A stretch of DNA of 64,000 nt from Vibrio tubiashii ATCC 19109 (GTDB lineage Bacteria; Pseudomonadota; Gammaproteobacteria; Enterobacterales; Vibrionaceae), in contig NZ_CP009354.1 in the NCBI RefSeq assembly GCF_000772105.1, forward strand, positions 496,001 to 560,000. The letters run 5' to 3'. Made by a program: the position numbers and the translations under genes. The notes below the pieces were generated by a model. The model was not told where the DNA came from and ran no database searches. It worked only from the letters and a program-made list of their open reading frames with translations. Below, one piece after another: positions 1-64,000 of the stretch; the first letter of the stretch is position 1, and every line of letters begins with the position of its first letter.

Positions 1-161
1 AACGACAAACGTCTTAAAAAATAACCCATAACTTACACCTTACTTACCCAGATTTTCCCTGTTTCTGGCTTCAGGTCGCCCTAGCGAAAACGAAAATTTA
101 GAGCGAACAATCCCCTGACGACTAGCGCCACATGACAAACTGGTAACAGTGAGGGGGATTT

Positions 162-186
162 TGCGGCATACGGAATGTATGCCGCA
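162..186 (-). promoter_or_regulatory. Perfect hairpin just after cbp
   Basis: A 10-bp perfect inverted repeat (162-171 with 177-186, 5-nt loop) lies 16 nt beyond the cbp stop on the minus strand. It is not followed by a T-run on that strand, so it does not look like an intrinsic terminator. Such hairpins after a binding-protein gene often protect its mRNA from 3' decay, so that it is made in excess over the downstream permease genes; that role is inferred here. I see nothing else in bases 1-161. Confidence 0.6.
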
Positions 187-202
187 TAGTTAGAACAACT
201 AC

Positions 203-1885
203 TTATTTAACTGGTTTTAGGTCCAGTACGTGTAGTAGACGCTCTGGGATACCAGCCCAAATGTTTGGACGGCCTTTTGGATTTTCTTCGTTCCACCAAC
301 CAGTAAAGCGAGTTGTGTTGTATTGGAACATGTATGCACCAGACAATACTGGAATCGTTACTTGGTCTTTAGCAATGATTTCCTGAATGCCGTGAGCGAT
401 TTCTAGCTGTTCGTTCTTATCAGCTGTTTTGTAGAAGCTGTTAAGAAGACCATCAAGTTTGTCGTTCTTGTAGTAGTGCATTGCAAAGCGAGGCATACCG
501 TCACCAGCTTGTAGCTCAGAGTTGTAGCCACTGTTCCAGTATAGATGTGGATCTGCACCGTGGAAGTAGTTGGTGTAAGCAACGTCATACGTAGCTTCTA
601 GCATCGCTTGGTTGTACACAGAGAAGTCTGGAGTACGAGCTTTTGCTTTAATACCTACTTCAGCAAGTTGCTCAACCGCTAGTTGAACCGTGTTGTTGAA
701 GTCAGTCCAACCGTTAGGAGATTGAATCAGAAGTTCGAAAGACTTACCTGATGGAGTGTCTACGAAACCGTCATTGTTAACATCTTTAAAGCCAGCTTTT
801 TCTAGCAGCTTTTTAGCGCCTTCAACGTTGTAAGTGTTGTAACCTTGGTATTTCTTATGAGTGCCTTCGTCAGACCAAGTCTTAAATGCATAACCTAGAC
901 CTGAAGCGAAGTCATTCACTGTACCGCCGCCGTAGAATGCAATGTCGATAATCGTTTGACGGTCAAGTGCCATTGAGAATGCGCGGCGGAAATCAACGTT
1001 TGTTAACGCTTCATTTTTAGCTGCGTCAGGGTGCTTAAAGTTAACAACAAATGCCTGTGTACCTGCTGGCGGGTACCAGTAGTGGTGCTTAGGACTTGCC
1101 GCTGCATACGTACGATCGATGTCTGGAATGAATGATGAAGTCCAGTCCATTTCGCTGTTTACAACTTTACCAAGGAATTGGTCGTTGTTTGCGATCTGAG
1201 GAACTCGTAGACAGTCTACATCTAGGTTATCTGCGTCCCAGTAGTTCGGGTTTTCACACTGAATGTAAAGTTGTGGAGTGAAAGTCGCGATTTCAGTAAA
1301 CGGACCAGAGCCTACAGGATTTTCGTTAGTGAACGTCGATGGATCTTTAATCTTGCTCCATACGTGCTGAGGAACTACAGGTACTTTTACAATTTCGTAA
1401 GGAGCATTTGAGTTTGCTTCTTTGATATTGAATTTAACTTGGTAGTCATTCAGTTTCTCAACGCTAGAAACCCAAGAGTTGATACCACTTTGATCAAGTT
1501 CTGGCTTCTCTTTCACTAGATTAAATGAGTAGATCACATCATCTGCGTTGAAGGTTTCACCATCAGACCATTTCACGCCTTTACGTAGGTCAAATACAAC
1601 GCTAAGTAGATCGTCTGCAATCGTGTAGTTCTCTGCAAGACGGAATACAGGTGTATTACCATGCATCTCGTTGAAAACAACAAGAGGCTCGTATAGGAAA
1701 TCTGTTGTTGTATGTAAGTTCGTTGCACCTAAGTATGGGTTAAAGTTACGTACGAAAGTGGTGAACTCTTTAGGGTGGATAGTTAATTCACTGCGTTCAG
1801 CTGCTGCGGCTACTGAAGTAAAACCAGTTGCTGCTGTTGCGATAATTGCTGTTGCTAGTGCTGTTTTTTTAATGTTGGCAAGCAT
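203..1885 (-). CDS. cbp: Periplasmic chitin-oligosaccharide-binding protein (ABC transporter, SBP family 5)
   Basis: This is a 560-residue solute-binding protein of the oligopeptide-binding type (family 5). The N-terminus is a clear Sec signal peptide: Lys-Lys followed by an Ala-rich hydrophobic run, with cleavage near residue 28 (VAAAA/ER). Family signatures such as LRKGVKWSDGETFNADDVIYS are present near residue 100. In Vibrio the gene beside chiS is CBP, which binds (GlcNAc)n in the periplasm, feeds an ABC importer and holds the sensor ChiS inactive until chitin sugars arrive. The substrate is assigned by this neighbourhood; by fold alone it could be a peptide or other sugar binder. AAGGA sits 6 nt before the ATG. 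The permease genes would lie beyond the left edge of the window. Confidence 0.85.
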   Translation of the reverse strand: MLANIKKTALATAIIATAATGFTSVAAAAERSELTIHPKEFTTFVRNFNPYLGATNLHTTTDFLYEPLVVFNEMHGNTPVFRLAENYTIADDLLSVVFDLRKGVKWSDGETFNADDVIYSFNLVKEKPELDQSGINSWVSSVEKLNDYQVKFNIKEANSNAPYEIVKVPVVPQHVWSKIKDPSTFTNENPVGSGPFTEIATFTPQLYIQCENPNYWDADNLDVDCLRVPQIANNDQFLGKVVNSEMDWTSSFIPDIDRTYAAASPKHHYWYPPAGTQAFVVNFKHPDAAKNEALTNVDFRRAFSMALDRQTIIDIAFYGGGTVNDFASGLGYAFKTWSDEGTHKKYQGYNTYNVEGAKKLLEKAGFKDVNNDGFVDTPSGKSFELLIQSPNGWTDFNNTVQLAVEQLAEVGIKAKARTPDFSVYNQAMLEATYDVAYTNYFHGADPHLYWNSGYNSELQAGDGMPRFAMHYYKNDKLDGLLNSFYKTADKNEQLEIAHGIQEIIAKDQVTIPVLSGAYMFQYNTTRFTGWWNEENPKGRPNIWAGIPERLLHVLDLKPVK

Positions 1886-1952
1886 AGCTGTTCCTTACTA
1901 TTTGCTTTCATTTCACTAATGGATTGGAATGTCATCAATTGAATAACACTCA

Positions 1953-2023
1953 CTAAGGCCTACCTCTGTAGGTAACTTTTCGCCGGAGGTGACGAGCAGT
2001 CTAGAGTGGCCTGTAGGCCTTAG
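1953..2023 (-). promoter_or_regulatory. Structured 5' leader of cbp with competing hairpins
   Basis: On the minus strand, about 68-138 nt before the cbp start, CTAAGGCCTAC and GTAGGCCTTAG (1953-1963 and 2013-2023) form an 11-bp perfect long-range stem. Each arm can also form a local hairpin: CCTAC (1959-1963) with GTAGG (1968-1972), and GGCC/GGCC around 2008-2019. Mutually exclusive pairings are typical of attenuators, riboswitches and sRNA-controlled leaders. I could not match the sequence to a known riboswitch class. It could also be a DNA operator. Confidence 0.4.
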
Positions 2024-2490
2024 GCACAGTAAGAAAACACCTTAACGTCAATTTTCGCAATTGCTATTCCCGTCAAAACCGTTAAAACCCCTAATTATGA
2101 CGTCAATAATGTTAAAAAAGCTCTATAGGAGTGATTTTTTGGCCAATAATTGAGTTTGAACTGAGTCGCAATAAGTCACCTTTTGTGTTTGCTTTGTTGG
2201 TGGTTACTAACTTGTTACCCCCTTTAAAATCAAAGGTTTTCTGCCGCCTGTAGATCGTGAGATCTTAGTCACGCGTGCTATAAAGCGTTAATTTTCCCCA
2301 CTAAATAAAAACTGCCGTCTTGTTGTGATTGGCTTCGCAATATGAGCTTTATTTGTTCAATAGAGACGATAATAAGCTTGTTTTGGTCGTTTTGAGTAAG
2401 TGTTATAGCTTGAAAATAACGCCTTGTTTGAGTTGTTTTACGCAGCGTATTAACGTCATTTAAAGTTGCTCTACTCATTTTGTTTGGGCA

Positions 2491-2517
2491 ACAAAAAAGC
2501 CTGCACAAGCAGGCTTT
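2491..2517 (-). terminator. Intrinsic terminator of chiS
   Basis: Stem AAAGCCTGC/GCAGGCTTT (2496-2504 and 2509-2517) with a 4-nt loop; on the minus strand it is followed by a run of T. It lies 20 nt after the chiS stop. Confidence 0.85.
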
Positions 2518-2537
2518 AGTTCGTTTGTCGCTACGCG

Positions 2538-5500
2538 TTAGCTGGTGAGCAAATGCTGCAATTTATCGCGTAATCCTTCTATGTGGGTTCTCTCTGGACT
2601 TTGTTCATTACAGTGCTCAAGAATGTAATCGAGAGAGCTTAATACGGTTCTCCAACGCGGAGTCTTAGGTAGGGTTTCCGGTCGGAGGTACTTGTCCAAG
2701 GTACGGGTTTGCAGTGTACTTCGGTCGAGATACACGCGCCACAAACCGCTTTGCTCAGCAAAAGCAAATTTAGTTTGGCCTGTGACCGATTCCCAATAAA
2801 TAAGCGCGCTGGTCATCGCTTCTACCAATACTTCGCGCATCACCTCTTGTTTCGATTTGTTGTCGCTTGTTGCTCGGTCTGCCAAGCGTGTAAATTCACC
2901 ACCTAGTTCTTTAAGCTCTTGCAGTTTTGCTTTATCCCCTTCAAAAGCGAAGCTAGATAATGCTTCAATTGCGGTTTCTAGGTTGTTAATACGCGCAGCA
3001 TTGATACCACCACCCACATTGAAGATGTACATAGAGCGCAGCCCAGCTCCTTCAGGTAGTTTAAGGATATCTGCCGACAGATGTTGCCTTACATCTTCTA
3101 CATAGACATCAATAGTGCCGCAGTAGTGTTCCTGTTCCACGTTGAGGAACTTAGGCGCAATGATTTCGTCGGCGCTTGAACGCTTTAGCTGTTCGGTTGA
3201 GCGTTTAAACAGTCTTGATGCTGCCTCGTTGGCGAAGCGAATCTTATTATCTTCTCGTACGCAGACAATGGCCTCTGGAGCGGTCTCAAGTTGCTCAAGT
3301 AGTCGGCCTTGTGTCTCAAGTAAACTCGCTTCGACGATTGCCCGATGTTTTAGCTCTTGATGCAGCTGCTGATTTTCGATTCGACGCTGTTCCGCTTTGC
3401 TAGCGGTGAGATGAGCGACGATACGAGCAGCCAGCTCTTGCTTGTTAAATGGCTTGGATAGATAGTCGTTGGCACCCGCGTTAAAGCCACGTACCCGATC
3501 ATCAGTTTGGTTTAAAGCGGTTAGCATGATCACGGGTAGTTGCGCATGATCGTAGGTCTCGCGCAGAGTTTCACATACTTGGTAACCACTCATTCCTGGC
3601 ATCATGATATCCAGTAGTAGCAGCTCAGGTTTTTCTTTACTGATGGCTTCAAGCGCCTCATGACCATCTTTCGCGGTTCGAACACGATAGCCTTCTAGGC
3701 GCAAGAAACTATCCAGTACCCGTAAGTTTACGGGTTCGTCGTCGACGACAAGTAATAGTGGGCCGTCTGGATTTTCAGGTAAGCTTGCTGGCTCCTCTAG
3801 TTCAATCTCACCAGAGTTTGGCGCTCTAAAATGAGCGGATTCATAATGGTTTGCATGCTCAATTTGCTCTGTATTGGCGATTGGCAACGTGAAGCTAAAG
3901 GTGGTTCCAACCATAGGTTGACTGCTGACATAGAGCGTACCTTGCATTAGTTCAATTAGCTGACGGCTAATCGACAAGCCCAATCCCGCTCCCTGACGAT
4001 AACGACTCGCGTCGCTTCCTGCTTGAATAAGAGGTTCAAATATATGGTCAAGTTGATCCGCTGGGATACCTTGCCCTGTATCGACCACTTGAACGCGAAT
4101 GTTGTCATCTACCACACTGGCAGAGATAACGATCTTCCCTTCACTTGTGTACTTAATCGCATTGCCGACCAAGTTATATAAAACTTGCTCTAGTCGTTGC
4201 GGATCAGCGCTAACCCAGACAGGCTCGTCTGGAACCTGATTAATAATTCGCAGAGGCTTAGAGCCAATAAGATGAGAAGAGAGTTCCAATACCAAGCGAG
4301 TAGAGCCTGCTAAATCGACGGCACTGGTCTCTATATCTAGATTGCCATAGCGCATCTTATGATAGTCGAGCAGGTCATCAACCAAGGTTGCTAAACGTTG
4401 ACCACTATTGATGATGATATCGAGCTGATACTTATGTTCAGAGGTGATTGGGCCATTAGCGCCAGAGGCGAGGGCTTCAGCTATACCGACCATACCATGA
4501 AGTGGTGTGCGTAGCTCATGGGAAGTCGTGGCTAAGAACTCATCTTTGAGTTTATTCGCCAATTGCAGTTCTTCATTTTGCTTCTGGATCAGTTGAAGAT
4601 TACTTTCTAGCTCTTCATTCTGCTGTTTGATCAGAAGGATCTTTTCTCTAATAGAACGCTGCATCCGCTCGAAGCTGATCGCCAAGCGCCCGATTTCGTC
4701 TTTGCGCTGAGTGTTGTTCATGTCGGCATCAAGATCGCCAGCTGACACTTTCTCTGCTGCCCAAGTCAGTTGCAGCAGTGGTGAGGTGATAAAGTTCGAC
4801 AAATAATGCGAGGCCATGACAACCAAGAGAATGGCTGTCAGCATGGCGAAGATAAACAGGGTTTCGAGCTGGTGGACACGGGCGAAGGCGACGCTTTCTG
4901 GCACTTCTACCACAATGGCCCAGTCAATGCCTTTAAAGGAAATTGGGCTGTATGCGGCAATAATCGCTTCATTTTCGGTATTAGTATAAGTGCCTACGTC
5001 GCTTGCACCTGTAAGTGCAAGGTCGACCACTTGACGGCTTTTATCAATATCTTCTTGTTGGTAGGCAAGGGTGCGTGATTGATGATCGGAGCCGACTAGT
5101 AACGTCTTCATCGACACCAGATTGCTCTTGTCGGCGACCAGTTTGGTGATGCCATTATTTGGCAACCTGAACATCGCATAACTGTGCAAATAGCCTTGCT
5201 GGATTATAGGCGCACCAAGCCAAGCTACGGGTTTTCCCTGCTCGCTAGAAAAGTCGGAAATAATCAGAGGGGTAAAATCTTCATTGGTTTTGCGTTTATC
5301 GTTAACTAGATTACGCAGCTTAGCGAAGGTTTTACCTAAGTTATCGTCTTTGTATTTACCCGTCAGTAGGTTAGTACCAAAGTTATCATGCTTGTAGATC
5401 GAGTAAGTGACATTACCTTCTCTATCGACAAGTAGAATGTCATCAAAATCAGAGCGCTTTAGAAGCTCTAGATATGCCCAGTGATAACGTTTGTGGAGAA

Positions 5501-5924
5501 GGCGGTAGCGCTCTGTACCGTTGTAGACACTGGACTGAGGTAATATTGAGGTTTTAATTTGGTCGCCTGAACCTTGGATATAACGACGCTGAGCGTACTC
5601 ACGAGCTTGCTCAATATCCAAACCTAAGCTGCTAAATGCGTTGACCAAACCATAGAAACGTCCGCCACTGGCATAGGCTAATTCCGAACGGACGAAGCCC
5701 ATTACCTCAGATTCCTTGGCGTATAAGTAATCGATCACTTGTTGGCGCTTGCTATCTCTAACCGAGGTTAGGTGTGAGGTACTTTGCTCTTGAAGATCTT
5801 GAGTGTGGGATTGTAAGAAAAAGATCGCAATAACCGTCAGAGGGGTAATACTCAACACTAAAAATGCCAGCATTAAGGTACTCTGAAGGCGTTTAAACTT
5901 CTGTTTTCGATAAAACTTAAACAT
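2538..5924 (-). CDS. chiS: Hybrid sensor histidine kinase / DNA-binding regulator of chitin utilisation
   Basis: This 1128-residue one-component chitin regulator sits in the inner membrane. A membrane segment at about residues 15-37 is followed by a periplasmic sensor region, then a second membrane segment (355-375), HAMP (375-425), a coiled coil (425-460), HisKA with H469 (TTSHELRTPLHG), an HATPase domain (570-685; NLVGNAIKY, GQGI, GLGLSI) and a receiver with D772 (LLLDIMMPGMSG). The C-terminal region from about 1020 corresponds to the DNA-binding domain described for V. cholerae ChiS, with R1074 and K1078 in TRTLDK. As recalled, the length and phospho-site positions match V. cholerae ChiS, which activates the chb operon when CBP binds chito-oligosaccharides. 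The gene is monocistronic, with its own terminator. Confidence 0.93.
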   Translation of the reverse strand: MFKFYRKQKFKRLQSTLMLAFLVLSITPLTVIAIFFLQSHTQDLQEQSTSHLTSVRDSKRQQVIDYLYAKESEVMGFVRSELAYASGGRFYGLVNAFSSLGLDIEQAREYAQRRYIQGSGDQIKTSILPQSSVYNGTERYRLLHKRYHWAYLELLKRSDFDDILLVDREGNVTYSIYKHDNFGTNLLTGKYKDDNLGKTFAKLRNLVNDKRKTNEDFTPLIISDFSSEQGKPVAWLGAPIIQQGYLHSYAMFRLPNNGITKLVADKSNLVSMKTLLVGSDHQSRTLAYQQEDIDKSRQVVDLALTGASDVGTYTNTENEAIIAAYSPISFKGIDWAIVVEVPESVAFARVHQLETLFIFAMLTAILLVVMASHYLSNFITSPLLQLTWAAEKVSAGDLDADMNNTQRKDEIGRLAISFERMQRSIREKILLIKQQNEELESNLQLIQKQNEELQLANKLKDEFLATTSHELRTPLHGMVGIAEALASGANGPITSEHKYQLDIIINSGQRLATLVDDLLDYHKMRYGNLDIETSAVDLAGSTRLVLELSSHLIGSKPLRIINQVPDEPVWVSADPQRLEQVLYNLVGNAIKYTSEGKIVISASVVDDNIRVQVVDTGQGIPADQLDHIFEPLIQAGSDASRYRQGAGLGLSISRQLIELMQGTLYVSSQPMVGTTFSFTLPIANTEQIEHANHYESAHFRAPNSGEIELEEPASLPENPDGPLLLVVDDEPVNLRVLDSFLRLEGYRVRTAKDGHEALEAISKEKPELLLLDIMMPGMSGYQVCETLRETYDHAQLPVIMLTALNQTDDRVRGFNAGANDYLSKPFNKQELAARIVAHLTASKAEQRRIENQQLHQELKHRAIVEASLLETQGRLLEQLETAPEAIVCVREDNKIRFANEAASRLFKRSTEQLKRSSADEIIAPKFLNVEQEHYCGTIDVYVEDVRQHLSADILKLPEGAGLRSMYIFNVGGGINAARINNLETAIEALSSFAFEGDKAKLQELKELGGEFTRLADRATSDNKSKQEVMREVLVEAMTSALIYWESVTGQTKFAFAEQSGLWRVYLDRSTLQTRTLDKYLRPETLPKTPRWRTVLSSLDYILEHCNEQSPERTHIEGLRDKLQHLLTS

Positions 5925-6101
5925 AGCCTGAGTTTAGTTTCCGTAAGAATACTGCTTATATGGAATAGGGCGCACCAGATAAGCGAGACAAAACGTTATT
6001 TTCCTAAGATGACAAAATTAACGAGTTTTTTTACTTTGACAAGTAAGTTGCGATCAAAGCGTGGAGAGTGGCGCAAATTTAATGGCTACAGGTGGGATAT
6101 T

Positions 6102-6126
6102 GCCCAATCTAAGTGAGGGATTGGGC
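6102..6126 (-). terminator. Possible weak terminator after rsmC
   Basis: GCCCAATC/GATTGGGC (6102-6109 and 6119-6126) forms an 8-bp stem 7 nt after the rsmC stop. No real T-run follows on the minus strand, so termination is uncertain. Confidence 0.35.
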
Positions 6127-6133
6127 GGTTAAA

Positions 6134-7156
6134 TTACTTTTTCGCGTGGTAAATAGCGAATTTGTTGGTCTTATTTAGCGTCTCACAATTACCGTAAGCT
6201 TGCTCAATAATCGGTGGATACTTTAAAAAACTATTGGCAACAATGTACAAGTGACCTTGGTTTGCGCTCTGCTTAGGACCTTCGGCAAGTAAGGTTTCTG
6301 TTGCGCTGTAGCTAGTATCAAGCCCCGCGTGGAACGGCGGATTACTAATGACAAAGTCATAATCGTTACTGGTATCAGAATAGATATCAGAGGCAAAAAC
6401 TTTAGCTGTTAACCCGTTGGCTTCTAAGGTTGCTTTGCTCGATGCCACTGCTAATGCGCTGATGTCGCACATTTCTAGCTCAATATCTGAATTCAATAGT
6501 GCCATCACACTACCGATAACACCAGCACCACAACCAAAATCAAGCACCTTGCCGCTTAGGTCAGGTAGTGTATCAAGCAGTAGCTTACTACCGATATCAA
6601 ACTCACCATGACTAAATACACCCGGTAAGCTCTTAATCGTCAACGAAGTTTGCTGATATTCGACTTGATAGGTTTTAAACCAGGCTTGCAGCTCAAACGG
6701 AGCGGGAGTCTGTGTACACTGCCCCCAGTAGAATGAGCAGCGACGCGCGGAATCGTATTTGGTGATCAAGCCATATGGCTTAAACATTTTCTCGATGCTT
6801 TTCACACCTGAACGGTTTTCCCCGACAACCACGATCTCTGTGCCTTTGCCAAGTTTTGCCATCAGCATGGCGAGTAAGTATTCCGCTTCGGCTTTTGCTT
6901 TCGGCCAGTAGAGCAGCACCATATCGGCTTGAGTCTGCTGATTAAATTCAGCACCAAAGACACTTGTCACCTGCGAGTATGCGCTCAACTGTCGATGGTA
7001 ACCATAGTTAGTGGTGAAGACAGTGACAGAGTGACAGTGTTTAGTAAGTTCGACGGGAAAAAGATCTTCAGCTTCTCCAGCGACCAAAACGTGCTTACCT
7101 TCGAAGTAGGCAAACTGTCTCTCAGCGATTTGACTTGGTGCAATATAAGCAGACAT
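6134..7156 (-). CDS. rsmC: 16S rRNA m2G1207 methyltransferase RsmC
   Basis: A 340-residue SAM-dependent methyltransferase made of two related halves, as in RsmC. The N-terminal half is degenerate. The C-terminal half holds the SAM motif [12 protein letters not shown] (about residues 205-216) and the catalytic NPPFHAG loop (about 272-278). RsmC methylates the N2 of G1207 in 16S rRNA of the 30S subunit. Length and both motifs fit the family. The start at MSAYIAPSQ follows a weak GAG ribosome binding site. The gene is transcribed toward chiS, but the terminator upstream and the gap downstream suggest a separate unit. Confidence 0.92.
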
Positions 7157-7167
7157 AGCAAACTCAG

Positions 7168-7209
7168 TATAAAAAAATGAGGGAGGATTTTCGCATAATC
7201 CTCCCTCAT
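7168..7209 (-). terminator. Strong intrinsic terminator of the perM-like gene
   Basis: A 13-bp perfect stem (7177-7189 with 7197-7209) is followed on the minus strand by seven T. It lies between the PerM-family gene and rsmC. Confidence 0.92.
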
Positions 7210-7250
7210 CTTGAAGTGATAAACTCGCTCAACAGCGCCTAACGTAAACG

Positions 7251-8336
7251 CTAACTGCGATCTTGTTGATCAAGGAAGCCTTGGAACTCTTCTTCATAGA
7301 TATTGAACAGTACCATGGTGACGGCAAAGATAATTGGACCGTAGATCAAGCCAATTAAGCCAAATAGATGTAGACCACCAAGCAGTGAGAAGAAGATCAT
7401 CAACGTATTCATTCCAGCGCTGCCTTGCATTAGTAGTGGACGCAGTATGTTATCAATCGAGCCAACGATCGCGACGCTCCAAACCGTTAAGAAAATAGCC
7501 CATGTGGTATCACCGATTAAGAACAAGTAAATCGCGGCAGGTATCCAGATTAGCGCGGTTCCCACTACAGGGATAAAGGAAGCAAAGCCCATCATGGTGC
7601 CCCAGAATAAGCCCGGGAATCCAGCAATCCACATACCAATACCGCCCGCAAAGCCTTGCGCAATGGCCGTTAAGAATGAGCCCATTACAGCAGATTTAGC
7701 CACCTGTTCCACTTCATCCAGCAGCTTGTCTTCTTGGCTGCGTGACAGCGGTAAAATGTGTCGAATTGCGCTGATGATTTTGTCGTGATCGCGGAGTAAG
7801 AAGAACAACACGAACAACATTAAGAAGAAGTCCATTAAGAAGTTAGTCGCATCACCTAAGATCTTGGCGCTGATACCCACTAGGTTACTGCCGAAAGAAG
7901 TGGCAAATTGCGCTACCTTTTGGGCAATTTCTTGAGGGCTAATGGTATCAAACGGTAAGTAAGTATTGACTAACGATAGTCCATTCACTACCCAAGGGTG
8001 TTCGAAAATCGTTTGAATACCGCCATGGGTGACCCACTGATAGACATTTTGTGAAAAAGCCGAACCTTGCTGAACGATAGCTGCAAAGACAAACAACAGC
8101 GGGAAAACAATGATGAAGGTGAGTACGATACATGAGAGTAGCGACGCCAAATTGGTGTGCTTCGGCATGCGTTTTTCTATCCACTCATGAATAGGAAACA
8201 TCAGTAGTGAGATGATAAATGCCATGACAATTGAGTTGATGTAAGGCTCAACTAACAAAAAGCAAGCAAGCCCAGCAGCAAGTAAGGCAACAATCAATAC
8301 CCAATGGCTGGAAGTTAATTTGACTTTATCTGACAC
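7251..8336 (-). CDS. AI-2E transporter family (PerM/TqsA-like) membrane protein
   Basis: A 361-residue inner-membrane protein with the AI-2E/PerM family layout: paired N-terminal helices (about 12-45), a third at 63-85, a long amphipathic soluble insert (85-150), then four to five helices to about residue 345. The glycine- and proline-rich segment around FIPVVGTALIWIPAAIYLF is typical of the family. Members export autoinducer-2 or act as ion/proton antiporters, so the substrate cannot be assigned. The gene has a strong terminator and no operon partner. Confidence 0.8.
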   Translation of the reverse strand: MSDKVKLTSSHWVLIVALLAAGLACFLLVEPYINSIVMAFIISLLMFPIHEWIEKRMPKHTNLASLLSCIVLTFIIVFPLLFVFAAIVQQGSAFSQNVYQWVTHGGIQTIFEHPWVVNGLSLVNTYLPFDTISPQEIAQKVAQFATSFGSNLVGISAKILGDATNFLMDFFLMLFVLFFLLRDHDKIISAIRHILPLSRSQEDKLLDEVEQVAKSAVMGSFLTAIAQGFAGGIGMWIAGFPGLFWGTMMGFASFIPVVGTALIWIPAAIYLFLIGDTTWAIFLTVWSVAIVGSIDNILRPLLMQGSAGMNTLMIFFSLLGGLHLFGLIGLIYGPIIFAVTMVLFNIYEEEFQGFLDQQDRS

Positions 8337-8435
8337 TTTTCTTGTCCAAGATTTCGATACTGTATCAGTATAATGGCTGTAAATGTCTGAGTGTTCAACG
8401 CAAAATCAAAATGTTATTCGCGGAGTGGAAAGAGT

Positions 8436-8555
8436 ATGGGCTGTTGTGAGAAAGAGAAATGTTGCGATAGTAAGGGCGAGCCTAAGCGCAAAATACCTTG
8501 GTTTGCTCTGATGTTATTGGGCTTAGCGGTATTAGTGGTCGTTAACTGGCAATAA
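8436..8555 (+). CDS. 39-residue Cys-rich single-pass membrane peptide
   Basis: A short ORF that begins MGCCEKEKCCDSKG, continues with the basic patch PKRK and ends with one hydrophobic helix (IPWFALMLLGLAVLVVV). Four Cys in two pairs on a short charged N-terminal tail suggest metal binding or lipidation; this is inference. The start is supported by a GGAG-type site (CGGAGTGG, 8421-8428) about 7 nt before the ATG. It lies divergent to the PerM-family gene and shares the hemL terminator hairpin at its stop codon. I do not recognise the family. Confidence 0.6.
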   Translation: MGCCEKEKCCDSKGEPKRKIPWFALMLLGLAVLVVVNWQ

Positions 8556-8580
8556 AAAAGGCTGCACTCGGCAGCCTTCA
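8553..8580 (-). terminator. Terminator of hemL
   Basis: Stem AAGGCTGC/GCAGCCTT (8558-8565 and 8571-8578) with a T-run on the minus strand. It may also stop the short plus-strand gene, whose stop codon it touches. Confidence 0.85.
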
Positions 8581-8600
8581 TTTCGTATCAAGCGCTATGA

Positions 8601-9893
8601 TTATGCTTCTGCAGCAATAATTGCGAAGCAGCGGTCTGCCGCTTCTAGTGTCGCTTCAATCTCTTTGCTACCGTGAGCAAGTGACGTGAAGCTTGCTTCG
8701 AATGCTGATGGAGCAAGGTAAACACCGTGGTCTAGCATTAGGTGGAAGAAGCGTTTGAAGCGTTCGATATCACATTTCGTCACGTCTTCGTAGCGAGTAA
8801 TGCTTTCTTGGTCAGTGAAGAAGAAGCCAAACATACCGCCAACTTGGTTAACCACTAATGGGATGTTGTGGTTGTCAGCCAAAGCTTTAAAGCCTTCTGC
8901 AAGTTGCTTGGTTTTTGAAGCTAGGCGTTTTTCATTGCCTTCTTCTTTTAACAGGTTCAAACATGCAAAGCCTGCAGCCATTGCTACTGGGTTACCAGAA
9001 AGCGTTCCCGCTTGGTAAACAGGACCTGTTGGTGCGATATGTTGCATGACTTCTTTACGACCACCGAATGCGCCAACTGGCATACCACCACCAATAACTT
9101 TACCTAGAGTCGTTAGGTCTGGCTTGATGTTGTAGTAGCCTTGTGCGCCACCTAGAGCAACGCGGAAGCCTGTCATTACTTCATCAAAGATTAACAGAGC
9201 GCCTTCTTCATCACAGATTTGACGCAGTCCTTCGTGGAAACCTTCTACTGGCGGAATACAGTTCATATTGCCTGCCACTGGCTCTACGATGATACAAGCG
9301 ATCTCACCTTTGTTTGCTGCAAACAGCTCACGTACTGAATCTAGGTCGTTAAATGTAGCGGTTAGCGTGTGCTTAGCAAAATCAGCAGGAACACCTGGTG
9401 AGCTAGGTTGACCTAAAGTCAATGCGCCTGAGCCAGCTTTAACCAATAGGCTGTCTGCATGACCGTGATAACAGCCTTCAAACTTCATAATCTTGTCACG
9501 ACCAGTGTAGCCACGAGCTAGACGAATCGCACTCATTGTCGCTTCTGTACCTGAACTTACCATACGCACTTGCTCCATTGATGGAACAAGTTCTGATACA
9601 AGCTCAGCCATAGCAATTTCCATCTCAGTCGGAGCGCCAAAGCTAAGACCACGTTGTGCTGCATCAATAACCGCTTCACGGATGACTGCGTGGTTGTGAC
9701 CAAGAATCATTGGACCCCAAGAGCCTACGTAGTCGATGTAGGCTTTACCATCAGCATCAAAAATCAATGGGCCGTCGGCACGTTCTACGAAGATTGGCGC
9801 GCCACCAACGCCGTTAAAAGCACGTACAGGAGAGTTCACGCCGCCAGGAATGGTTTGCTGTGCTTTTTGAAATAGATCAGCTGATTTGGTCAT
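8601..9893 (-). CDS. hemL: Glutamate-1-semialdehyde 2,1-aminomutase
   Basis: A 430-residue PLP enzyme that converts glutamate-1-semialdehyde to 5-aminolevulinate, the last step of the C5 route to haem. PLP-binding Lys265 lies in [10 protein letters not shown]; other family blocks are [10 protein letters not shown] near the N-terminus, [10 protein letters not shown] and FDEVMTGFR. The start is set at MTKSADLFQ, where AGAGGA precedes the ATG by 6 nt. The frame stays open 35 codons further upstream, but that extension lacks similarity to the family. The gene is divergent from erpA with about 250 bp of shared promoter space. Confidence 0.96.
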
Positions 9894-10144
9894 GGGATAT
9901 CCTCTTTTGATTGCTCGGACCAATTTGGCTCGCATTGTACCTGCCCTGCCGGATTCAATAAAACGCTTTGCGCCACATTCTGAATACTTTGACAGCAAAT
10001 AAACCGCAAATAGTGTAAAAAATGGCTTGAAAAGTGGTGAATACTTGAACGCTTCACTCAGGTATTAGATAATCACTGCAATATTAAAAGATAAGTTCCA
10101 GATGGTGAGTGCAGTCTGGATGCAGAAGACTGAGAGAGGTCATC

Positions 10145-10486
10145 GTGAGCGAAGTAAATATCCCATTAACATTTTCAGATGCAGCGGCTCAGCGAGTAGG
10201 CGCTTTAATTGCTGAAGAAGAGAACCCAAACCTGAAGCTACGTGTATACATCACGGGCGGCGGCTGTAGCGGCTTCCAATACGGGTTTACGTTTGACGAA
10301 AGCGTCAATGAAGGTGATACCACGATTGTAAACAGTGGCGTGACTTTAGTCGTTGACCCTATGAGCCTCCAGTACCTAGTGGGTGGACAAGTCGATTACA
10401 CTGAAGGCCTTGAAGGCTCACGCTTCTTCGTTAACAACCCGAATGCGACCACTACCTGTGGCTGTGGTGCATCTTTTAGTGTTTAA
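10145..10486 (+). CDS. erpA: Iron-sulfur cluster insertion protein ErpA
   Basis: A 113-residue A-type carrier that delivers Fe-S clusters to targets such as the isoprenoid enzyme IspH, which is also encoded in this window. The three conserved Cys are C41 (GGGCSGF), C105 and C107 (CGCGASF). The start is GTG at 10145, preceded by GAGAGG, and gives the standard family length; an upstream in-frame ATG at 10109 would add 12 unconserved residues. It is divergent from hemL and ends at its own terminator. Confidence 0.95.
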
Positions 10487-10503
10487 TCACTGACCGTTTT
10501 GTC

Positions 10504-10533
10504 AAAGGCTGCATTGATTGCAGCCTTTGTTTT
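10504..10533 (+). terminator. Terminator of erpA
   Basis: Stem AAAGGCTGCA/TGCAGCCTTT (10504-10513 and 10519-10528), followed by GTTTT. Confidence 0.85.
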
Positions 10534-10737
10534 ATCTGCCTCTCAGATTCCAGAAACTGAGACCTACTCTAAAATACTGTCCAACTGTATTTTATTTTTG
10601 TTTGGTTAATTTATATCCTGAATAATACTTCTCACGAATGAATCTCGTGAGCCCCTATATCTAAGGCTTACCTAGTCACCGTTACGCAGGTTGTTACGGT
10701 TGAATTAGGATGCGATATAGAATTACTAAGGATAGTT

Positions 10738-11820
10738 ATGGCTAGTATCTCTCCGTTGCGTTTTATCGCGACCAGACCTTATCTTGTATCTCTTTTTTTA
10801 GTCACTGTACTTACGCTCTGGCTTGGCGTCGGTATGTTAAATGCTGAAGACTCCACCCCACAACATAACGAACAGGAGATCCCTTTAGCTAAGGTGGCTT
10901 TCACTTCGTTTGTCGCCAACCCTACCCATAGGAGCATCGATCTCTATGGACGGACTGCTCCCAATAAGCAAGCAAAACTAGGCGCTGAGATTGCAGGTAA
11001 AATTACCCAGCTTAAAGTTTCCAAAGGGGACAATGTTAAGCAAGGACAAGTGATTGCGCTGATTGATAAAGGCGATCTTGAGATTCAACTAGAGCGCGCA
11101 CAAGCCATGCTTAAGGTAAAAGAGAAAGAGTTTAAAGCGGCCAAGTCGCTGCAAAGTAAAGGCTTGCAGGGTGAGGTCGCCTTCACCAACGCTCAGGCGG
11201 GTTTGGTTGAAGCTAAAGCTATGGTAAGCAATGCCAAAATTGCTTTGCGTAACACCTCTGTGACAGCGCCGTTTACTGGCATTGTCGATCATCTGTTTAT
11301 TGAGAAAGGGGACTTTGTCGGTGTAGGCGATCCTGTCGCGAGCTTACTTGACTTGAGTATGATTGTGATTGAAGCCGATGTCAGCGAGCGACATATTCAA
11401 GACTTAGTGCTCGGCCAACAAGCGCAAGTTCGTTTTATTAATGGTCAACAGGCACAAGGCGAAGTTCGTTACATCTCGCGCGTTTCCTCTGATTCGACCA
11501 ACACCTTTCCGATAGAAATCGAGCTGCCTAACCCTAAGCAGAGAATCCCTGCTGGTATCAGTACTGAAGTGACTCTGAACTTGCAAGATCAACTCGCTAT
11601 CAAGGTGACGCCAGCCATGCTCGCTCTAGATGATGACGGTAATCTTGGGGTTAAAACTCTAGTCGCAGATCGTATTAAGTTTGTTCCTATTAACCTAGTT
11701 AAAGCTGAACAAGATGGCGTGTGGCTGACAGGATTGGGCGAGAGCGTTGATATCGTCACTACCGGGCAGGGCTTTGTTCGCGATGGCGATCAAGTCATCG
11801 CTGTAGAGCAGCAAGAATAG
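10738..11820 (+). CDS. vexL: RND efflux periplasmic adaptor (membrane fusion protein)
   Basis: A 360-residue adaptor of an RND pump. An N-terminal signal-anchor (residues 15-34) is followed by a lipoyl half-motif (AEIAGKITQLKVSKGDNVKQG), an alpha-hairpin (about 110-160), the second lipoyl half (VTAPFTGIVDHLFIEKGDFV) and beta-barrel domains. It links the inner-membrane pump to an outer-membrane channel; no TolC gene is adjacent. There is no lipobox, so it is anchored by the N-terminal helix. The pump gene starts 11 bp downstream, so the two form an operon. The position matches V. cholerae VC0628/VC0629; the name vexL rests on memory of that locus. Confidence 0.82.
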   Translation: MASISPLRFIATRPYLVSLFLVTVLTLWLGVGMLNAEDSTPQHNEQEIPLAKVAFTSFVANPTHRSIDLYGRTAPNKQAKLGAEIAGKITQLKVSKGDNVKQGQVIALIDKGDLEIQLERAQAMLKVKEKEFKAAKSLQSKGLQGEVAFTNAQAGLVEAKAMVSNAKIALRNTSVTAPFTGIVDHLFIEKGDFVGVGDPVASLLDLSMIVIEADVSERHIQDLVLGQQAQVRFINGQQAQGEVRYISRVSSDSTNTFPIEIELPNPKQRIPAGISTEVTLNLQDQLAIKVTPAMLALDDDGNLGVKTLVADRIKFVPINLVKAEQDGVWLTGLGESVDIVTTGQGFVRDGDQVIAVEQQE

Positions 11821-11831
11821 GAGGCGCGATT

Positions 11832-14800
11832 ATGTTTGCATTGATTGATGCGGCGCTTTCTCGCACGCGCACCATGATGGTGTTGTTGGTGTTTATTCTT
11901 CTTGCTGGCGCTGCGACATACGTGACGATTCCCAAAGAGTCGAGTCCAGATATCACCATCCCTATTATCTATGTATCGGTTGGGCACCAAGGTATTTCGC
12001 CATCAGACTCAGAAAGGCTGCTAGTACGCCCAATCGAGCAAGAGTTAAGATCGATTGAAGGGGTTAAAGAGATGACCTCTACCGCATCGGAGGGGCATGC
12101 CTCTGTGATGCTGGAATTTAGTGTCGGTGTCGATCTCAACAAAGCGATGGCAGATGTGCGTGAAGCCGTTGACCTCGCTAAGCCTAAGTTACCTAGCGAT
12201 AGTGATGAACCGACTGTTAATGAAGTGACTTTGGCATCAGAAGAGCCTGCTTTATCTATCGTGCTATATGGTACGGTGCCAGAGCGCACTATTGTTCAGA
12301 TTGCGCGCCAACTAAGAGATAAGCTTGAAAGCTATCGTCAGATCCTTGAAGTGGATATTGCTGGTGATCGCGAAGATATTGTCGAGATCGTGGTTGATCC
12401 GCTTTTAATGGAAAGCTACGGGCTCGATCAAGCAGATATCTACAATCTGATTGCCTTGAACAACAAAGTGGTTGCGGCAGGCTTTGTTGATACCGGTTAT
12501 GGGCGTTTCTCAGTGAAAGTGCCATCAGTGTTTGATTCCTTGAAAGACGTGCTTGAACTGCCTGTCAAGGTAGACGGTAAGCAAGTAATCACTTTTGGTG
12601 ATGTCGCGACCGTACGTCGAGCTTTCCGAGATCCAGAGAGCTACGCGAGACTCGATGGTAAATCTGCAGTTGTACTTGATGTTAAAAAGCGTGCGGGCGA
12701 AAACATCATCGAAACCGTTGCGTTAATAAAAACGGTTTTAGAAGAGGCGCAAAAACGTCCTGAATGGCCAAATAACCTATTAGTTAAGTACACTTGGGAT
12801 CAATCCAAAGACGTTAAGATGATGCTTAACGATCTGCAAAATAACATTCTGTCGGCAATCATTTTGGTTGTTATCGTCATCATCGCGATTTTAGGCGTTC
12901 GAACCGCTTTCTTGGTTGGTGTGTCTATACCAGGCTCTTTTCTGACTGGGCTTTTAGTTCTGTCTGTATTTGGTTTAACTGTCAACATCGTGGTGTTGTT
13001 CTCGCTGATTATGGCTGTAGGCATGTTGGTAGACGGCGCAATTGTGGTGACTGAGTTTGCCGACAGGCGCATGCAAGAGGGGACGCCACGTCGAGAGGCG
13101 TATCGAGATGCGGCGAAACGTATGGCGTGGCCAATTACTGCGTCAACGGCGACGACTTTAGCGGCATTTGCACCATTGCTTTTCTGGCCAGATGTGACTG
13201 GTGAGTTCATGAAGTACTTGCCGCTTACCTTGATCGCAACTTTAACCGCATCACTGGCAATGGCGTTATTGCTCGTCCCTGTACTAGGGAGCTTAATCGG
13301 TCGACCGCAACACGTAACTAAAGCGCAGCGTGAAAAAATGGTCGCCTTGCATGACGGTGATTTCTCTAAAGCGACCGGTATCACTAAGCTCTATTTTCAT
13401 ACCTTAGATATCGCGATTCGCCATCCACTGAAGATCTTGTTGAGTGCAATTCTGTTAGCTATTGCGGTGGGCTTTACCTACGCCAAAGCGGGCTTGGGCG
13501 CTGAGTTTTTCCCTGAAGTTGATCCCCCTTTCTTTACCGTTAAAGTGCGCTCTTATGGCGATCTCTCCCTTGATGAGAAAGACGTTATCATGCGTGATAT
13601 TGAGGCGGTGATGCTTGGGCATGATGAGTTCGAAAGCGTCTACACCAAAACAGGTGGCGACGACGAAATCGGGCAAATCCAAATTACGCCAGTCGATTGG
13701 CAATATCGCCGTAAAGTCAAAGAGATCATTGAAGAGCTCAAGCAACAAACGGATCAATATGCAGGGGTGGAAATAGAGTACAAGTTCCCGGATGCTGGTC
13801 CACCCGTTGAGCATGACCTAGTGATTGAGATGTCAGCGCGGATTCCTGATCAACTCGATGGCGCCGCAAAGTTAGTGAGGCAATGGGCAGACAATTACCC
13901 TGCGTTTACCAACCTGAGTGATACCTCAAGTAAAGAGGGGATCGACTGGCAAATTGATATTCGTCGTGATGATGCCTCGCGCTTTGCCGCGGATGCAACA
14001 TTAGTTGGTAATACGGTTCAGTTTGTCACTAACGGCTTAAAAATTGGTGATTATCTACCCGATGACGCCACTGAAGAAGTCGATATTTTGGTGCGTTATC
14101 CGGAAGAGAAACGCGATATTGGTCGCTTTGATCAATTGCGAGTCAAAACAGCCGCAGGTCTTGTGCCTATTACTAATTTTGCCAATATTGTTCCTGAGCA
14201 GAAACAAGATACGATTCGCCGAATCGACGGACATCGCGTGATCAACATTATGGCCGACATGAAAGAGGGCTATAACCTCGCATTGGAGTTGCCAAAGATC
14301 AATGAGGCGGTTTCCAAGCTCGATCTCCCTTCGAGTGTTGAGTTTAAGATTCGTGGTCAGAATGAAGAGCAAGAAAACTCTTCTGCCTTCCTGCAAAACG
14401 CTTTCTTGGTCGCCTTGGTTGTGATGGCGCTGATCTTGATTACTCAGTTTAATAGTTTCTATCAGGCATTTTTGATTCTAAGTGCTGTTCTGTTCTCAAC
14501 AGTGGGGGTATTTGTCGGCTTGCTCGTGTTCCAAAAACCGTTTGGCATCATCATGTCAGGTATTGGTGTTATTGCCCTCGCAGGGATCGTGGTTAACAAC
14601 AATATCGTGTTAATTGATACCTACAATCAGCTATTAAAACGTGGGCTCGATAAACGCGAAGCAATATTGCGCACGGGTGTGCAGCGTTTAAGACCTGTGT
14701 TGTTAACCACGGTGACGACCATACTTGGTCTACTGCCTATGGTGCTTGAAATGAACATCGATCTTATCAATCAGAAGATCGAGTTTGGCGCCCCTAGTAC

Positions 14801-14948
14801 TCAGTGGTGGTCGCAATTAGCGACAGCGGTAGCGGGTGGATTAGCCTTTGCTACTGTGTTGACCTTAGTCTTGACGCCTTGTCTGTTGATGCTTGGCAGA
14901 GTTCATAAAGTGGAAGAGCAGGCTAACCAAGTCATTGAAGCAGAATAG
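11832..14948 (+). CDS. vexM: RND-family efflux pump, inner-membrane subunit
   Basis: A 1038-residue pump with the internal duplication of RND proteins: a first membrane helix (residues 12-30), a large periplasmic loop, helices at about 335-560 including the proton-relay helix GMLVDGAIVVTEFADRRM, a second loop, and helices at about 850-1025. GGAGG precedes the ATG. It belongs to the hydrophobe/amphiphile group by length and by the PKESSPDI segment. The substrate is unknown. The last residues run to a bidirectional terminator shared with shyC. Confidence 0.87.
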   Translation: MFALIDAALSRTRTMMVLLVFILLAGAATYVTIPKESSPDITIPIIYVSVGHQGISPSDSERLLVRPIEQELRSIEGVKEMTSTASEGHASVMLEFSVGVDLNKAMADVREAVDLAKPKLPSDSDEPTVNEVTLASEEPALSIVLYGTVPERTIVQIARQLRDKLESYRQILEVDIAGDREDIVEIVVDPLLMESYGLDQADIYNLIALNNKVVAAGFVDTGYGRFSVKVPSVFDSLKDVLELPVKVDGKQVITFGDVATVRRAFRDPESYARLDGKSAVVLDVKKRAGENIIETVALIKTVLEEAQKRPEWPNNLLVKYTWDQSKDVKMMLNDLQNNILSAIILVVIVIIAILGVRTAFLVGVSIPGSFLTGLLVLSVFGLTVNIVVLFSLIMAVGMLVDGAIVVTEFADRRMQEGTPRREAYRDAAKRMAWPITASTATTLAAFAPLLFWPDVTGEFMKYLPLTLIATLTASLAMALLLVPVLGSLIGRPQHVTKAQREKMVALHDGDFSKATGITKLYFHTLDIAIRHPLKILLSAILLAIAVGFTYAKAGLGAEFFPEVDPPFFTVKVRSYGDLSLDEKDVIMRDIEAVMLGHDEFESVYTKTGGDDEIGQIQITPVDWQYRRKVKEIIEELKQQTDQYAGVEIEYKFPDAGPPVEHDLVIEMSARIPDQLDGAAKLVRQWADNYPAFTNLSDTSSKEGIDWQIDIRRDDASRFAADATLVGNTVQFVTNGLKIGDYLPDDATEEVDILVRYPEEKRDIGRFDQLRVKTAAGLVPITNFANIVPEQKQDTIRRIDGHRVINIMADMKEGYNLALELPKINEAVSKLDLPSSVEFKIRGQNEEQENSSAFLQNAFLVALVVMALILITQFNSFYQAFLILSAVLFSTVGVFVGLLVFQKPFGIIMSGIGVIALAGIVVNNNIVLIDTYNQLLKRGLDKREAILRTGVQRLRPVLLTTVTTILGLLPMVLEMNIDLINQKIEFGAPSTQWWSQLATAVAGGLAFATVLTLVLTPCLLMLGRVHKVEEQANQVIEAE

Positions 14949-14960
14949 AAACACCAGCAA

Positions 14961-14996
14961 AAAAGAAAGACCCGCATGATGCGGGTCTTTGTGTTT
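14961..14996. terminator. Bidirectional terminator between the RND pump and shyC
   Basis: Stem AAAGACCCGC/GCGGGTCTTT (14966-14975 and 14981-14990) with A-rich DNA on one side and T-rich on the other, serving two convergent genes. Confidence 0.85.
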
Positions 14997-16281
14997 ATGG
15001 AGTCGCGAGCAACTCTCCGTAACGCTCTAACTTCTCTAGCCTTAATTTTGCGTTGGCAATATACGTGGTTTTGGCTTTGCCTGTCAGAGATTTAGATTGT
15101 GGTAGCTTAACCGTTCTTGGGTTTTTATGTACCCCGTTTACTAAGAATTCATAGTGTAGGTGAGGGCCAGTGACGCGTCCTGTTCCACCTAGCGTACCTA
15201 TTGTTTGCCCTTGTTTTACACGTTGCCCTGTTTTGACTTTACGACGCTGTAAGTGGAGGTACTTAGTAATATAGGTATTGCTATGTTTGATAAACACATA
15301 GTTACCATTGAACTGGTTGTAACTCGATTTTAGAACCGTACCGTCACCAGCAGCCCATATCGGTGTGCCAACTGGTGCAGCATAGTCAGTGCCGCGGTGT
15401 GCGCGGACTTTCCCTGTTACTGGATGGCGACGAGTTGGGTTAAAGTTTGAACTAACGCGACGGAAATCGAGCGGAGAGCGCAAGAAGGCTTTCTTCATTG
15501 CACGACCATTTTCGTCGTAGTAATTACCCGTTTTGTCGTCGAGAATCGCTTTAAAGGTATCACCTTGGTTTTTGAAGATGGCAGCAATGATTTTACCTCG
15601 GCCGACAACTTCACCCTCAACGACTTTCTCTTGATAAAGAATCTTAAAGTTATCCCCGCCACGAATATCCAAAGCAAAGTCGATATCCCAGCCAAAAATG
15701 CCCGCTAGTTCCATGATCTGGTTTGGTGTTAGACCAGCATTGACGCCCGCGTTCCAGAAGTTTGAAGTGATATCTGCCTCAGCATAGTTGTACTGATAGT
15801 GGACCTGTTTTTTATCAATCGTTGAGGTATAGCCACCCTCTGATTTGGTGACAAGAAAGGTCTCATAAGGGCTAATGACGCGTTTTAGTTGAATCAGTTG
15901 GTTGTCAGCATCGAAGCCTAGCTGGAATGAATCACCCGGTCGAACTCGGGTTAACTGCCTTTCAATATCTTTATTAGTTGAAGTCAGTTGATACAGCAGG
16001 CGAGAAGAAAGCCCAGCACGTTGAAAAAGTAGTGCCATGCTGTCGCCAGAGCCTATGGTATGTTTTTCCCATCGCAGCACTGCAAGTTTTGGTGCTGACT
16101 CTTGCAAAGCGAGCAATTCAAGATCAATGGCTAGCGGGTAGGCTTTACCTACTTGATAGTTGCTCTCCTCTTGACGGAGATCTTTCGGCGCTGGCAGAAA
16201 CAAAGCAATGACGATAAAAGCGCTAAATAAGGCGATAAGGGCTCGGTGAATCCATGGCAATCGAGCGAAAAGAGACAACAT
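14995..16281 (-). CDS. shyC: M23 cell-wall endopeptidase (ShyC/MepM type)
   Basis: A 428-residue zinc D,D-endopeptidase that cuts peptide cross-links to allow sacculus growth. One N-terminal membrane anchor (about 13-29) is followed by a LysM-like region (about 75-125, HTIGSGDSMALLFQRAGL), a second domain, then a LytM domain with zinc ligands in HRGTDYAAPVGTPIW (His/Asp) and the HLHYEF motif. V. cholerae has three such enzymes (ShyA, B, C); the position between vexM and tyrS fits ShyC (VC0630). The paralogue choice rests on that context. The gene is divergent from tyrS, with about 130 bp between them. Confidence 0.83.
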   Translation of the reverse strand: MLSLFARLPWIHRALIALFSAFIVIALFLPAPKDLRQEESNYQVGKAYPLAIDLELLALQESAPKLAVLRWEKHTIGSGDSMALLFQRAGLSSRLLYQLTSTNKDIERQLTRVRPGDSFQLGFDADNQLIQLKRVISPYETFLVTKSEGGYTSTIDKKQVHYQYNYAEADITSNFWNAGVNAGLTPNQIMELAGIFGWDIDFALDIRGGDNFKILYQEKVVEGEVVGRGKIIAAIFKNQGDTFKAILDDKTGNYYDENGRAMKKAFLRSPLDFRRVSSNFNPTRRHPVTGKVRAHRGTDYAAPVGTPIWAAGDGTVLKSSYNQFNGNYVFIKHSNTYITKYLHLQRRKVKTGQRVKQGQTIGTLGGTGRVTGPHLHYEFLVNGVHKNPRTVKLPQSKSLTGKAKTTYIANAKLRLEKLERYGELLATP

Positions 16282-16410
16282 CTTATGTCCGTTCTAAAAA
16301 ATTCAGTAAAAAAGCTCAGCTGTTTAGTCTAACTGGTTTCAAAAAGCATCGCTATTCAAGTAAGATGACCAACTAACAAATTTTTGCCAAATCTGTGGGA
16401 GTGAACAAGA

Positions 16411-17598
16411 ATGGCGAGCATTGAAGCTGCACTAGCCGAGATTAAGCGCGGTGTTGAAGAACTGATTCCAGAAGAAGAACTGATTGCTAAGTTGAAAGAG
16501 GGTCGTCCTCTTCGTATTAAGTTAGGTGCCGATCCAACTGCACCGGATATTCACCTTGGTCATACAGTGATTTTCAACAAGCTGCGTGCATTTCAGGAGC
16601 TAGGCCACGACGTTACCTTCCTTATCGGTGATTTTACTGCCATGGTTGGTGACCCTACGGGTAAGAACAACACTCGTCCGCCACTAAGTCGTGAAGATGT
16701 ACTGCGCAACGCTGAAACCTACAAAGAGCAGGTATTTAAGATTCTAGATCCAGCTAAGACGAAAATTCAGTTTAACTCTGAGTGGTTGTCTGAGCTGGGT
16801 GCTGAGGGCATGATTCGCCTTGCTGCTAACCAAACCGTAGCACGTATGCTAGAGCGTGATGACTTTAAAAAGCGCTATGCAGGCGGTCAGCCTATCGCTA
16901 TTCATGAGTTCATGTACCCACTACTACAAGGTTATGATTCAGTCGCGATGGAAACTGACGTTGAGCTAGGTGGTACTGACCAGAAGTTCAACCTACTGAT
17001 GGGACGCGAACTGCAAAAATCGAACGGTCAGAAGCCACAGGTTGTACTAATGATGCCACTTCTTGTTGGCCTAGACGGCGAGAAGAAGATGTCTAAGTCG
17101 GCCAACAACTACATTGGTATCAGTGAAGCGCCAAGCGAAATGTTTGGTAAGATCATGTCGATCTCTGATGACCTAATGTGGAACTACTACGACTTGCTGT
17201 CGTTCCGTCCACTTGACGAAGTTGCTCAACTAAAAGCTGACGTTGAAGCAGGTCAGAACCCACGTGATGTAAAAGTGGCTCTAGCGAAAGAGATCATTGC
17301 ACGCTTCCACTCTCAGGCAGATGCTGACGCAGCGGAGCAAGAGTTCGTAAACCGTTTTGCTAAGAACCAAATTCCTGATGAAATGCCAGAGTTTGATTTT
17401 GATGCAGGTCTACCGGTAAGCAATATTCTTAAAGAAGCGGGTCTATGTGCCTCTACTTCTGAAGCAATGCGTATGGTTAAGCAAGGTGCAGCTAAGATTG
17501 ATGGCGAGAAGGTAGCAGACTCTAAGTTTGCTCCTGAAGCAGGGACTTACGTATTCCAAGTTGGTAAGCGTAAGTTTGCTCGTATCACGATTCAATAA
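16411..17598 (+). CDS. tyrS: Tyrosyl-tRNA synthetase
   Basis: A 395-residue class I synthetase charging tRNA-Tyr. HLGH (in [12 protein letters not shown]) and KMSKS ([11 protein letters not shown]) are both present, and an S4 RNA-binding domain occupies the last 65 residues ([17 protein letters not shown]). The length places it in the shorter TyrS group also found in V. cholerae rather than the 424-residue E. coli form. It is followed by its own terminator, so it does not share a transcript with the MgtE-like gene beyond. Confidence 0.95.
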
Positions 17599-17624
17599 TC
17601 GCTGAGCATTCCCAATATATGCAT

Positions 17625-17655
17625 TAAAAAGCGTCTTTTTTAGGCGCTTTTTTTA
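17625..17655 (+). terminator. Terminator of tyrS
   Basis: An AAAGCG.../...CGCTTT stem (about 17626-17635 with 17643-17652) and a T-run, 27 nt after the tyrS stop. Confidence 0.8.
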
Positions 17656-17737
17656 TGCGTGTCGCTAGAGGTTAAATATCTAACTTTTTTGCAAATTTGG
17701 GCTGCTTTAGTGGAGAACTTTTGTTATTATCCTCGCG

Positions 17738-17758
17738 CTGCCAAAACGGCAGTTTTTT
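17738..17758 (+). promoter_or_regulatory. Terminator-like hairpin at the head of the mgtE-like leader
   Basis: CTGCC (17738-17742) pairs with GGCAG (17748-17752) and is followed at once by TTTTTT. It lies just before the leader ORF and about 280 nt before the transporter. It may be an early terminator or a 5' stabilising hairpin. The AT-rich TTATTAT at 17723-17730 could be a -10 element giving a transcript that starts with this hairpin; that is not established. Confidence 0.5.
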
Positions 17759-17769
17759 CGGAGACTTTT

Positions 17770-17814
17770 ATGAACAATATCGACCATCCTCCTAGTATGA
17801 AAGGGGAAAAATAG
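17770..17814 (+). CDS. Putative 14-residue leader peptide upstream of the mgtE-like gene
   Basis: A short ORF, MNNIDHPPSMKGEK, with GGAGA 6 nt before the ATG and a TAG stop. It holds two adjacent Pro codons, which slow ribosomes. Pro-rich leader peptides control the Mg transport genes mgtA and mgtC of enterobacteria by coupling translation to downstream transcription. A similar role here is inference from position and content. The rest of the leader (17815-18020) carries a terminator-like hairpin. Confidence 0.45.
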   Translation: MNNIDHPPSMKGEK

Positions 17815-17944
17815 TCCGCTTCGGTATTGTCGTCTCACGCCTCTGCCATTGCGGTAGAGCGCTTCTCATCTCTTTGTGAATCCTCACGTTTTTCTCCTCT
17901 AAATTCTAGAATCCAATACAGCTTTTCTGTGCACTCGTGTACGG

Positions 17945-17963
17945 ATAGACGTGTCTATTTTTT
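17945..17963 (+). terminator. Candidate attenuator in the mgtE-like leader
   Basis: ATAGA/TCTAT (17945-17949 and 17954-17958) is followed by T6. It is enclosed by a 9-bp complementary pair, AATACAGCT (17915-17923) and AGCTGTATT (17975-17983). The stem alone is weak; the enclosing helix makes a folded regulatory RNA more likely. Confidence 0.4.
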
Positions 17964-18020
17964 GATTCAACATCAGCTGTATTTGATGGTCGTTACCTAT
18001 TGCCAATCGGGAGATTCGCC

Positions 18021-18866
18021 ATGACGGTAATGAGCAATACTTACATTGAAAACACCCCGCACTTTTCTCAAGAGGAGATCGGTGCCGCTCGCAATGCATT
18101 TTTGCAATACGAGCAAGCCCAGCAGGTCCATTTACTTACGGTTATGCCAGTAGAGGAAGCTGTCGGGATTTTACACCACTGTTCAGTGGGTTATGTCCAG
18201 CAATTGATCTCTGCGTTAGAGCTCGATGGACATGAAAAGTTGGCACGTCACTACGCGCACCAGCTTGGTTTTATTCATTCGGAAGTTGAGCCTTCGAATG
18301 GTTACCTAGATACACCAGTTATTGAGCATGTAAAGCAACGTATCGGTTGGATCATTGCGCTCGCATTACTTGGCATAGTTTCAGGTCTAATTATCGCTCA
18401 ATATGAAGATACTTTGAGCCAGTTGGTGCTATTAGCGATCTATATGCCTGTAATAGCAGCGGCGGGTGGTAATACCGGTACGCAAGCGGCGACCTTGGTG
18501 ATACGAGCTTTAGCGACGGGTGAGTTGCGTAAAAGGCAGTGGTTAGAAGTGTTTTGGAAAGAGAGCCGAGTGGCGATTTGCTTAGCTTTTGCCATAGCCT
18601 TGGTGATTATTGGCCGTATCTTACTTTTTAGTGATAGCAGCAGTACGGGTGGCTTTGAGCTTAACACCATCGCACTTGCGATCGCGGTTGCGCTGTTTAT
18701 TCAGGTCACGATGTCGACCACGCTAGGTGGTTTGCTACCTATCCTAGCGCGTGCATTTAAACTTGATCCTGCTGTGTTGGTTAGCCCAGTTTTAGCGTCT
18801 ATTGTCGATATCTCAGGAATGTGGATCTATTTCACTGTGGTGAACTACTTCTTAGGTATTGCCTGA
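18021..18866 (+). CDS. MgtE-family divalent cation transporter lacking CBS domains
   Basis: A 281-residue protein with an MgtE/SLC41 membrane domain: five helices from about residue 108 to the end and the signature AAAGGNTGTQAATLVIRAL. A short N-terminal region (1-95) resembles the MgtE N domain. The CBS pair that senses Mg in classical MgtE (about 450 residues) is missing, so gating must differ. The start is ATG 18021, with GGGAGA 7 nt before it; a longer frame exists but lacks a ribosome binding site. A 420-bp leader with a short ORF precedes it. Its last 22 bp overlap the convergent dacB. Mg or Co are the likely substrates; this is inferred from the family. Confidence 0.8.
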   Translation: MTVMSNTYIENTPHFSQEEIGAARNAFLQYEQAQQVHLLTVMPVEEAVGILHHCSVGYVQQLISALELDGHEKLARHYAHQLGFIHSEVEPSNGYLDTPVIEHVKQRIGWIIALALLGIVSGLIIAQYEDTLSQLVLLAIYMPVIAAAGGNTGTQAATLVIRALATGELRKRQWLEVFWKESRVAICLAFAIALVIIGRILLFSDSSSTGGFELNTIALAIAVALFIQVTMSTTLGGLLPILARAFKLDPAVLVSPVLASIVDISGMWIYFTVVNYFLGIA

Positions 18867-20275
18867 CTGAACTGGACAATATCTTTGTAGAACAAGGTTT
18901 CAAACTTGGTGATTGGGGCGATGGTAGGTTTATCATCGCCCTTTGTTTTTGGTGGGTGGTAGTCAGTCACAAACTGAACAAACAGTGTGCTTGGTTGACC
19001 AGATTTATCTAACCCATAGCCTGCCATATTGTAGCTGCCATACACGGAACCACTTTTAGCAATCAACTCGCCTTTAATTGGTGCTTTACGCATACTGCGG
19101 CGATATTTCAAAGTGCCGTTGGTGCCTGATGTGGGCATTAAGGCGATCAAGCCTAATTCACTGTCATGTTGCCAAATATAGCGCAGTACCGCAGCCATGT
19201 TTTGACTGGTAAAGCGGTTATTGCGTGATAGCCCAGAGCCATCAGCCAGTGGGGTATGCTCAATATCAATGCCGGTTTGGGTAAATAAAATTTGCTTGAT
19301 TGCCTTGGTTCCGTTGGCAAAACTGCCAGGCTGAATAAAGAACTTCGCACCTAAGGTTTTGGTTAGGTTATCGGCGATAAGGTTATCTGACTTTTTGAGC
19401 ATGGTTTCAAGTAGCTGTGGCAGTGCTTGCGAATTATGAGTGGCAATGACTTTACCTTGCTGCTCAGGAGCACCTAGCCGAATACTGCCCACTAGCTCGA
19501 TGTTTAGCTGAGCAAGCAGAGTATTAACAATTCTCTGGGCATATAGCGCTGGATCTTGTACTGCAAATTTTAGTGGCAGTGGCTTGCTACGGTTCTGTAG
19601 GCATCCCTGGAGTTGATAGTGGTTGTCTGGGGATGAGAGTAACTCCAGATCGCACTGTGAGCTCTCTTGTTCGATTTTAGACACTGAACTTGCCACCGTC
19701 GTGACATAAATAGGTTGATGCTCAGGCACATAGACGCGAGTTTTTCCATCTTCTTGCGTATAGATAGAGGCCTGAACACAATTACCATCAAGTGAAATGG
19801 CGCTGGCTGGAGCGCTATAGCAGACGCCAAGAATATCCCACGGCCAACCAACTGCGCGGTCATAACCGGTAAATGCGCTGTTATCTAACCAGAGATCGCC
19901 GCTGATTTTTTTCGTGCCGCTATTACGTAGCTGGCTGAGTAGTTGTTTTATGTCTTGGGTGGTTAAAGTCGGATCGCCACTAAAACGCAGCACCACATCG
20001 CTGCCAGTCTTCTCAATGCTAGTTGCAAACTGAAACTCATCACCGAGCTCTAGTTTGGCAGCAAGTGCAGTAACAATCTTTAATGTACTAGCCGGTGGGA
20101 AGAACTGATTTTGGTTGTCGGTTTGCTGGATTTTATTTTGGCTTTGAAGTGTTTCGACTTTAATTGCTGCACGGCTACCTAATGGCAATTCATTGAGTGG
20201 CGCATAGGCCGAGGCAGATACGCTGATTAGAGAGAGTAGGCAAGCAGAGGTAAAACGATCAACAAAGCGCAGCAT
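18845..20275 (-). CDS. dacB: D-alanyl-D-alanine carboxypeptidase/endopeptidase (PBP4)
   Basis: A 476-residue penicillin-binding protein of the S13 family in the periplasm. The signal peptide is cleaved near residue 23 (SASA/YAP). Active-site motifs are S63-T-L-K66, SDN (KKSDNLIADNL) and KSG (IAKSGSVYGSYN). It trims or cleaves peptidoglycan cross-links. The 3' end overlaps the mgtE-like gene by 22 bp on the opposite strand, and no terminator separates them. It lies upstream of nothing on its strand and is preceded by the ompU terminator. Confidence 0.95.
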   Translation of the reverse strand: MLRFVDRFTSACLLSLISVSASAYAPLNELPLGSRAAIKVETLQSQNKIQQTDNQNQFFPPASTLKIVTALAAKLELGDEFQFATSIEKTGSDVVLRFSGDPTLTTQDIKQLLSQLRNSGTKKISGDLWLDNSAFTGYDRAVGWPWDILGVCYSAPASAISLDGNCVQASIYTQEDGKTRVYVPEHQPIYVTTVASSVSKIEQESSQCDLELLSSPDNHYQLQGCLQNRSKPLPLKFAVQDPALYAQRIVNTLLAQLNIELVGSIRLGAPEQQGKVIATHNSQALPQLLETMLKKSDNLIADNLTKTLGAKFFIQPGSFANGTKAIKQILFTQTGIDIEHTPLADGSGLSRNNRFTSQNMAAVLRYIWQHDSELGLIALMPTSGTNGTLKYRRSMRKAPIKGELIAKSGSVYGSYNMAGYGLDKSGQPSTLFVQFVTDYHPPKTKGDDKPTIAPITKFETLFYKDIVQFSQAIPKK

Positions 20276-20319
20276 AAGAATTCACGGTTAGCGGTTTAAG
20301 AGGGTCAGTATAGCGGGTA

Positions 20320-20347
20320 AAAAAAACGCCTGCTATAGAGCAGGCGT
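20320..20347 (-). terminator. Terminator of ompU
   Basis: Stem ACGCCTGCT/AGCAGGCGT (20326-20334 and 20339-20347), followed on the minus strand by eight T. Confidence 0.92.
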
Positions 20348-20375
20348 CTTAGATTCATGACTTAGTGTCAGGAAA

Positions 20376-21446
20376 TTAGAAGTCGTAACGTAGACCTAGA
20401 GCTAGCTCGTCTTCTGCACCAGCTTTACCTACAGTACCAGTTGCTGTCTTATCATCTTTACTAAGTAGGTTGAAGTTGTAAGAGATGTAAGTACGGAAGT
20501 TTGGCTTGAAGTAGTATGTTGCATCGATCGCTACATTGTCAGCTGCATCATACGTAGTACCTGAAGTTTTCTCTTCTAGCTTATTGTATGTTGTAGTGAA
20601 TGCTACTTTTTCTAGAGTGTAAGCTGCTGCGAATTCGTAACCAGTTTTGTCTGTTTTGCTTGAGCCGTCTTTGTCTTTACCATCAGTAAACGTACCAGCG
20701 AAGTAGAAATCGCTGATGCGGTAAGATGCAGCAAGCATGTACTGATCAGAAGACTTGTTAGTACCAGTATCTTGATCTGCATAACCACCACCTAGCTTAA
20801 CACCAGTGTCGCCGATTGCGTAGATAGCAGATAGAGAGTAACCATCTGTTTCGTTGTCAGTGTAACCACCTGTCGCTGGATCATCGATACGATCAGCAAA
20901 ACGGTAGCTTGCTTTAACGCCTAGGTCAGCAAATTGGCCTTTGTATGAAAGCATGTTATCAGTACGGTCGGCAACTGCAATCTTATATGCAGCAGTGTTA
21001 CCGTGGTAAGACATGATATCAGTAAAGTCAGTGATAACGCCTAGTGCACCATCGTTTTTACCGTAAGTTACTTCACCAAAGTCACCACCAATACCAGCGT
21101 AAGTGTAACGGTGCTCAATGTTATCACCGTCAGTTGTTTTGCCGTCTACAGTTACAGTGTTGTCTGCTGTAGTGTACTCAGCTTCGTAGAAACCTAGACC
21201 ATATAGGCTATCAGTGATTTGAGTCTTACCTAGGAAGTTTAGACGTACACGTGTTTTGTCTTCAGCTTTACCATCTTTTAGAGACATACGAGCTTCAGCA
21301 CGACCGCCGATCTCTAGAGAGTTGCCGTTTGAGCTGTATACTGAAGTACCTTCGATACCGCCTGCTTGAATACCATCAGCTGATGCGTTTGCGCCTGTAG
21401 CTACTGCTGCAGCTGAAACTGCTAGAGCGATCAGAGTCTTGTTCAT
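20376..21446 (-). CDS. ompU: Outer-membrane porin OmpU
   Basis: A 356-residue trimeric general porin. The signal peptide ends at about residue 21 (TGANA/S); alternating beta strands follow, and the last residue is Phe (GLRYDF), as required for outer-membrane insertion. Blocks shared with V. cholerae OmpU include EIGGRAEARMSLKDGKA and YGKNDGALGVITDFTDIMSY. In V. cholerae it is activated by ToxR and repressed by sigma-E-dependent sRNAs; no such site could be assigned here. Codon use is strongly biased, as expected for an abundant protein. Confidence 0.95.
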   Translation of the reverse strand: MNKTLIALAVSAAAVATGANASADGIQAGGIEGTSVYSSNGNSLEIGGRAEARMSLKDGKAEDKTRVRLNFLGKTQITDSLYGLGFYEAEYTTADNTVTVDGKTTDGDNIEHRYTYAGIGGDFGEVTYGKNDGALGVITDFTDIMSYHGNTAAYKIAVADRTDNMLSYKGQFADLGVKASYRFADRIDDPATGGYTDNETDGYSLSAIYAIGDTGVKLGGGYADQDTGTNKSSDQYMLAASYRISDFYFAGTFTDGKDKDGSSKTDKTGYEFAAAYTLEKVAFTTTYNKLEEKTSGTTYDAADNVAIDATYYFKPNFRTYISYNFNLLSKDDKTATGTVGKAGAEDELALGLRYDF

Positions 21447-21929
21447 CTTATTAGTCCTAATTTACTGTCCATAAATAGTTGTATAGCGAGGAGCGTCTCC
21501 ACTTAATTGTGGGAGCCCTCTAGTTATCAGCGCTATTAATCCAGTCTCATAACGACGCGTTATAGCAAGTTATTGAGCAATAAAGACTAATCTCGCTGAT
21601 TAGGTCAGCTAAGTTTTTAACGCAAAGTTCCATGATGGGTTAGTAAAATGATATAAATCGAACTTATGAACAGTGTTTTATTAAACATAAAATAATATCA
21701 AACTATTGATTATTAAGGGTTAAGTTGCGTTGTTGATAGGTTGGTTTATATCTAAACCTTTATTTTTTTTTAGGTGAAATATGTTTGACGCCGCGATCGA
21801 ATTCAAAAACAGCGCTGATTTATCAATTGTTTATCGCGCGCATTTTGAGATAGAGATCACGCTTGATTAATTTGAGTGATTTAGCCGCCAAGTTTGTTTA
21901 CACTAGAGGCAATTGATTAGTAAATGCAT
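21447..21929. other. AT-rich divergent promoter region, ompU/greA
   Basis: About 480 bp before the greA leader terminator. The central part (21610-21790) is very AT-rich with several A/T tracts, as expected for a ToxR/H-NS-controlled porin promoter. TACACT at 21899-21904 is a possible -10 element for greA. No ORF is supported. Confidence 0.55.
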
Positions 21930-21964
21930 CTACCTAGTCCACTGGATTAGGTAGTTTTGTTTTG
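21930..21964 (+). terminator. Leader terminator (attenuator) upstream of greA
   Basis: CTACCTAGTCC (21930-21940) and GGATTAGGTAG (21944-21954) form an 11-bp stem with one G-T pair, followed by TTTTGTTTTG. It ends 31 nt before the greA start. E. coli greA has a similar leader terminator that yields the short GraL RNAs, so a short RNA is expected here too. Confidence 0.65.
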
Positions 21965-21994
21965 TCCAAAGATTGCTTTGGAATGAGGTATATA

Positions 21995-22468
21995 ATGGAA
22001 AAAGTGCCAATGACACTACGTGGCGAGAAAAAGCTACGTGAAGAACTAGAAAGACTATTGAAGCTTCGCCCACAGATTTCTGAAGCCATTGCTGAAGCAC
22101 GTGAACTAGGCGACCTTAAAGAAAATGCCGAGTATCATGCAGCTCGTGAAGAGCAAGGTATCTGTGAAGCACAAATTCGTGATATCGAATACAAGCTATC
22201 GGTTGCTCAGGTTATTGACGTAACCACAATGGACAACACGGGTAAAGTTATCTTCGGTTCAACCGTCACTTTGATTGACTGTGATACTGAAGAAGAGAAA
22301 ACCTACCAGATCGTAGGTGATGACGAAGCTGACATTAAAGCGGGTCGTATCTCGGTAAGTTCACCAATCGCGCGCGGTCTTATCGGCAAGATGGAAGGTG
22401 ACGAAGTGGTTATCTCTACACCAGGTGGTGATCGCGACTTTGAAATCGACAGCGTCGAGTACATCTAA
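21995..22468 (+). CDS. greA: Transcription elongation factor GreA
   Basis: A 157-residue factor that enters the RNA polymerase secondary channel and triggers cleavage of backtracked RNA. The N-terminal coiled coil carries the acidic tip ([20 protein letters not shown], residues about 35-55); the C-terminal FKBP-like domain contains GKMEGDEV. The start is ATG 21995, with GAGG 7 nt upstream; eleven extra in-frame codons upstream overlap the leader terminator tail and are rejected. The attenuator just upstream suggests GreA-dependent feedback, as known in E. coli. Confidence 0.95.
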
Positions 22469-22491
22469 GCAAGTTTGTTGCTCTGAATATC

Positions 22492-22519
22492 AAAAAAGGT
22501 CGCATAGGCGACCTTTTTT
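22492..22519. terminator. Bidirectional terminator, greA/yhbY
   Basis: Stem AAAAAAGGTCGC/GCGACCTTTTTT (22492-22503 and 22508-22519) between convergent genes. Confidence 0.92.
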
Positions 22520-22538
22520 CTTGCTCATGAAAGTAAAA

Positions 22539-22835
22539 TTACTTACGTGGCAACTCGATTTTACGTTCTTCCGATTGGCGGAATAGAACTAAAGTCTTAC
22601 CGATTACTTGTACTTTCTCTGCACGTGTTTCACGTACAATAGCTTCAATAATCAGGTTCTTAGTGTCGCGATCTTCTGATGCGACTTTGATTTTGATTAG
22701 CTCGTGGTGGTTAAGAGCAATTTCAATTTCCGCTAGAACAGCTTCAGTTAGTCCGTTTGCGCCCATAAGCACAACAGGTTTTAGACTGTGCGCTAGGCCT
22801 TTTAGATGCTGCTTTTGTTTGGTGCTTAGGTTCAT
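22539..22835 (-). CDS. yhbY: CRM-domain ribosome assembly RNA-binding protein YhbY
   Basis: A 98-residue protein made almost entirely of one CRM (KH-like) domain, with the GANGLTEAV loop. YhbY associates with the pre-50S subunit. The start is set at MNLSTKQKQHLKGLAH, which corresponds to the E. coli start; the frame stays open 18 codons upstream without similarity. No good ribosome binding site is visible. It is divergent from rlmE, another 50S factor, as in E. coli. Confidence 0.93.
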   Translation of the reverse strand: MNLSTKQKQHLKGLAHSLKPVVLMGANGLTEAVLAEIEIALNHHELIKIKVASEDRDTKNLIIEAIVRETRAEKVQVIGKTLVLFRQSEERKIELPRK

Positions 22836-22948
22836 TACGCGGCCAATTTTCTTTAATATAAGGGTTGAAAAATACCATTTTAACGCCATCTAACCCTGAA
22901 GACTATAATTTATTGGGTTAGTTGTTCCCTCTATCTATTAGGTAACAA

Positions 22949-23578
22949 ATGAGTAAACAGAAACATTCCGCTAGCTCAGGTCGCTGGTTGAAAGAACATT
23001 TTGATGATAAATACGCCAATGAAGCCCGTAAAAAAGGCTATCGCTCGCGTGCTTATTTCAAGATGGAAGAGATCCAAACTAAGGATAAATTGCTAAAACC
23101 TGGTATGACTGTAGTCGATTTAGGTGCAGCTCCCGGCGGTTGGTCTCAATATGCTGCTAAGATAGTAGGTGAGGATGGGCAAATTATTGCATGTGATTTG
23201 TTGCCGATGGACCCGATTGCAGGTGTCAGCTTCCTACAAGGTGATTTCCGTGAAGAAGCGGTTTTAGACGCTTTGCTTGATCGCATTCAACCTTCGATGG
23301 TCGATGTGGTGATGTCGGATATGGCACCAAACATTGCAGGCAATAATTCAGTCGATCAACCTCGCGCAATGTATTTAGTTGAATTGGCTTTAGATATGTG
23401 TCGACAAGTTCTAGCACCTAATGGTAGCTTTGTTGTAAAGGTCTTCCAAGGCGAAGGGTTTGACCAATTTGTCAAAGAAGTCCGAGACACCTTTAAAGTC
23501 GTAAAAATCAGAAAACCTGACTCATCGCGAGCTCGCTCACGAGAAGTCTTCGTTGTAGCCACTGGTTACAAAGGTTAA
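22949..23578 (+). CDS. rlmE: 23S rRNA Um2552 2'-O-methyltransferase RlmE (FtsJ)
   Basis: A 209-residue SAM-dependent enzyme that methylates U2552 in the 50S A-loop late in assembly. The SAM motif [13 protein letters not shown] and the K-D-K-E tetrad of the family can be traced: K in [11 protein letters not shown] in MSDMAPN, K in [10 protein letters not shown] and E in SREVFVVA. It is followed about 100 bp later by ftsH, the conserved heat-shock pair rlmE-ftsH; no terminator lies between them. Confidence 0.96.
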
Positions 23579-23676
23579 CTATTTGCCCGTTGATGGGTTA
23601 GTTAACACTATAGCTACAGGTTATAAACTGTAGTACCCTACCTTTAATTACAATTAGTTATCGAGAGGCTGACACC

Positions 23677-25662
23677 TTGAGTGACATGGCAAAAAATTTA
23701 ATTCTGTGGCTTGTTATCGCTGTCGTATTGATGTCGGTTTTCCAGAGCTTTGGCCCTGGAGAGAGCAATGGCAGAGCGGTGGATTACACCACGTTTGTAC
23801 AGGAAGTTGGCCAAGGCCAGATTCAGGAAGCAACTTTTAAAGACGGTGAAATCACTTTCACACGTCGTGGCGGCGGCTCGCGTTATGTTACTTACATGCC
23901 GGTCTACGACCAGAAGCTACTTGATGACTTAATTAACCAAAATGTGAAAGTACAGGGCACACCTCCAGAAGAGCAAAGCCTACTAGGTACTATCTTTATT
24001 TCTTGGTTCCCTATGATCTTACTGATTGGTGTGTGGATTTTCTTCATGCGTCAAATGCAAGGCGGCGGCGGTAAAGGCGCGATGTCTTTCGGTAAGAGCA
24101 AAGCTCGTATGATGAGCGAAGAACAAATCAAAACAACTTTTGCTGACGTTGCTGGTTGTGATGAAGCAAAAGAAGACGTAAAAGAACTGGTTGACTACCT
24201 ACGTGATCCAAGCCGTTTCCAAAAGCTGGGCGGTAAGATCCCAACTGGTGTTCTGATGGTTGGTCCTCCAGGTACAGGTAAAACACTACTAGCAAAAGCG
24301 ATTGCTGGTGAAGCGAAAGTACCATTCTTTACTATCTCTGGTTCTGACTTCGTTGAAATGTTTGTTGGTGTTGGTGCATCTCGTGTACGTGACATGTTCG
24401 AACAAGCGAAGAAAGCGGCGCCATGTATCATCTTTATCGATGAGATTGATGCGGTAGGTCGTCAGCGTGGTGCTGGTGTAGGTGGTGGTCACGATGAACG
24501 TGAGCAAACACTTAACCAAATGCTAGTAGAAATGGATGGCTTCGAAGGTAACGAAGGTATTATCGTTATCGCCGCGACTAACCGTCCAGACGTACTAGAC
24601 CCAGCGCTACTTCGTCCAGGCCGTTTTGACCGTCAGGTTGTCGTTGGTCTACCAGATGTACGTGGTCGTGAGCAGATCCTTAAAGTTCACATGCGTAAAG
24701 TGCCCCTAGCAGGCGATGTAGAGCCATCACTAATTGCCCGTGGTACACCAGGTTTCTCAGGTGCAGACCTGGCAAACCTTGTTAACGAAGCGGCGCTATT
24801 CGCTGCTCGTGGTAACAAGCGCAACGTATCTATGGTTGAGTTTGAGCTAGCAAAAGACAAAATCATGATGGGTGCAGAGCGCCGTTCTATGGTGATGTCT
24901 GAAGAGACTAAAGAGTCAACGGCTTATCACGAAGCGGGTCACGCTATCGTTGGTCGTCTAGTTCCTGAACATGATCCAGTGTACAAGGTATCGATCATTC
25001 CACGTGGGCGTGCTCTTGGTGTGACAATGTATTTACCAGAGCAAGATCGTGTCAGCATGTCTCGTCAACATCTTGAGTCAATGATTTCAAGCCTATACGG
25101 TGGTCGCTTGGCTGAAGAGCTAATCTACGGTGCAGACAAAGTCTCAACGGGTGCTTCGAACGATATCGAACGTGCAACTGATATCGCGCGTAAAATGGTG
25201 ACTCAGTGGGGCTTCTCGGAAAAGCTTGGTCCTCTTCTTTATGCAGAAGATGAAGGTGAGGTGTTCCTTGGACGTAGCGTAACTCAGACTAAGCACATGT
25301 CTGACGATACAGCGAAGCTTATCGATGACGAAGTTCGTCACTTGATCGACTCAAACTACGCTCGTGCGAAACAGATTCTTGAAGACAACATGGATATCAT
25401 GCACGCAATGAAAGATGCATTGATGAAGTACGAAACCATTGATGCGGGTCAGATTGATGACCTAATGGAGCGTAAAGCAGATATTCGTGAACCAGCTGGT
25501 TGGGGTGATAACCCAAGCAACAAATCAGACGCGAAGCCTGAAGATAAGTCAGAAGGTAAAGCGGAAGAGAGTGCACCAGCCACTGAAGCGAAAGCCGATG
25601 ACGCAGCAACTTCTCAAGAGAGCACTTCAGCGGAAACCACCGAGAAGAAAGACTCAGAATAA
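23677..25662 (+). CDS. ftsH: ATP-dependent zinc metalloprotease FtsH
   Basis: A 661-residue membrane AAA+ protease that degrades sigma-32, LpxC and damaged membrane proteins. Membrane helices lie at about 8-25 and 102-123; the Walker A motif is GPPGTGKT (196-203), Walker B IIFIDEID, the SRH region ATNRPDVLD, and the zinc site H418EAGH422. The acidic, Ala/Glu/Lys-rich tail after 615 is longer than in E. coli. The start is TTG 23677, with GAGAGG 8 nt before it; an ATG at 23686 corresponds to the E. coli start but is too far from that site. Confidence 0.97.
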
Positions 25663-25678
25663 TTGTTATGATTAAGAG

Positions 25679-25704
25679 AAACCCCGAGGCAACTCGGGGT
25701 TTTT
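25679..25704 (+). terminator. Intrinsic terminator between ftsH and folP
   Basis: Stem AAACCCCGAG/CTCGGGGTTT (25679-25688 and 25693-25702) with a T-run. It ends 6 nt before the folP start codon, so it can act as an attenuator and would mask the folP start in read-through RNA. Confidence 0.88.
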
Positions 25705-25710
25705 GTGTTT

Positions 25711-26541
25711 ATGATCCTAAAAGCAAATAATAAAACTCTCGATTTATCTCAGCCACAAGTGATGGGGATTCTGAATGTTACCCCTGATTCTTTTTCTGAT
25801 GGCGGTCAGTTTCGCGCTTTAGAAGATGCGCTTGTTCAAGCTCAGCGTATGATTGACTCAGGTGTGACCATTATTGACATTGGCGGTGAGTCAACTCGCC
25901 CTGGTGCTCCAGATGTTGAATTGGCGGAAGAGCTTCAACGAACCATTCCAGTGATCAAAGCGATTCGCGAGCAATCTGACGTGTGGATTTCAATTGATAC
26001 CAGTAAAGCGGAAGTAATGCGCCAAGCAGCTGAAGCTGGTGCCGATATCATTAATGACGTCAGGGCTTTGCAAGAGCCTGGAGCGCTTGAGGTAGCGGCA
26101 GAAACAGGATTACCTATCTGTTTAATGCATATGCAAGGCCAACCTCGCACTATGCAAGCAAACCCTCACTATGATGATCTGGTAAAAGAAGTCGGTGAGT
26201 TTTTGCAGCAGCGTATTGAAGCTTGTGCTGAAGTTGGTATCGAGCGTGAAAAGCTGATACTTGATCCCGGGTTTGGTTTTGGTAAAACACTAGAACACAA
26301 CTATCATATGCTGTCTCACCTAGAAGAATTTCATCAATTTGGTTTGCCAGTTCTTGCAGGGATGTCGAGAAAATCTATGATCTTCAAACTCCTCGACAAA
26401 GCTCCGGCTGAGTGCGTGTCAGCGAGCGCGGCATGCGCTACAATCGCCGCTATGAAAGGTGCGCAAATCATTCGCGTGCACGATTTTGAACAAACGCTTG
26501 ATGCTATGAAAATTGTCTCAATGACCAAAGCGAATCATTGA
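25711..26541 (+). CDS. folP: Dihydropteroate synthase
   Basis: A 276-residue TIM-barrel enzyme joining p-aminobenzoate to 6-hydroxymethyl-dihydropterin diphosphate; it is the sulfonamide target. Signatures are GILNVTPDSFSDGGQ near the N-terminus, GGESTRPGA, and LDPGFGFGKT. The start is ATG 25711, where the protein aligns with the usual family N-terminus. No proper ribosome binding site is present because the ftsH terminator fills the space; only GGGG 11 nt upstream could serve. It is co-oriented with glmM, 29 bp apart. Confidence 0.95.
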   Translation: MILKANNKTLDLSQPQVMGILNVTPDSFSDGGQFRALEDALVQAQRMIDSGVTIIDIGGESTRPGAPDVELAEELQRTIPVIKAIREQSDVWISIDTSKAEVMRQAAEAGADIINDVRALQEPGALEVAAETGLPICLMHMQGQPRTMQANPHYDDLVKEVGEFLQQRIEACAEVGIEREKLILDPGFGFGKTLEHNYHMLSHLEEFHQFGLPVLAGMSRKSMIFKLLDKAPAECVSASAACATIAAMKGAQIIRVHDFEQTLDAMKIVSMTKANH

Positions 26542-26570
26542 GCAGAATAGAAAGATAAAAAGGAACAACC

Positions 26571-27911
26571 ATGTCTGATAAGAGACGTTATTTTGGTACG
26601 GATGGTGTACGTGGCAAAGTGGGCCAGTACCCAATTACTCCAGATTTTGTGCTTAAGCTAGGCTGGGCTGCGGGTCGTGTATTGGCTAAGCAGGGCACAA
26701 AGAAAGTAATCATAGGTAAGGACACACGCATTTCAGGTTACATGCTTGAGTCTGCTCTTGAGGCGGGTTTGGCCGCAGCAGGGTTAAAAGCGACCTTTAC
26801 TGGCCCAATGCCAACACCGGCAGTCGCATACCTGACGCAAACTTTCCGTGCAGAAGCGGGCATCGTGATTTCAGCATCGCACAACCCATATTACGATAAC
26901 GGCATTAAGTTCTTCTCGTCAGAAGGCACTAAGTTACCAGATGATATTGAGCTGGCGATTGAAGCTGAGCTTGATAAAGACATTGAATGTGTTGAGTCGG
27001 CACTACTTGGTAAAGCAAGCCGTCTTAACGACGCTGCGGGCCGTTACATTGAATTTTGTAAGAGCACTTTCCCATCAGAGCTAAGTCTAGCGGGTAAAAA
27101 GATCGTGGTCGATTGCGCGCATGGTGCGACTTATCATATTGCTCCAGCTGTGTTTAGCGAGCTAGGTGCAGAAGTGATCGCCATGGGTATTGAGCCTAAT
27201 GGTACCAACATTAACGCAGAAGTTGGCGCTACAGATGTACGTGCACTGCAGAAACGTGTGGTTGAAGAAGGTGCAGAGCTTGGTTTGGCTTTCGATGGCG
27301 ATGGCGACCGTATCATCATGGTTGACCACCTAGGTAACAAGATTGATGGTGACCAAATTGCTTACATTATCGCACGTGATGCCCTGCGCCGCGGTGAGCT
27401 AAAAGGTGGTGTCGTTGGTACGCTGATGACCAACCTTGGTATGGAAAATGGCTTAAAACAGCTAGGCATTCCATTTGTACGCGCTGCTGTGGGTGACCGC
27501 TACGTTATGGAGCAATTGCTAGAGAAAGGCTGGAAAATCGGTGCTGAGAACTCGGGGCACGTTATTCTGCTAGATAAAGTGACGACGGGTGATGCCATTG
27601 TTGCTGCGCTTCAGGTGCTTGCATCGGTTGTGGGCAGTGATATGTCTCTCCACGAGCTTTCGCAAGGCATGACTCTTTACCCGCAAGTTCTTGAGAATGT
27701 TCGTTTCTCTGGTGATTCTAACCCACTAGAAGCGGATGCCGTGAAAGCGTCAGTGGTTGAAGTGGAAGCAGAATTAGGTGACAAAGGGCGTGTATTGCTA
27801 CGCAAGTCAGGTACAGAGCCTCTAATTCGCGTTATGGTTGAAGGTGAAGATGCAGAGCTAGTTCAGTCTTCTGCGCTGAAAATTGCCGAAGCCGTTAAGT
27901 CGAGTTTCTAG
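26571..27911 (+). CDS. glmM: Phosphoglucosamine mutase
   Basis: A 446-residue enzyme interconverting glucosamine-6-P and glucosamine-1-P for UDP-GlcNAc, needed for peptidoglycan and LPS. The phospho-serine is S103 in SASHNP; the metal loop is FDGDGDR, the sugar loop GAENSGH, and the phosphate-binding loop [17 protein letters not shown] precedes the ATG. In E. coli and V. cholerae secG follows; here an intrinsic terminator and holD follow, so gene order is broken on this side. Confidence 0.96.
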
Positions 27912-27934
27912 ATTACAGCTCTTGCTGAGTTTAG

Positions 27935-27961
27935 AGCGCTGCCTTCGGGCGGCGCTTTTTA
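27935..27961 (+). terminator. Terminator of glmM
   Basis: A 9-bp stem with a TTCG tetraloop (27935-27943 and 27948-27956), followed by T5. Confidence 0.9.
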
Positions 27962-28043
27962 TTGTGCGTTACCCAGACAAATGCTTGATTGGAACTGGGG
28001 TTGTTATGGTAGGATTAGTGCGATTTTATGGGTGATGATTGAT

Positions 28044-28448
28044 ATGCCACAGCAAGAGTATTTACAAGAAATGGGAATCCAGTGCTATCAGTTGGCACAC
28101 CCTGAAAGGTTATTGGGATACCAATCACCACAACTGATCTTGCCTGATAACTGTAAATTGCTGCTTGTTTCTCCTCAACTTCCTCAGGGAAAAACGGCAG
28201 AGATGTTTGAGCGGGTATTAAAAAGCATCAAGTTGTCGCTCGAACAGGCTTTACATGTTACTCCAGAGCAATTGAGCCAGCTCGATAACGATAATCATCA
28301 TCTAGAGTGGATTTGGTTTGCCGGATGCGATCAGCAAGATCGTCTTGAAGCTAAAGCGCTTGTTTCCCCATTACTGACTCAAGTTGATGGTAACAACGAA
28401 CAGCGTCGAGCCCTATGGCAACAGATCTGTTCTTATCAGTCATCGTGA
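28044..28448 (+). CDS. holD: DNA polymerase III psi subunit
   Basis: A 134-residue small subunit of the clamp-loader complex that links chi and thereby SSB to the replisome. It matches HolD in length, in the N-terminal LQEMGIQCYQL block, in the central VSPQLP and in the C-terminal ALWQQICSY. The start is taken as ATG 28044, with GGGTG about 10 nt upstream; ATG 28035 three codons earlier is possible. rimI starts 8 bp after its stop, the same pair as in E. coli. Confidence 0.85.
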   Translation: MPQQEYLQEMGIQCYQLAHPERLLGYQSPQLILPDNCKLLLVSPQLPQGKTAEMFERVLKSIKLSLEQALHVTPEQLSQLDNDNHHLEWIWFAGCDQQDRLEAKALVSPLLTQVDGNNEQRRALWQQICSYQSS

Positions 28449-28455
28449 CCCTTTT

Positions 28456-28905
28456 ATGAGCCAATCTTCAATTTTACCGCTCGCATTAGAGCATCTTGAT
28501 CAAGTGTGGAATATTGAGCAAAGCGCCCACTCTCACCCTTGGTCTGAAACCATAATTCGTGACCTAAACAGTCGCGGCGCGCGTCATCATGTATTGGTGG
28601 TTGAAAACCAAGTCATGGGCTATTTTTATGCCCAGAATATCGTTGGTGAAGTCACTTTGCTCAATGTTGCGGTTAGTCCTAGTCAGCAAGGGCGAGGCTA
28701 CGGCAAGCAGTTAATGAAAGCTTTCCTAGATATCTGCGAGCAAGATAAGGCTGATAGCGCTTGGTTAGAGGTGCGAGAAAGCAATAGCAGTGCATTTGGT
28801 CTCTACGAATCGATTGGTTTTAATGAAGTCGATCGCCGCATCAACTACTACCCGACAACGTCAGGCAAAGAAGATGCGATCATCATGAGTTATATCTTTT
28901 TTTAG
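28456..28905 (+). CDS. rimI: Ribosomal protein S18 alanine N-acetyltransferase
   Basis: A 149-residue GNAT enzyme that acetylates the N-terminal Ala of S18. The acetyl-CoA motif is VSPSQQGRGYGKQLM, with AFGLYESIGF in the C-terminal part. The start is ATG 28456 (MSQSSILPLA), 8 bp after holD; a longer frame overlapping holD is rejected. Translational coupling with holD is likely, since no clear ribosome binding site is visible. Its stop lies 4 bp from that of the convergent rocS. Confidence 0.92.
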   Translation: MSQSSILPLALEHLDQVWNIEQSAHSHPWSETIIRDLNSRGARHHVLVVENQVMGYFYAQNIVGEVTLLNVAVSPSQQGRGYGKQLMKAFLDICEQDKADSAWLEVRESNSSAFGLYESIGFNEVDRRINYYPTTSGKEDAIIMSYIFF

Positions 28906-28909
28906 ACTG

Positions 28910-30961
28910 CTACTTTTGTACCGCTTTGACGACCGAAGGGCCTTCTACGGGGTAAAAGTTCTTTTCAAACCTTTCATTCAGTTCTGAGGCTGGTAAAGGT
29001 TTATCAAACAAGTAGCCTTGGAATTGAGCACAGCCAAGCTGCTTAAGCGCATTGAGCTCATTAGCATCCTCGACACCTTCGGCAATCACTTCCAAATTGA
29101 GTCTACGAGCGGTCATAATGATGGTATCAACGATCGCTTGGTCACTCTCATCTAAATGCAATTGGGTAACGAAGGAGCGGTCGATTTTAAGCACATCGAC
29201 AGACAAGTGCTTCAAGTAACGTAATGAAGAATACCCAGTACCAAAATCATCAATCGATGTTTTTAGGTTGTGCTCTTTCAACTCTGCCATTTTCTGAATC
29301 GCTGCTTCGACATTCTCTAACAGTAGATTCTCGGTAATCTCTAGCTCAATATGTTCACCGTCAATGTCCGCTTGGGCGAGGGAGTCAACGATGTGCTCCA
29401 CAAACGATGGTTGAGAAAACTGTAATGGACTGATGTTAATTGCCAGTCTACGGAAAGTGCTTGGGAGTATCCCTTCTTTTTTCCAGTGAGAAAACTGATA
29501 GCAAGCTTGCTCAATGATCCAATTACCAATTTGCAGGATTTGCCCTGTTTCTTCGGCGATTGGCATAAACACCCCAGGAGGTAACACCCCTTTTTGTGGG
29601 TGGTTCCAACGAATCAGAGCTTCAACGCCAATGATATTGTGATTGTCATCGACCTGAGGTTGATAATAGAGCTCAAGCTGCCCTTGGTTGAGAGCTTCAT
29701 GGAGGCCTTTTTCAATTTCTAGGAAAGATTCGACCTGAGCCTGCATCTCTGGCTCATAGAACATGTATTTGTTTCGCCCTGCTGTTTTGGCGCGGTATAG
29801 GGCGGTATCCGCTTGACGCAACACATCGATATTAGTGCTACCCACCGATGGGAAGATAGCGATGCCGACACTAACCGTACAGTAGAGCTGGTGGTCATCA
29901 ATAGAGTATGGGTTGGAGATAAGGGCAAGGAGCTGCTGAGCAAACTCATGGGCTTTGTCTGCGCTAGTATTGGGCAGCAAGATTGCAAACTCATCCCCGC
30001 CGATACGAGCTGCTGTGAAGTCATCTCGCAGCCAAGCTTCGATCCGTTTAGATATCGCCTTAATCAAGTTATCCCCAATCGTATGACCGAGAGAGTCATT
30101 GATGGTTTTAAATCTGTCTAAATCTAAGTAGAAAAGTGCACCCGCTTGGTTATTAGTGTTGGCTTCTTCGATCGAGTCTTTAAGCATTTGCAAAAGTAAA
30201 CTGCGGTTAGCTAATCCAGTTAGTGAGTCGTAGTAAGCCAGTTGATTGAGCTGTACCGCTGCAGCTTCTCTCTCTTTCCAAAGGGTATGGAAGGTTTTCG
30301 CTAACTGGCCAAGTTCATCATCTCGATAGAGAGTCGGTGGCGGAAGGTCACTTTTGGTATTTTGTAGTGAACGTACCCATTCAATTAACGTAACAAGTGG
30401 TTTGGAAAGCTTTTGATAGAAGAACATCAATAGGATTGACGTTAAAAGGATATTTCGAAATAGGTCAAACAGCAGTATTTGACTGGTTTTGGCAATAAAG
30501 TCTTTGGCAATATTAGCGCCATTGACGGAAAAGCTTAAGGTTCCGACCACAACGTGTGAGTTAGGTTGATGCAAGTCAGTGGTATAAATCGGCGTCGTAG
30601 GGGTGAGATAGCTAGACAGAGCTTCAGTGAAATCACCTTGCAGTGACACATTGCGCTCTTTTTCCGTTAGCGTATCACCAAAGTCATCGACAATTTGCAC
30701 CTTGTAGACCGCATTGTCCATCATCAAGCTAGAAGCAACTTGTTCCGCCAATAACTGATTGAGGTGGTAGGCTGCTTGACTGGCATTTGAATAGTTCTGT
30801 AGGAGCTTGAACTGGTAATGTTCTTCTATGCGCTTTTGCTCCTGATGGAGATCCACCAAGATATGATAAAAGCTAAAGCAGATCCCTAGAATAACGGAAA
30901 CTAGGAATACTGTTTTCGCTTGACGAAAAGCTAGTGAGTTTATTTTCTTGCTTTTAGGCAT
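28910..30961 (-). CDS. rocS: GGDEF-EAL c-di-GMP enzyme RocS
   Basis: A 683-residue inner-membrane signalling protein. Two membrane helices (about 13-33 and 165-185) flank a periplasmic region; a HAMP-like segment, a GGDEF domain with intact GGDEF (ARIGGDEFAILL) and an EAL domain follow. The EAL catalytic motifs are all present: EALIRW, EITENLL, DDFGTGYSSL, DVLKIDRSF and IAEGVE. Phosphodiesterase activity is expected, and the intact GGDEF may be catalytic or may bind GTP. V. cholerae RocS (VC0653) has this layout and lies near rimI and prfC; the name rests on that. No terminator is visible between it and rimI. Confidence 0.82.
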   Translation of the reverse strand: MPKSKKINSLAFRQAKTVFLVSVILGICFSFYHILVDLHQEQKRIEEHYQFKLLQNYSNASQAAYHLNQLLAEQVASSLMMDNAVYKVQIVDDFGDTLTEKERNVSLQGDFTEALSSYLTPTTPIYTTDLHQPNSHVVVGTLSFSVNGANIAKDFIAKTSQILLFDLFRNILLTSILLMFFYQKLSKPLVTLIEWVRSLQNTKSDLPPPTLYRDDELGQLAKTFHTLWKEREAAAVQLNQLAYYDSLTGLANRSLLLQMLKDSIEEANTNNQAGALFYLDLDRFKTINDSLGHTIGDNLIKAISKRIEAWLRDDFTAARIGGDEFAILLPNTSADKAHEFAQQLLALISNPYSIDDHQLYCTVSVGIAIFPSVGSTNIDVLRQADTALYRAKTAGRNKYMFYEPEMQAQVESFLEIEKGLHEALNQGQLELYYQPQVDDNHNIIGVEALIRWNHPQKGVLPPGVFMPIAEETGQILQIGNWIIEQACYQFSHWKKEGILPSTFRRLAINISPLQFSQPSFVEHIVDSLAQADIDGEHIELEITENLLLENVEAAIQKMAELKEHNLKTSIDDFGTGYSSLRYLKHLSVDVLKIDRSFVTQLHLDESDQAIVDTIIMTARRLNLEVIAEGVEDANELNALKQLGCAQFQGYLFDKPLPASELNERFEKNFYPVEGPSVVKAVQK

Positions 30962-31174
30962 AGTTCAGATCGGTTCCCTCTACTCCTTTAGTTATAGCCC
31001 AATTTCATTGATATTTTAATAGACAGGGAAATTGACGTTGATTTTGTGCCATTTTCGCTGTGGAAGTTGCCCCACAGTCCATTATAAGCGAAAATACCGC
31101 GCAAAATTGAATCGACCATTTACGCTAGGGTATTTCTTGCCTTCTCTAGCGCTTAGACAGAAGAAGAACCTTTC

Positions 31175-32764
31175 ATGTCAAATACTCCATTTCTAGGCGA
31201 AGTGTCTAAACGTAGAACATTCGCTATTATCTCGCACCCGGATGCGGGTAAAACCACGATTACAGAAAAAGTACTATTGTTCGGACGTGCTATCCAAACA
31301 GCGGGTACTGTTAAAGGCCGTGGCTCAGCTCAACACGCAAAATCTGACTGGATGGAGATGGAGAAAGAGCGTGGTATCTCGGTAACAACGTCTGTCATGC
31401 AGTTTCCGTTCAACGATTGTTTGGTTAACCTTCTCGATACCCCAGGACACGAAGACTTCTCAGAAGATACTTATCGTACACTGACGGCGGTTGACTCCTG
31501 TTTGATGGTAATCGACGCAGCGAAAGGTGTCGAGGACCGTACTCGCAAACTGATGGAAGTAACACGTTTACGTGATACGCCAATCGTTACTTTCATGAAC
31601 AAACTAGACCGTGATGTTCGTGACCCAATGGAAGTCCTAGACGAGGTTGAAAGCGAGCTAGGCATGATGTGTGCGCCTATCTCTTGGCCAATCGGTTGTG
31701 GTAAAGAGTTTAAAGGGGTTTATCACATTCACCGTGATGAAACGATTCTTTATGAATCTGGCCACGGTCATGAGATTCAAGAAGTACGCACCATCAAAGG
31801 GCTTGATAACCCAGAGCTAGACGAAGCAGTAGGCGCAGACCTTGCTGAAAGCGTCCGTGAGGAACTTGAGTTAGTCATGGGAGCTTGTCCGGAATTTGAT
31901 CTTGAGCTGTTCCTACAAGGTGAATTAACACCTGTCTATTTTGGTACTGCACTAGGTAACTTTGGTGTTGACCATATGTTGGAAGGTCTTACTAAGTGGG
32001 CGCCAGCACCTCAAACGCGCGAAGCTAACGAGCGTTCAGTAGAAGCAACAGAAGAAAACTTCTCAGGTTTCGTATTTAAGATCCAAGCAAACATGGATCC
32101 TAAGCACCGTGACCGCATTGCATTCATGCGAATTGTATCGGGTACCTACAAGCAAGGTATGAAGATGAATCATGTGCGTATTGGTAAGCAAATCAATATC
32201 TCTGATGCGGTAACCTTTATGGCTGGTGACCGTTCACGTGCAGAAAACGCTTATGCAGGTGATATTATTGGTCTACATAACCACGGTACAATCCAGATTG
32301 GTGATACCTTTACTCAAGGTGAAGCGCTGAAGTTCTCAGGCATTCCTAACTTTGCTCCAGAGCTATTCCGCCGTATTCGCCTAAGAGACCCTCTGAAGCA
32401 GAAACAGCTACTAAAAGGTCTAGTACAGCTTTCTGAAGAAGGTGCGGTACAGGTATTCCGCCCACTACAAAACAACGATCTAATCGTAGGTGCGGTAGGT
32501 GTACTTCAGTTTGACGTCGTGGTAGCGCGCCTGAAAGCAGAATACAACGTAGAAGCGATCTACGAGAGCGTAAACGTCGCAACTGCACGCTGGGTAGAGT
32601 GTGAAGATGGTAAGAAACTGGATGAGTTCCAGCGTAAGAACCAAACTAACCTAGCGCTAGATGGTGGTGATAACCTAACCTACATCGCACCAACTATGGT
32701 GAACCTGAATCTAGCGAAAGAGCGTTTTCCAGAAGTTGAGTTCCGTGCCACCCGCGAGCACTAA
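31175..32764 (+). CDS. prfC: Peptide chain release factor 3
   Basis: A 529-residue GTPase that removes RF1/RF2 from the ribosome after peptide release. G motifs: G1 [14 protein letters not shown]3 [13 protein letters not shown] and G4 MNKLDRD. Length and domain layout (G domain followed by EF-like domains 2 and 3) match E. coli RF3. Its own promoter must lie in the 213-bp gap after the divergent rocS. Its product works together with RF2, encoded 4 kb downstream by prfB. Confidence 0.97.
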
Positions 32765-32898
32765 TCTTCTGCGTATTTGGGGTGATAACTGCGTTAACTT
32801 CGCAAATTTAACCCAATCACATAGTGGACTATGCTCATGGGGCTGAACTTGCTCGTTGCCTTGTTCTAACCCCAACTACTTTGAAGAATTTATTCTCA
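32765..32898 (+). repeat. Palindrome-rich spacer after prfC
   Basis: This 134-bp non-coding stretch before the prfC terminator holds CATAGT/ACTATG (about 32821-32834) and a wider TTGGGGT...ACCCCAA pair that could fold the segment. It resembles dispersed intergenic repeats of Vibrio in style, but no second copy was found in the window. Confidence 0.3.
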
Positions 32899-32930
32899 AA
32901 TACCGCCTTAATTAAGGCGGTATTTTTTTG
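32899..32930 (+). terminator. Distal terminator of prfC
   Basis: AATACCGCC/GGCGGTATT (32899-32907 and 32916-32924) with a TTAATTAA loop and a T-run. Confidence 0.88.
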
Positions 32931-32934
32931 TCTA

Positions 32935-33172
32935 GGGGGGGGAGAGCGGACTTCGTCCTATGGATCGCTTCGCTTATGGAAAACGGGATCGGGCTTCGCC
33001 CTTCGGAAAAATAAAGTTGACTCTCTAACGTGATCACTCAACCTTAGTTATCCAGTTATCCAGTTATCCAGTTATCCAGTTATCCAGTTATCCAGTTATC
33101 CAGTTATCCAGTTATCCGTAGGACGAAGTCCGTTCCCGTATCCCATATCACTAGCGAAGCGATCGCAAACAA
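32935..33172. repeat. Composite intergenic repeat element, copy 1
   Basis: Two 43-bp-spaced hairpin units (GGAC-TTC-GTCC at 32948-32958; GGGC-TTC-GCCC at 32991-33001) are followed by a unique spacer, an 8-bp microsatellite (33048-33117) and an inverted module with GGAC-GAA-GTCC at 33121-33131 and AGCGAAGCGATCGC near 33158-33171. The same architecture recurs at 50293-50640. It lies between the convergent genes prfC and srmB and has no coding content. Confidence 0.75.
33048..33117. repeat. 8-bp microsatellite, eight full copies of TTATCCAG
   Basis: TTATCCAG is repeated eight times exactly, plus a partial ninth TTATCC. It is part of the composite element. A perfect array of this kind is prone to copy-number change. 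Confidence 0.95.
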
Positions 33173-33206
33173 AAAGGGTCGATGCTCGCACATCAACCCT
33201 CCAAAT

Positions 33207-33232
33207 TTCTCTAGCTCTCTAGCTCTCTAGCT
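33207..33232. repeat. Short 8-bp array touching the srmB stop
   Basis: CTCTCTAG occurs twice exactly (33215-33230) after one imperfect copy (33207-33214), and continues into CTA, which is the complement of the srmB TAG stop (33231-33233). Confidence 0.7.
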
Positions 33233-34463
33233 ATTTCTTCTTCTTAGCGACTTTCTTTTTGCCTTTAGCGACAGACTTTTTCTTGTCGTCTTTTTTCTTT
33301 TTCTTGAACGTCGGCTTCTTATGCTTAGGGCGCATCTCTTTAATGAAGCGCTCTTTGATCTCTTCTTTTACGTAGCGAGCAACGCGATCCATCATTGGTT
33401 GATCGTGTGCTTCTACTAGTGAGATAGCATTACCTTTTTTACCTGCACGCGCGGTACGGCCGATGCGGTGTAAGTAAACATCAGCGCTGCGCGGCATGTC
33501 GTAGTTGATCACGTGGCTAACATCTGGAAGGTCAATACCACGAGCAGCTACATCGGTCGCTAGAAGAACATTGACGCTGCCATCACGGAAGCGGGCAATT
33601 GCATTGTTACGGCGATCTTGAGGCATTTCGCCTTGGATCCATGCACATGGGATTTGCGCTTTCTCTAGTTCAACACGTAGCTCTGATAAGCGCTCACGCG
33701 TTTTTAGGAACACGATTGAACGCTCAGCTTGGTCATTGATGATCTTTTTCAGTAGCTCAAGCTTGTGCGTCATATCGTCAGCACGGTGATACCACTGGGC
33801 AATCTTTTTGCGCTCACGACGCGAAGGCTCTGCATCTATCTCAGCAGGCTCTTTAAGTAGATCCGCAGTAAAACCTTCAACACCCTTACCTTCTAGCGTC
33901 GCTGAGAAGAGTAAAGTTTGCTTACGCCAACGACACTCAGCAGATAGGCGGTCAACGGTTGGACCAAAGCCCATGTCTAGCATGCGGTCAGCTTCATCTA
34001 GGATCAGCCATTCGATCGCTCGACAGTCAAAACGTTCAGCGTTGATGTACTCCATCAAACGTCCTGGCGTCGCGACGACGATATCTTGAGTCTTACCTAA
34101 GATTTCAGCGTGCTCTTGATACTGCACACCACCAGTAATGGTGAAGATATTGAGCTTAGTGTGCTTAGCCAGTGCGCGTGCTTGATCGGCAACCTGCATC
34201 GCTAGCTCACGAGTTGGAGTTAATATTAGAATGCGCGCAGGTCCTGGCTTACGGCGAGGGAAGTCTTGCAAATATTGCAGAGCAGGCAAGACAAACGCTG
34301 CGGTTTTACCCGTCCCTGTCGGTGCGGAAGCTAAGATATCGCGGCCATCTAAAGCTTGTGGAATGGCTTCAGCTTGAATTTGCGTTGGGCGGTCGTAACC
34401 CATTTCTTCGATTGCGAGGAGTAGGTTAGGGTCTAACTCTAATTCAGCAAAATTTCTGATCAC
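33231..34463 (-). CDS. srmB: DEAD-box RNA helicase SrmB
   Basis: A 410-residue RNA helicase acting early in 50S assembly. Motifs: Q motif GYDRPTQIQAEAIP, I SAPTGTGKTAAF, Ia PTRELAMQV, II LDEADRML, III SATLEG, V ATDVAARGID and VI HRIGRTARAG. The alignment with E. coli SrmB is close through the core (RERKKIAQWYHRADD). The C-terminal tail from about 375 is almost pure Lys with few other residues and is shorter than in E. coli. No terminator was found; instead an 8-bp array and a composite repeat follow. trmN6 lies upstream on the same strand, with an 89-bp gap. Confidence 0.93.
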   Translation of the reverse strand: MIRNFAELELDPNLLLAIEEMGYDRPTQIQAEAIPQALDGRDILASAPTGTGKTAAFVLPALQYLQDFPRRKPGPARILILTPTRELAMQVADQARALAKHTKLNIFTITGGVQYQEHAEILGKTQDIVVATPGRLMEYINAERFDCRAIEWLILDEADRMLDMGFGPTVDRLSAECRWRKQTLLFSATLEGKGVEGFTADLLKEPAEIDAEPSRRERKKIAQWYHRADDMTHKLELLKKIINDQAERSIVFLKTRERLSELRVELEKAQIPCAWIQGEMPQDRRNNAIARFRDGSVNVLLATDVAARGIDLPDVSHVINYDMPRSADVYLHRIGRTARAGKKGNAISLVEAHDQPMMDRVARYVKEEIKERFIKEMRPKHKKPTFKKKKKDDKKKSVAKGKKKVAKKKK

Positions 34464-34552
34464 TATGATGTCTCCACAAGCCAGTTGGTGTGAGCAATAA
34501 ATTTAAGGGGACGTATTATAGAGTTTTCGGTGACAAGGATCACACGTTATTT

Positions 34553-35260
34553 TTACATCTTAAGATAAAAGTCTTTCGTCAAATCGATAAAGGCATCGCT
34601 ATAGCCTCCATCACTATGAATAGTCAGGGATTCTTCAATCGCAGTCGTTGCTGTTTTGGTCAGTTCAATCAACAGCCTAGTGACCTCTTTACGTTCAGTA
34701 GGCTTGATTTGGCATCGTTGACTGAGATGCCAACCTTGTTCTACCGCTAACTGGATGAACAGATCTCCCTCGACTTTAGGTAGTACAAAGCTTGCTTTGC
34801 CTTGGCTGGTCAGTAACTGCTGACATCGTGCAAGCAACGCTTGATGGGTTAAGGTATCTGTATGTCTAGCCGTTGCGCGCGAAATATTGCTCGCTTGCTC
34901 ACCTGTATTGAAGTAAGGCGGGTTACATATGATGCGATCAAACTGTTTTGGAAACTGGTACGTAAGCACATCACCTTGATGGAGCGTTAATCTTTGTGCC
35001 CAAGGTGAGCGTGCGAAATTTATACTCGCCGCTTCGATAGCATTGTCATCAATATCAATCGCCTCGATAGTCAGTGAAAGATGACATTGAGCGCACATCA
35101 AACTTAGCAAACCTGTCCCTGTTCCAATATCCAATAAAGACGCCGCATTTTCTAAGTTAGTCCAAGCACCTAGAAGTACTCCGTCAGTACTGACAGGCAT
35201 GCCTGAAAGGCCGCCATAAATGCTAAATTGTTTGAAATCGAAGTCTTTTGTTTTTTTCAT
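34553..35260 (-). CDS. trmN6: tRNA1(Val) (adenine(37)-N6)-methyltransferase
   Basis: A 235-residue SAM-dependent enzyme methylating N6 of A37 in tRNA-Val. The SAM motif is LLDIGTGTGLLSLM and the catalytic NPPY lies in IICNPPYFNTG. The N-terminal FDFKQFSIYGG block corresponds to E. coli YfiC, where the gene also neighbours srmB. Here both genes are on the same strand and trmN6 is upstream of srmB. The TTTTTTC-rich start region has no strong ribosome binding site. Confidence 0.9.
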   Translation of the reverse strand: MKKTKDFDFKQFSIYGGLSGMPVSTDGVLLGAWTNLENAASLLDIGTGTGLLSLMCAQCHLSLTIEAIDIDDNAIEAASINFARSPWAQRLTLHQGDVLTYQFPKQFDRIICNPPYFNTGEQASNISRATARHTDTLTHQALLARCQQLLTSQGKASFVLPKVEGDLFIQLAVEQGWHLSQRCQIKPTERKEVTRLLIELTKTATTAIEESLTIHSDGGYSDAFIDLTKDFYLKM

Positions 35261-35576
35261 AACTTTTATGTTTGTCGGAGTTCGGTTGGTTTTTGAGTTA
35301 ATTGATCTGTTGTTACGCGGTTGTTTGGTTTTTTGTGCTATTTGTGTCCAGTGTGTAGTGGATTTTGACTAGTTTATTAAACTGGTATTTTTATTGATCT
35401 TGGTGATGTATGCTGATTTTTAGGTCGAGTTATAAATTTTTATGGTGTTTTTAGCCTTGAGCTTGCGAGGTGATAAGGATTTCGTCATCATGCGCGCCTT
35501 AATTTTATAGAGTGAGCGCACGTTCGTATCACTCAGCAAACACAACATCTATTAAATTATAAGTAAAGGGTCGACA
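35261..35576. other. 316-bp divergent promoter region, trmN6/brnQ
   Basis: AT-rich DNA without an ORF. A 19-bp near-perfect palindrome ACTAGTTTATTAAACTGGT (35368-35386) and a GAGTGA...TCACTC inverted pair (about 35512-35536) are possible operators for brnQ, which is usually controlled by Lrp or leucine. Neither is assigned to a regulator. Confidence 0.5.
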
Positions 35577-36890
35577 GTGAATCAGACTTTAAAACTAACA
35601 GATATTATTGCGGTAGGCTTTATGCTTTTCGCATTCTTTTTGGGTGCAGGTAACATTATTTTCCCACCTTTGGCTGGTCAATTAGCCGGAGAAAACTTAA
35701 TTCCTGCTATGACAGGTTTCCTACTAACGGCAGTAGGTCTACCTCTTATTACTATCGTTGCAATTGCGGTTGCTGGTGGTTCTTGGGAGCACTTAACCAA
35801 AGATTTGCCAAAGCGCGTGGCGATGACTATTGCGGTACTGATTTTCATCATCATTGGTCCTGCATTTGCAGCGCCTCGTACAGGTCTTGTCGCTTACGAA
35901 ATGGCCGTTAAACCCTTCTTTGTCGATGCGGCGCAAATGCATTTGACGGTTTTCTCTATCCTATTCTTTGTTGTTGCGATGTTTTTTGCATGGTCTCAGG
36001 GCAAGTTGATCGATGTGATTGGTAAAATCCTGACTCCAGTTCTTTTCTTGGGATTGATTGTGCTTGCGGCTGCGGTATTTATTGATCCGCAAGGTGAAAT
36101 GATCGCTGCGCAAGGAGAGTACCTGACGCATCCTCTACAGAAAGGTTTCCTAGAGGGTTACAACACCATGGATACGTTTGCCTCGCTGATGTTTGGTGGG
36201 CTTATCGTAGATGCACTGCGTAAAAAAGGTGTAGATGATCAAAAGGCGACGGCGAAGTACCTGATTAGCGCAGCATTTGTCGCTGCAACGGGCTTAGTCT
36301 TTGTCTATGTATCACTGTTCTACCTAGGCGCAACTAGTGCCGCAGTAGCTGCTGGTGCTGACAACGGTGGTGCGATTCTTAGCGTGTACGTTCAGTCTCT
36401 ATTTGGTCCATATGGTCAGATTGTGCTGTCTGTGATTGTACTGCTTGCATGTTTGACCACGGCTATCGGTATTATCTCTGCTTGTTCTGATTACTTCAGT
36501 TCTATCACGCCAGTTTCTTACAAAGCATGGGTAGTTATCATTGGTGTTGCTTGTGCAACTGTGGCAAATGTTGGTCTATCACAGCTAATTTCTCTATCTG
36601 TGCCTGTGCTATTTGCACTATATCCAGTAGCGATTGCGCTAGTGGCACTGACGTTTGTGCGCAAAAAGCTACCAAATCCACAAGTGGCTTATCGTGTGGT
36701 TATTTTGGTCTCATTACTGTTTGCACTAATTGATGCGGCAAAAGTTGCAGGTGTCGACGTATCAGCAATGAGCATGCTGCCGCTGTTTGATGTTGGTATG
36801 GGATGGTTGATGCCAACGGCAGTTGCGATTGCATGTATGTTTTTTGTTGGTAAGTCAGAGCAACAGTCGCTAACGGAAGAAGCTGCATAA
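35577..36890 (+). CDS. brnQ: Branched-chain amino acid:cation symporter BrnQ
   Basis: A 437-residue inner-membrane carrier (LIVCS family) with about twelve hydrophobic segments. The family signature FFLGAGNIIFPPLAGQLAG is near residue 22, and GPAFAAPRTG follows near 100. It takes up Leu, Ile and Val with Na+ or H+. The start is GTG 35577, with AAAGGG 7 nt before it. It is monocistronic, with a strong terminator. Confidence 0.94.
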   Translation: MNQTLKLTDIIAVGFMLFAFFLGAGNIIFPPLAGQLAGENLIPAMTGFLLTAVGLPLITIVAIAVAGGSWEHLTKDLPKRVAMTIAVLIFIIIGPAFAAPRTGLVAYEMAVKPFFVDAAQMHLTVFSILFFVVAMFFAWSQGKLIDVIGKILTPVLFLGLIVLAAAVFIDPQGEMIAAQGEYLTHPLQKGFLEGYNTMDTFASLMFGGLIVDALRKKGVDDQKATAKYLISAAFVAATGLVFVYVSLFYLGATSAAVAAGADNGGAILSVYVQSLFGPYGQIVLSVIVLLACLTTAIGIISACSDYFSSITPVSYKAWVVIIGVACATVANVGLSQLISLSVPVLFALYPVAIALVALTFVRKKLPNPQVAYRVVILVSLLFALIDAAKVAGVDVSAMSMLPLFDVGMGWLMPTAVAIACMFFVGKSEQQSLTEEAA

Positions 36891-36914
36891 TAAAGCAACT
36901 TTTTTGAATCAAAG

Positions 36915-36951
36915 ATCCCCTGTCGCGCAAGGCGTGACAGGGGATTTTTTC
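36915..36951 (+). terminator. Terminator of brnQ
   Basis: Stem ATCCCCTGTC/GACAGGGGAT (36915-36924 and 36936-36945), followed by T6. Confidence 0.92.
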
Positions 36952-37052
36952 TATTCAAGCATTTTTATTCGCCAATAAAATATTCCTGTATCTTCATCAC
37001 ATTTTTCAGTAGAATTCTCCGGTTAAATTCTACTCATAAATGTTGAGCAAAC

Positions 37053-38151
37053 ATGTTTGAAATCAATCCAATTAAAAACCGCCTAAAGGACGTGTCTGAG
37101 CGCACAAATGTCCTGAGGGGGTACCTTTGACTATGACGCCAAACAAGAGCGTCTAGAAGAAGTCAACGCAGAACTAGAACAACCAGATGTATGGAACGAA
37201 CCAGAACGCGCACAAGCTCTAGGTAAAGAACGTTCTTCACTAGAAGCGGTTGTTGAAACGATTGATCAACTTGAGCAAGGTGTTGAAGACGTTGAAGGTC
37301 TTTTAGAGCTTGCTGTTGAAGAAGAAGATCAAGAAACCTTCGATGAAGTTGAACCAGAATTGGCTGAGCTTGAAGCTAAACTAGAAAAGCTTGAGTTCCG
37401 TCGTATGTTCTCTGGCGACCACGATGCTTCAGACTGTTATATCGATTTACAGTCAGGCTCTGGTGGTACAGAAGCGCAAGACTGGACTTCAATGATGTTA
37501 CGCATGTACTTGCGCTGGGCTGAAGCGAAAGGCTTTAAGACCGAAGTTATCGAAGTATCAGAAGGTGAAGTCGCGGGTCTGAAAGGTGCAACGGTTAAGA
37601 TTTCTGGCGAGTACGCTTATGGCTGGTTGCGCACAGAGACTGGTGTTCACCGTCTTGTTCGTAAATCACCGTTCGATTCAAGTGGCCGCCGTCATACATC
37701 GTTTGCTTCTGCGTTTATTTACCCAGAGATTGATGACAACATTCAGATCGACATTAACCCTTCTGATCTACGTATCGACGTATACCGCGCTTCTGGTGCG
37801 GGTGGTCAGCACGTTAACACCACGGAATCAGCGGTTCGTATTACTCACGTTCCTACTAACACTGTGGTTCAATGTCAGAACGATCGCTCTCAACATAAGA
37901 ACAAAGACCAAGCGATGAAGCAGCTTCGCGCGAAGCTTTTTGAACTAGAGATTCAAAAACAGAACGCAGAGAAGCAAGCTAACGAAGATGCGAAATCTGA
38001 CATCGGTTGGGGTAGCCAAATCCGCTCTTACGTACTGGATGACTCGCGCATCAAAGATCTACGTACTGGCGTTGAAAACCGCAACACTCAAGCGGTTCTA
38101 GATGGCGACCTAGACAAATTTATTGAAGCTAGCCTGAAATCAGGTCTGTAA
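37053..38151 (+). CDS. prfB: Peptide chain release factor 2, programmed +1 frameshift
   Basis: RF2, 365 residues, reads UAA and UGA. Frame 0 starts at ATG 37053 and gives 25 codons up to TGA at 37128-37130. The site AGGGGGTACCTTTGAC has the internal Shine-Dalgarno (AGGGGG) and the CTT slip codon; after a +1 shift, reading resumes at GAC 37129 and runs 340 codons to the stop. The summed length equals that of E. coli RF2. SPF ([11 protein letters not shown]) and GGQ (SGAGGQHVN) are intact. The stop codon lets RF2 level control its own synthesis. lysS follows after 51 bp, the classic prfB-lysS operon. Confidence 0.97.
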
Positions 38152-38202
38152 GCTTTTCACCGAAAAAACTATCGTTACTAACGAAAACAGGATACATCGA
38201 AA

Positions 38203-39720
38203 ATGACTGATGCTGTTCAAAACGAGAACGTACAAGAAGAGAACAAGTTAATTGCTGAGCGCCGCGCTAAACTGGATCATATCCGTAAGAGCTGCAAAGC
38301 AAACGGCCACCCAAATGACTTCCGTCGTGAGCACCTAGCTGGCGATCTTCAAGCGGAATTCGGTGAAAAGACGAAGGAAGAGCTAGAAGAGCTTAACCAT
38401 GTTGTAGCAATCGCTGGTCGTGTTATGGCTAAACGTGGTCCATTCCTAGCTATTCAAGAAACATCTGGCCGTATCCAAGCATACGCTGCCAAAGATGTTC
38501 AAAAAGAGCTGAAAGAGAAATACCAAGGCCTAGACATCGGTGACATCATTGGTGTTAAAGGTGCACTTCACAAATCAGGTAAAGGCGACCTTTACGTGAA
38601 CATGGAGTCTTACGAGCTGCTAACTAAAGCACTTCGTCCACTGCCAGAGAAGTTCCACGGTTTAACTGACCAAGAGATGCGTTACCGTCAGCGTTACGTT
38701 GACCTAATCGTGAACGAAGATTCTCGCAATGCATTTATCGTGCGTTCTAAGCTAGTATCTTCAATCCGCAACTTCATGAGCTCAAAAGGCTACCTAGAAG
38801 TTGAAACACCAATGATGCACGTGATCCCTGGTGGTGCGACTGCACGTCCATTCATCACGCACCACAACGCGCTAGACATCGACATGTACCTACGTGTTGC
38901 ACCGGAGCTTTACCTGAAGCGTCTAGTTGTGGGTGGTTTTGACCGTGTATTTGAGATCAACCGTAACTTCCGTAACGAAGGCCTATCGCCACGTCACAAC
39001 CCAGAATTCACAATGATGGAATTCTACCAAGCGTACTCTGACTACAAAGATCTGATGGATCTGACTGAAGAGATGCTAAGCACAGCAGCGATGGACGTTC
39101 TTGGTTCGACTTCTATGCCTTACGGTGACGAAACAGTTGAGTTCGGTGGTAAGTACGCTCGCATGAGCATGTTTGATGCGATCAAGCACTACAACCCTGG
39201 GCACGCTGAGATCCAAGCGCTAACAGAAGCAGACCTACAAGACCGTGACAAGATGGTAGCAATCGCGAAATCTGTACACGTAGAAGTAGAAACGTTCTGG
39301 ACTTGTGGCCAGCTTCTAGAAGAGATCTTTGGTGAAACGGCTGAGCCTCAGCTAATTCAACCAACCTTCATCACGGGCTACCCAGCGGACATCTCTCCTC
39401 TAGCACGTCGTAGCGATGACAACCCGTTCTTCACTGACCGTTTTGAGTTCTTTATCGGTGGTCGTGAAGTTGCAAACGGCTTCTCTGAGCTTAACGATGC
39501 ACAAGACCAAGACGAGCGTTTCAAAGCGCAAGTTAACGCCAAAGACGCAGGTGATGACGAAGCTATGTACTACGATGCAGACTACATCACTGCACTAGAG
39601 CACGGTCTACCGCCAACAGCGGGACAAGGTATCGGAATCGATCGCCTTGCTATGTTGTTCACTAACACGCACACAATTCGTGACGTGATTCTGTTCCCAG
39701 CGATGCGCCCTCAAGCTTAA
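38203..39720 (+). CDS. lysS: Lysyl-tRNA synthetase (class II)
   Basis: A 505-residue class II synthetase. An N-terminal OB-fold anticodon domain (about 60-150) is followed by the catalytic core with motif 1 ([19 protein letters not shown]), motif 2 ([20 protein letters not shown]) and motif 3 ([12 protein letters not shown]). It charges tRNA-Lys as a homodimer. It is co-transcribed with prfB and followed by a strong terminator. Confidence 0.97.
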
Positions 39721-39743
39721 GCTGTAGGCAGGCAACATAATTG

Positions 39744-39770
39744 AAAAAGTCACCTTCGGGTGACTTTTTT
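39744..39770 (+). terminator. Terminator of lysS
   Basis: Stem AAAAAGTCACC/GGTGACTTTTT with a TTCG loop (39744-39754 and 39759-39769). Confidence 0.93.
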
Positions 39771-40041
39771 GCGTTTAGTCATCTACAACTAAAGTTTATT
39801 TTTCCCTCTAGTATTGGTCTAACCAGTCAATCTATTCACTGCTTTCTAAGCAATTGAGTTACTTAGCAAAGAAAGTTTTTTTCGAGTAGCTTCTCACAAC
39901 GCATGGAAAAAGTGCGATTCCCCCGCTAGTCTTATATTTGAGACAGATTATCTCTGTAAGTCTCTATAATGTAACCACATACAATTTTATGTGTGTTTAC
40001 GCGCACAGCATTTACATTATCAATAAAAAGGAACTAGCTTC
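39771..40041 (+). promoter_or_regulatory. Promoter region of vpsR
   Basis: A perfect TATAAT at 39965-39970 makes a likely -10, with GAGACA at 39940-39945 as a possible -35 at a long 19-nt spacing. That would give a leader of about 65 nt. AAGGA lies about 7 nt before the vpsR ATG. No small ORF is supported in the gap. Confidence 0.5.
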
Positions 40042-41376
40042 ATGGGTAGTCAATTCCGGATGGATTCCGTTCCAGGTTCGTTGGTTGTAGTGGGAGGAAC
40101 CTATGAGCCTTGGCTGTCAGTTTTAGAGCAAGTAGGTTGGAGATGTACTCAGTGTGGTGATTTACGCAAAGCCGATGCACTGTTCACTGAAACGGGCCCT
40201 TGTATCGGTATTGTTGATCTTAGCCATGATGAGTTCAGTCTCAATGGTATTGCTAACTTGGTGAGCAAACACAAACAGGTACGCTGGTTAGCCTTCATTC
40301 GTGAGTCTCAATTAAGCTCAGATACTATTTGCCAATTTATCGTTAACTTCTGTATCGACTTTTTTACCGCTCCAATTCCTGATGCTCAGTTGCTCAGCAC
40401 CATTGGTCATCAATTAGGTATGCTGAAACTTGAGAAAAAAGTTTGGCCACATTACGGCAATCAAAGTGACATGGGATTAATTGGTGACTCTATCCCTGTT
40501 AAGCGTCTACGTGATCAGATTAAGCGCATTGGTCCTACTGATGTCAGTATCTTAATCTATGGAGAAAATGGCACAGGTAAAGAAACCGTTGCCCGTGCCG
40601 TCCATCGTACCTCTGCGCGAGCAAACAAAGAGTTTATCTCGGTTAACTGTCGTGCGATGTCGGAGCGTCGAATAGAGAGTGACTTATTCGGAATTAATCG
40701 TGATGATATGAGCGAGCCATCAATTCTAGAGAGAGCGGATGGCGGTACGATATTACTCAACGATATTCTCACCTTACCTCGCTCACAGCAGTTTAATTTA
40801 TTGCGTTTCCTCCAAGAGGGGATGGTAGACACTGCATCAGGTCGTAGGGAAGTGGATGTGCGCGTTTTAGCGGCGAATTCTGCTGATATTGAAAAAGCAT
40901 TGATTGATGGCGATTTTAACGAAGAGCTCTATCACTACATCAATGTGCTACGTATTAATGTTCCGAGTCTAAAAGAACGTGCTGGGGATATTTCTATCCT
41001 TGCCCGTCACTTCTTGCAGGAATACTCAAAAGAGTACAATGCCCAAGCGCGTAGCTTTACTGAAGAAGCAGCACGTGCCATGACTCGTTATCATTGGCCT
41101 GGTAATGTCCGCGAACTGATGAATCAGATCAAACGTATCGTTCTGATGTCAGATACCGTGATGCTTGACGAGCCACATCTAGATTTACCTAAGCGTAGTG
41201 ATAGCCGCCGTAGCTTAAAGAGTATTCGTGAGCGTAGCGAAAGGGATGCCTTGTTGTTGGTGCTAGAGTCTCATTCTGGTCAGGTGTCGATGGCTGCAAA
41301 AGAGCTAGGTGTATCGCGTGCAACCATGTATCGATTATTAAACAAACACAACCTAATTTCAGACATACCTGCATAG
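40042..41376 (+). CDS. vpsR: Biofilm regulator VpsR (atypical sigma-54-activator-like)
   Basis: A 444-residue c-di-GMP-responsive activator of Vibrio exopolysaccharide genes. The receiver-like N-terminus keeps D59 (GIVDLSHDEF) but lacks the usual acidic cluster. The AAA+ domain has Walker A GENGTGK (174-180) and GGTILLND as the B region. The GAFTGA loop needed to contact sigma-54 is missing (GINRDDMSEPSIL stands in its place), as in V. cholerae VpsR, which works with sigma-70. A Fis-type HTH ends the protein (MAAKELGVSRATMYRLLNK). It is monocistronic. Confidence 0.93.
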   Translation: MGSQFRMDSVPGSLVVVGGTYEPWLSVLEQVGWRCTQCGDLRKADALFTETGPCIGIVDLSHDEFSLNGIANLVSKHKQVRWLAFIRESQLSSDTICQFIVNFCIDFFTAPIPDAQLLSTIGHQLGMLKLEKKVWPHYGNQSDMGLIGDSIPVKRLRDQIKRIGPTDVSILIYGENGTGKETVARAVHRTSARANKEFISVNCRAMSERRIESDLFGINRDDMSEPSILERADGGTILLNDILTLPRSQQFNLLRFLQEGMVDTASGRREVDVRVLAANSADIEKALIDGDFNEELYHYINVLRINVPSLKERAGDISILARHFLQEYSKEYNAQARSFTEEAARAMTRYHWPGNVRELMNQIKRIVLMSDTVMLDEPHLDLPKRSDSRRSLKSIRERSERDALLLVLESHSGQVSMAAKELGVSRATMYRLLNKHNLISDIPA

Positions 41377-41395
41377 CTGATTGATTTGTAAATAA

Positions 41396-41428
41396 AAAGC
41401 CGCGCTAGTGATAGCGCGGCTTTATTTA
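41396..41428 (+). terminator. Terminator of vpsR
   Basis: A 12-bp stem AAAGCCGCGCTA/TAGCGCGGCTTT (41396-41407 and 41412-41423), followed by ATTTATA. Confidence 0.88.
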
Positions 41429-41643
41429 TATTACCGATACGATCTATTGTTCATGTAATATTACTTAGCTGAATATCTTATAATCAAAAGCTCAACCCGG
41501 TTATTTTTAGGTTAAAAATTTGTTTTGAAAATTTATGCAGCAAGGTGGTTGAAATATCACCTAATATGAATAGAATTTAACCATGAGCTAAGGCTCAAAC
41601 CCATCAAAATATTTGGATTAATACATTAGCTAGGAGGCGCACA

Positions 41644-41763
41644 ATGAAACATTTCACTGTTCAATCATTTATCTGTGCGTCTGTCGATCAAACCATTCCC
41701 GCAATGGATGCTATTAAACGCAATACGTTTGTAGCCGATCGAAAACTAGATAAAACCATGTAA
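41644..41763 (+). CDS. 39-residue hypothetical peptide
   Basis: MKHFTVQSFICASVDQTIPA is followed by a short basic tail. TAGGAGG (41630-41636) lies 7 nt before the ATG, one of the best ribosome binding sites in the window, which supports translation. No signal peptide or membrane helix is evident. It precedes a DUF1127 gene by 111 bp on the same strand, so the two may form a unit. I do not recognise the family. The region 41430-41643 before it is AT-rich and holds only a small GAGC/GCTC hairpin. Confidence 0.5.
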   Translation: MKHFTVQSFICASVDQTIPAMDAIKRNTFVADRKLDKTM

Positions 41764-41874
41764 TTAATCCGTATCCTTTTTTTAATTGGCTGCGGAAAAG
41801 CAGCGAATTAAAACACTCTTGATCTAATGATTCGTTGATCTTTTCCCAGCTTCAAACTCAACTGGAGAAAACTC

Positions 41875-42126
41875 ATGAGTCATTCTGTATACCTAAAACT
41901 TGCCACTCTTTTGGTCAAAGCGGATCTACGTCGAGAAGAGCGTGATTGGAAACGTAAACTGCGTCGTAGTGCCTACGACTTACCTTGGAACAATGAGCAT
42001 TTGCTACGTGATATCGGTCTTGAGCAAGATGGTCGTCCAATAGGATTTACTGAACCAGATAGCGTCAAAGCCGAACGTCGTATTCGTCATCTTCGTCGTG
42101 TACTCAGTGCGCGAATACCAACGTAA
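41875..42126 (+). CDS. DUF1127 (YjiS-like) small protein
   Basis: An 83-residue Arg-rich protein. The segment LPWNNEHLLRDIGLEQDGRP near residues 39-58 is the DUF1127 signature (L-L-D-I-G-L preceded by aromatic residues). Small members in other proteobacteria take part in RNA turnover or phosphate and carbon metabolism; the role here is unknown. GGAG lies 7 nt before the ATG. Arg content is high, with paired Arg through the C-terminus, which suggests nucleic-acid contact. Confidence 0.75.
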   Translation: MSHSVYLKLATLLVKADLRREERDWKRKLRRSAYDLPWNNEHLLRDIGLEQDGRPIGFTEPDSVKAERRIRHLRRVLSARIPT

Positions 42127-42131
42127 TCTCA

Positions 42132-42161
42132 GGGGCAGGCGCTTCACCTGCCCCGCTATTT
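42132..42161 (+). terminator. Terminator of the DUF1127 gene
   Basis: GC-rich stem GGGGCAGG/CCTGCCCC (42132-42139 and 42147-42154), followed by GCTATTTCT; the T-run is interrupted. Confidence 0.65.
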
Positions 42162-42174
42162 CTGTAACGATAGA

Positions 42175-43209
42175 TTATGGACAAGGGTTGGAGTAAGTCG
42201 TACCAATCTCTTGAATCCCTTGAAGCAACTCATCTGTTAATACGACATCTAAACTATCAATATTAGATTTAAGCTGTTCCAAGTTTGTCGCGCCAATGAT
42301 ATTGGATGCGACAAACGGCCTTTGGTTAACAAATGCCAACGCCATTTGCGCCGGATCTAAACCGTGTTGTCTTGCGAGATCGACGTACGCTTGTGTCGCT
42401 TGTTCTCCTTGAGGAGTAAAGTAACGAACAAAGCGTTCAAATAGAGAGCATCGAGCCCCTTCAGGACGTGCTCCATTTAGATATTTACCGCTTAGGCAGC
42501 CAAACGCGAGTGGGGAATAAGCAAGTAGCTGAACGCCTTCATAATGGCTTATTTCAGACAAACCCACTTCAAAACTTCGATTGAGCAAGTTGTAAGGGTT
42601 TTGAATCGAGACAATTCTTGGTAGCTCGTGCTTTTCCGCTAAGCGAAGCAGAGTCATCACGCCCCAAGGTGTCTCATTAGAAACACCGATATAGCGGACT
42701 TTTCCTGCTTTAATTAGCTCAGCGAGCGCTTCGAGCGTTTCAACTAATGTCACCTCTTCCTGAGCGTCAGGGTAGGGGTAGTTCAGCTGACCGAAACAGT
42801 TGGTTTGCCTTTGTGGCCAGTGTAGTTGATAAAGATCGACATAATCGGTTTGTAACCGTTTCAGGCTATCATCAATCGCTAGATGGATGTTTTTCCGATC
42901 TAAACTCATGTTTTCGCGGATATAAGGGACGTTTCTTGGACCCGCAACCTTGGTGGCTAACACCACTTTTTCTCGCTTACCTGATTTAGCAAGCCAGCTT
43001 CCAATGTACTGCTCGGTTAATCCCTGAGTATTTGCTTTTGGTGGCACAGGGTACATCTCTGCGGTATCAATAAAATTCACACCGCGCTCAAGTGCGTAAT
43101 CAAGCTGGCTAAAAGCTTCTTGCTCAGTATTTTGCTCACCAAACGTCATGGTGCCAAGACAGATCTTACTCACTTCCAAAGTGGAATGGGGTAACTTGTT
43201 GTATTGCAT
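42175..43209 (-). CDS. tas: Aldo/keto reductase Tas
   Basis: A 344-residue NADPH-dependent aldo/keto reductase fold. The Asp-Tyr-Lys-His tetrad can be traced: D and Y in FIDTAEMYPVPP, K in VLATKVAGP and H in YQLHWPQRQTNCFG. Close agreement with E. coli Tas runs over the whole length (MTFGEQN, IQNPYNLLNRSFEVGL). In E. coli tas also sits in the mutH neighbourhood. The physiological substrate is unknown. The C-terminus is a few residues different from E. coli. Confidence 0.9.
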   Translation of the reverse strand: MQYNKLPHSTLEVSKICLGTMTFGEQNTEQEAFSQLDYALERGVNFIDTAEMYPVPPKANTQGLTEQYIGSWLAKSGKREKVVLATKVAGPRNVPYIRENMSLDRKNIHLAIDDSLKRLQTDYVDLYQLHWPQRQTNCFGQLNYPYPDAQEEVTLVETLEALAELIKAGKVRYIGVSNETPWGVMTLLRLAEKHELPRIVSIQNPYNLLNRSFEVGLSEISHYEGVQLLAYSPLAFGCLSGKYLNGARPEGARCSLFERFVRYFTPQGEQATQAYVDLARQHGLDPAQMALAFVNQRPFVASNIIGATNLEQLKSNIDSLDVVLTDELLQGIQEIGTTYSNPCP

Positions 43210-43337
43210 CGATCTTCCTTGTCGTTACGGGTATGTGATCCCACTATAGGGGATTTGAGTATGATTAGAAAAGAGCGAGGGGTAACAAATTCGCAAATTT
43301 TGCAAAGTTGGCTAATACTGGTTAATGGAGGTGAACT

Positions 43338-43649
43338 ATGCAAAAAAGTCAGTTAGATAAGTGGATACATGGTCATCATAAAGACAGCTATCAACCACCA
43401 AAGGTGTTTGTGATTGGCTGTTCAGACTTATCCCAGTATCTATTAGCCGTTGAATATAAGCACAAAATAGAGCCAATAAAGATTGATGATGAGCCCGTGC
43501 ACTTCGACTCGCTAGAGCTAGTCAAAGAGGAGTTACTGAGACTGGGTGTGGAACGAGCATACTTACGTTTACATAACGCTTATGATGAATGTGGTGCGAG
43601 TGACGGCCCTCTGTATCATGATGTGGAGCTATCGCTTACCACGCACTAA
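43338..43649 (+). CDS. Conserved hypothetical protein (possibly DUF6482)
   Basis: A 103-residue soluble protein with no signal peptide or membrane helix. GGAGGTGA before the ATG is a strong ribosome binding site. It resembles small conserved proteins of marine gammaproteobacteria that I would place in DUF6482 (segments [18 protein letters not shown] and [15 protein letters not shown]), but this is from memory and uncertain. Its TAA overlaps the mutH TAG on the other strand by 3 bp. Confidence 0.7.
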
Positions 43650-44311
43650 ACATAATGGTTTTCAAGAATACGCGCTGTGAATTGAGTTCTTAAATAGAAT
43701 CCTCTTGGCAGCGTTTTTATTGGTTTACCGCTTGCTCCATAGGCTTCGGTCAAAACTCGGCTATTCGCCGCTTTAGGTCGTAGCTGCAAAACCTCACCAT
43801 GACGAGCGTTAATTTGCTCGACTCGACCTAGTACGATGAGTTCCATCAGCTCTTCCCAGTCAGCTTTAAGTTGTTGCTCTTCTTCGATGCTTGGCGACCA
43901 GATCAAAGGTGAACCGACGCAACGCTGCGCTAATGGGATCTCCCTTTCGCCTTCTACTGGAATCCACAACACTCGGGAAAGTTTATTGCGAACATGGCTT
44001 GTTTCCCAAGTGAGACCATGAACGCCAATCAGTGGTGCGACACAAACAAAGGTCGTTTCTAATGGTTTTCCTGAGTACCCAATTGGAATGGTTTTTAGCT
44101 CGATTCCCAGCTTCTCAAAGTCTTGAGTCGGTTTACTGCCTGCCGTTGCCCCTAAGTGCCATTCTAATAGCTGTCCAACCCAGCCTTTATCACGACGAAG
44201 ATCCGGTGGAACTTCGATCTCGGCTTCCTCTGCTAGATCGGCAAAGCTAACACCTGCGATGCTTTTTGCTCGTTCAAGCAGTTCTTGTTCTGTGGTCGGT
44301 TCTGGCTTCAT
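43646..44311 (-). CDS. mutH: DNA mismatch repair endonuclease MutH
   Basis: A 221-residue endonuclease that nicks the unmethylated strand at hemimethylated GATC. The catalytic D-E-K residues are D64, E71 and K73 ([12 protein letters not shown]). Length and motifs match E. coli MutH, which implies Dam-directed repair in this organism. It is divergent from rppH across a 620-bp gap, far more than a promoter pair needs. Confidence 0.96.
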
Positions 44312-44931
44312 TGGTATTGCAACAGTGTGGAAAGTGGGCTCATTGTAACTCAGTGAAAGAAAATTACGACTGTAGAGAGAATGATCGTTATGAGTAAAAG
44401 ATCATCAATTAAAAGGTTATCCACAGCCTAGTTGGAGAAACTTGCCAATTGGCGATGGTGTGTATGAATAAACAGGGGTTTTGGGGTGAAAAAATACTTG
44501 AAATTTTAGTCATATAGTTAGGTTTAACTTATGTGGTGTGGATAAAATCAACTATGGTTGATCTTTGACCGATCTGTGTTTGTTGATAGAAATGCTTCTA
44601 TGATACAAACTATTTAAATTTATTTTTATCATAATTCATTGTTTTTATTGAATTTAATATGTCTTGATTTGATCTTCTTGCTGCCCCAAAGTATGAGTTG
44701 GTTAGCTATTGATCACTTTCACATTGATTCTTCACATAGTTATGCACAGAAAAGGTGAATAAATGTGGTCTATGTCTCACTGCAGTGTGAGTAACCTCGA
44801 ATTTGATTAAAAGTTATCCATTGGAGGATGTGAAAGCAATATTTTCTGCCCTAGTCACACTAGTAAGTTTGCTCCTACTGGGGATATGTGGAAAAATCAC
44901 TGTAATTAAAGATTTTATTTGAGGTTGGCCA
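44312..44931. promoter_or_regulatory. DnaA-box cluster, candidate DARS2-like locus
   Basis: This 620-bp gene-free stretch holds three perfect TTATNCACA boxes: 44417-44425 (+, TTATCCACA), 44537-44545 (-, TGTGGATAA) and 44740-44748 (+, TTATGCACA). One-mismatch boxes lie at 44459-44467 and 44887-44895. Six GATC sites lie between 44383 and 44714, and an AT-rich tract at 44595-44665. By chance about 0.02 perfect boxes are expected. E. coli DARS2, which recharges DnaA with ATP, lies beside mutH, so the same role is inferred. It also carries the mutH and rppH promoters. Confidence 0.55.
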
Positions 44932-45450
44932 GTGATAGATGGCGATGGTTACCGCTTAAATGTGGGAATTGTAATCTGTAACAGCCATGGTCAGGTCTTC
45001 TGGGCTAAACGATACGGACAACACTCTTGGCAGTTCCCTCAAGGTGGAATTGATGAAGGTGAAACCCCTGAACAGGCAATGTATAGGGAGTTGTATGAAG
45101 AGGTTGGTCTTACAAAGAAAGACGTAAAGATCGTTGCGACAAGTCGTCATTGGTTAAGATATAAGCTACCAAAGCGCCTTGTTCGTTGGGATTCAAAACC
45201 TGTTTGTATCGGTCAGAAACAGAAATGGTTTCTGCTGCGACTCGATTGTGATGAATCACGAATTGATATGTTGCGTGGCAGTTCCCCTGAGTTTGATGGT
45301 TGGCGTTGGGTAAGCTATTGGTATCCAGTCAGACAAGTGGTTTCTTTTAAGCGTGATGTTTATCGTCGCGCAATGAAAGAGTTTGCATCAATGGCGATGC
45401 CATTTAAACAGCGTAAAGTAAAAGGCAAACGTAAGCACCGAAGAGGATAG
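44932..45450 (+). CDS. rppH: RNA pyrophosphohydrolase RppH
   Basis: A 172-residue Nudix enzyme that removes pyrophosphate from mRNA 5' ends and opens them to RNase E. The Nudix box [20 protein letters not shown] is complete, and the KLPKRLVRW and [14 protein letters not shown] blocks match E. coli. The start is GTG 44932 ([12 protein letters not shown]), with GAGGT about 8 nt upstream. The Lys/Arg-rich tail is typical. ptsP follows 2 bp after the stop, the first step of the rppH-ptsP-TSUP-lgt-thyA run. Confidence 0.96.
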
Positions 45451-45452
45451 AC

Positions 45453-47699
45453 ATGCTTTCTCAACTAAGGGAAATAGTTGAACAAGTTTCTAAGGTAGAA
45501 GAAGTTCATCAGGCCTTAGACATCTTAGTTAAACAAACATGCAGTGCGATGAGTACTGAGTGTTGCACCGTCTATCTTGCTAACGAAGAAATGCAGCGTC
45601 TTGAGTTAATGGCGACTCAGGGCCTGCGTTTTAAAGGGGATAAAATTCATATCCGATTTAGCGAGGGCTTGGTTGGCCTTGTTAAACGCAGTGCTGAGCC
45701 GCTTAACCTAGCGGAAGCTTCCAAACACCCCAATTTTAAATACTTCTCCGAGCTGGGAGAGGAGGTTTATCAAAGCTTCCTCGGAACCCCAATTATTTAC
45801 CGTAAACAAGTGCTTGGCGTACTCGTCGTTCAGCAGAAGACCCCGCGTCAGTTTGATGAGATGGAAGAGTCGTTTCTGGTCACTCTTGCCGCTCAGCTGG
45901 CCGTGATTATCGCCCATGCCCAGACTCAAGGTCATTGGCGATTAGAGAAAAAACAGCAAGCAATTCGTGGTGTTCCGGCCTCTTCTGGTGTGGCAATTGG
46001 CGAGTTTTGGTGGGATGACACCCAACCTGAACTGAGTAATGTTTATCCTGCTTCGACCCTTGATATTGATCGTGAGCAGGAGTGGCTGTTACTGGCGATA
46101 GAAGAAGCGTTGAATGACTTTCGACGCATGCGCAAAAAGCTCGATAGCGAGATAAACAAAGATGCTTTAGCGATATTCGATCTTTTTACCCACTTGCTTA
46201 ACGATCCTATGCTGCGCAAAGACCTCAAAGCGCAAATCCAAAAGGGGGATCGTGCTGACTGGGCGCTGCGCCAAGTGGTCGAATCCTACTCCAACCGCTT
46301 TGCTCGTATGTCTGATGTTTACTTGCGAGAACGAGCGCAAGACATCCGCGAATTAGGCCAGCGCTTGCTGTTCTTTTTGCACAATACCGACCAAGAAAAG
46401 CAGTCCTTTGATAAGCCCGTTATCTTAGTAGTACGTGAACTCACCGCGACACTATTGGCATCGATCCCCAAAGAGAAACTGCTAGCGGTTATTTCCTTAG
46501 AAGGCGCAGCTAACTCGCATGCGGCGATTTTGTCGCGTGCATTAGGTATCCCCGCGGTCATGGGTGTCACGTTAAACCCTAAAATACTGAATGGTAAGAA
46601 AGGCGTTGTTGATGGCTATAGCGGTAAAATACTCGTTTCACCCAATCGACAATTGCTACGTGAGTATCGCGCCCTCGCTAATGAAGAGCGCGAGTTGGCT
46701 AATATGGTCAATCAGCGTATTGAAGAACCTGCATTTACTAGAGATGGTCAACGTATTGAAGTGATGTTGAATGCCGGGTTAAGTGCCGATACCAATATTG
46801 CCATCAACCAAGGTGTTGATGGGGTAGGCCTGTACCGAACTGAAATCTCATTTTTGCTTCAGCACCGATTCCCTTCAGAAGAAGAGCAGACTCAGCAGTA
46901 TCAAGCCGTGCTAAGCAGCTACCCGAGTAAGCGCGTTGTTATGCGAACGCTAGATGTGGGTGGTGACAAAGCCTTGCCTTATCTCCCGATTGAAGAAGAT
47001 AACCCATTCTTAGGATGGCGCGGTATTCGCTTTACTCTCGATCATCCCGACATCTTCTTAATGCAGATACGTGCGATGATGAAAGCGAGTTCGAAGCATC
47101 AGAATCTAAGTATTTTGCTGCCAATGGTATCTGGTGCCCAAGAGCTTGATGATGCAATTGAACTGATTACGCGCGCCTATGAAGAGGTGGCAGAGCTTGA
47201 TGATCAGATCGCCATGCCTCAGATTGGTGTGATGATCGAAGTACCGTCGATGATCTACTTGCTGCCACTGATTGCCAGTAAAGTAGACTTTGTTTCTATC
47301 GGTACTAACGACTTAACTCAGTACTTGCTTGCAGTAGACCGAAACAATGCGCGAGTTGCCGATGTTTATGAATCAATGCACCCCTCGGTTATTATGGCTT
47401 TAAGTCATATTCACCGAACTTGTCAGCAATTAAACCTGCCTGTGTGTATCTGTGGTGAGCTCGCTGGTGACCCAATTGGTGCACTCTTAATGGTTGGCTT
47501 AGGTTACCGCAGTTTGAGTATGAACACGTCAAACGTGGCAAAAGTGAAGTACCTGCTGCGCCATACTGAAACGGAAGAATTACGTTCGCTCGCTGACAAA
47601 GCGTTGATGCAACCTTACGGCCATGACATTTATGCTATGATGCAATCATTTTTTGAAAGTAAAGGCTTTGCCGGCTTTATTCGAGCGGGCAAAAAATAA
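45453..47699 (+). CDS. ptsP: Nitrogen PTS enzyme I (EI-Ntr)
   Basis: A 748-residue PEP-protein phosphotransferase of the regulatory nitrogen PTS. An N-terminal GAF domain (about 5-150) senses glutamine and oxoglutarate in relatives. The EI N domain has the phospho-His in GAANSHAAILSRALGIPAV; the PEP-binding domain carries GLYRTEISFL, RTLDVGGDK, GWRGIRF and FVSIGTNDLTQY. It passes phosphate to NPr and then EIIA-Ntr. It is tightly packed after rppH (2 bp). Confidence 0.95.
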   Translation: MLSQLREIVEQVSKVEEVHQALDILVKQTCSAMSTECCTVYLANEEMQRLELMATQGLRFKGDKIHIRFSEGLVGLVKRSAEPLNLAEASKHPNFKYFSELGEEVYQSFLGTPIIYRKQVLGVLVVQQKTPRQFDEMEESFLVTLAAQLAVIIAHAQTQGHWRLEKKQQAIRGVPASSGVAIGEFWWDDTQPELSNVYPASTLDIDREQEWLLLAIEEALNDFRRMRKKLDSEINKDALAIFDLFTHLLNDPMLRKDLKAQIQKGDRADWALRQVVESYSNRFARMSDVYLRERAQDIRELGQRLLFFLHNTDQEKQSFDKPVILVVRELTATLLASIPKEKLLAVISLEGAANSHAAILSRALGIPAVMGVTLNPKILNGKKGVVDGYSGKILVSPNRQLLREYRALANEERELANMVNQRIEEPAFTRDGQRIEVMLNAGLSADTNIAINQGVDGVGLYRTEISFLLQHRFPSEEEQTQQYQAVLSSYPSKRVVMRTLDVGGDKALPYLPIEEDNPFLGWRGIRFTLDHPDIFLMQIRAMMKASSKHQNLSILLPMVSGAQELDDAIELITRAYEEVAELDDQIAMPQIGVMIEVPSMIYLLPLIASKVDFVSIGTNDLTQYLLAVDRNNARVADVYESMHPSVIMALSHIHRTCQQLNLPVCICGELAGDPIGALLMVGLGYRSLSMNTSNVAKVKYLLRHTETEELRSLADKALMQPYGHDIYAMMQSFFESKGFAGFIRAGKK

Positions 47700-47707
47700 G
47701 GATTATT

Positions 47708-48499
47708 GTGTCTATAGAACTACTTGTTTCTTTTATGCTGCTTGGCGCTGTCGTTGGCGTCATGGCGGGATTACTCGGTATTGGTGGTGGATTAATCGTT
47801 GTACCAGCGCTGCTTTTTCTTTTACCTGCTGCAGGCATTGATGCCAGCATTAGTATGCAAATTGCGTTAGCAACATCGCTTGCGACCATTATTGCCACCT
47901 CAGGCTCATCGGCTCTCAACCATTTTAAACTCGGTAATGTCGACATGTTCGTCGTTAAGTGGCTGATGCCCGGTGTGGTGGTCGGTGGCTTCCTAGGCGC
48001 AAATGTTGCTGAGTGGATCCCTGCTCAATATCTTCCTAAAGTGTTTGGCATCATTGTGCTACTGTTGGCTATTCAAATGCTATTTTCTATCCGCGGTAAA
48101 TCACAGAAAACCATGCCAGGTAGTGCCACTACTATGGTCTATGGTACTGGGATTGGCGTCGTTTCGAGCTTAGCTGGTATTGGTGGCGGCTCATTGTCTG
48201 TACCGTTTCTCAACAGCCATGGCATTGAAATGCGTAAAGCGGTAGGCTCGTCTTCGGTTTGTGGTTGTATGATTGCTATCTCGGGTATGGCGGGTTTTAT
48301 CTTACATGGCTACAAAGTCGATGCGCTGCCTAATTACAGTATCGGCTATGTCTATCTGCCTGCTTTGGTTGCGATTGCATCGACCTCTATGTTGACGACG
48401 CGCATTGGGGCAAAGCTAGCGACATCCTTGCCTACACCAACTTTGAAAAAAATATTTGCAGTTTTTTTAATGTTTGTTGCTGGAACTATGTTGCTCTAG
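47708..48499 (+). CDS. TSUP-family (TauE/SafE) membrane exporter
   Basis: A 263-residue protein with about eight hydrophobic helices and the two internal TSUP repeats, each with a Gly-rich start: GLLGIGGGLIVVPALL and SLAGIGGGSLSVPFL. Members move sulfite, sulfoacetate or other organosulfur anions; the substrate here is not known. The start is GTG 47708, and AAGGAT overlaps the ptsP stop, so translation is coupled. It lies between ptsP and lgt, an insertion relative to E. coli. Confidence 0.85.
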   Translation: MSIELLVSFMLLGAVVGVMAGLLGIGGGLIVVPALLFLLPAAGIDASISMQIALATSLATIIATSGSSALNHFKLGNVDMFVVKWLMPGVVVGGFLGANVAEWIPAQYLPKVFGIIVLLLAIQMLFSIRGKSQKTMPGSATTMVYGTGIGVVSSLAGIGGGSLSVPFLNSHGIEMRKAVGSSSVCGCMIAISGMAGFILHGYKVDALPNYSIGYVYLPALVAIASTSMLTTRIGAKLATSLPTPTLKKIFAVFLMFVAGTMLL

Positions 48500-48555
48500 A
48501 GCACTCTCATCTATACAAATAAAATCGTCAGAACTTCAAAAAGAGTAATCCACCT

Positions 48556-49377
48556 ATGTCTCAGGGATATCTAACTTTTCCAAATATCGATCCTGTACTT
48601 GTGTCCATTGGGCCGCTTTCTATCCGTTGGTATGGATTAATGTATCTAGTCGGATTTGCTTTTGCCCTATGGTTGGCGAATCGCCGAGCAGACAAAGCGG
48701 ATAGCGGTTGGACGCGTGAGCAAGTCTCGGATCTTCTGTTCGCTGGATTTTTGGGTGTCGTTATTGGTGGTCGAGTCGGCTACGTTATCTTTTACAACTT
48801 TGATCTCTTCATCCAAGACCCGCTTTACCTATTTAAGGTGTGGACAGGTGGCATGTCATTCCATGGCGGCCTACTGGGTGTCATCACCGCTATGTTCTGG
48901 TATGCGAAAAAGAATGGCCGTACCTTCTTTGGTGTGGCGGACTTCATTGCACCGCTAGTACCGTTTGGTTTAGGTATGGGCCGACTTGGTAACTTTATGA
49001 ATAGCGAGTTATGGGGTCGCGTAACGGATGTGCCTTGGGCATTCGTCTTCCCTAATGGTGGTCCACTGCCTCGTCACCCATCTCAGCTTTATGAAATGTT
49101 CCTTGAAGGGATCGTACTGTTCTTTATCCTGAACTGGTTTATTAAGAAACCACGTCCTCTTGGCGCAGTATCAGGGCTATTTTTAGCGGGATATGGTACA
49201 TTCCGTTTCCTAGTCGAATACGTACGTGAACCGGATGCACATTTAGGTCTGTTTGGTGGATTTATCTCTATGGGACAAATCTTATCCCTACCTATGGTGC
49301 TGATTGGTATCCTGTTGATGGTTTGGGCGTATAAGCGCGGCCATTACAAAGATGAACTCCCACAACAAATGAAGTAA
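48556..49377 (+). CDS. lgt: Prolipoprotein diacylglyceryl transferase
   Basis: A 273-residue inner-membrane enzyme that adds diacylglycerol to the lipobox Cys, the first step of lipoprotein maturation. The family signature [14 protein letters not shown] is present near residue 147, and SFHGGLLGV near 100. Seven hydrophobic segments are visible. LspA, the next enzyme of the pathway, is encoded at 59768-60277. thyA follows 9 bp later, as in E. coli. Confidence 0.96.
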
Positions 49378-49386
49378 GGAATTGGT

Positions 49387-50238
49387 GTGAAACAGTATTT
49401 AGATCTCTGTCAGCGTATCGTTGACCAAGGTGAGTGGATTGAAAATGAGCGCACCGGCAAGCGTTGCCTAACGGTGATCAATGCAGATCTAATTTACGAT
49501 GTCGCGAACAACCAGTTCCCGTTAGTGACGACTCGTAAAAGCTTCTGGAAAGCGGCGGTTGCTGAGCTACTTGGTTACATTCGTGGTTACGATAGTGCTG
49601 AAGATTTTCGCAAGCTAGGCACCAAAACTTGGGATGCCAACGCAAACCTCAACGAGGCGTGGCTCAATAATCCTTACCGTAAAGGTGAAGATGATATGGG
49701 GCGCGTTTACGGTGTGCAAGGTCGCGCTTGGGCTAAGCCAGATGGCGGCCATATCGACCAACTACGTAAAATCGTTGATGACTTAACGCGCGGCGTCGAT
49801 GACCGTGGTGAAATCCTAAACTTCTACAACCCAGGTGAGTTTCACATGGGCTGTCTGCGTCCATGTATGTACAGTCATCACTTCTCCTTGTTAGGTGATA
49901 CCTTGTACTTGAACAGCACTCAGCGCTCTTGTGATGTCCCTCTGGGGCTTAACTTCAATATGGTTCAAGTGTATGTGTTCCTCGCGATTATGGCTCAGAT
50001 TACAGGCAAGAAAGCGGGGCAGGCATACCACAAGATTGTTAACGCTCATATCTATGAAGATCAACTTGAGCTGATGCGTGATGTACAGCTAAAACGTGAG
50101 CCATTAAAAGCGGCAACGTTCCATATTAATCCTGAGATTAAGTCACTAGAAGATTTGGAAACTTGGGTAACGCTGGATGATTTCTGGGTTGAAGGTTACG
50201 AGCACCACGACCCGATTCAGTATCCGTTTTCAGTCTAG
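49387..50238 (+). CDS. thyA: Thymidylate synthase ThyA
   Basis: A 283-residue enzyme making dTMP from dUMP and methylene-tetrahydrofolate. The nucleophilic Cys is in [12 protein letters not shown], followed by [16 protein letters not shown] and the C-terminal [11 protein letters not shown]. It is longer than the 264-residue E. coli form because of an insert near residues 95-115. The start is GTG 49387, with AAGGAATT before it. It is the last gene of the lgt-thyA pair and ends at a terminator. Confidence 0.95.
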
Positions 50239-50257
50239 CAAGACGTTATAAATTACT

Positions 50258-50286
50258 AAGCCGCCCAAGATAGGGCGGCTTTTTTG
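50258..50286 (+). terminator. Terminator of thyA
   Basis: Stem AAGCCGCCC/GGGCGGCTT (50258-50266 and 50273-50281), followed by T5. Confidence 0.9.
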
Positions 50287-50292
50287 TAGGGG

Positions 50293-50640
50293 AAAGGAAG
50301 CGGGAACGGGCTGCGCCCTGTGGAACGCTGCGCTTTTGGATAGCGGGAACGGACTTCGTTCTACGGGTCGTTGCGCTTTTGGATAGCGGGAACGGACTTC
50401 GTTCTACGGGTCGTTGCGCTTTTGGAGAGTGGGGATGGGCTTTGTCCTATGGAGCGCTTCGTTACTGGATAACTGGATCGGGCTTCGCCCTCATGGAAAG
50501 CTAGGGTTGATTACTTAACCACAGTGTAGGAACTTTAGCTCTCCAGCTCTCCAGCTCTCCAGCTCTCCAGCTCTCCGTAGGGCGAAGCCCGTTCCCTTAT
50601 CCCTCTTTCCCGTTTCCCCTTCCTTAGCGCAGCGTTCCTA
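50293..50640. repeat. Composite intergenic repeat element, copy 2
   Basis: Five hairpins occur at an exact 43-bp spacing (starts 50308, 50351, 50394, 50437, 50480). Copies 2 and 3 of the 43-bp unit (50343-50385 and 50386-50428) differ at one base. Hairpin arms vary in a paired way (GGGC/GCCC, GGAC/GTTC, GGGC/GTCC), with loops TGC, TTC, TTC, TTT, TTC. A spacer (50495-50536), five AGCTCTCC copies (50537-50576) and an inverted module with GGGC-GAA-GCCC (50580-50590) complete it, ending in TTAGCGCAGCGTTCC. It lies between convergent thyA and nptA. Confidence 0.8.
50537..50576. repeat. 8-bp microsatellite, five copies of AGCTCTCC
   Basis: Five exact tandem copies. The unit differs at two bases from the unit AGTTATCC of the array at 33048-33117 and sits in the same place in the composite element. 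Confidence 0.95.
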
Positions 50641-50645
50641 AATGC

Positions 50646-50675
50646 AAAAAGCCCGCAACCTAAGTTGCGGGCTTT
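50646..50675 (-). terminator. Terminator of nptA
   Basis: Stem AAAGCCCGCAAC/GTTGCGGGCTTT (50648-50659 and 50664-50675) with T5 on the minus strand. Confidence 0.92.
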
Positions 50676-50698
50676 GTAATAAGCGATGGTCTTTTGTA

Positions 50699-51844
50699 TT
50701 AAGCTGTCAGCGCTAGGATTGTGCCTGGCAGTGCAACGAACACTGCTAATAGATAACCAGCTACAACCGCTTTATTCTTCACAGCCATGTCAGAGATTAA
50801 GTCAGCACCTTTTACAGGTAGTTCACGTAGGAACGGAATGCCGTAGATGAATACTGTTGCCATGATGTTGAACACTAGGTGTACTAGAGCAATCTGTAGT
50901 GCGAATACCGCAAACTCACCTGATACTGCTGTCGCTGCTAATAGAGCGGTGATACAAGTACCGATGTTTGCACCTAGAGTGAATGGGTAAACGTCACGTA
51001 CTTTAAGTACACCAGAACCTACTAGTGGAACCATTAGACTTGTAGTCGTAGAAGAAGACTGTACAAGTACTGTTACGATAGAACCAGAGAAGATACCGTG
51101 GATTGGGCCACGACCAATTGCGTTCTTTAGAATCTCACGAGCACGACCAACCATTAGGCTCTTCATTAGCTTACCCATTACAGTGATTGCTACGAAGATA
51201 GTCGCGATACCTAAGACGATAAGCAAGATACCACCCATTTGGTCACCGAATGTTGCTAGTGGCTCTTTAACTGCGCTGACTACTGGCTTAGTTAGAGGCT
51301 TAATGAAGTTCAAACCTTTAATGCTCATATCGCCAGTTGCTAGGAATGGAGATACTAACCAGTGTGAGATCTTATCAAGAATACCAAACATCATTTCGAT
51401 AGGTAGGAAGATCGCAACCGCTAATAGGTTAAAGAAGTCGTGGATAGTCGCACTTGCAAATGCGCGCTTAAACTCTTCTTTGCAACGAACGTGACCTAGT
51501 GAAACTAGAGTGTTGGTTACTGTTGTACCGATGTTCGCACCCATCACCATAGGGATAGCTGTTTCTACCGGAAGACCGCCGGCCACTAGGCCCACGATAA
51601 TAGAAGTTACTGTACTTGAAGATTGGATAAGTGCTGTTGCGACTAGACCGATCATCAAACCTGCTACTGGGTGAGATGCAAATTCAAATAGAACTTTAGC
51701 TTGATCGCCTGTTGCCCATTTGAAACCACTGCCTACCATAGATACCGCTAGAAGTAGCAGATACAACATGAATGCCAAGTTAGCCCAGCGCAACCAGCGA
51801 GTAGTGCTCGAAATTGGCGCCGCTGTAGTAGTAGCTTGGTTCAT
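50699..51844 (-). CDS. nptA: Sodium-dependent phosphate cotransporter NptA
   Basis: A 381-residue SLC34-type Na/Pi symporter. The two inverted QSSS repeats of the family are present (TALIQSSSTVTS and TVLVQSSSTTTS), each in a hydrophobic half with GANIGT loops. The start is taken as ATG 51844 (MNQATTTAAPIS), with GGAG 9 nt upstream; an ATG two codons earlier is too close to that site. A PHO box and -10 element lie upstream. It is divergent from nhaR. Confidence 0.94.
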   Translation of the reverse strand: MNQATTTAAPISSTTRWLRWANLAFMLYLLLLAVSMVGSGFKWATGDQAKVLFEFASHPVAGLMIGLVATALIQSSSTVTSIIVGLVAGGLPVETAIPMVMGANIGTTVTNTLVSLGHVRCKEEFKRAFASATIHDFFNLLAVAIFLPIEMMFGILDKISHWLVSPFLATGDMSIKGLNFIKPLTKPVVSAVKEPLATFGDQMGGILLIVLGIATIFVAITVMGKLMKSLMVGRAREILKNAIGRGPIHGIFSGSIVTVLVQSSSTTTSLMVPLVGSGVLKVRDVYPFTLGANIGTCITALLAATAVSGEFAVFALQIALVHLVFNIMATVFIYGIPFLRELPVKGADLISDMAVKNKAVVAGYLLAVFVALPGTILALTA

Positions 51845-52254
51845 AATCATTTTCTCCGTGGACCGTTAATGTCTTAGTTTTGGTCTGTTGTTGAAACTGA
51901 GGGCGATGTTAGAGGGGAAATATTTCAGTAATATTACAGTTGTGTGTAATAGGTTTTTTTTTATTTGAGTAGAGAGAGTGTTGCCGTAATTTGAAATTTA
52001 CGCTTGGTTTAAGTTGTTGTTTTATTTGTAATAATAATTGATTTTGTGGATGCCTTTAGGATGTGATTAGAATCGAAAAAATCGCAGAAAATTTTCGATT
52101 GTGAGCCGGTTTGTGACACTTCATTGTCATATTTATAATTCTAGTTTCGGTAAAAGTTACGGTAAATGAATATAAGGTAGGTTTTGTCGAGTTATTGTTG
52201 TCACGCGCCGCATTTGCTATAACCTACACACTAAAATAAGAAGAGTATTTCTCT
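51845..52254. other. 410-bp divergent promoter region, nptA/nhaR
   Basis: It holds the PHO-type promoter of nptA on the left and AT-rich DNA with a GGTAAAAGTTACGGTAAAT direct repeat (52149-52167) on the nhaR side. No ORF is supported. Confidence 0.6.
51906..51939 (-). promoter_or_regulatory. PHO box and -10 element of nptA
   Basis: On the minus strand CTGTAAT-ATTA-CTGAAAT (51939-51922) matches the PhoB direct-repeat consensus at 6/7 and 5/7 with a 4-bp AT spacer. Ten bases downstream is TAACAT (51911-51906), the usual -10 distance at PhoB-activated promoters. This predicts induction of nptA when phosphate is low. Confidence 0.6.
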
Positions 52255-53145
52255 ATGTCACACTTAAACTACAACCACCTTTATTACTTCTGGATGGTAT
52301 GTAAGCAAGGCTCTGTTACCAAGGCTGCCGATGCTCTGTTTCTCACTCCGCAAACTGTTACTGGACAGATTAAAGCACTAGAAGAACGTATGGATGGCAA
52401 GTTAACTAAGCGCAATGGCCGTAGTGTTGAGCCTACTGAGCTTGGGCAGCTAGTGTTTAAGTATGCCGATCGAATGTTTGGTCTGAGTTATGAGATGCTA
52501 GATATTGTTAACTACAGTCAGCGCTCTAACATTCTATTTGATGTCGGTGTGGCAGATGCCTTATCAAAGCGACTAGTGAGTAAAATACTCCTAACCACCG
52601 TTCCTGAAGATAACAGTATTCATCTACGCTGTTTCGAATCAACTCACGAGATGCTACTAGAGCAACTCGCACAGCATAAGCTGGATATGATTTTGTCTGA
52701 TTGCCCAGTTGACTCTAGTCAGAGCCCTGGTCTGTACAGCAAAAAGCTCGGTGAATCCAATATGAGCTTCTTCTGTTCAGGTAACGTCGATAATGTTAGC
52801 TTTCCTGCAGTATTAGAGCAGCGCAAACTGCTTATTCCCGGTAGCCGTACAGCGATGGGACGTAAAGTGTTGCAGTGGTTTGACCGTCAGGGGTTGCAGC
52901 CTAATATCTTAGGTGAATTTGACGACGTCGCTTTAATGAAAGCCTTTGCTCGTTACCACCATGATGTGATTTTCTTAGCCCCTTCTATCTATATGTCTGA
53001 AGTCGAAAGCGACCTTCCTCTACAACTTATCGGCCATATTGATGAGTTAAAAGAAGAGTACTATGTCATATTTGCAGAGCGTATGATTCAGCACCCAGCG
53101 GTGAAGAATGTTTGTGATGCAGACTTCACAACCCTATTTAATTAG
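52255..53145 (+). CDS. nhaR: LysR-type regulator NhaR
   Basis: A 296-residue LysR-type regulator, Na-responsive in E. coli. The winged HTH occupies residues 5-60 ([26 protein letters not shown]); the effector domain shares [25 protein letters not shown] with E. coli NhaR. Its classic target nhaA is not adjacent; the Na-coupled nptA is the divergent neighbour. hlyU follows on the same strand after 171 bp. Confidence 0.93.
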
Positions 53146-53316
53146 ACTCCGATCTATTTGAACAAATAGATTAGTTGTTACAATTCGATTAATATTTGAA
53201 ATAATTCACTCTAATATAATTAAATACACAGTGAATCTGGTGACTGATCGACAGCGTTACTTATTGTGTAAGGCTGATGTTTGTAGAAGTATTGTTGTAG
53301 GAAGAGGTAGTGGCCG

Positions 53317-53616
53317 ATGAATCTACAAGAGATGGAAAAGAACTCTGCTCAGGCTGTAGTACTGCTTAAGGCGATGGCCAATGAGAGGCGTCTTCAGATC
53401 TTGTGCTTATTACACAATCAAGAGCTGTCAGTAGGGGAATTGTGCAGTAAGTTGGAGTTAAGCCAATCTGCTTTATCTCAGCACCTAGCGTGGTTGCGAA
53501 GAGATGGTTTGGTCAATACTCGAAAAGAGGCACAGACAGTTTATTACACTTTGAGTAGTGAAGAAGTGAAAGCAATGATCCAATTGCTGCACGACCTTTA
53601 CTGTTCAGAGAAATAG
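53317..53616 (+). CDS. hlyU: ArsR/SmtB-family virulence regulator HlyU
   Basis: A 99-residue winged-helix dimer. The recognition segment is LELSQSALSQHLAWLRRDGLV. The ArsR metal-binding Cys motif in helix 3 is absent; a single Cys there (ELCSKLEL) and one near the C-terminus (LYCSEK) fit the redox-sensing pair of HlyU. In V. cholerae and V. vulnificus it counters H-NS at toxin promoters. GAGG lies 9 nt before the ATG. No haemolysin gene is in the window. Confidence 0.9.
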   Translation: MNLQEMEKNSAQAVVLLKAMANERRLQILCLLHNQELSVGELCSKLELSQSALSQHLAWLRRDGLVNTRKEAQTVYYTLSSEEVKAMIQLLHDLYCSEK

Positions 53617-53662
53617 TAGATTTATCGAGGTTTGTTGTTTAGCCTCGAAATTTAGATATAAA

Positions 53663-53688
53663 AAAACCGGCAATTGCCGGTTTTTTCT
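53663..53688. terminator. Bidirectional terminator, hlyU/rpsT
   Basis: AAAAAACCGGCAATTGCCGG and T6 form a long perfect palindrome (53661-53686) between convergent genes. Confidence 0.92.
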
Positions 53689-53711
53689 TTCACTGGGAAA
53701 TCAGAGTTCTA

Positions 53712-53972
53712 TTAAAGAGCTTTGATTGCAGCAGCGAAACGAGACTTATGACGTGCAGCTTTATTCTTGTGAATAAGGCCTTTAGTCGCCATGCGGTCTA
53801 GGATTGGTGTAACTGCAGCAAATGCTTCAGTTGCAGCAGCTTTGTCGCCTGCTTCGATAGCAGCAACAGTTTTCTTCATGTAAGTACGCATCATTGAGCG
53901 ACGGCTAGCGTTGTGCTGACGACGTTTCTCAGCCTGGATAGCGCGCTTCTTAGCAGATTTACTATTTGCCAA
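53712..53972 (-). CDS. rpsT: 30S ribosomal protein S20
   Basis: An 86-residue basic protein of the 30S body. It has the family sequence [20 protein letters not shown] and the C-terminal [15 protein letters not shown]. The start is TTG 53972, with GGGAG 8 nt before it; an ATG five codons earlier would place the ribosome binding site inside the gene. E. coli rpsT also starts with UUG, which is used in autoregulation by S20. It is divergent from murJ. Confidence 0.96.
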
Positions 53973-54219
53973 GGGTCTAACTCCCAAAAACTTAGTTCAG
54001 TGACAATTTAAGGGCGAGGAATATCCCTCATTTGCGCTTAAATGTCAAATAATTTGTGCAAAAACCAATCGAGCCAAACTAATTTTGGTTTGAAAGGTCT
54101 TCACGGTTAAGATGGCGGGGATTCTAACAGTATTTTTTTTTCAATGCTAATACTAATCTGCTCTGGTTATGACATTCCTGTTGTAAAGTAGAGCAAAATT
54201 TTTGATTCCCGAGGTAAAT

Positions 54220-55782
54220 GTGAGTAAACGCCTACTCAAGTCAGGCATGATAGTTAGTGCTATGACCTTGATCTCTCGAGTTTTAGGCTTGGTTCGAGAT
54301 GTTGTTGTTGCCAATCTTATGGGGGCTGGTGCCAGTGCCGATGTGTTCTTCTTTGCCAACAAAATCCCTAACTTTTTAAGGCGCCTATTTGCTGAAGGTG
54401 CATTTTCACAAGCTTTTGTTCCTGTATTGACGGAATACCATGCCGCTGGAGAGATGGATAAAACTCGCCAGCTCATCGCGAGAGCAGCGGGCACATTAGG
54501 CGTTATTGTCTCTATTGTTACCGTGCTCGGCGTTTTAGGTTCAGGTGTGGTGACTGCGTTGTTTGGTTTCGGCTGGTTTTTAGACTGGCTTAACGGAGGA
54601 CCTTCGGCAGAAAAGTTTGAGCTCGCGAGCTTAATGCTCAAAATTACTTTCCCGTACTTATGGTTTATCACCTTTGTCGCTTTGTCGGGGGCGATTCTTA
54701 ATACGCTAGGTAAATTTGCAGTCTCTTCTTTTACGCCGGTTTTTCTCAATGTGATGATTATTCTATCTGCGTGGTTTATTGCGCCTCAATTATCACAACC
54801 TGAAATAGGTCTAGCGATAGGTGTTTTCCTTGGCGGCTTAGTCCAGTTTTTATTTCAGATCCCGTTCCTGATTAAAGCGGGAGTTATGGTTAAGCCTAAG
54901 TGGGGCTGGCGTGATCCGGGTGTAGTTAAGATTCGCACGTTAATGATTCCAGCACTGTTTGGTGTTTCTGTTAGCCAAATTAACCTATTGTTCGATACCT
55001 TTATCGCCAGTTTCCTTCAGACCGGTTCTATCAGTTGGCTTTATTACTCGGATCGACTGTTAGAGTTTCCGCTTGGCTTATTTGGTATTGCTATCGCAAC
55101 AGTCATTCTGCCTGCCTTGTCTCGAAAACATGTCGATGATCATAATGACGGTTTTGCGCAAACCATGGATTGGGGCGTACGTATGGTCACCTTACTCGGC
55201 ATTCCGGCCATGCTTGGTTTGATGGTATTGGCCAAACCTATGCTAATGGTGCTGTTTATGCGTGGAGAGTTTACTCCCCAAGACGTGAACTATGCCTCGA
55301 TGTCTCTGGTTGCTTACGCGTCAGGCTTACTCAACTTTATGTTGATTAAAGTACTGGCTCCAGGTTACTACTCGCGCCAAGACACCAAAACGCCAGTGAA
55401 ATATGGCATTATCGCGATGGTAACCAATATGGTTTTCAACGCTATCTTCGCTTGGTTCTATGGTTATGTTGGTCTTGCCATTGCAACCGCATTGTCTGCC
55501 TTTGTAAATATGTCTCTTCTATATAGAGGCTTGCACATTGCGGGTGTCTATCACCTGACCAAAAGAACGTTACTGTTTATAGCCAAGCTTGTTATTGCTG
55601 GTGGCTTAATGGTTGGTGCGATTTTGTGGCAGTTAGAAGATATGAGTGTGTGGCTAACTTGGACATTGCTAGAGCGAGTGATGTGGTTAACGGCATTGAT
55701 TGGATTAGGCGCGGGTGTTTATCTGTTGTCACTGCTTATTATGGGTGTTCGTTTAAAAGATCTAAAAGCGGCGACAGAATAA
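54220..55782 (+). CDS. murJ: Lipid II flippase MurJ (MviN)
   Basis: A 520-residue MOP-superfamily flippase that moves lipid II to the periplasmic face. About fourteen hydrophobic helices are visible; the N-terminal MTLISRVLGLVRDVVVANLM and AFSQAFVPVL blocks are family marks. The start is GTG 54220, with GAGGT 5 nt upstream; an in-frame TTG six codons earlier is rejected. Length equals that of V. cholerae MurJ as recalled. ribF follows after 91 bp. Confidence 0.95.
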   Translation: MSKRLLKSGMIVSAMTLISRVLGLVRDVVVANLMGAGASADVFFFANKIPNFLRRLFAEGAFSQAFVPVLTEYHAAGEMDKTRQLIARAAGTLGVIVSIVTVLGVLGSGVVTALFGFGWFLDWLNGGPSAEKFELASLMLKITFPYLWFITFVALSGAILNTLGKFAVSSFTPVFLNVMIILSAWFIAPQLSQPEIGLAIGVFLGGLVQFLFQIPFLIKAGVMVKPKWGWRDPGVVKIRTLMIPALFGVSVSQINLLFDTFIASFLQTGSISWLYYSDRLLEFPLGLFGIAIATVILPALSRKHVDDHNDGFAQTMDWGVRMVTLLGIPAMLGLMVLAKPMLMVLFMRGEFTPQDVNYASMSLVAYASGLLNFMLIKVLAPGYYSRQDTKTPVKYGIIAMVTNMVFNAIFAWFYGYVGLAIATALSAFVNMSLLYRGLHIAGVYHLTKRTLLFIAKLVIAGGLMVGAILWQLEDMSVWLTWTLLERVMWLTALIGLGAGVYLLSLLIMGVRLKDLKAATE

Positions 55783-55873
55783 GGGTGATTAGTATATAAT
55801 CCGTCAGTTTCACGCAACGTTAATTCTTTTTTTGAGAATTTGTAGTCAATAAATTAGTTTTTAGTAGTCTCCA

Positions 55874-56818
55874 ATGGAATTGATTCGAGGTATTCACAAC
55901 ATCAAACCACACCATCAAGGGTGTGTATTGACGATCGGAAATTTCGATGGTGTTCACCTCGGACATCAAGAAGTTTTGCGCCAAGTGTCTGAGCAAGCTA
56001 AACAATTAAGTTTGCCTTCAATTGTAATGACATTTGACCCTCAACCATTGGAGCTGTTTGCTAAAGATAAAGCACCTGCGCGCTTAACGCGTCTTAGAGA
56101 TAAGTTTGTTCAGTTGAGCAAATTGAATATCGAAAGGCTGCTTTGCGTGAACTTTAATCATCAATTCGCTAATCAAAGTGCTGACGAGTTTATTAGTGAC
56201 TTGTTGGTGAAGCGTTTGGGTGTTAAGTTTCTCGTCGTAGGTGATGATTTCTGCTTTGGTCGTGGCCGAAAAGGCAATTTTGCCATGCTGCAAGAAGCAG
56301 GCAAAAAGTACGGTTTTGAAGTGGTAAGCACTCAAAGCTTCTGTTTACAACAGTTACGTGTAAGCAGTACTGCGATTAGAGAAGCCTTAGCGCAAGATAA
56401 GCTTGAGCAAGCCGCTGAAATGCTTGGGCGTGATTACAGTATTAGTGGGCGAGTTTCTCACGGGAGAAAACTCGGCAGAACGATCGGTTTTCCGACGGCG
56501 AACATTCCACTAAAACGTTGCGTATCGCCAGTCTCTGGCGTGTATACCGTGCAAGCTTTGGGCTTGGGCGAAGAACCTGTCGGCGGTGTTGCCAATATCG
56601 GTAATAGACCGACAGTTAATGGCGTACGCCAACAACTCGAAGTACATTTATTCGACTTTAAAGCCAACTTATATGGCAAACAGCTAGAAATCGTACTTTT
56701 AGATAAGATTCGCGACGAACATAAATTTGAATCGTTCGAAGCTTTGAAACAACAAATTGAATTGGATGCTGAAGCAGCAAGGGTGTGGCTGCGTCAGTAT
56801 AAAGCCCAAGCGGTTTAG
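55874..56818 (+). CDS. ribF: Bifunctional riboflavin kinase / FAD synthetase
   Basis: A 314-residue enzyme making FMN and then FAD. The N-terminal adenylyltransferase domain has NFDGVHLGHQEV (residues 24-35) and an RVSSTAIREAL switch; the C-terminal kinase domain has GRTIGFPTANIP and PVGGVANIGNRPT. The neighbours murJ, ileS and lspA repeat the E. coli order ribF-ileS-lspA-fkpB-ispH. There is no clear terminator before ileS, 55 bp away. Confidence 0.96.
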   Translation: MELIRGIHNIKPHHQGCVLTIGNFDGVHLGHQEVLRQVSEQAKQLSLPSIVMTFDPQPLELFAKDKAPARLTRLRDKFVQLSKLNIERLLCVNFNHQFANQSADEFISDLLVKRLGVKFLVVGDDFCFGRGRKGNFAMLQEAGKKYGFEVVSTQSFCLQQLRVSSTAIREALAQDKLEQAAEMLGRDYSISGRVSHGRKLGRTIGFPTANIPLKRCVSPVSGVYTVQALGLGEEPVGGVANIGNRPTVNGVRQQLEVHLFDFKANLYGKQLEIVLLDKIRDEHKFESFEALKQQIELDAEAARVWLRQYKAQAV

Positions 56819-56873
56819 TTCGCTGCTTGGCATAATGTCTAACTGTCACCCAACACAACGGAATTAAGAATCG

Positions 56874-59702
56874 ATGAGTGAGTATAAAGATACCCTGAAC
56901 CTTCCTGAAACAGGGTTTCCGATGCGTGGCAATCTGGCAAATCGTGAGCCAGAAATGCTTAAGCGTTGGTATAAAGAAGACCTTTACGGTGAGATCCGTA
57001 AAGCGAAGAAAGGCAAAAAATCTTTCGTTCTACACGATGGCCCTCCATACGCGAATGGTGACATTCACATTGGTCACGCACTAAACAAGATTCTTAAAGA
57101 CATTATTATTAAATCCAAAACACTTTCTGGTTTTGATGCACCGTACATTCCTGGTTGGGACTGTCACGGTCTACCAATTGAACTAATGGTAGAAAAGAAA
57201 AAAGGCAAACCAGGCCAAAAAATCTCTGCGGCTGAGTTCCGTGAAGAGTGTCGTAAGTACGCGGCAGGTCAGGTAGAAGGTCAAAAAGAGAGCTTCAAAC
57301 GCCTAGGTATCATGGGGGAGTGGGACAAGCCTTACCGCACTATGGATTTTGCTACTGAAGCAAACATCATCCGTGCACTGGGTAAAATTGCTGATAACGG
57401 CCACCTACTAAAAGGTTTCAAACCAGTTCACTGGTGTACAGACTGTGGCTCTGCGCTTGCCGAAGCAGAAGTAGAGTACAAAGATAAAGTTTCTCCATCT
57501 ATCGACGTACGCTTTAAAGCGGCAGATGAAGCAGCGCTTTTATCTAAGTTCTCATTGAACGAAGGTCATGAAGGCGAAGGCGATATCTCTATCGTTATCT
57601 GGACAACCACACCTTGGACACTGCCAGCAAACCGCGCAGTATGTCTACGTGATGATCTAGAGTACGTGTTGATCCAAGTAGAAGGTGAGTCGAAGGAGCG
57701 CATCATCGTTGCTTCTGAGCTAGCGAAAGACGTGATGGATCGTGCGGGTATCGAGCACTTCCATAATCTTGGCTTTGCAAAAGGTAGCGACCTTGAGCTA
57801 TCTCAGTTCAATCACCCATTCTACGACTTCACGGTTCCTGCGATCCTTGGCGATCACGTAACCACGGATTCTGGTACTGGTGTGGTTCACACAGCACCTG
57901 GCCACGGTCAAGAAGACTTTGCAGTCGGTAACAAATACAACCTAGAAGTGGCTAACCCAGTAGGTTCAAACGGTGTTTACCTGCCGGATACTGAGCTATT
58001 TGCTGGCCAACACGTATTCAAAGCTAATGATGCAGTTGTTGAAACGCTAAAAGAGAAAGGCGCGCTGCTACATCACCACGCTTACGAGCACAGCTACCCG
58101 CACTGTTGGAGACACAAAACGCCAATCATCTTCCGAGCAACACCACAATGGTTCGTATCTATGGACCAAGCGGGCCTACGTGCAAAAGCACTAGAGTCAA
58201 TCAAAGGTGTTGAGTGGATGCCAGAGTGGGGTCAAAGCCGCATCGAAGGTATGATTGAAGGTCGCCCAGAGTGGTGTATCTCTCGTCAACGTACTTGGGG
58301 TGTGCCAATCGCTCTATTCGTTCACAAAGAAACGGCAGAGCTTCATCCAAACACTTTAGAGCTGATTGAGAAAGTGGCTCAGCTAGTTGAAGAGAAAGGC
58401 ATTCAAGCTTGGTGGGATCTAGAAATCTCTGACCTACTAGGTGAAGACGCGGATAAGTACGAGAAAGTACTCGATACGCTAGATGTATGGTTCGACTCAG
58501 GTGTGACTCACTACTCAGTAGTTGATGCTCGTGAAGAGTACAACGGCGCGTCAGCAGACTTATATCTAGAAGGCTCTGACCAACACCGCGGTTGGTTCCA
58601 ATCTTCACTCATTTCATCTATCGCGATGAAAGATGAAGCGCCATACAAGCAAGTGCTTACTCACGGTTTCGTGGTTGACGGTCAAGGCCGTAAGATGTCG
58701 AAATCTATCGGTAACGTAGTTGCGCCAAAAGATGTAACTAATAAGCTAGGTGCAGATATCCTGCGTCTATGGGTTGCTTCAACTGACTACACAGGTGAAG
58801 TTGCGGTTTCTGATGAAATCCTAAAACGCTCTGCAGATGCGTACCGTCGTATCCGTAACACAGCGCGTTTCTTCCTTGCTAACCTAAGCGGCTTTAACCC
58901 AGCAACGGATCTCGTTCCTGCTGAAGAAATGGTTGCTTTAGACCGTTGGGCTGTAGGTCGTGCACTAGCGGCACAAGAAGAGATCGTTAAAGCTTACGGT
59001 GAGTACAACACTCACGCAGTAACACAGCGTTTAATGCAGTTCTGTTCTATCGAAATGGGCTCATTTTACCTAGACGTGATTAAAGACCGTCAGTACACAG
59101 CGAAACTAGGCGGTCACGCTCAACGTAGCTGTCAGACAGCGCTTTACTACATCGTAGAAGCGCTTGTTCGTTGGATGGCGCCAATCATGTCGTTCACTGC
59201 AGACGAGATCTGGAACGAGATGCCAGGCGAGCGCGATAAGTTTGTCTTCACAGGCGAGTGGTATGAAGGTCTGTTCGGTCTAGCTGAAGGCGAAGAGCTG
59301 AACAACGAATTCTGGGCTGAAATCCAAGCGGTTCGTGGTGGTGTGAACAAACTGCTAGAAGACGCTCGTAAAGAGAAGACAATTGGTGGTTCTCTGCAAG
59401 CTGAAGTGACGCTTTACGCTGATGATGCACTAGCGGCGAAACTAAGCAAGCTAGAAGATGAGCTACGTTTTGCACTACTGACTTCAGCAGCGGTTGTTAA
59501 GCCTCTAAGCGAGAAATCAGAAGCGGCGCAAGCAACAGATGTCGAAGGTCTGTTTGTTGAAGTGAAAGCAACTGAAAACGAGAAGTGTGACCGCTGCTGG
59601 CACCACACTCCAGATGTTGGCACAATCGCAGGTCACGAGAAAATCTGTGGTCGTTGTGTGTCTAACGTTGATGGTGAAGGCGAAGTGCGCAAATTCGCTT
59701 AA
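56874..59702 (+). CDS. ileS: Isoleucyl-tRNA synthetase
   Basis: A 942-residue class I synthetase. HIGH is in [13 protein letters not shown] (about residue 64), the editing domain spans about 200-400 with [16 protein letters not shown], and KMSKS is in [10 protein letters not shown] (about 605). The C-terminal zinc finger has CDRCW and CGRC pairs near residue 905. It is of the normal bacterial (mupirocin-sensitive) type by length. A hairpin with a T-run separates it from lspA. Confidence 0.97.
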
Positions 59703-59732
59703 GATTAGCGGAACTTTATTAAAATAATCTAG

Positions 59733-59760
59733 CCCCAGTATCTACTGGGGTTATTTTTAG
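59733..59760 (+). terminator. Hairpin with T-run between ileS and lspA
   Basis: CCCCAGT/ACTGGGG (59733-59739 and 59744-59750), then TTATTTTT. It ends 8 nt before the lspA ATG and may lower lspA expression relative to ileS. Confidence 0.6.
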
Positions 59761-59767
59761 GAACTTT

Positions 59768-60277
59768 ATGAGCGAACAAACATTTACTCTAAAGCAATCA
59801 GGCGTACGTTGGCTGTGGCTAGCCTTGGTTATCTTCCTTGCGGATATTGGCATCAAGCTATTCGTAATGGATAACATGGGTTATGGCTGGGCGAATCGAA
59901 TTGAGGTACTGCCTTTCTTTAATCTATTGTATGTCCATAACTATGGTGCTGCGTTTAGCTTTTTGAGCGACCAAGCGGGTTGGCAACGTTGGCTATTTAC
60001 CGGTATCGCGTTTGTGGTAACAGGTATGCTGACTTACTGGATGAGCAAACTTCCGGCACAAGAGAAATGGAACAACATTGCTTACGCCATGATCATTGGT
60101 GGGGCTGTGGGCAACGTGTTTGACCGTGTCGTCCACGGCTTTGTGGTCGACTACCTAGACTTCTTCTGGGGTAATTATCACTGGCCAGCATTCAACTTAG
60201 CCGATACCACTATCTGTATTGGAGCAGCAATGATTATTCTTGATGGCTTTCGCAAGAAAGAAGATGCCAAAGCCTAA
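59768..60277 (+). CDS. lspA: Lipoprotein signal peptidase (SPase II)
   Basis: A 169-residue aspartic protease with four membrane helices that cleaves lipid-modified prolipoproteins. The catalytic Asp residues lie in [18 protein letters not shown] and [12 protein letters not shown]. It acts after Lgt, encoded at 48556. AGGA lies 7 nt before the ATG. It sits in the ribF-ileS-lspA-fkpB-ispH run. Confidence 0.96.
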
Positions 60278-60300
60278 TTCGTGATAAATTGAATAACCCT

Positions 60301-60333
60301 AGGCGCTGTCGGTTGATTCCGGTAGCGCTTTTT
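60301..60333 (+). terminator. Terminator of lspA
   Basis: A 10-bp stem with two G-T pairs (60303-60312 and 60319-60328), followed by T5. Confidence 0.75.
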
Positions 60334-60334
60334 A

Positions 60335-60382
60335 GTATACCCGTCATATTTGAAGCCGCAGCTTCAACTATTTAGGGTATAC
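60335..60382. repeat. 48-bp imperfect palindrome between lspA and fkpB
   Basis: GTATACCC (60335-60342) pairs with GGGTATAC (60375-60382), and GAAGC with GCTTC across a CGCA loop; the middle pairs partly. It starts 2 bp after the lspA terminator and ends 35 bp before fkpB. Length and symmetry suggest a dispersed palindromic repeat or a large RNA hairpin. Confidence 0.55.
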
Positions 60383-60417
60383 ACCTATAAAAATAACGAC
60401 CTCAAGGAAGCAGTAAC

Positions 60418-60849
60418 GTGACTACCATTGCCCAAGATTCTGCAGTAACTCTGCACTTTACCATTAAGATGAATGACGGCTCTGTTGCCGACAGTACCCA
60501 CAATATGGGAAAACCAGCCAAGCTAGTGATTGGTGATGGCAGCTTGAGTGATAACTTTGAACAGTGTCTTCTCGGGCTAAGTAGTGGCGAGAAAAAGGCC
60601 ATTGAGCTTAAAGCGCAAGACGCGTTTGGTATGCCTAACCCAGACAATATCCACCACATGGACAGAACTAAGTTTGTCGGTGATGCAGAAGTTGAAGTTG
60701 GAACGATTATGGCGTTCTCAGGCCCTGATGGGATGGAAATTCCTGGAATCATTAAAGAAATTGCTGGGGACTCAGTGACCGTTGACTTTAACCACCCTCT
60801 AGCAGGACAAGATGTGACTTTTGAAGTTGAAATTTTGTCAGTAGAATAG
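60418..60849 (+). CDS. fkpB: FKBP-type peptidyl-prolyl isomerase FkpB (SlpA family)
   Basis: A 143-residue SlyD-like isomerase: an FKBP half ([17 protein letters not shown], the start of the usual fold) with an inserted IF/chaperone domain (about 70-125), then the closing strand [10 protein letters not shown]. The His-rich SlyD tail is absent, as in FkpB. The start is GTG 60418, with AAGGAAG about 8 nt before it. ispH follows 26 bp later. Confidence 0.93.
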
Positions 60850-60875
60850 CGAGCCAAAGCGAAAATATAATCATC

Positions 60876-61841
60876 ATGAGCAATGAAATGAAAATTAAGT
60901 TAGCTAACCCACGTGGCTTTTGTGCCGGTGTTGATCGCGCGATCAGCATTGTTGAGCGAGCACTCGAAATGTACCAACCGCCAATCTACGTACGCCATGA
61001 AGTGGTACACAACCGATTTGTGGTGGAAGGGCTAAAACAACGTGGTGCTATCTTTGTTGAAGAGTTACATGAAGTACCTGATGACAACATCGTAATCTTC
61101 TCGGCTCATGGTGTTTCTCAAGCGGTACGCAAAGAAGCCAAAGAGCGCGACTTAACCGTATTTGACGCCACTTGCCCATTGGTGACTAAAGTTCATATGG
61201 AAGTGGCGCGCGCAAGCCGTAAGCATATGGAAGTTGTACTTATAGGACACGCAGGCCACCCTGAAGTCGAAGGAACCATGGGGCAATATGCGAGTGAGCA
61301 AGGTGGTATGTACCTAGTTGAAACTCCGGCAGACGTAGTTAGCTTAAAAGAGCAAGTGAAAGATCCAAGTCACTTACACTACGTTAGCCAAACAACACTG
61401 TCTGTGGATGAAACTGCGGATGTGATTGAAGAGCTGCGACGCGTCTTCCCTGATATTCAAGGGCCTCGTAAAGATGATATCTGCTATGCTACACAAAACC
61501 GCCAAGATGCCGTGCGTGAAATGGCGACCGATGTGGATGTCGTGATTGTGGTTGGCTCTAAAAACTCATCTAACTCGACTCGCTTAAAAGAGCTTGCAGA
61601 GAAGCTAGGTACGCCGGGTTACCTGACCGATTGCCCTGAAGACATCGAGCCTAAGTGGTTTGAAGGTAAAGTGAGAGTCGGCGTAACCGCTGGAGCTTCT
61701 GCGCCAGAAGAACTGGTTAATAAGATCTTAGATCGTATTAAAGATCTGGTAGGCACTCGCTCTGTCGAAGAGATCCAAGGCCGTGAAGAAAACATGTTCT
61801 TTGAAGTGCCTAAAGAGCTACAAATTAAACAAGTCGACTAA
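60876..61841 (+). CDS. ispH: 4-hydroxy-3-methylbut-2-enyl diphosphate reductase
   Basis: A 321-residue [4Fe-4S] enzyme giving IPP and DMAPP, the last step of the MEP pathway. The cluster Cys residues are in [11 protein letters not shown] (C16), [11 protein letters not shown] and [18 protein letters not shown] and GSKNSSNS line the active site. ATG 60876 is used, but ATG 60888 ([10 protein letters not shown]) corresponds to the usual family start, and neither has a good ribosome binding site. ErpA, encoded at 10145, is a likely cluster donor. Confidence 0.95.
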
Positions 61842-61860
61842 CTGAGTTGAATCTTAATCC

Positions 61861-61895
61861 AGCCCCTAACTTACTCTTAAGTTAGGGGCTTTTTT
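61861..61895 (+). terminator. Terminator of ispH
   Basis: A perfect 13-bp stem (61861-61873 and 61878-61890), followed by T5. Confidence 0.93.
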
Positions 61896-62048
61896 GTACC
61901 TGTTTTTAAATATCTAGTTTGTTAATAATCATATAAGTTTCAAGATTATATGTTGTGAGTCGTATTTTCTTGCCATTGCTTGTTGTGTATTACATTTGAG
62001 TCACGCGGAACGATATAGTGCGATTAGTAATTGGACTAGGAGTCGTTC

Positions 62049-64000
62049 ATGCAAGTTATTAAAAAGTGGCTTACTTTTTCTATCGTTTTACTTGTCGTCG
62101 GTTGCAATAGTGATCTCGACAAATCCATTCCAGAAGACGCGAACTGGATCCAGTATCAACTCGATAATGGGTTGCGCTACCATCTCTACCCAACAGAGGA
62201 TAAAGAGGTTTCAATTCGCCTCATGATTCACGCAGGCTCGATCCAAGAGGCTGACGATCAGCAAGGCTATGCTCATTTTGTTGAGCATATGGCGTTTAAT
62301 GGCAGCCGTAATTTTACAGGTAACGAAGTAATTAAGCTGTTCGAGAAAACAGGCGGCAGCTTTGGTGCCGATATTAACGCCTTCACTGGATACCAACTGA
62401 CAACGTATAAAATGGATCTCTCCGATCAAGAACATCTCACACTCGCTTTGACTTGGATGAGAGATGTCGCAGACGGTATTAAGTTTGAACCTGAGCAGGT
62501 GGAGCGCGAGAAGGGCGTTATTCTTGGTGAGTTCCGCGCTACTCGACCAGAGAATGAGCCTTTGTTTACCAAAGCGTATCTAGAAGCAATAAAAGGTACG
62601 TTGGTAGAGGGGAAGGATCCTCTAGGGACTCAAGAGTCAGTGAAGCAGGCGTCTGTAGAAGGACTGAAAAACTACTACCAAACATGGTACCAACCGCAAA
62701 ATGCCGAGTTGATCATCTCCGGCAACATCAACAGTGAAGAGCTTTCAAAGCTTATCGCACAGCAATTTTCAACTTGGAAAAGCAATGGTAAGCCAGCGGT
62801 TAAAAAGCAACGTGATTACAGCATTAACGAAGAGTCATACACCTTATTAGTGGGGGAGATGGAGTCACCAAGCTTACATTTCCTAGTTGAGCGAGGGTCT
62901 ATCGCCATCACCACTTTTAAGCAGCAGTATCAATACTGGCTAGATGATGTTACTCAGCAGTTAATCTCTCAACGACTTCACGCCGCGTTTAACAATGCCG
63001 CTCAAGCGGTGCAATATTCGGGAAGCTACACTCAATGGATTGAATACAACCGATATTCAGCAGCGAGCATTGCTTTTTCGGCTGATAACAGAGAGGCGAG
63101 TCAGCAACTATTTTTAGAGACTTTACGCTCATTAAGAGACTATGGGGTTAGCCAAAGTGAGCTAGAGAGTATTATGACTGGCTATCGTAATAGTTTGTCT
63201 AACTTCGATAGTGAATGGGATAAGCGTAAGCCATTGCAAATCGTGGATGACAAGGTGTTCGCAATTGAACAAGCTATGCCAGTACAAAGTCGAGAGACAA
63301 ATCGCAAAGCCCTGAGTGAGTTTGTTACGCATGTTGATTTGAAGCGAGTCAATGAGAACATAGATGATCTGCTTTCGTCCGATCTCTCCTGGCTTCAAGG
63401 TTATAGTGCAGACGAATCTTTGAGTGCGTTAGAGCAGCAGTTCAATAAACTCCCTGAGCAGTATGCTCAAGCCGGCTTTAAACCGTTAGCGTTGCAGCAA
63501 GTGACCTCAGAGCTGAAACAACCCGCGACACAGGGCGAGCTAGTGTCGCAAGTGGATAGAGAACGTGACTTCACCGTATGGCAATTGAGTAATGGTGTCG
63601 AAGTGTGGTACCAGCGTGATCCGAAAGCAGGTAAAAGAGCACATATTGTCTATGCGAGCCAAGGTGGTAAAGCAGCCCTTACTCCTGATTTGTACGCAGC
63701 AAGTGATTTACTGCCACAGTCTGCCGCCCGAAGTGGGCTAGGAGAGTTTAGCGGCGCGCAATTTGACAGCTACTTGCGTAAGAAAGATATCGCAGTGTTT
63801 CCATTTATTGGTCTGACGTTTCATGGGGTAGAGATAAACGCTACGGCGAAAGAGCTACCCTTAGCTCTGAATACTATCTTTAACATTACAACTGAGGTGA
63901 AGGTTGAGTCGCGTCAACTCGAAGCCGTGAAGCAAGAGTTTTATGAGAACAATAGCGCTTATTACAACTCCCCTGAAGGGAAATGGTACAAAGCGATCAA
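62049..64000 (+). CDS. M16-family zinc peptidase, lipoprotein (3' end outside window)
   Basis: The frame is open from ATG 62049 to the end of the window, about 650 codons, so the gene is partial. A lipoprotein signal ends at Cys19 (LLVVGC). The zinc motif H76-F-V-E-H80 lies in GYAHFVEHMAFNG, with a likely third ligand E161 in GVILGEFR. A second, inactive M16 repeat appears to begin around residue 500 (FTVWQLSNGVEVWYQ). It is an insulinase/pitrilysin relative anchored in a membrane, probably the outer one facing the periplasm. The substrate is unknown. GGAG lies 7-10 nt before the ATG. Confidence 0.88.
   Translation, partial: MQVIKKWLTFSIVLLVVGCNSDLDKSIPEDANWIQYQLDNGLRYHLYPTEDKEVSIRLMIHAGSIQEADDQQGYAHFVEHMAFNGSRNFTGNEVIKLFEKTGGSFGADINAFTGYQLTTYKMDLSDQEHLTLALTWMRDVADGIKFEPEQVEREKGVILGEFRATRPENEPLFTKAYLEAIKGTLVEGKDPLGTQESVKQASVEGLKNYYQTWYQPQNAELIISGNINSEELSKLIAQQFSTWKSNGKPAVKKQRDYSINEESYTLLVGEMESPSLHFLVERGSIAITTFKQQYQYWLDDVTQQLISQRLHAAFNNAAQAVQYSGSYTQWIEYNRYSAASIAFSADNREASQQLFLETLRSLRDYGVSQSELESIMTGYRNSLSNFDSEWDKRKPLQIVDDKVFAIEQAMPVQSRETNRKALSEFVTHVDLKRVNENIDDLLSSDLSWLQGYSADESLSALEQQFNKLPEQYAQAGFKPLALQQVTSELKQPATQGELVSQVDRERDFTVWQLSNGVEVWYQRDPKAGKRAHIVYASQGGKAALTPDLYAASDLLPQSAARSGLGEFSGAQFDSYLRKKDIAVFPFIGLTFHGVEINATAKELPLALNTIFNITTEVKVESRQLEAVKQEFYENNSAYYNSPEGKWYKAI

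Follow-up and report, generated by a model that had tools for sequence, protein, structure and literature searches.

The 620-bp gap between mutH and rppH in the stretch of Vibrio DNA analysed here (64 kb, the window) appears to be the Vibrio orthologue of E. coli DARS2 and would recharge the initiator DnaA. From sequence comparison we put the probability of this reading at roughly 0.93. The gap is bordered by a mutH reading frame on the minus strand (43646-44311) and an rppH frame on the plus strand (44932-45450), both named by homology to annotated E. coli genes. A preliminary description of this DNA had proposed a DARS2-type site from its box content and its place beside mutH. Both the E. 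coli site and the gap in the window indeed lie between rppH and mutH, and the proposal gains from the core spacing, from accessory elements that follow in the same order with similar distances between them and from a core that is widespread in Vibrionaceae. The features, read from rppH towards mutH, are as follows.

44312-44931, minus strand: putative DARS2 region, the whole mutH-rppH gap (620 bp, 66% A+T), aligned to the E. coli rppH-mutH gap.
44887-44895, minus strand: rppH-proximal box, TTTTCCACA, strong in Vibrionaceae and degenerate in Enterobacterales.
44786-44794, minus strand: accessory low-affinity box, TTACTCACA, whose start lies 32 bp ahead of that of the core.
44728-44762, minus strand: predicted DARS2 core with boxes I-II-III, 30/35 identical to E. 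coli, ungapped.
44754-44762, minus strand: core box I, TTATTCACC, letters identical in E. coli, one mismatch to the consensus in 21/21 Vibrio rows.
44740-44748, plus strand: core box II, TTATGCACA, a perfect TTWTNCACA in 20/21 Vibrio rows.
44728-44736, plus strand: core box III, TTCTTCACA, 3 bp from box II.
44632-44644, minus strand: candidate IHF site, AAACAATGAATTA, one mismatch to WATCAANNNNTTR, 118 bp from the core start.
44555-44570, minus strand: conserved putative Fis/GATC block, GGTCAAAGATCAACCA, of which AAAGATCAACCA is letter-identical in E. coli.
44537-44545, minus strand: DnaA box, TTATCCACA, 9 bp past AAAGATCAACCA as in E. coli, perfect in 20/21 Vibrio rows.
44461-44475, minus strand: conserved block, CTGTTTATTCATACA, averaging 0.91 identity across the 21 Vibrio rows.
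44417-44425, plus strand: outer DnaA box, TTATCCACA, invariant in 21/21 Vibrio rows.

The DARS2 core of E. coli is described in passages of PMC8682772 and PMC4245941 as three DnaA boxes, of which I and II stand head-to-head. The core found in the window has the same organization. Its 30 identities in 35 positions compare with a best value of 23/35 in 300 simulated gaps, and a BLAST comparison of the two complete gaps gave an E value of 9e-9. Read in the same direction, both gaps contain TTATTCACC-TTTTC-TGTGNATAN-NNN-TGTGAAGAA. Box II, the third perfect box of the preliminary description, faces box I across a 5-bp spacer, and boxes III and II together correspond to the 'double DnaA box' given for E. 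coli DARS2 in a ChIP-seq table of PMC11317965 (TTCTTCACA-act-CTATCCACA, 3-bp spacer). The earlier statement that the box spacing departs from the compact E. coli core was thus mistaken, as the core is present with the same box order and spacing. It was overlooked because only perfect boxes had been compared, and in both species boxes I and III are each one mismatch away from the consensus.

Several elements around the core recur at fixed distances. The accessory low-affinity box, TTATNNACA with at most one mismatch, is found at -31/-32 in 21/21 Vibrio, 11/13 other Vibrionaceae and all 22 core-bearing Enterobacterales; its E. coli version is TTATAAACA at -32. The distance from the core to the Fis block is 195-199 bp in the 21 Vibrio gaps, 197-200 bp in the 13 other Vibrionaceae and 188-190 bp in the 22 Enterobacterales. 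The outer box lies 138-140 bp from where the Fis block starts in the 21 Vibrio as well as in the 22 Enterobacterales, and CTGTTTATTCATACA has an E. coli counterpart, CTGTAAATGGAAACA, at an identical offset. The named blocks make up 103 of the 620 columns of the 21-row Vibrio alignment and hold 69 of the 96 invariant ones (the non-box blocks were picked after viewing the alignment). The remaining columns have a mean identity of 0.51.

The predicted positions of IHF and Fis are consensus matches and not published footprint letters. A match to the Fis consensus (up to one mismatch) falls on the Fis block in 15/21 Vibrio and 9/13 other Vibrionaceae, and the block is degenerate, with up to seven mismatches, in a few of the latter 13. 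The commonest Fis-consensus matches of Enterobacterales are at offsets other than that of Vibrio. A Fis homologue with 83% identity is encoded in the genome to which the window belongs. Placement of the IHF site at +118 is uncertain. An IHF-like match was found at +117 to +119 in 10 of 21 Vibrio, a count inflated by shared descent, and was absent there in the other 11; the best of 100 simulations reached 3. A competing position near -153 on the other strand occurs in 8/21 Vibrio. Among the 22 Enterobacterales the commonest offset was +211 to +213 (12 gaps), and four had a match near +109. The window has its best match at +118, E. coli at +109. With +118 as the true position, the IHF site would have shifted outward from the core by roughly one turn of the helix. 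As reported in passages of PMC4245941, E. coli IHF sites moved by 5 bp in either direction were only partly effective, and those moved by 10 bp were moderately effective when shifted away from the core and partly effective when shifted toward it.

Two GATCs 11 bp apart surround the Fis block (44560-44574, GATCGGTCAAAGATC on the minus strand). Judged by eye, both are kept in 12/21 Vibrio rows; E. coli has only the second. A role of the pair as a SeqA or Dam-timing input is possible.

The alignment of the gap across Vibrio and Escherichia, proposed in the preliminary description as a check, supports the identification. Among the best 80 of 590 candidate rppH-homologue loci, 35 were from Vibrionaceae, and all 33 with a complete gap contained the core inside it at no more than four mismatches, in addition to the 30/35 agreement with E. 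coli. The two loci left out of the gap counts were cut by contig ends (L004 and L026), and L026 still showed the core with one mismatch. The core was found in 21 of 27 enteric loci. The other six had neither mutH beside rppH nor the core within the fetched stretch; they come from Providencia (three loci), Morganella, Photorhabdus and Arsenophonus (L043, L045, L046, L054, L062, L065). None of the 18 Alteromonadales-type loci had the core at up to six mismatches. All nine Pseudoalteromonas loci examined, of ten, keep two inverted boxes offset by 14 bp, of which the first often has a single mismatch, suggesting that the rppH-mutH gaps of this genus hold a divergent DARS2-like core. In these loci (L041, L044, L047, L048, L049, L052, L061, L063, L064) the spacer letters differ and the third box is degenerate.

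In whole genomes of Vibrionaceae, the core at up to three mismatches was present in 229 of 247, with one match each, and absent at this threshold from 18; a reversed-pattern control gave 0 matches. A class-wide search, in a sample with few close relatives, found the core in 2/369 genomes including that of the window, and three genomes of this sample marked as 'same order' had no core match.

A cluster of DnaA boxes could also act in the manner of datA, soaking up DnaA or promoting ATP hydrolysis instead of recharging the initiator. The preliminary description had named titration as its alternative. Chromosomal titration of DnaA is reported for E. coli in parts of PMC12371093, and the boxes outside the core are of high affinity and conserved. 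The head-to-head arrangement of boxes I and II and its spacing are, however, the feature that defines DARS, and they are conserved, which weakens the alternative and leaves it very improbable as a full account of the gap. Some titration may accompany recharging because the boxes bind DnaA in any case.

Equally improbable is that the boxes serve transcription only, as parts of a DnaA-regulated promoter of rppH or mutH. What speaks for such a promoter is the rppH-proximal box, which lies 37 bp from the start of rppH within the conserved string TTTTTCCACATATCCCC and is a perfect TTWTNCACA in 20/21 Vibrio and 10/13 other Vibrionaceae but in 0/22 Enterobacterales. It might link rppH expression to DnaA. 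Conserved blocks are nevertheless spread across most of the gap, with a spacing close to that of E. coli over more than 300 bp, and the last 100 bp on the mutH side are little conserved. A consensus scan for sigma-70-like promoters at 44250-45000 found none where shuffles averaged 2.8, which is weak evidence in the same direction. No terminator-like sites were found in the gap.

With respect to box content, the three perfect TTATNCACA boxes of the preliminary description are present at 44417 (plus), 44537 (minus) and 44740 (plus), and its six GATC sites and AT-rich composition were confirmed by a count of six and by the 66% A+T given above. Its two one-mismatch boxes were too few, as the gap holds six such TTATNCACA sites (44459, 44463, 44728, 44754, 44786 and 44887), of which 44887 is perfect under TT[A/T]TNCACA. 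Outside the gap, the window has one further perfect TTATNCACA. This total of 4 is ordinary against the 2.89 expected per window in shuffles, and thus the clustering of the boxes, not their number, stands out. Across the genome the box is not enriched (147 matches vs 135 for the backwards pattern). Least likely is that the boxes clustered by accident, or that a structured RNA is encoded, in a gap whose AT-rich composition makes boxes somewhat likelier: first-order simulations with the gap's own composition averaged 0.07 perfect boxes and gave at least three in 0/20,000 gaps, which speaks against chance as the source of the cluster, the site is conserved across a family, and an Rfam search of the gap, with no match up to E = 1, led us to reject an Rfam RNA.

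Among the chromosome-1 matches listed, inspected by eye, at least three perfect boxes per approximately 750 bp occurred only in the mutH-rppH gap and at 3,286,962-3,287,695. The latter cluster is probably oriC since it adjoins frames tentatively identified by eye as gidA and mioC. Apparently the genome comprises two chromosomes; its contig C2 (1.77 Mb) opens with frames taken for parA and parB. The box letters and spacing of the core, with at most one mismatch, match exactly two places in the 5.54-Mb genome, the DARS2 core and a counterpart of DARS1. The DARS1 counterpart (L084, C1:2375113-2375142) is located 414 bp upstream of uvrB, compared with 419 bp for E. coli DARS1, and 27 of its 35 bases are identical to the E. 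coli site. If C1 is a closed circle and replication begins at the probable oriC, DARS2 and DARS1 lie at 33% and 55% of the replichore; the corresponding E. coli values, for an assumed oriC coordinate, are 41% and 66%. A search for plasmid-borne copies of the gap gave no match. At C1:1175826-1175848 of the same genome there is a perfect inverted TTATCCACA pair with a 14-bp offset, where the three-box pattern does not match.

Anatomy, spacing and conservation of the site are direct observations, onto which the protein-binding and nucleotide-exchange steps described for E. coli DARS2 in passages of PMC8682772 and PMC4245941 can be projected by analogy. ADP-DnaA would occupy the head-to-head boxes I and II as a pair, and box III would take up another protomer. 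IHF would bend the DNA between the core and the Fis block, possibly near 44638, and Fis would bind near 44562. Together, IHF and Fis would bring the complex to an ADP-releasing state, and the resulting apo-DnaA would take up ATP to provide more active initiator for the oriC of chromosome 1. ATP-DnaA assembling on the box beside the Fis site may subsequently expel Fis and thereby inactivate the site, as in E. coli. By the same analogy, the Vibrio site would stimulate initiation; multicopy DARS2 raises initiation in E. coli, as stated in a passage of PMC4245941.

The three-box geometry has a second, different match in one genus of Vibrionaceae, among the matches listed. This single-copy element, TTATCCACARAANNTGTGNATAASTCTGTGGGAAA, combines the DARS box geometry (TTATCCACA-N5-TGTGNATAA-N3-TGTGGGAAA) with a partly conserved right-hand module. 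It was found in 49 of 244 genomes, one match each, all from one genus that we take to be Photobacterium (49/52), and in 0/192 other Vibrionaceae; the three genomes of the genus that lack it comprise two incomplete ones and one given as complete. In Photobacterium sp. GJ3, for instance, it is located at NZ_CP073579.1:592883-593019 in a record of 1,690,710 bp. In 17 of 18 genomes, chosen mostly for large contigs, the element shares its contig with a homologue of the chromosome-2 ParB of the window's genome; the eighteenth assembly is broken into 80 pieces. In the same genomes, the best uvrB match and DARS2 reside on contigs other than that of the element. The element lies at 0.63-0.91 of the half-contig distance from parB and is oriented with the fork in 16/17, figures to be read with several contigs possibly not closed and an agreement inflated by shared descent. 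A DARS1-like geometry (up to two mismatches) within 700 bp upstream of uvrB was found in 11/18 Photobacterium genomes.

The gene neighbours of the element vary between species groups (eight loci), and one of 19 copies overlaps the end of a 443-aa reading frame. The copies on Photobacterium-type contigs include loci L091-L098 and L120-L130. An RNA hairpin formed by the inverted boxes is disfavoured, as none of 19 copies has the pairing G at the wobble position of box II. Six of the first eight Photobacterium loci were compared with Rfam, and none of the six had a hit at gathering score. The crtS site lies near xseA/der, and no close match to the right-hand module was found in the xseA/der region (best 8 mismatches of 31 positions). 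Among the titles and abstract openings listed in a literature search, none mentioned a site of this kind, either for Photobacterium or for any secondary chromosome.

We tentatively raise the possibility that Photobacterium has a recharging system on both chromosomes, with DARS2 on chromosome 1 and, in nearly every species, an extra three-box site on chromosome 2, some 0.6-0.9 of the distance between ori2 and the point opposite it. The arrangement of the boxes and their contig would be compatible with it, and on balance we consider it doubtful; the element might instead serve titration or be part of a promoter. If the site does recharge DnaA, a source of ATP-DnaA would be doubled by the late replication of chromosome 2, and chromosome 1 would thereby receive a feedback signal opposite in direction to that of crtS. 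The look-alike opens such a return signal from the second chromosome to the first to direct testing. For the mutH-rppH gap itself, the analysis provides a base-level map of the putative Vibrio recharging site, with the boxes, spacers and accessory sites common to Vibrio and enteric bacteria, and it marks the strong rppH-proximal box and the GATC pair as features not shared with E. coli.

The closest known system is E. coli DARS2 in the rppH-mutH gap (NC_000913.3, near 2,969,130). The two sites are alike in gene neighbours, core sequence and core spacing, the accessory box at -32, the AAAGATCAACCA-N9-TTATCCACA arrangement, the outer TTATCCACA box and the order of the elements. The window differs in that its Fis block is 6 bp further from the core (5-9 bp across the 21 Vibrio), its best IHF-like match is 9 bp further from the core, the rppH-proximal box is strong, and no perfect counterpart exists for the TTTTTCACA that adjoins the outer box in E. 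coli. The datA site promotes ATP hydrolysis on DnaA and is located at glyVXY-queG and not at mutH-rppH. By its description in passages of PMC8682772, on which our comparison is based, datA resembles the site in the window as a box cluster with an IHF site but acts in the opposite direction. DARS1, in the bioD-uvrB gap of E. coli, has the same three-box geometry as the DARS2 site of the window but a different place and different flanks; in E. coli it is independent of IHF and Fis, according to a passage of PMC8682772. DARS-like sequences at the same places in V. cholerae were attributed to Fujimitsu 2009 in a passage of PMC6090056, and V. cholerae is included in a DARS2 comparison according to the legend of Figure 8 in PMC8682772. 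By these descriptions, which stand here for the alignment itself, another Vibrio has a DARS2-like sequence at the same locus. Thus, the site in the window would be a further member of a known group, to which the present study adds a family-wide map of the spacing and the strong rppH-proximal box.
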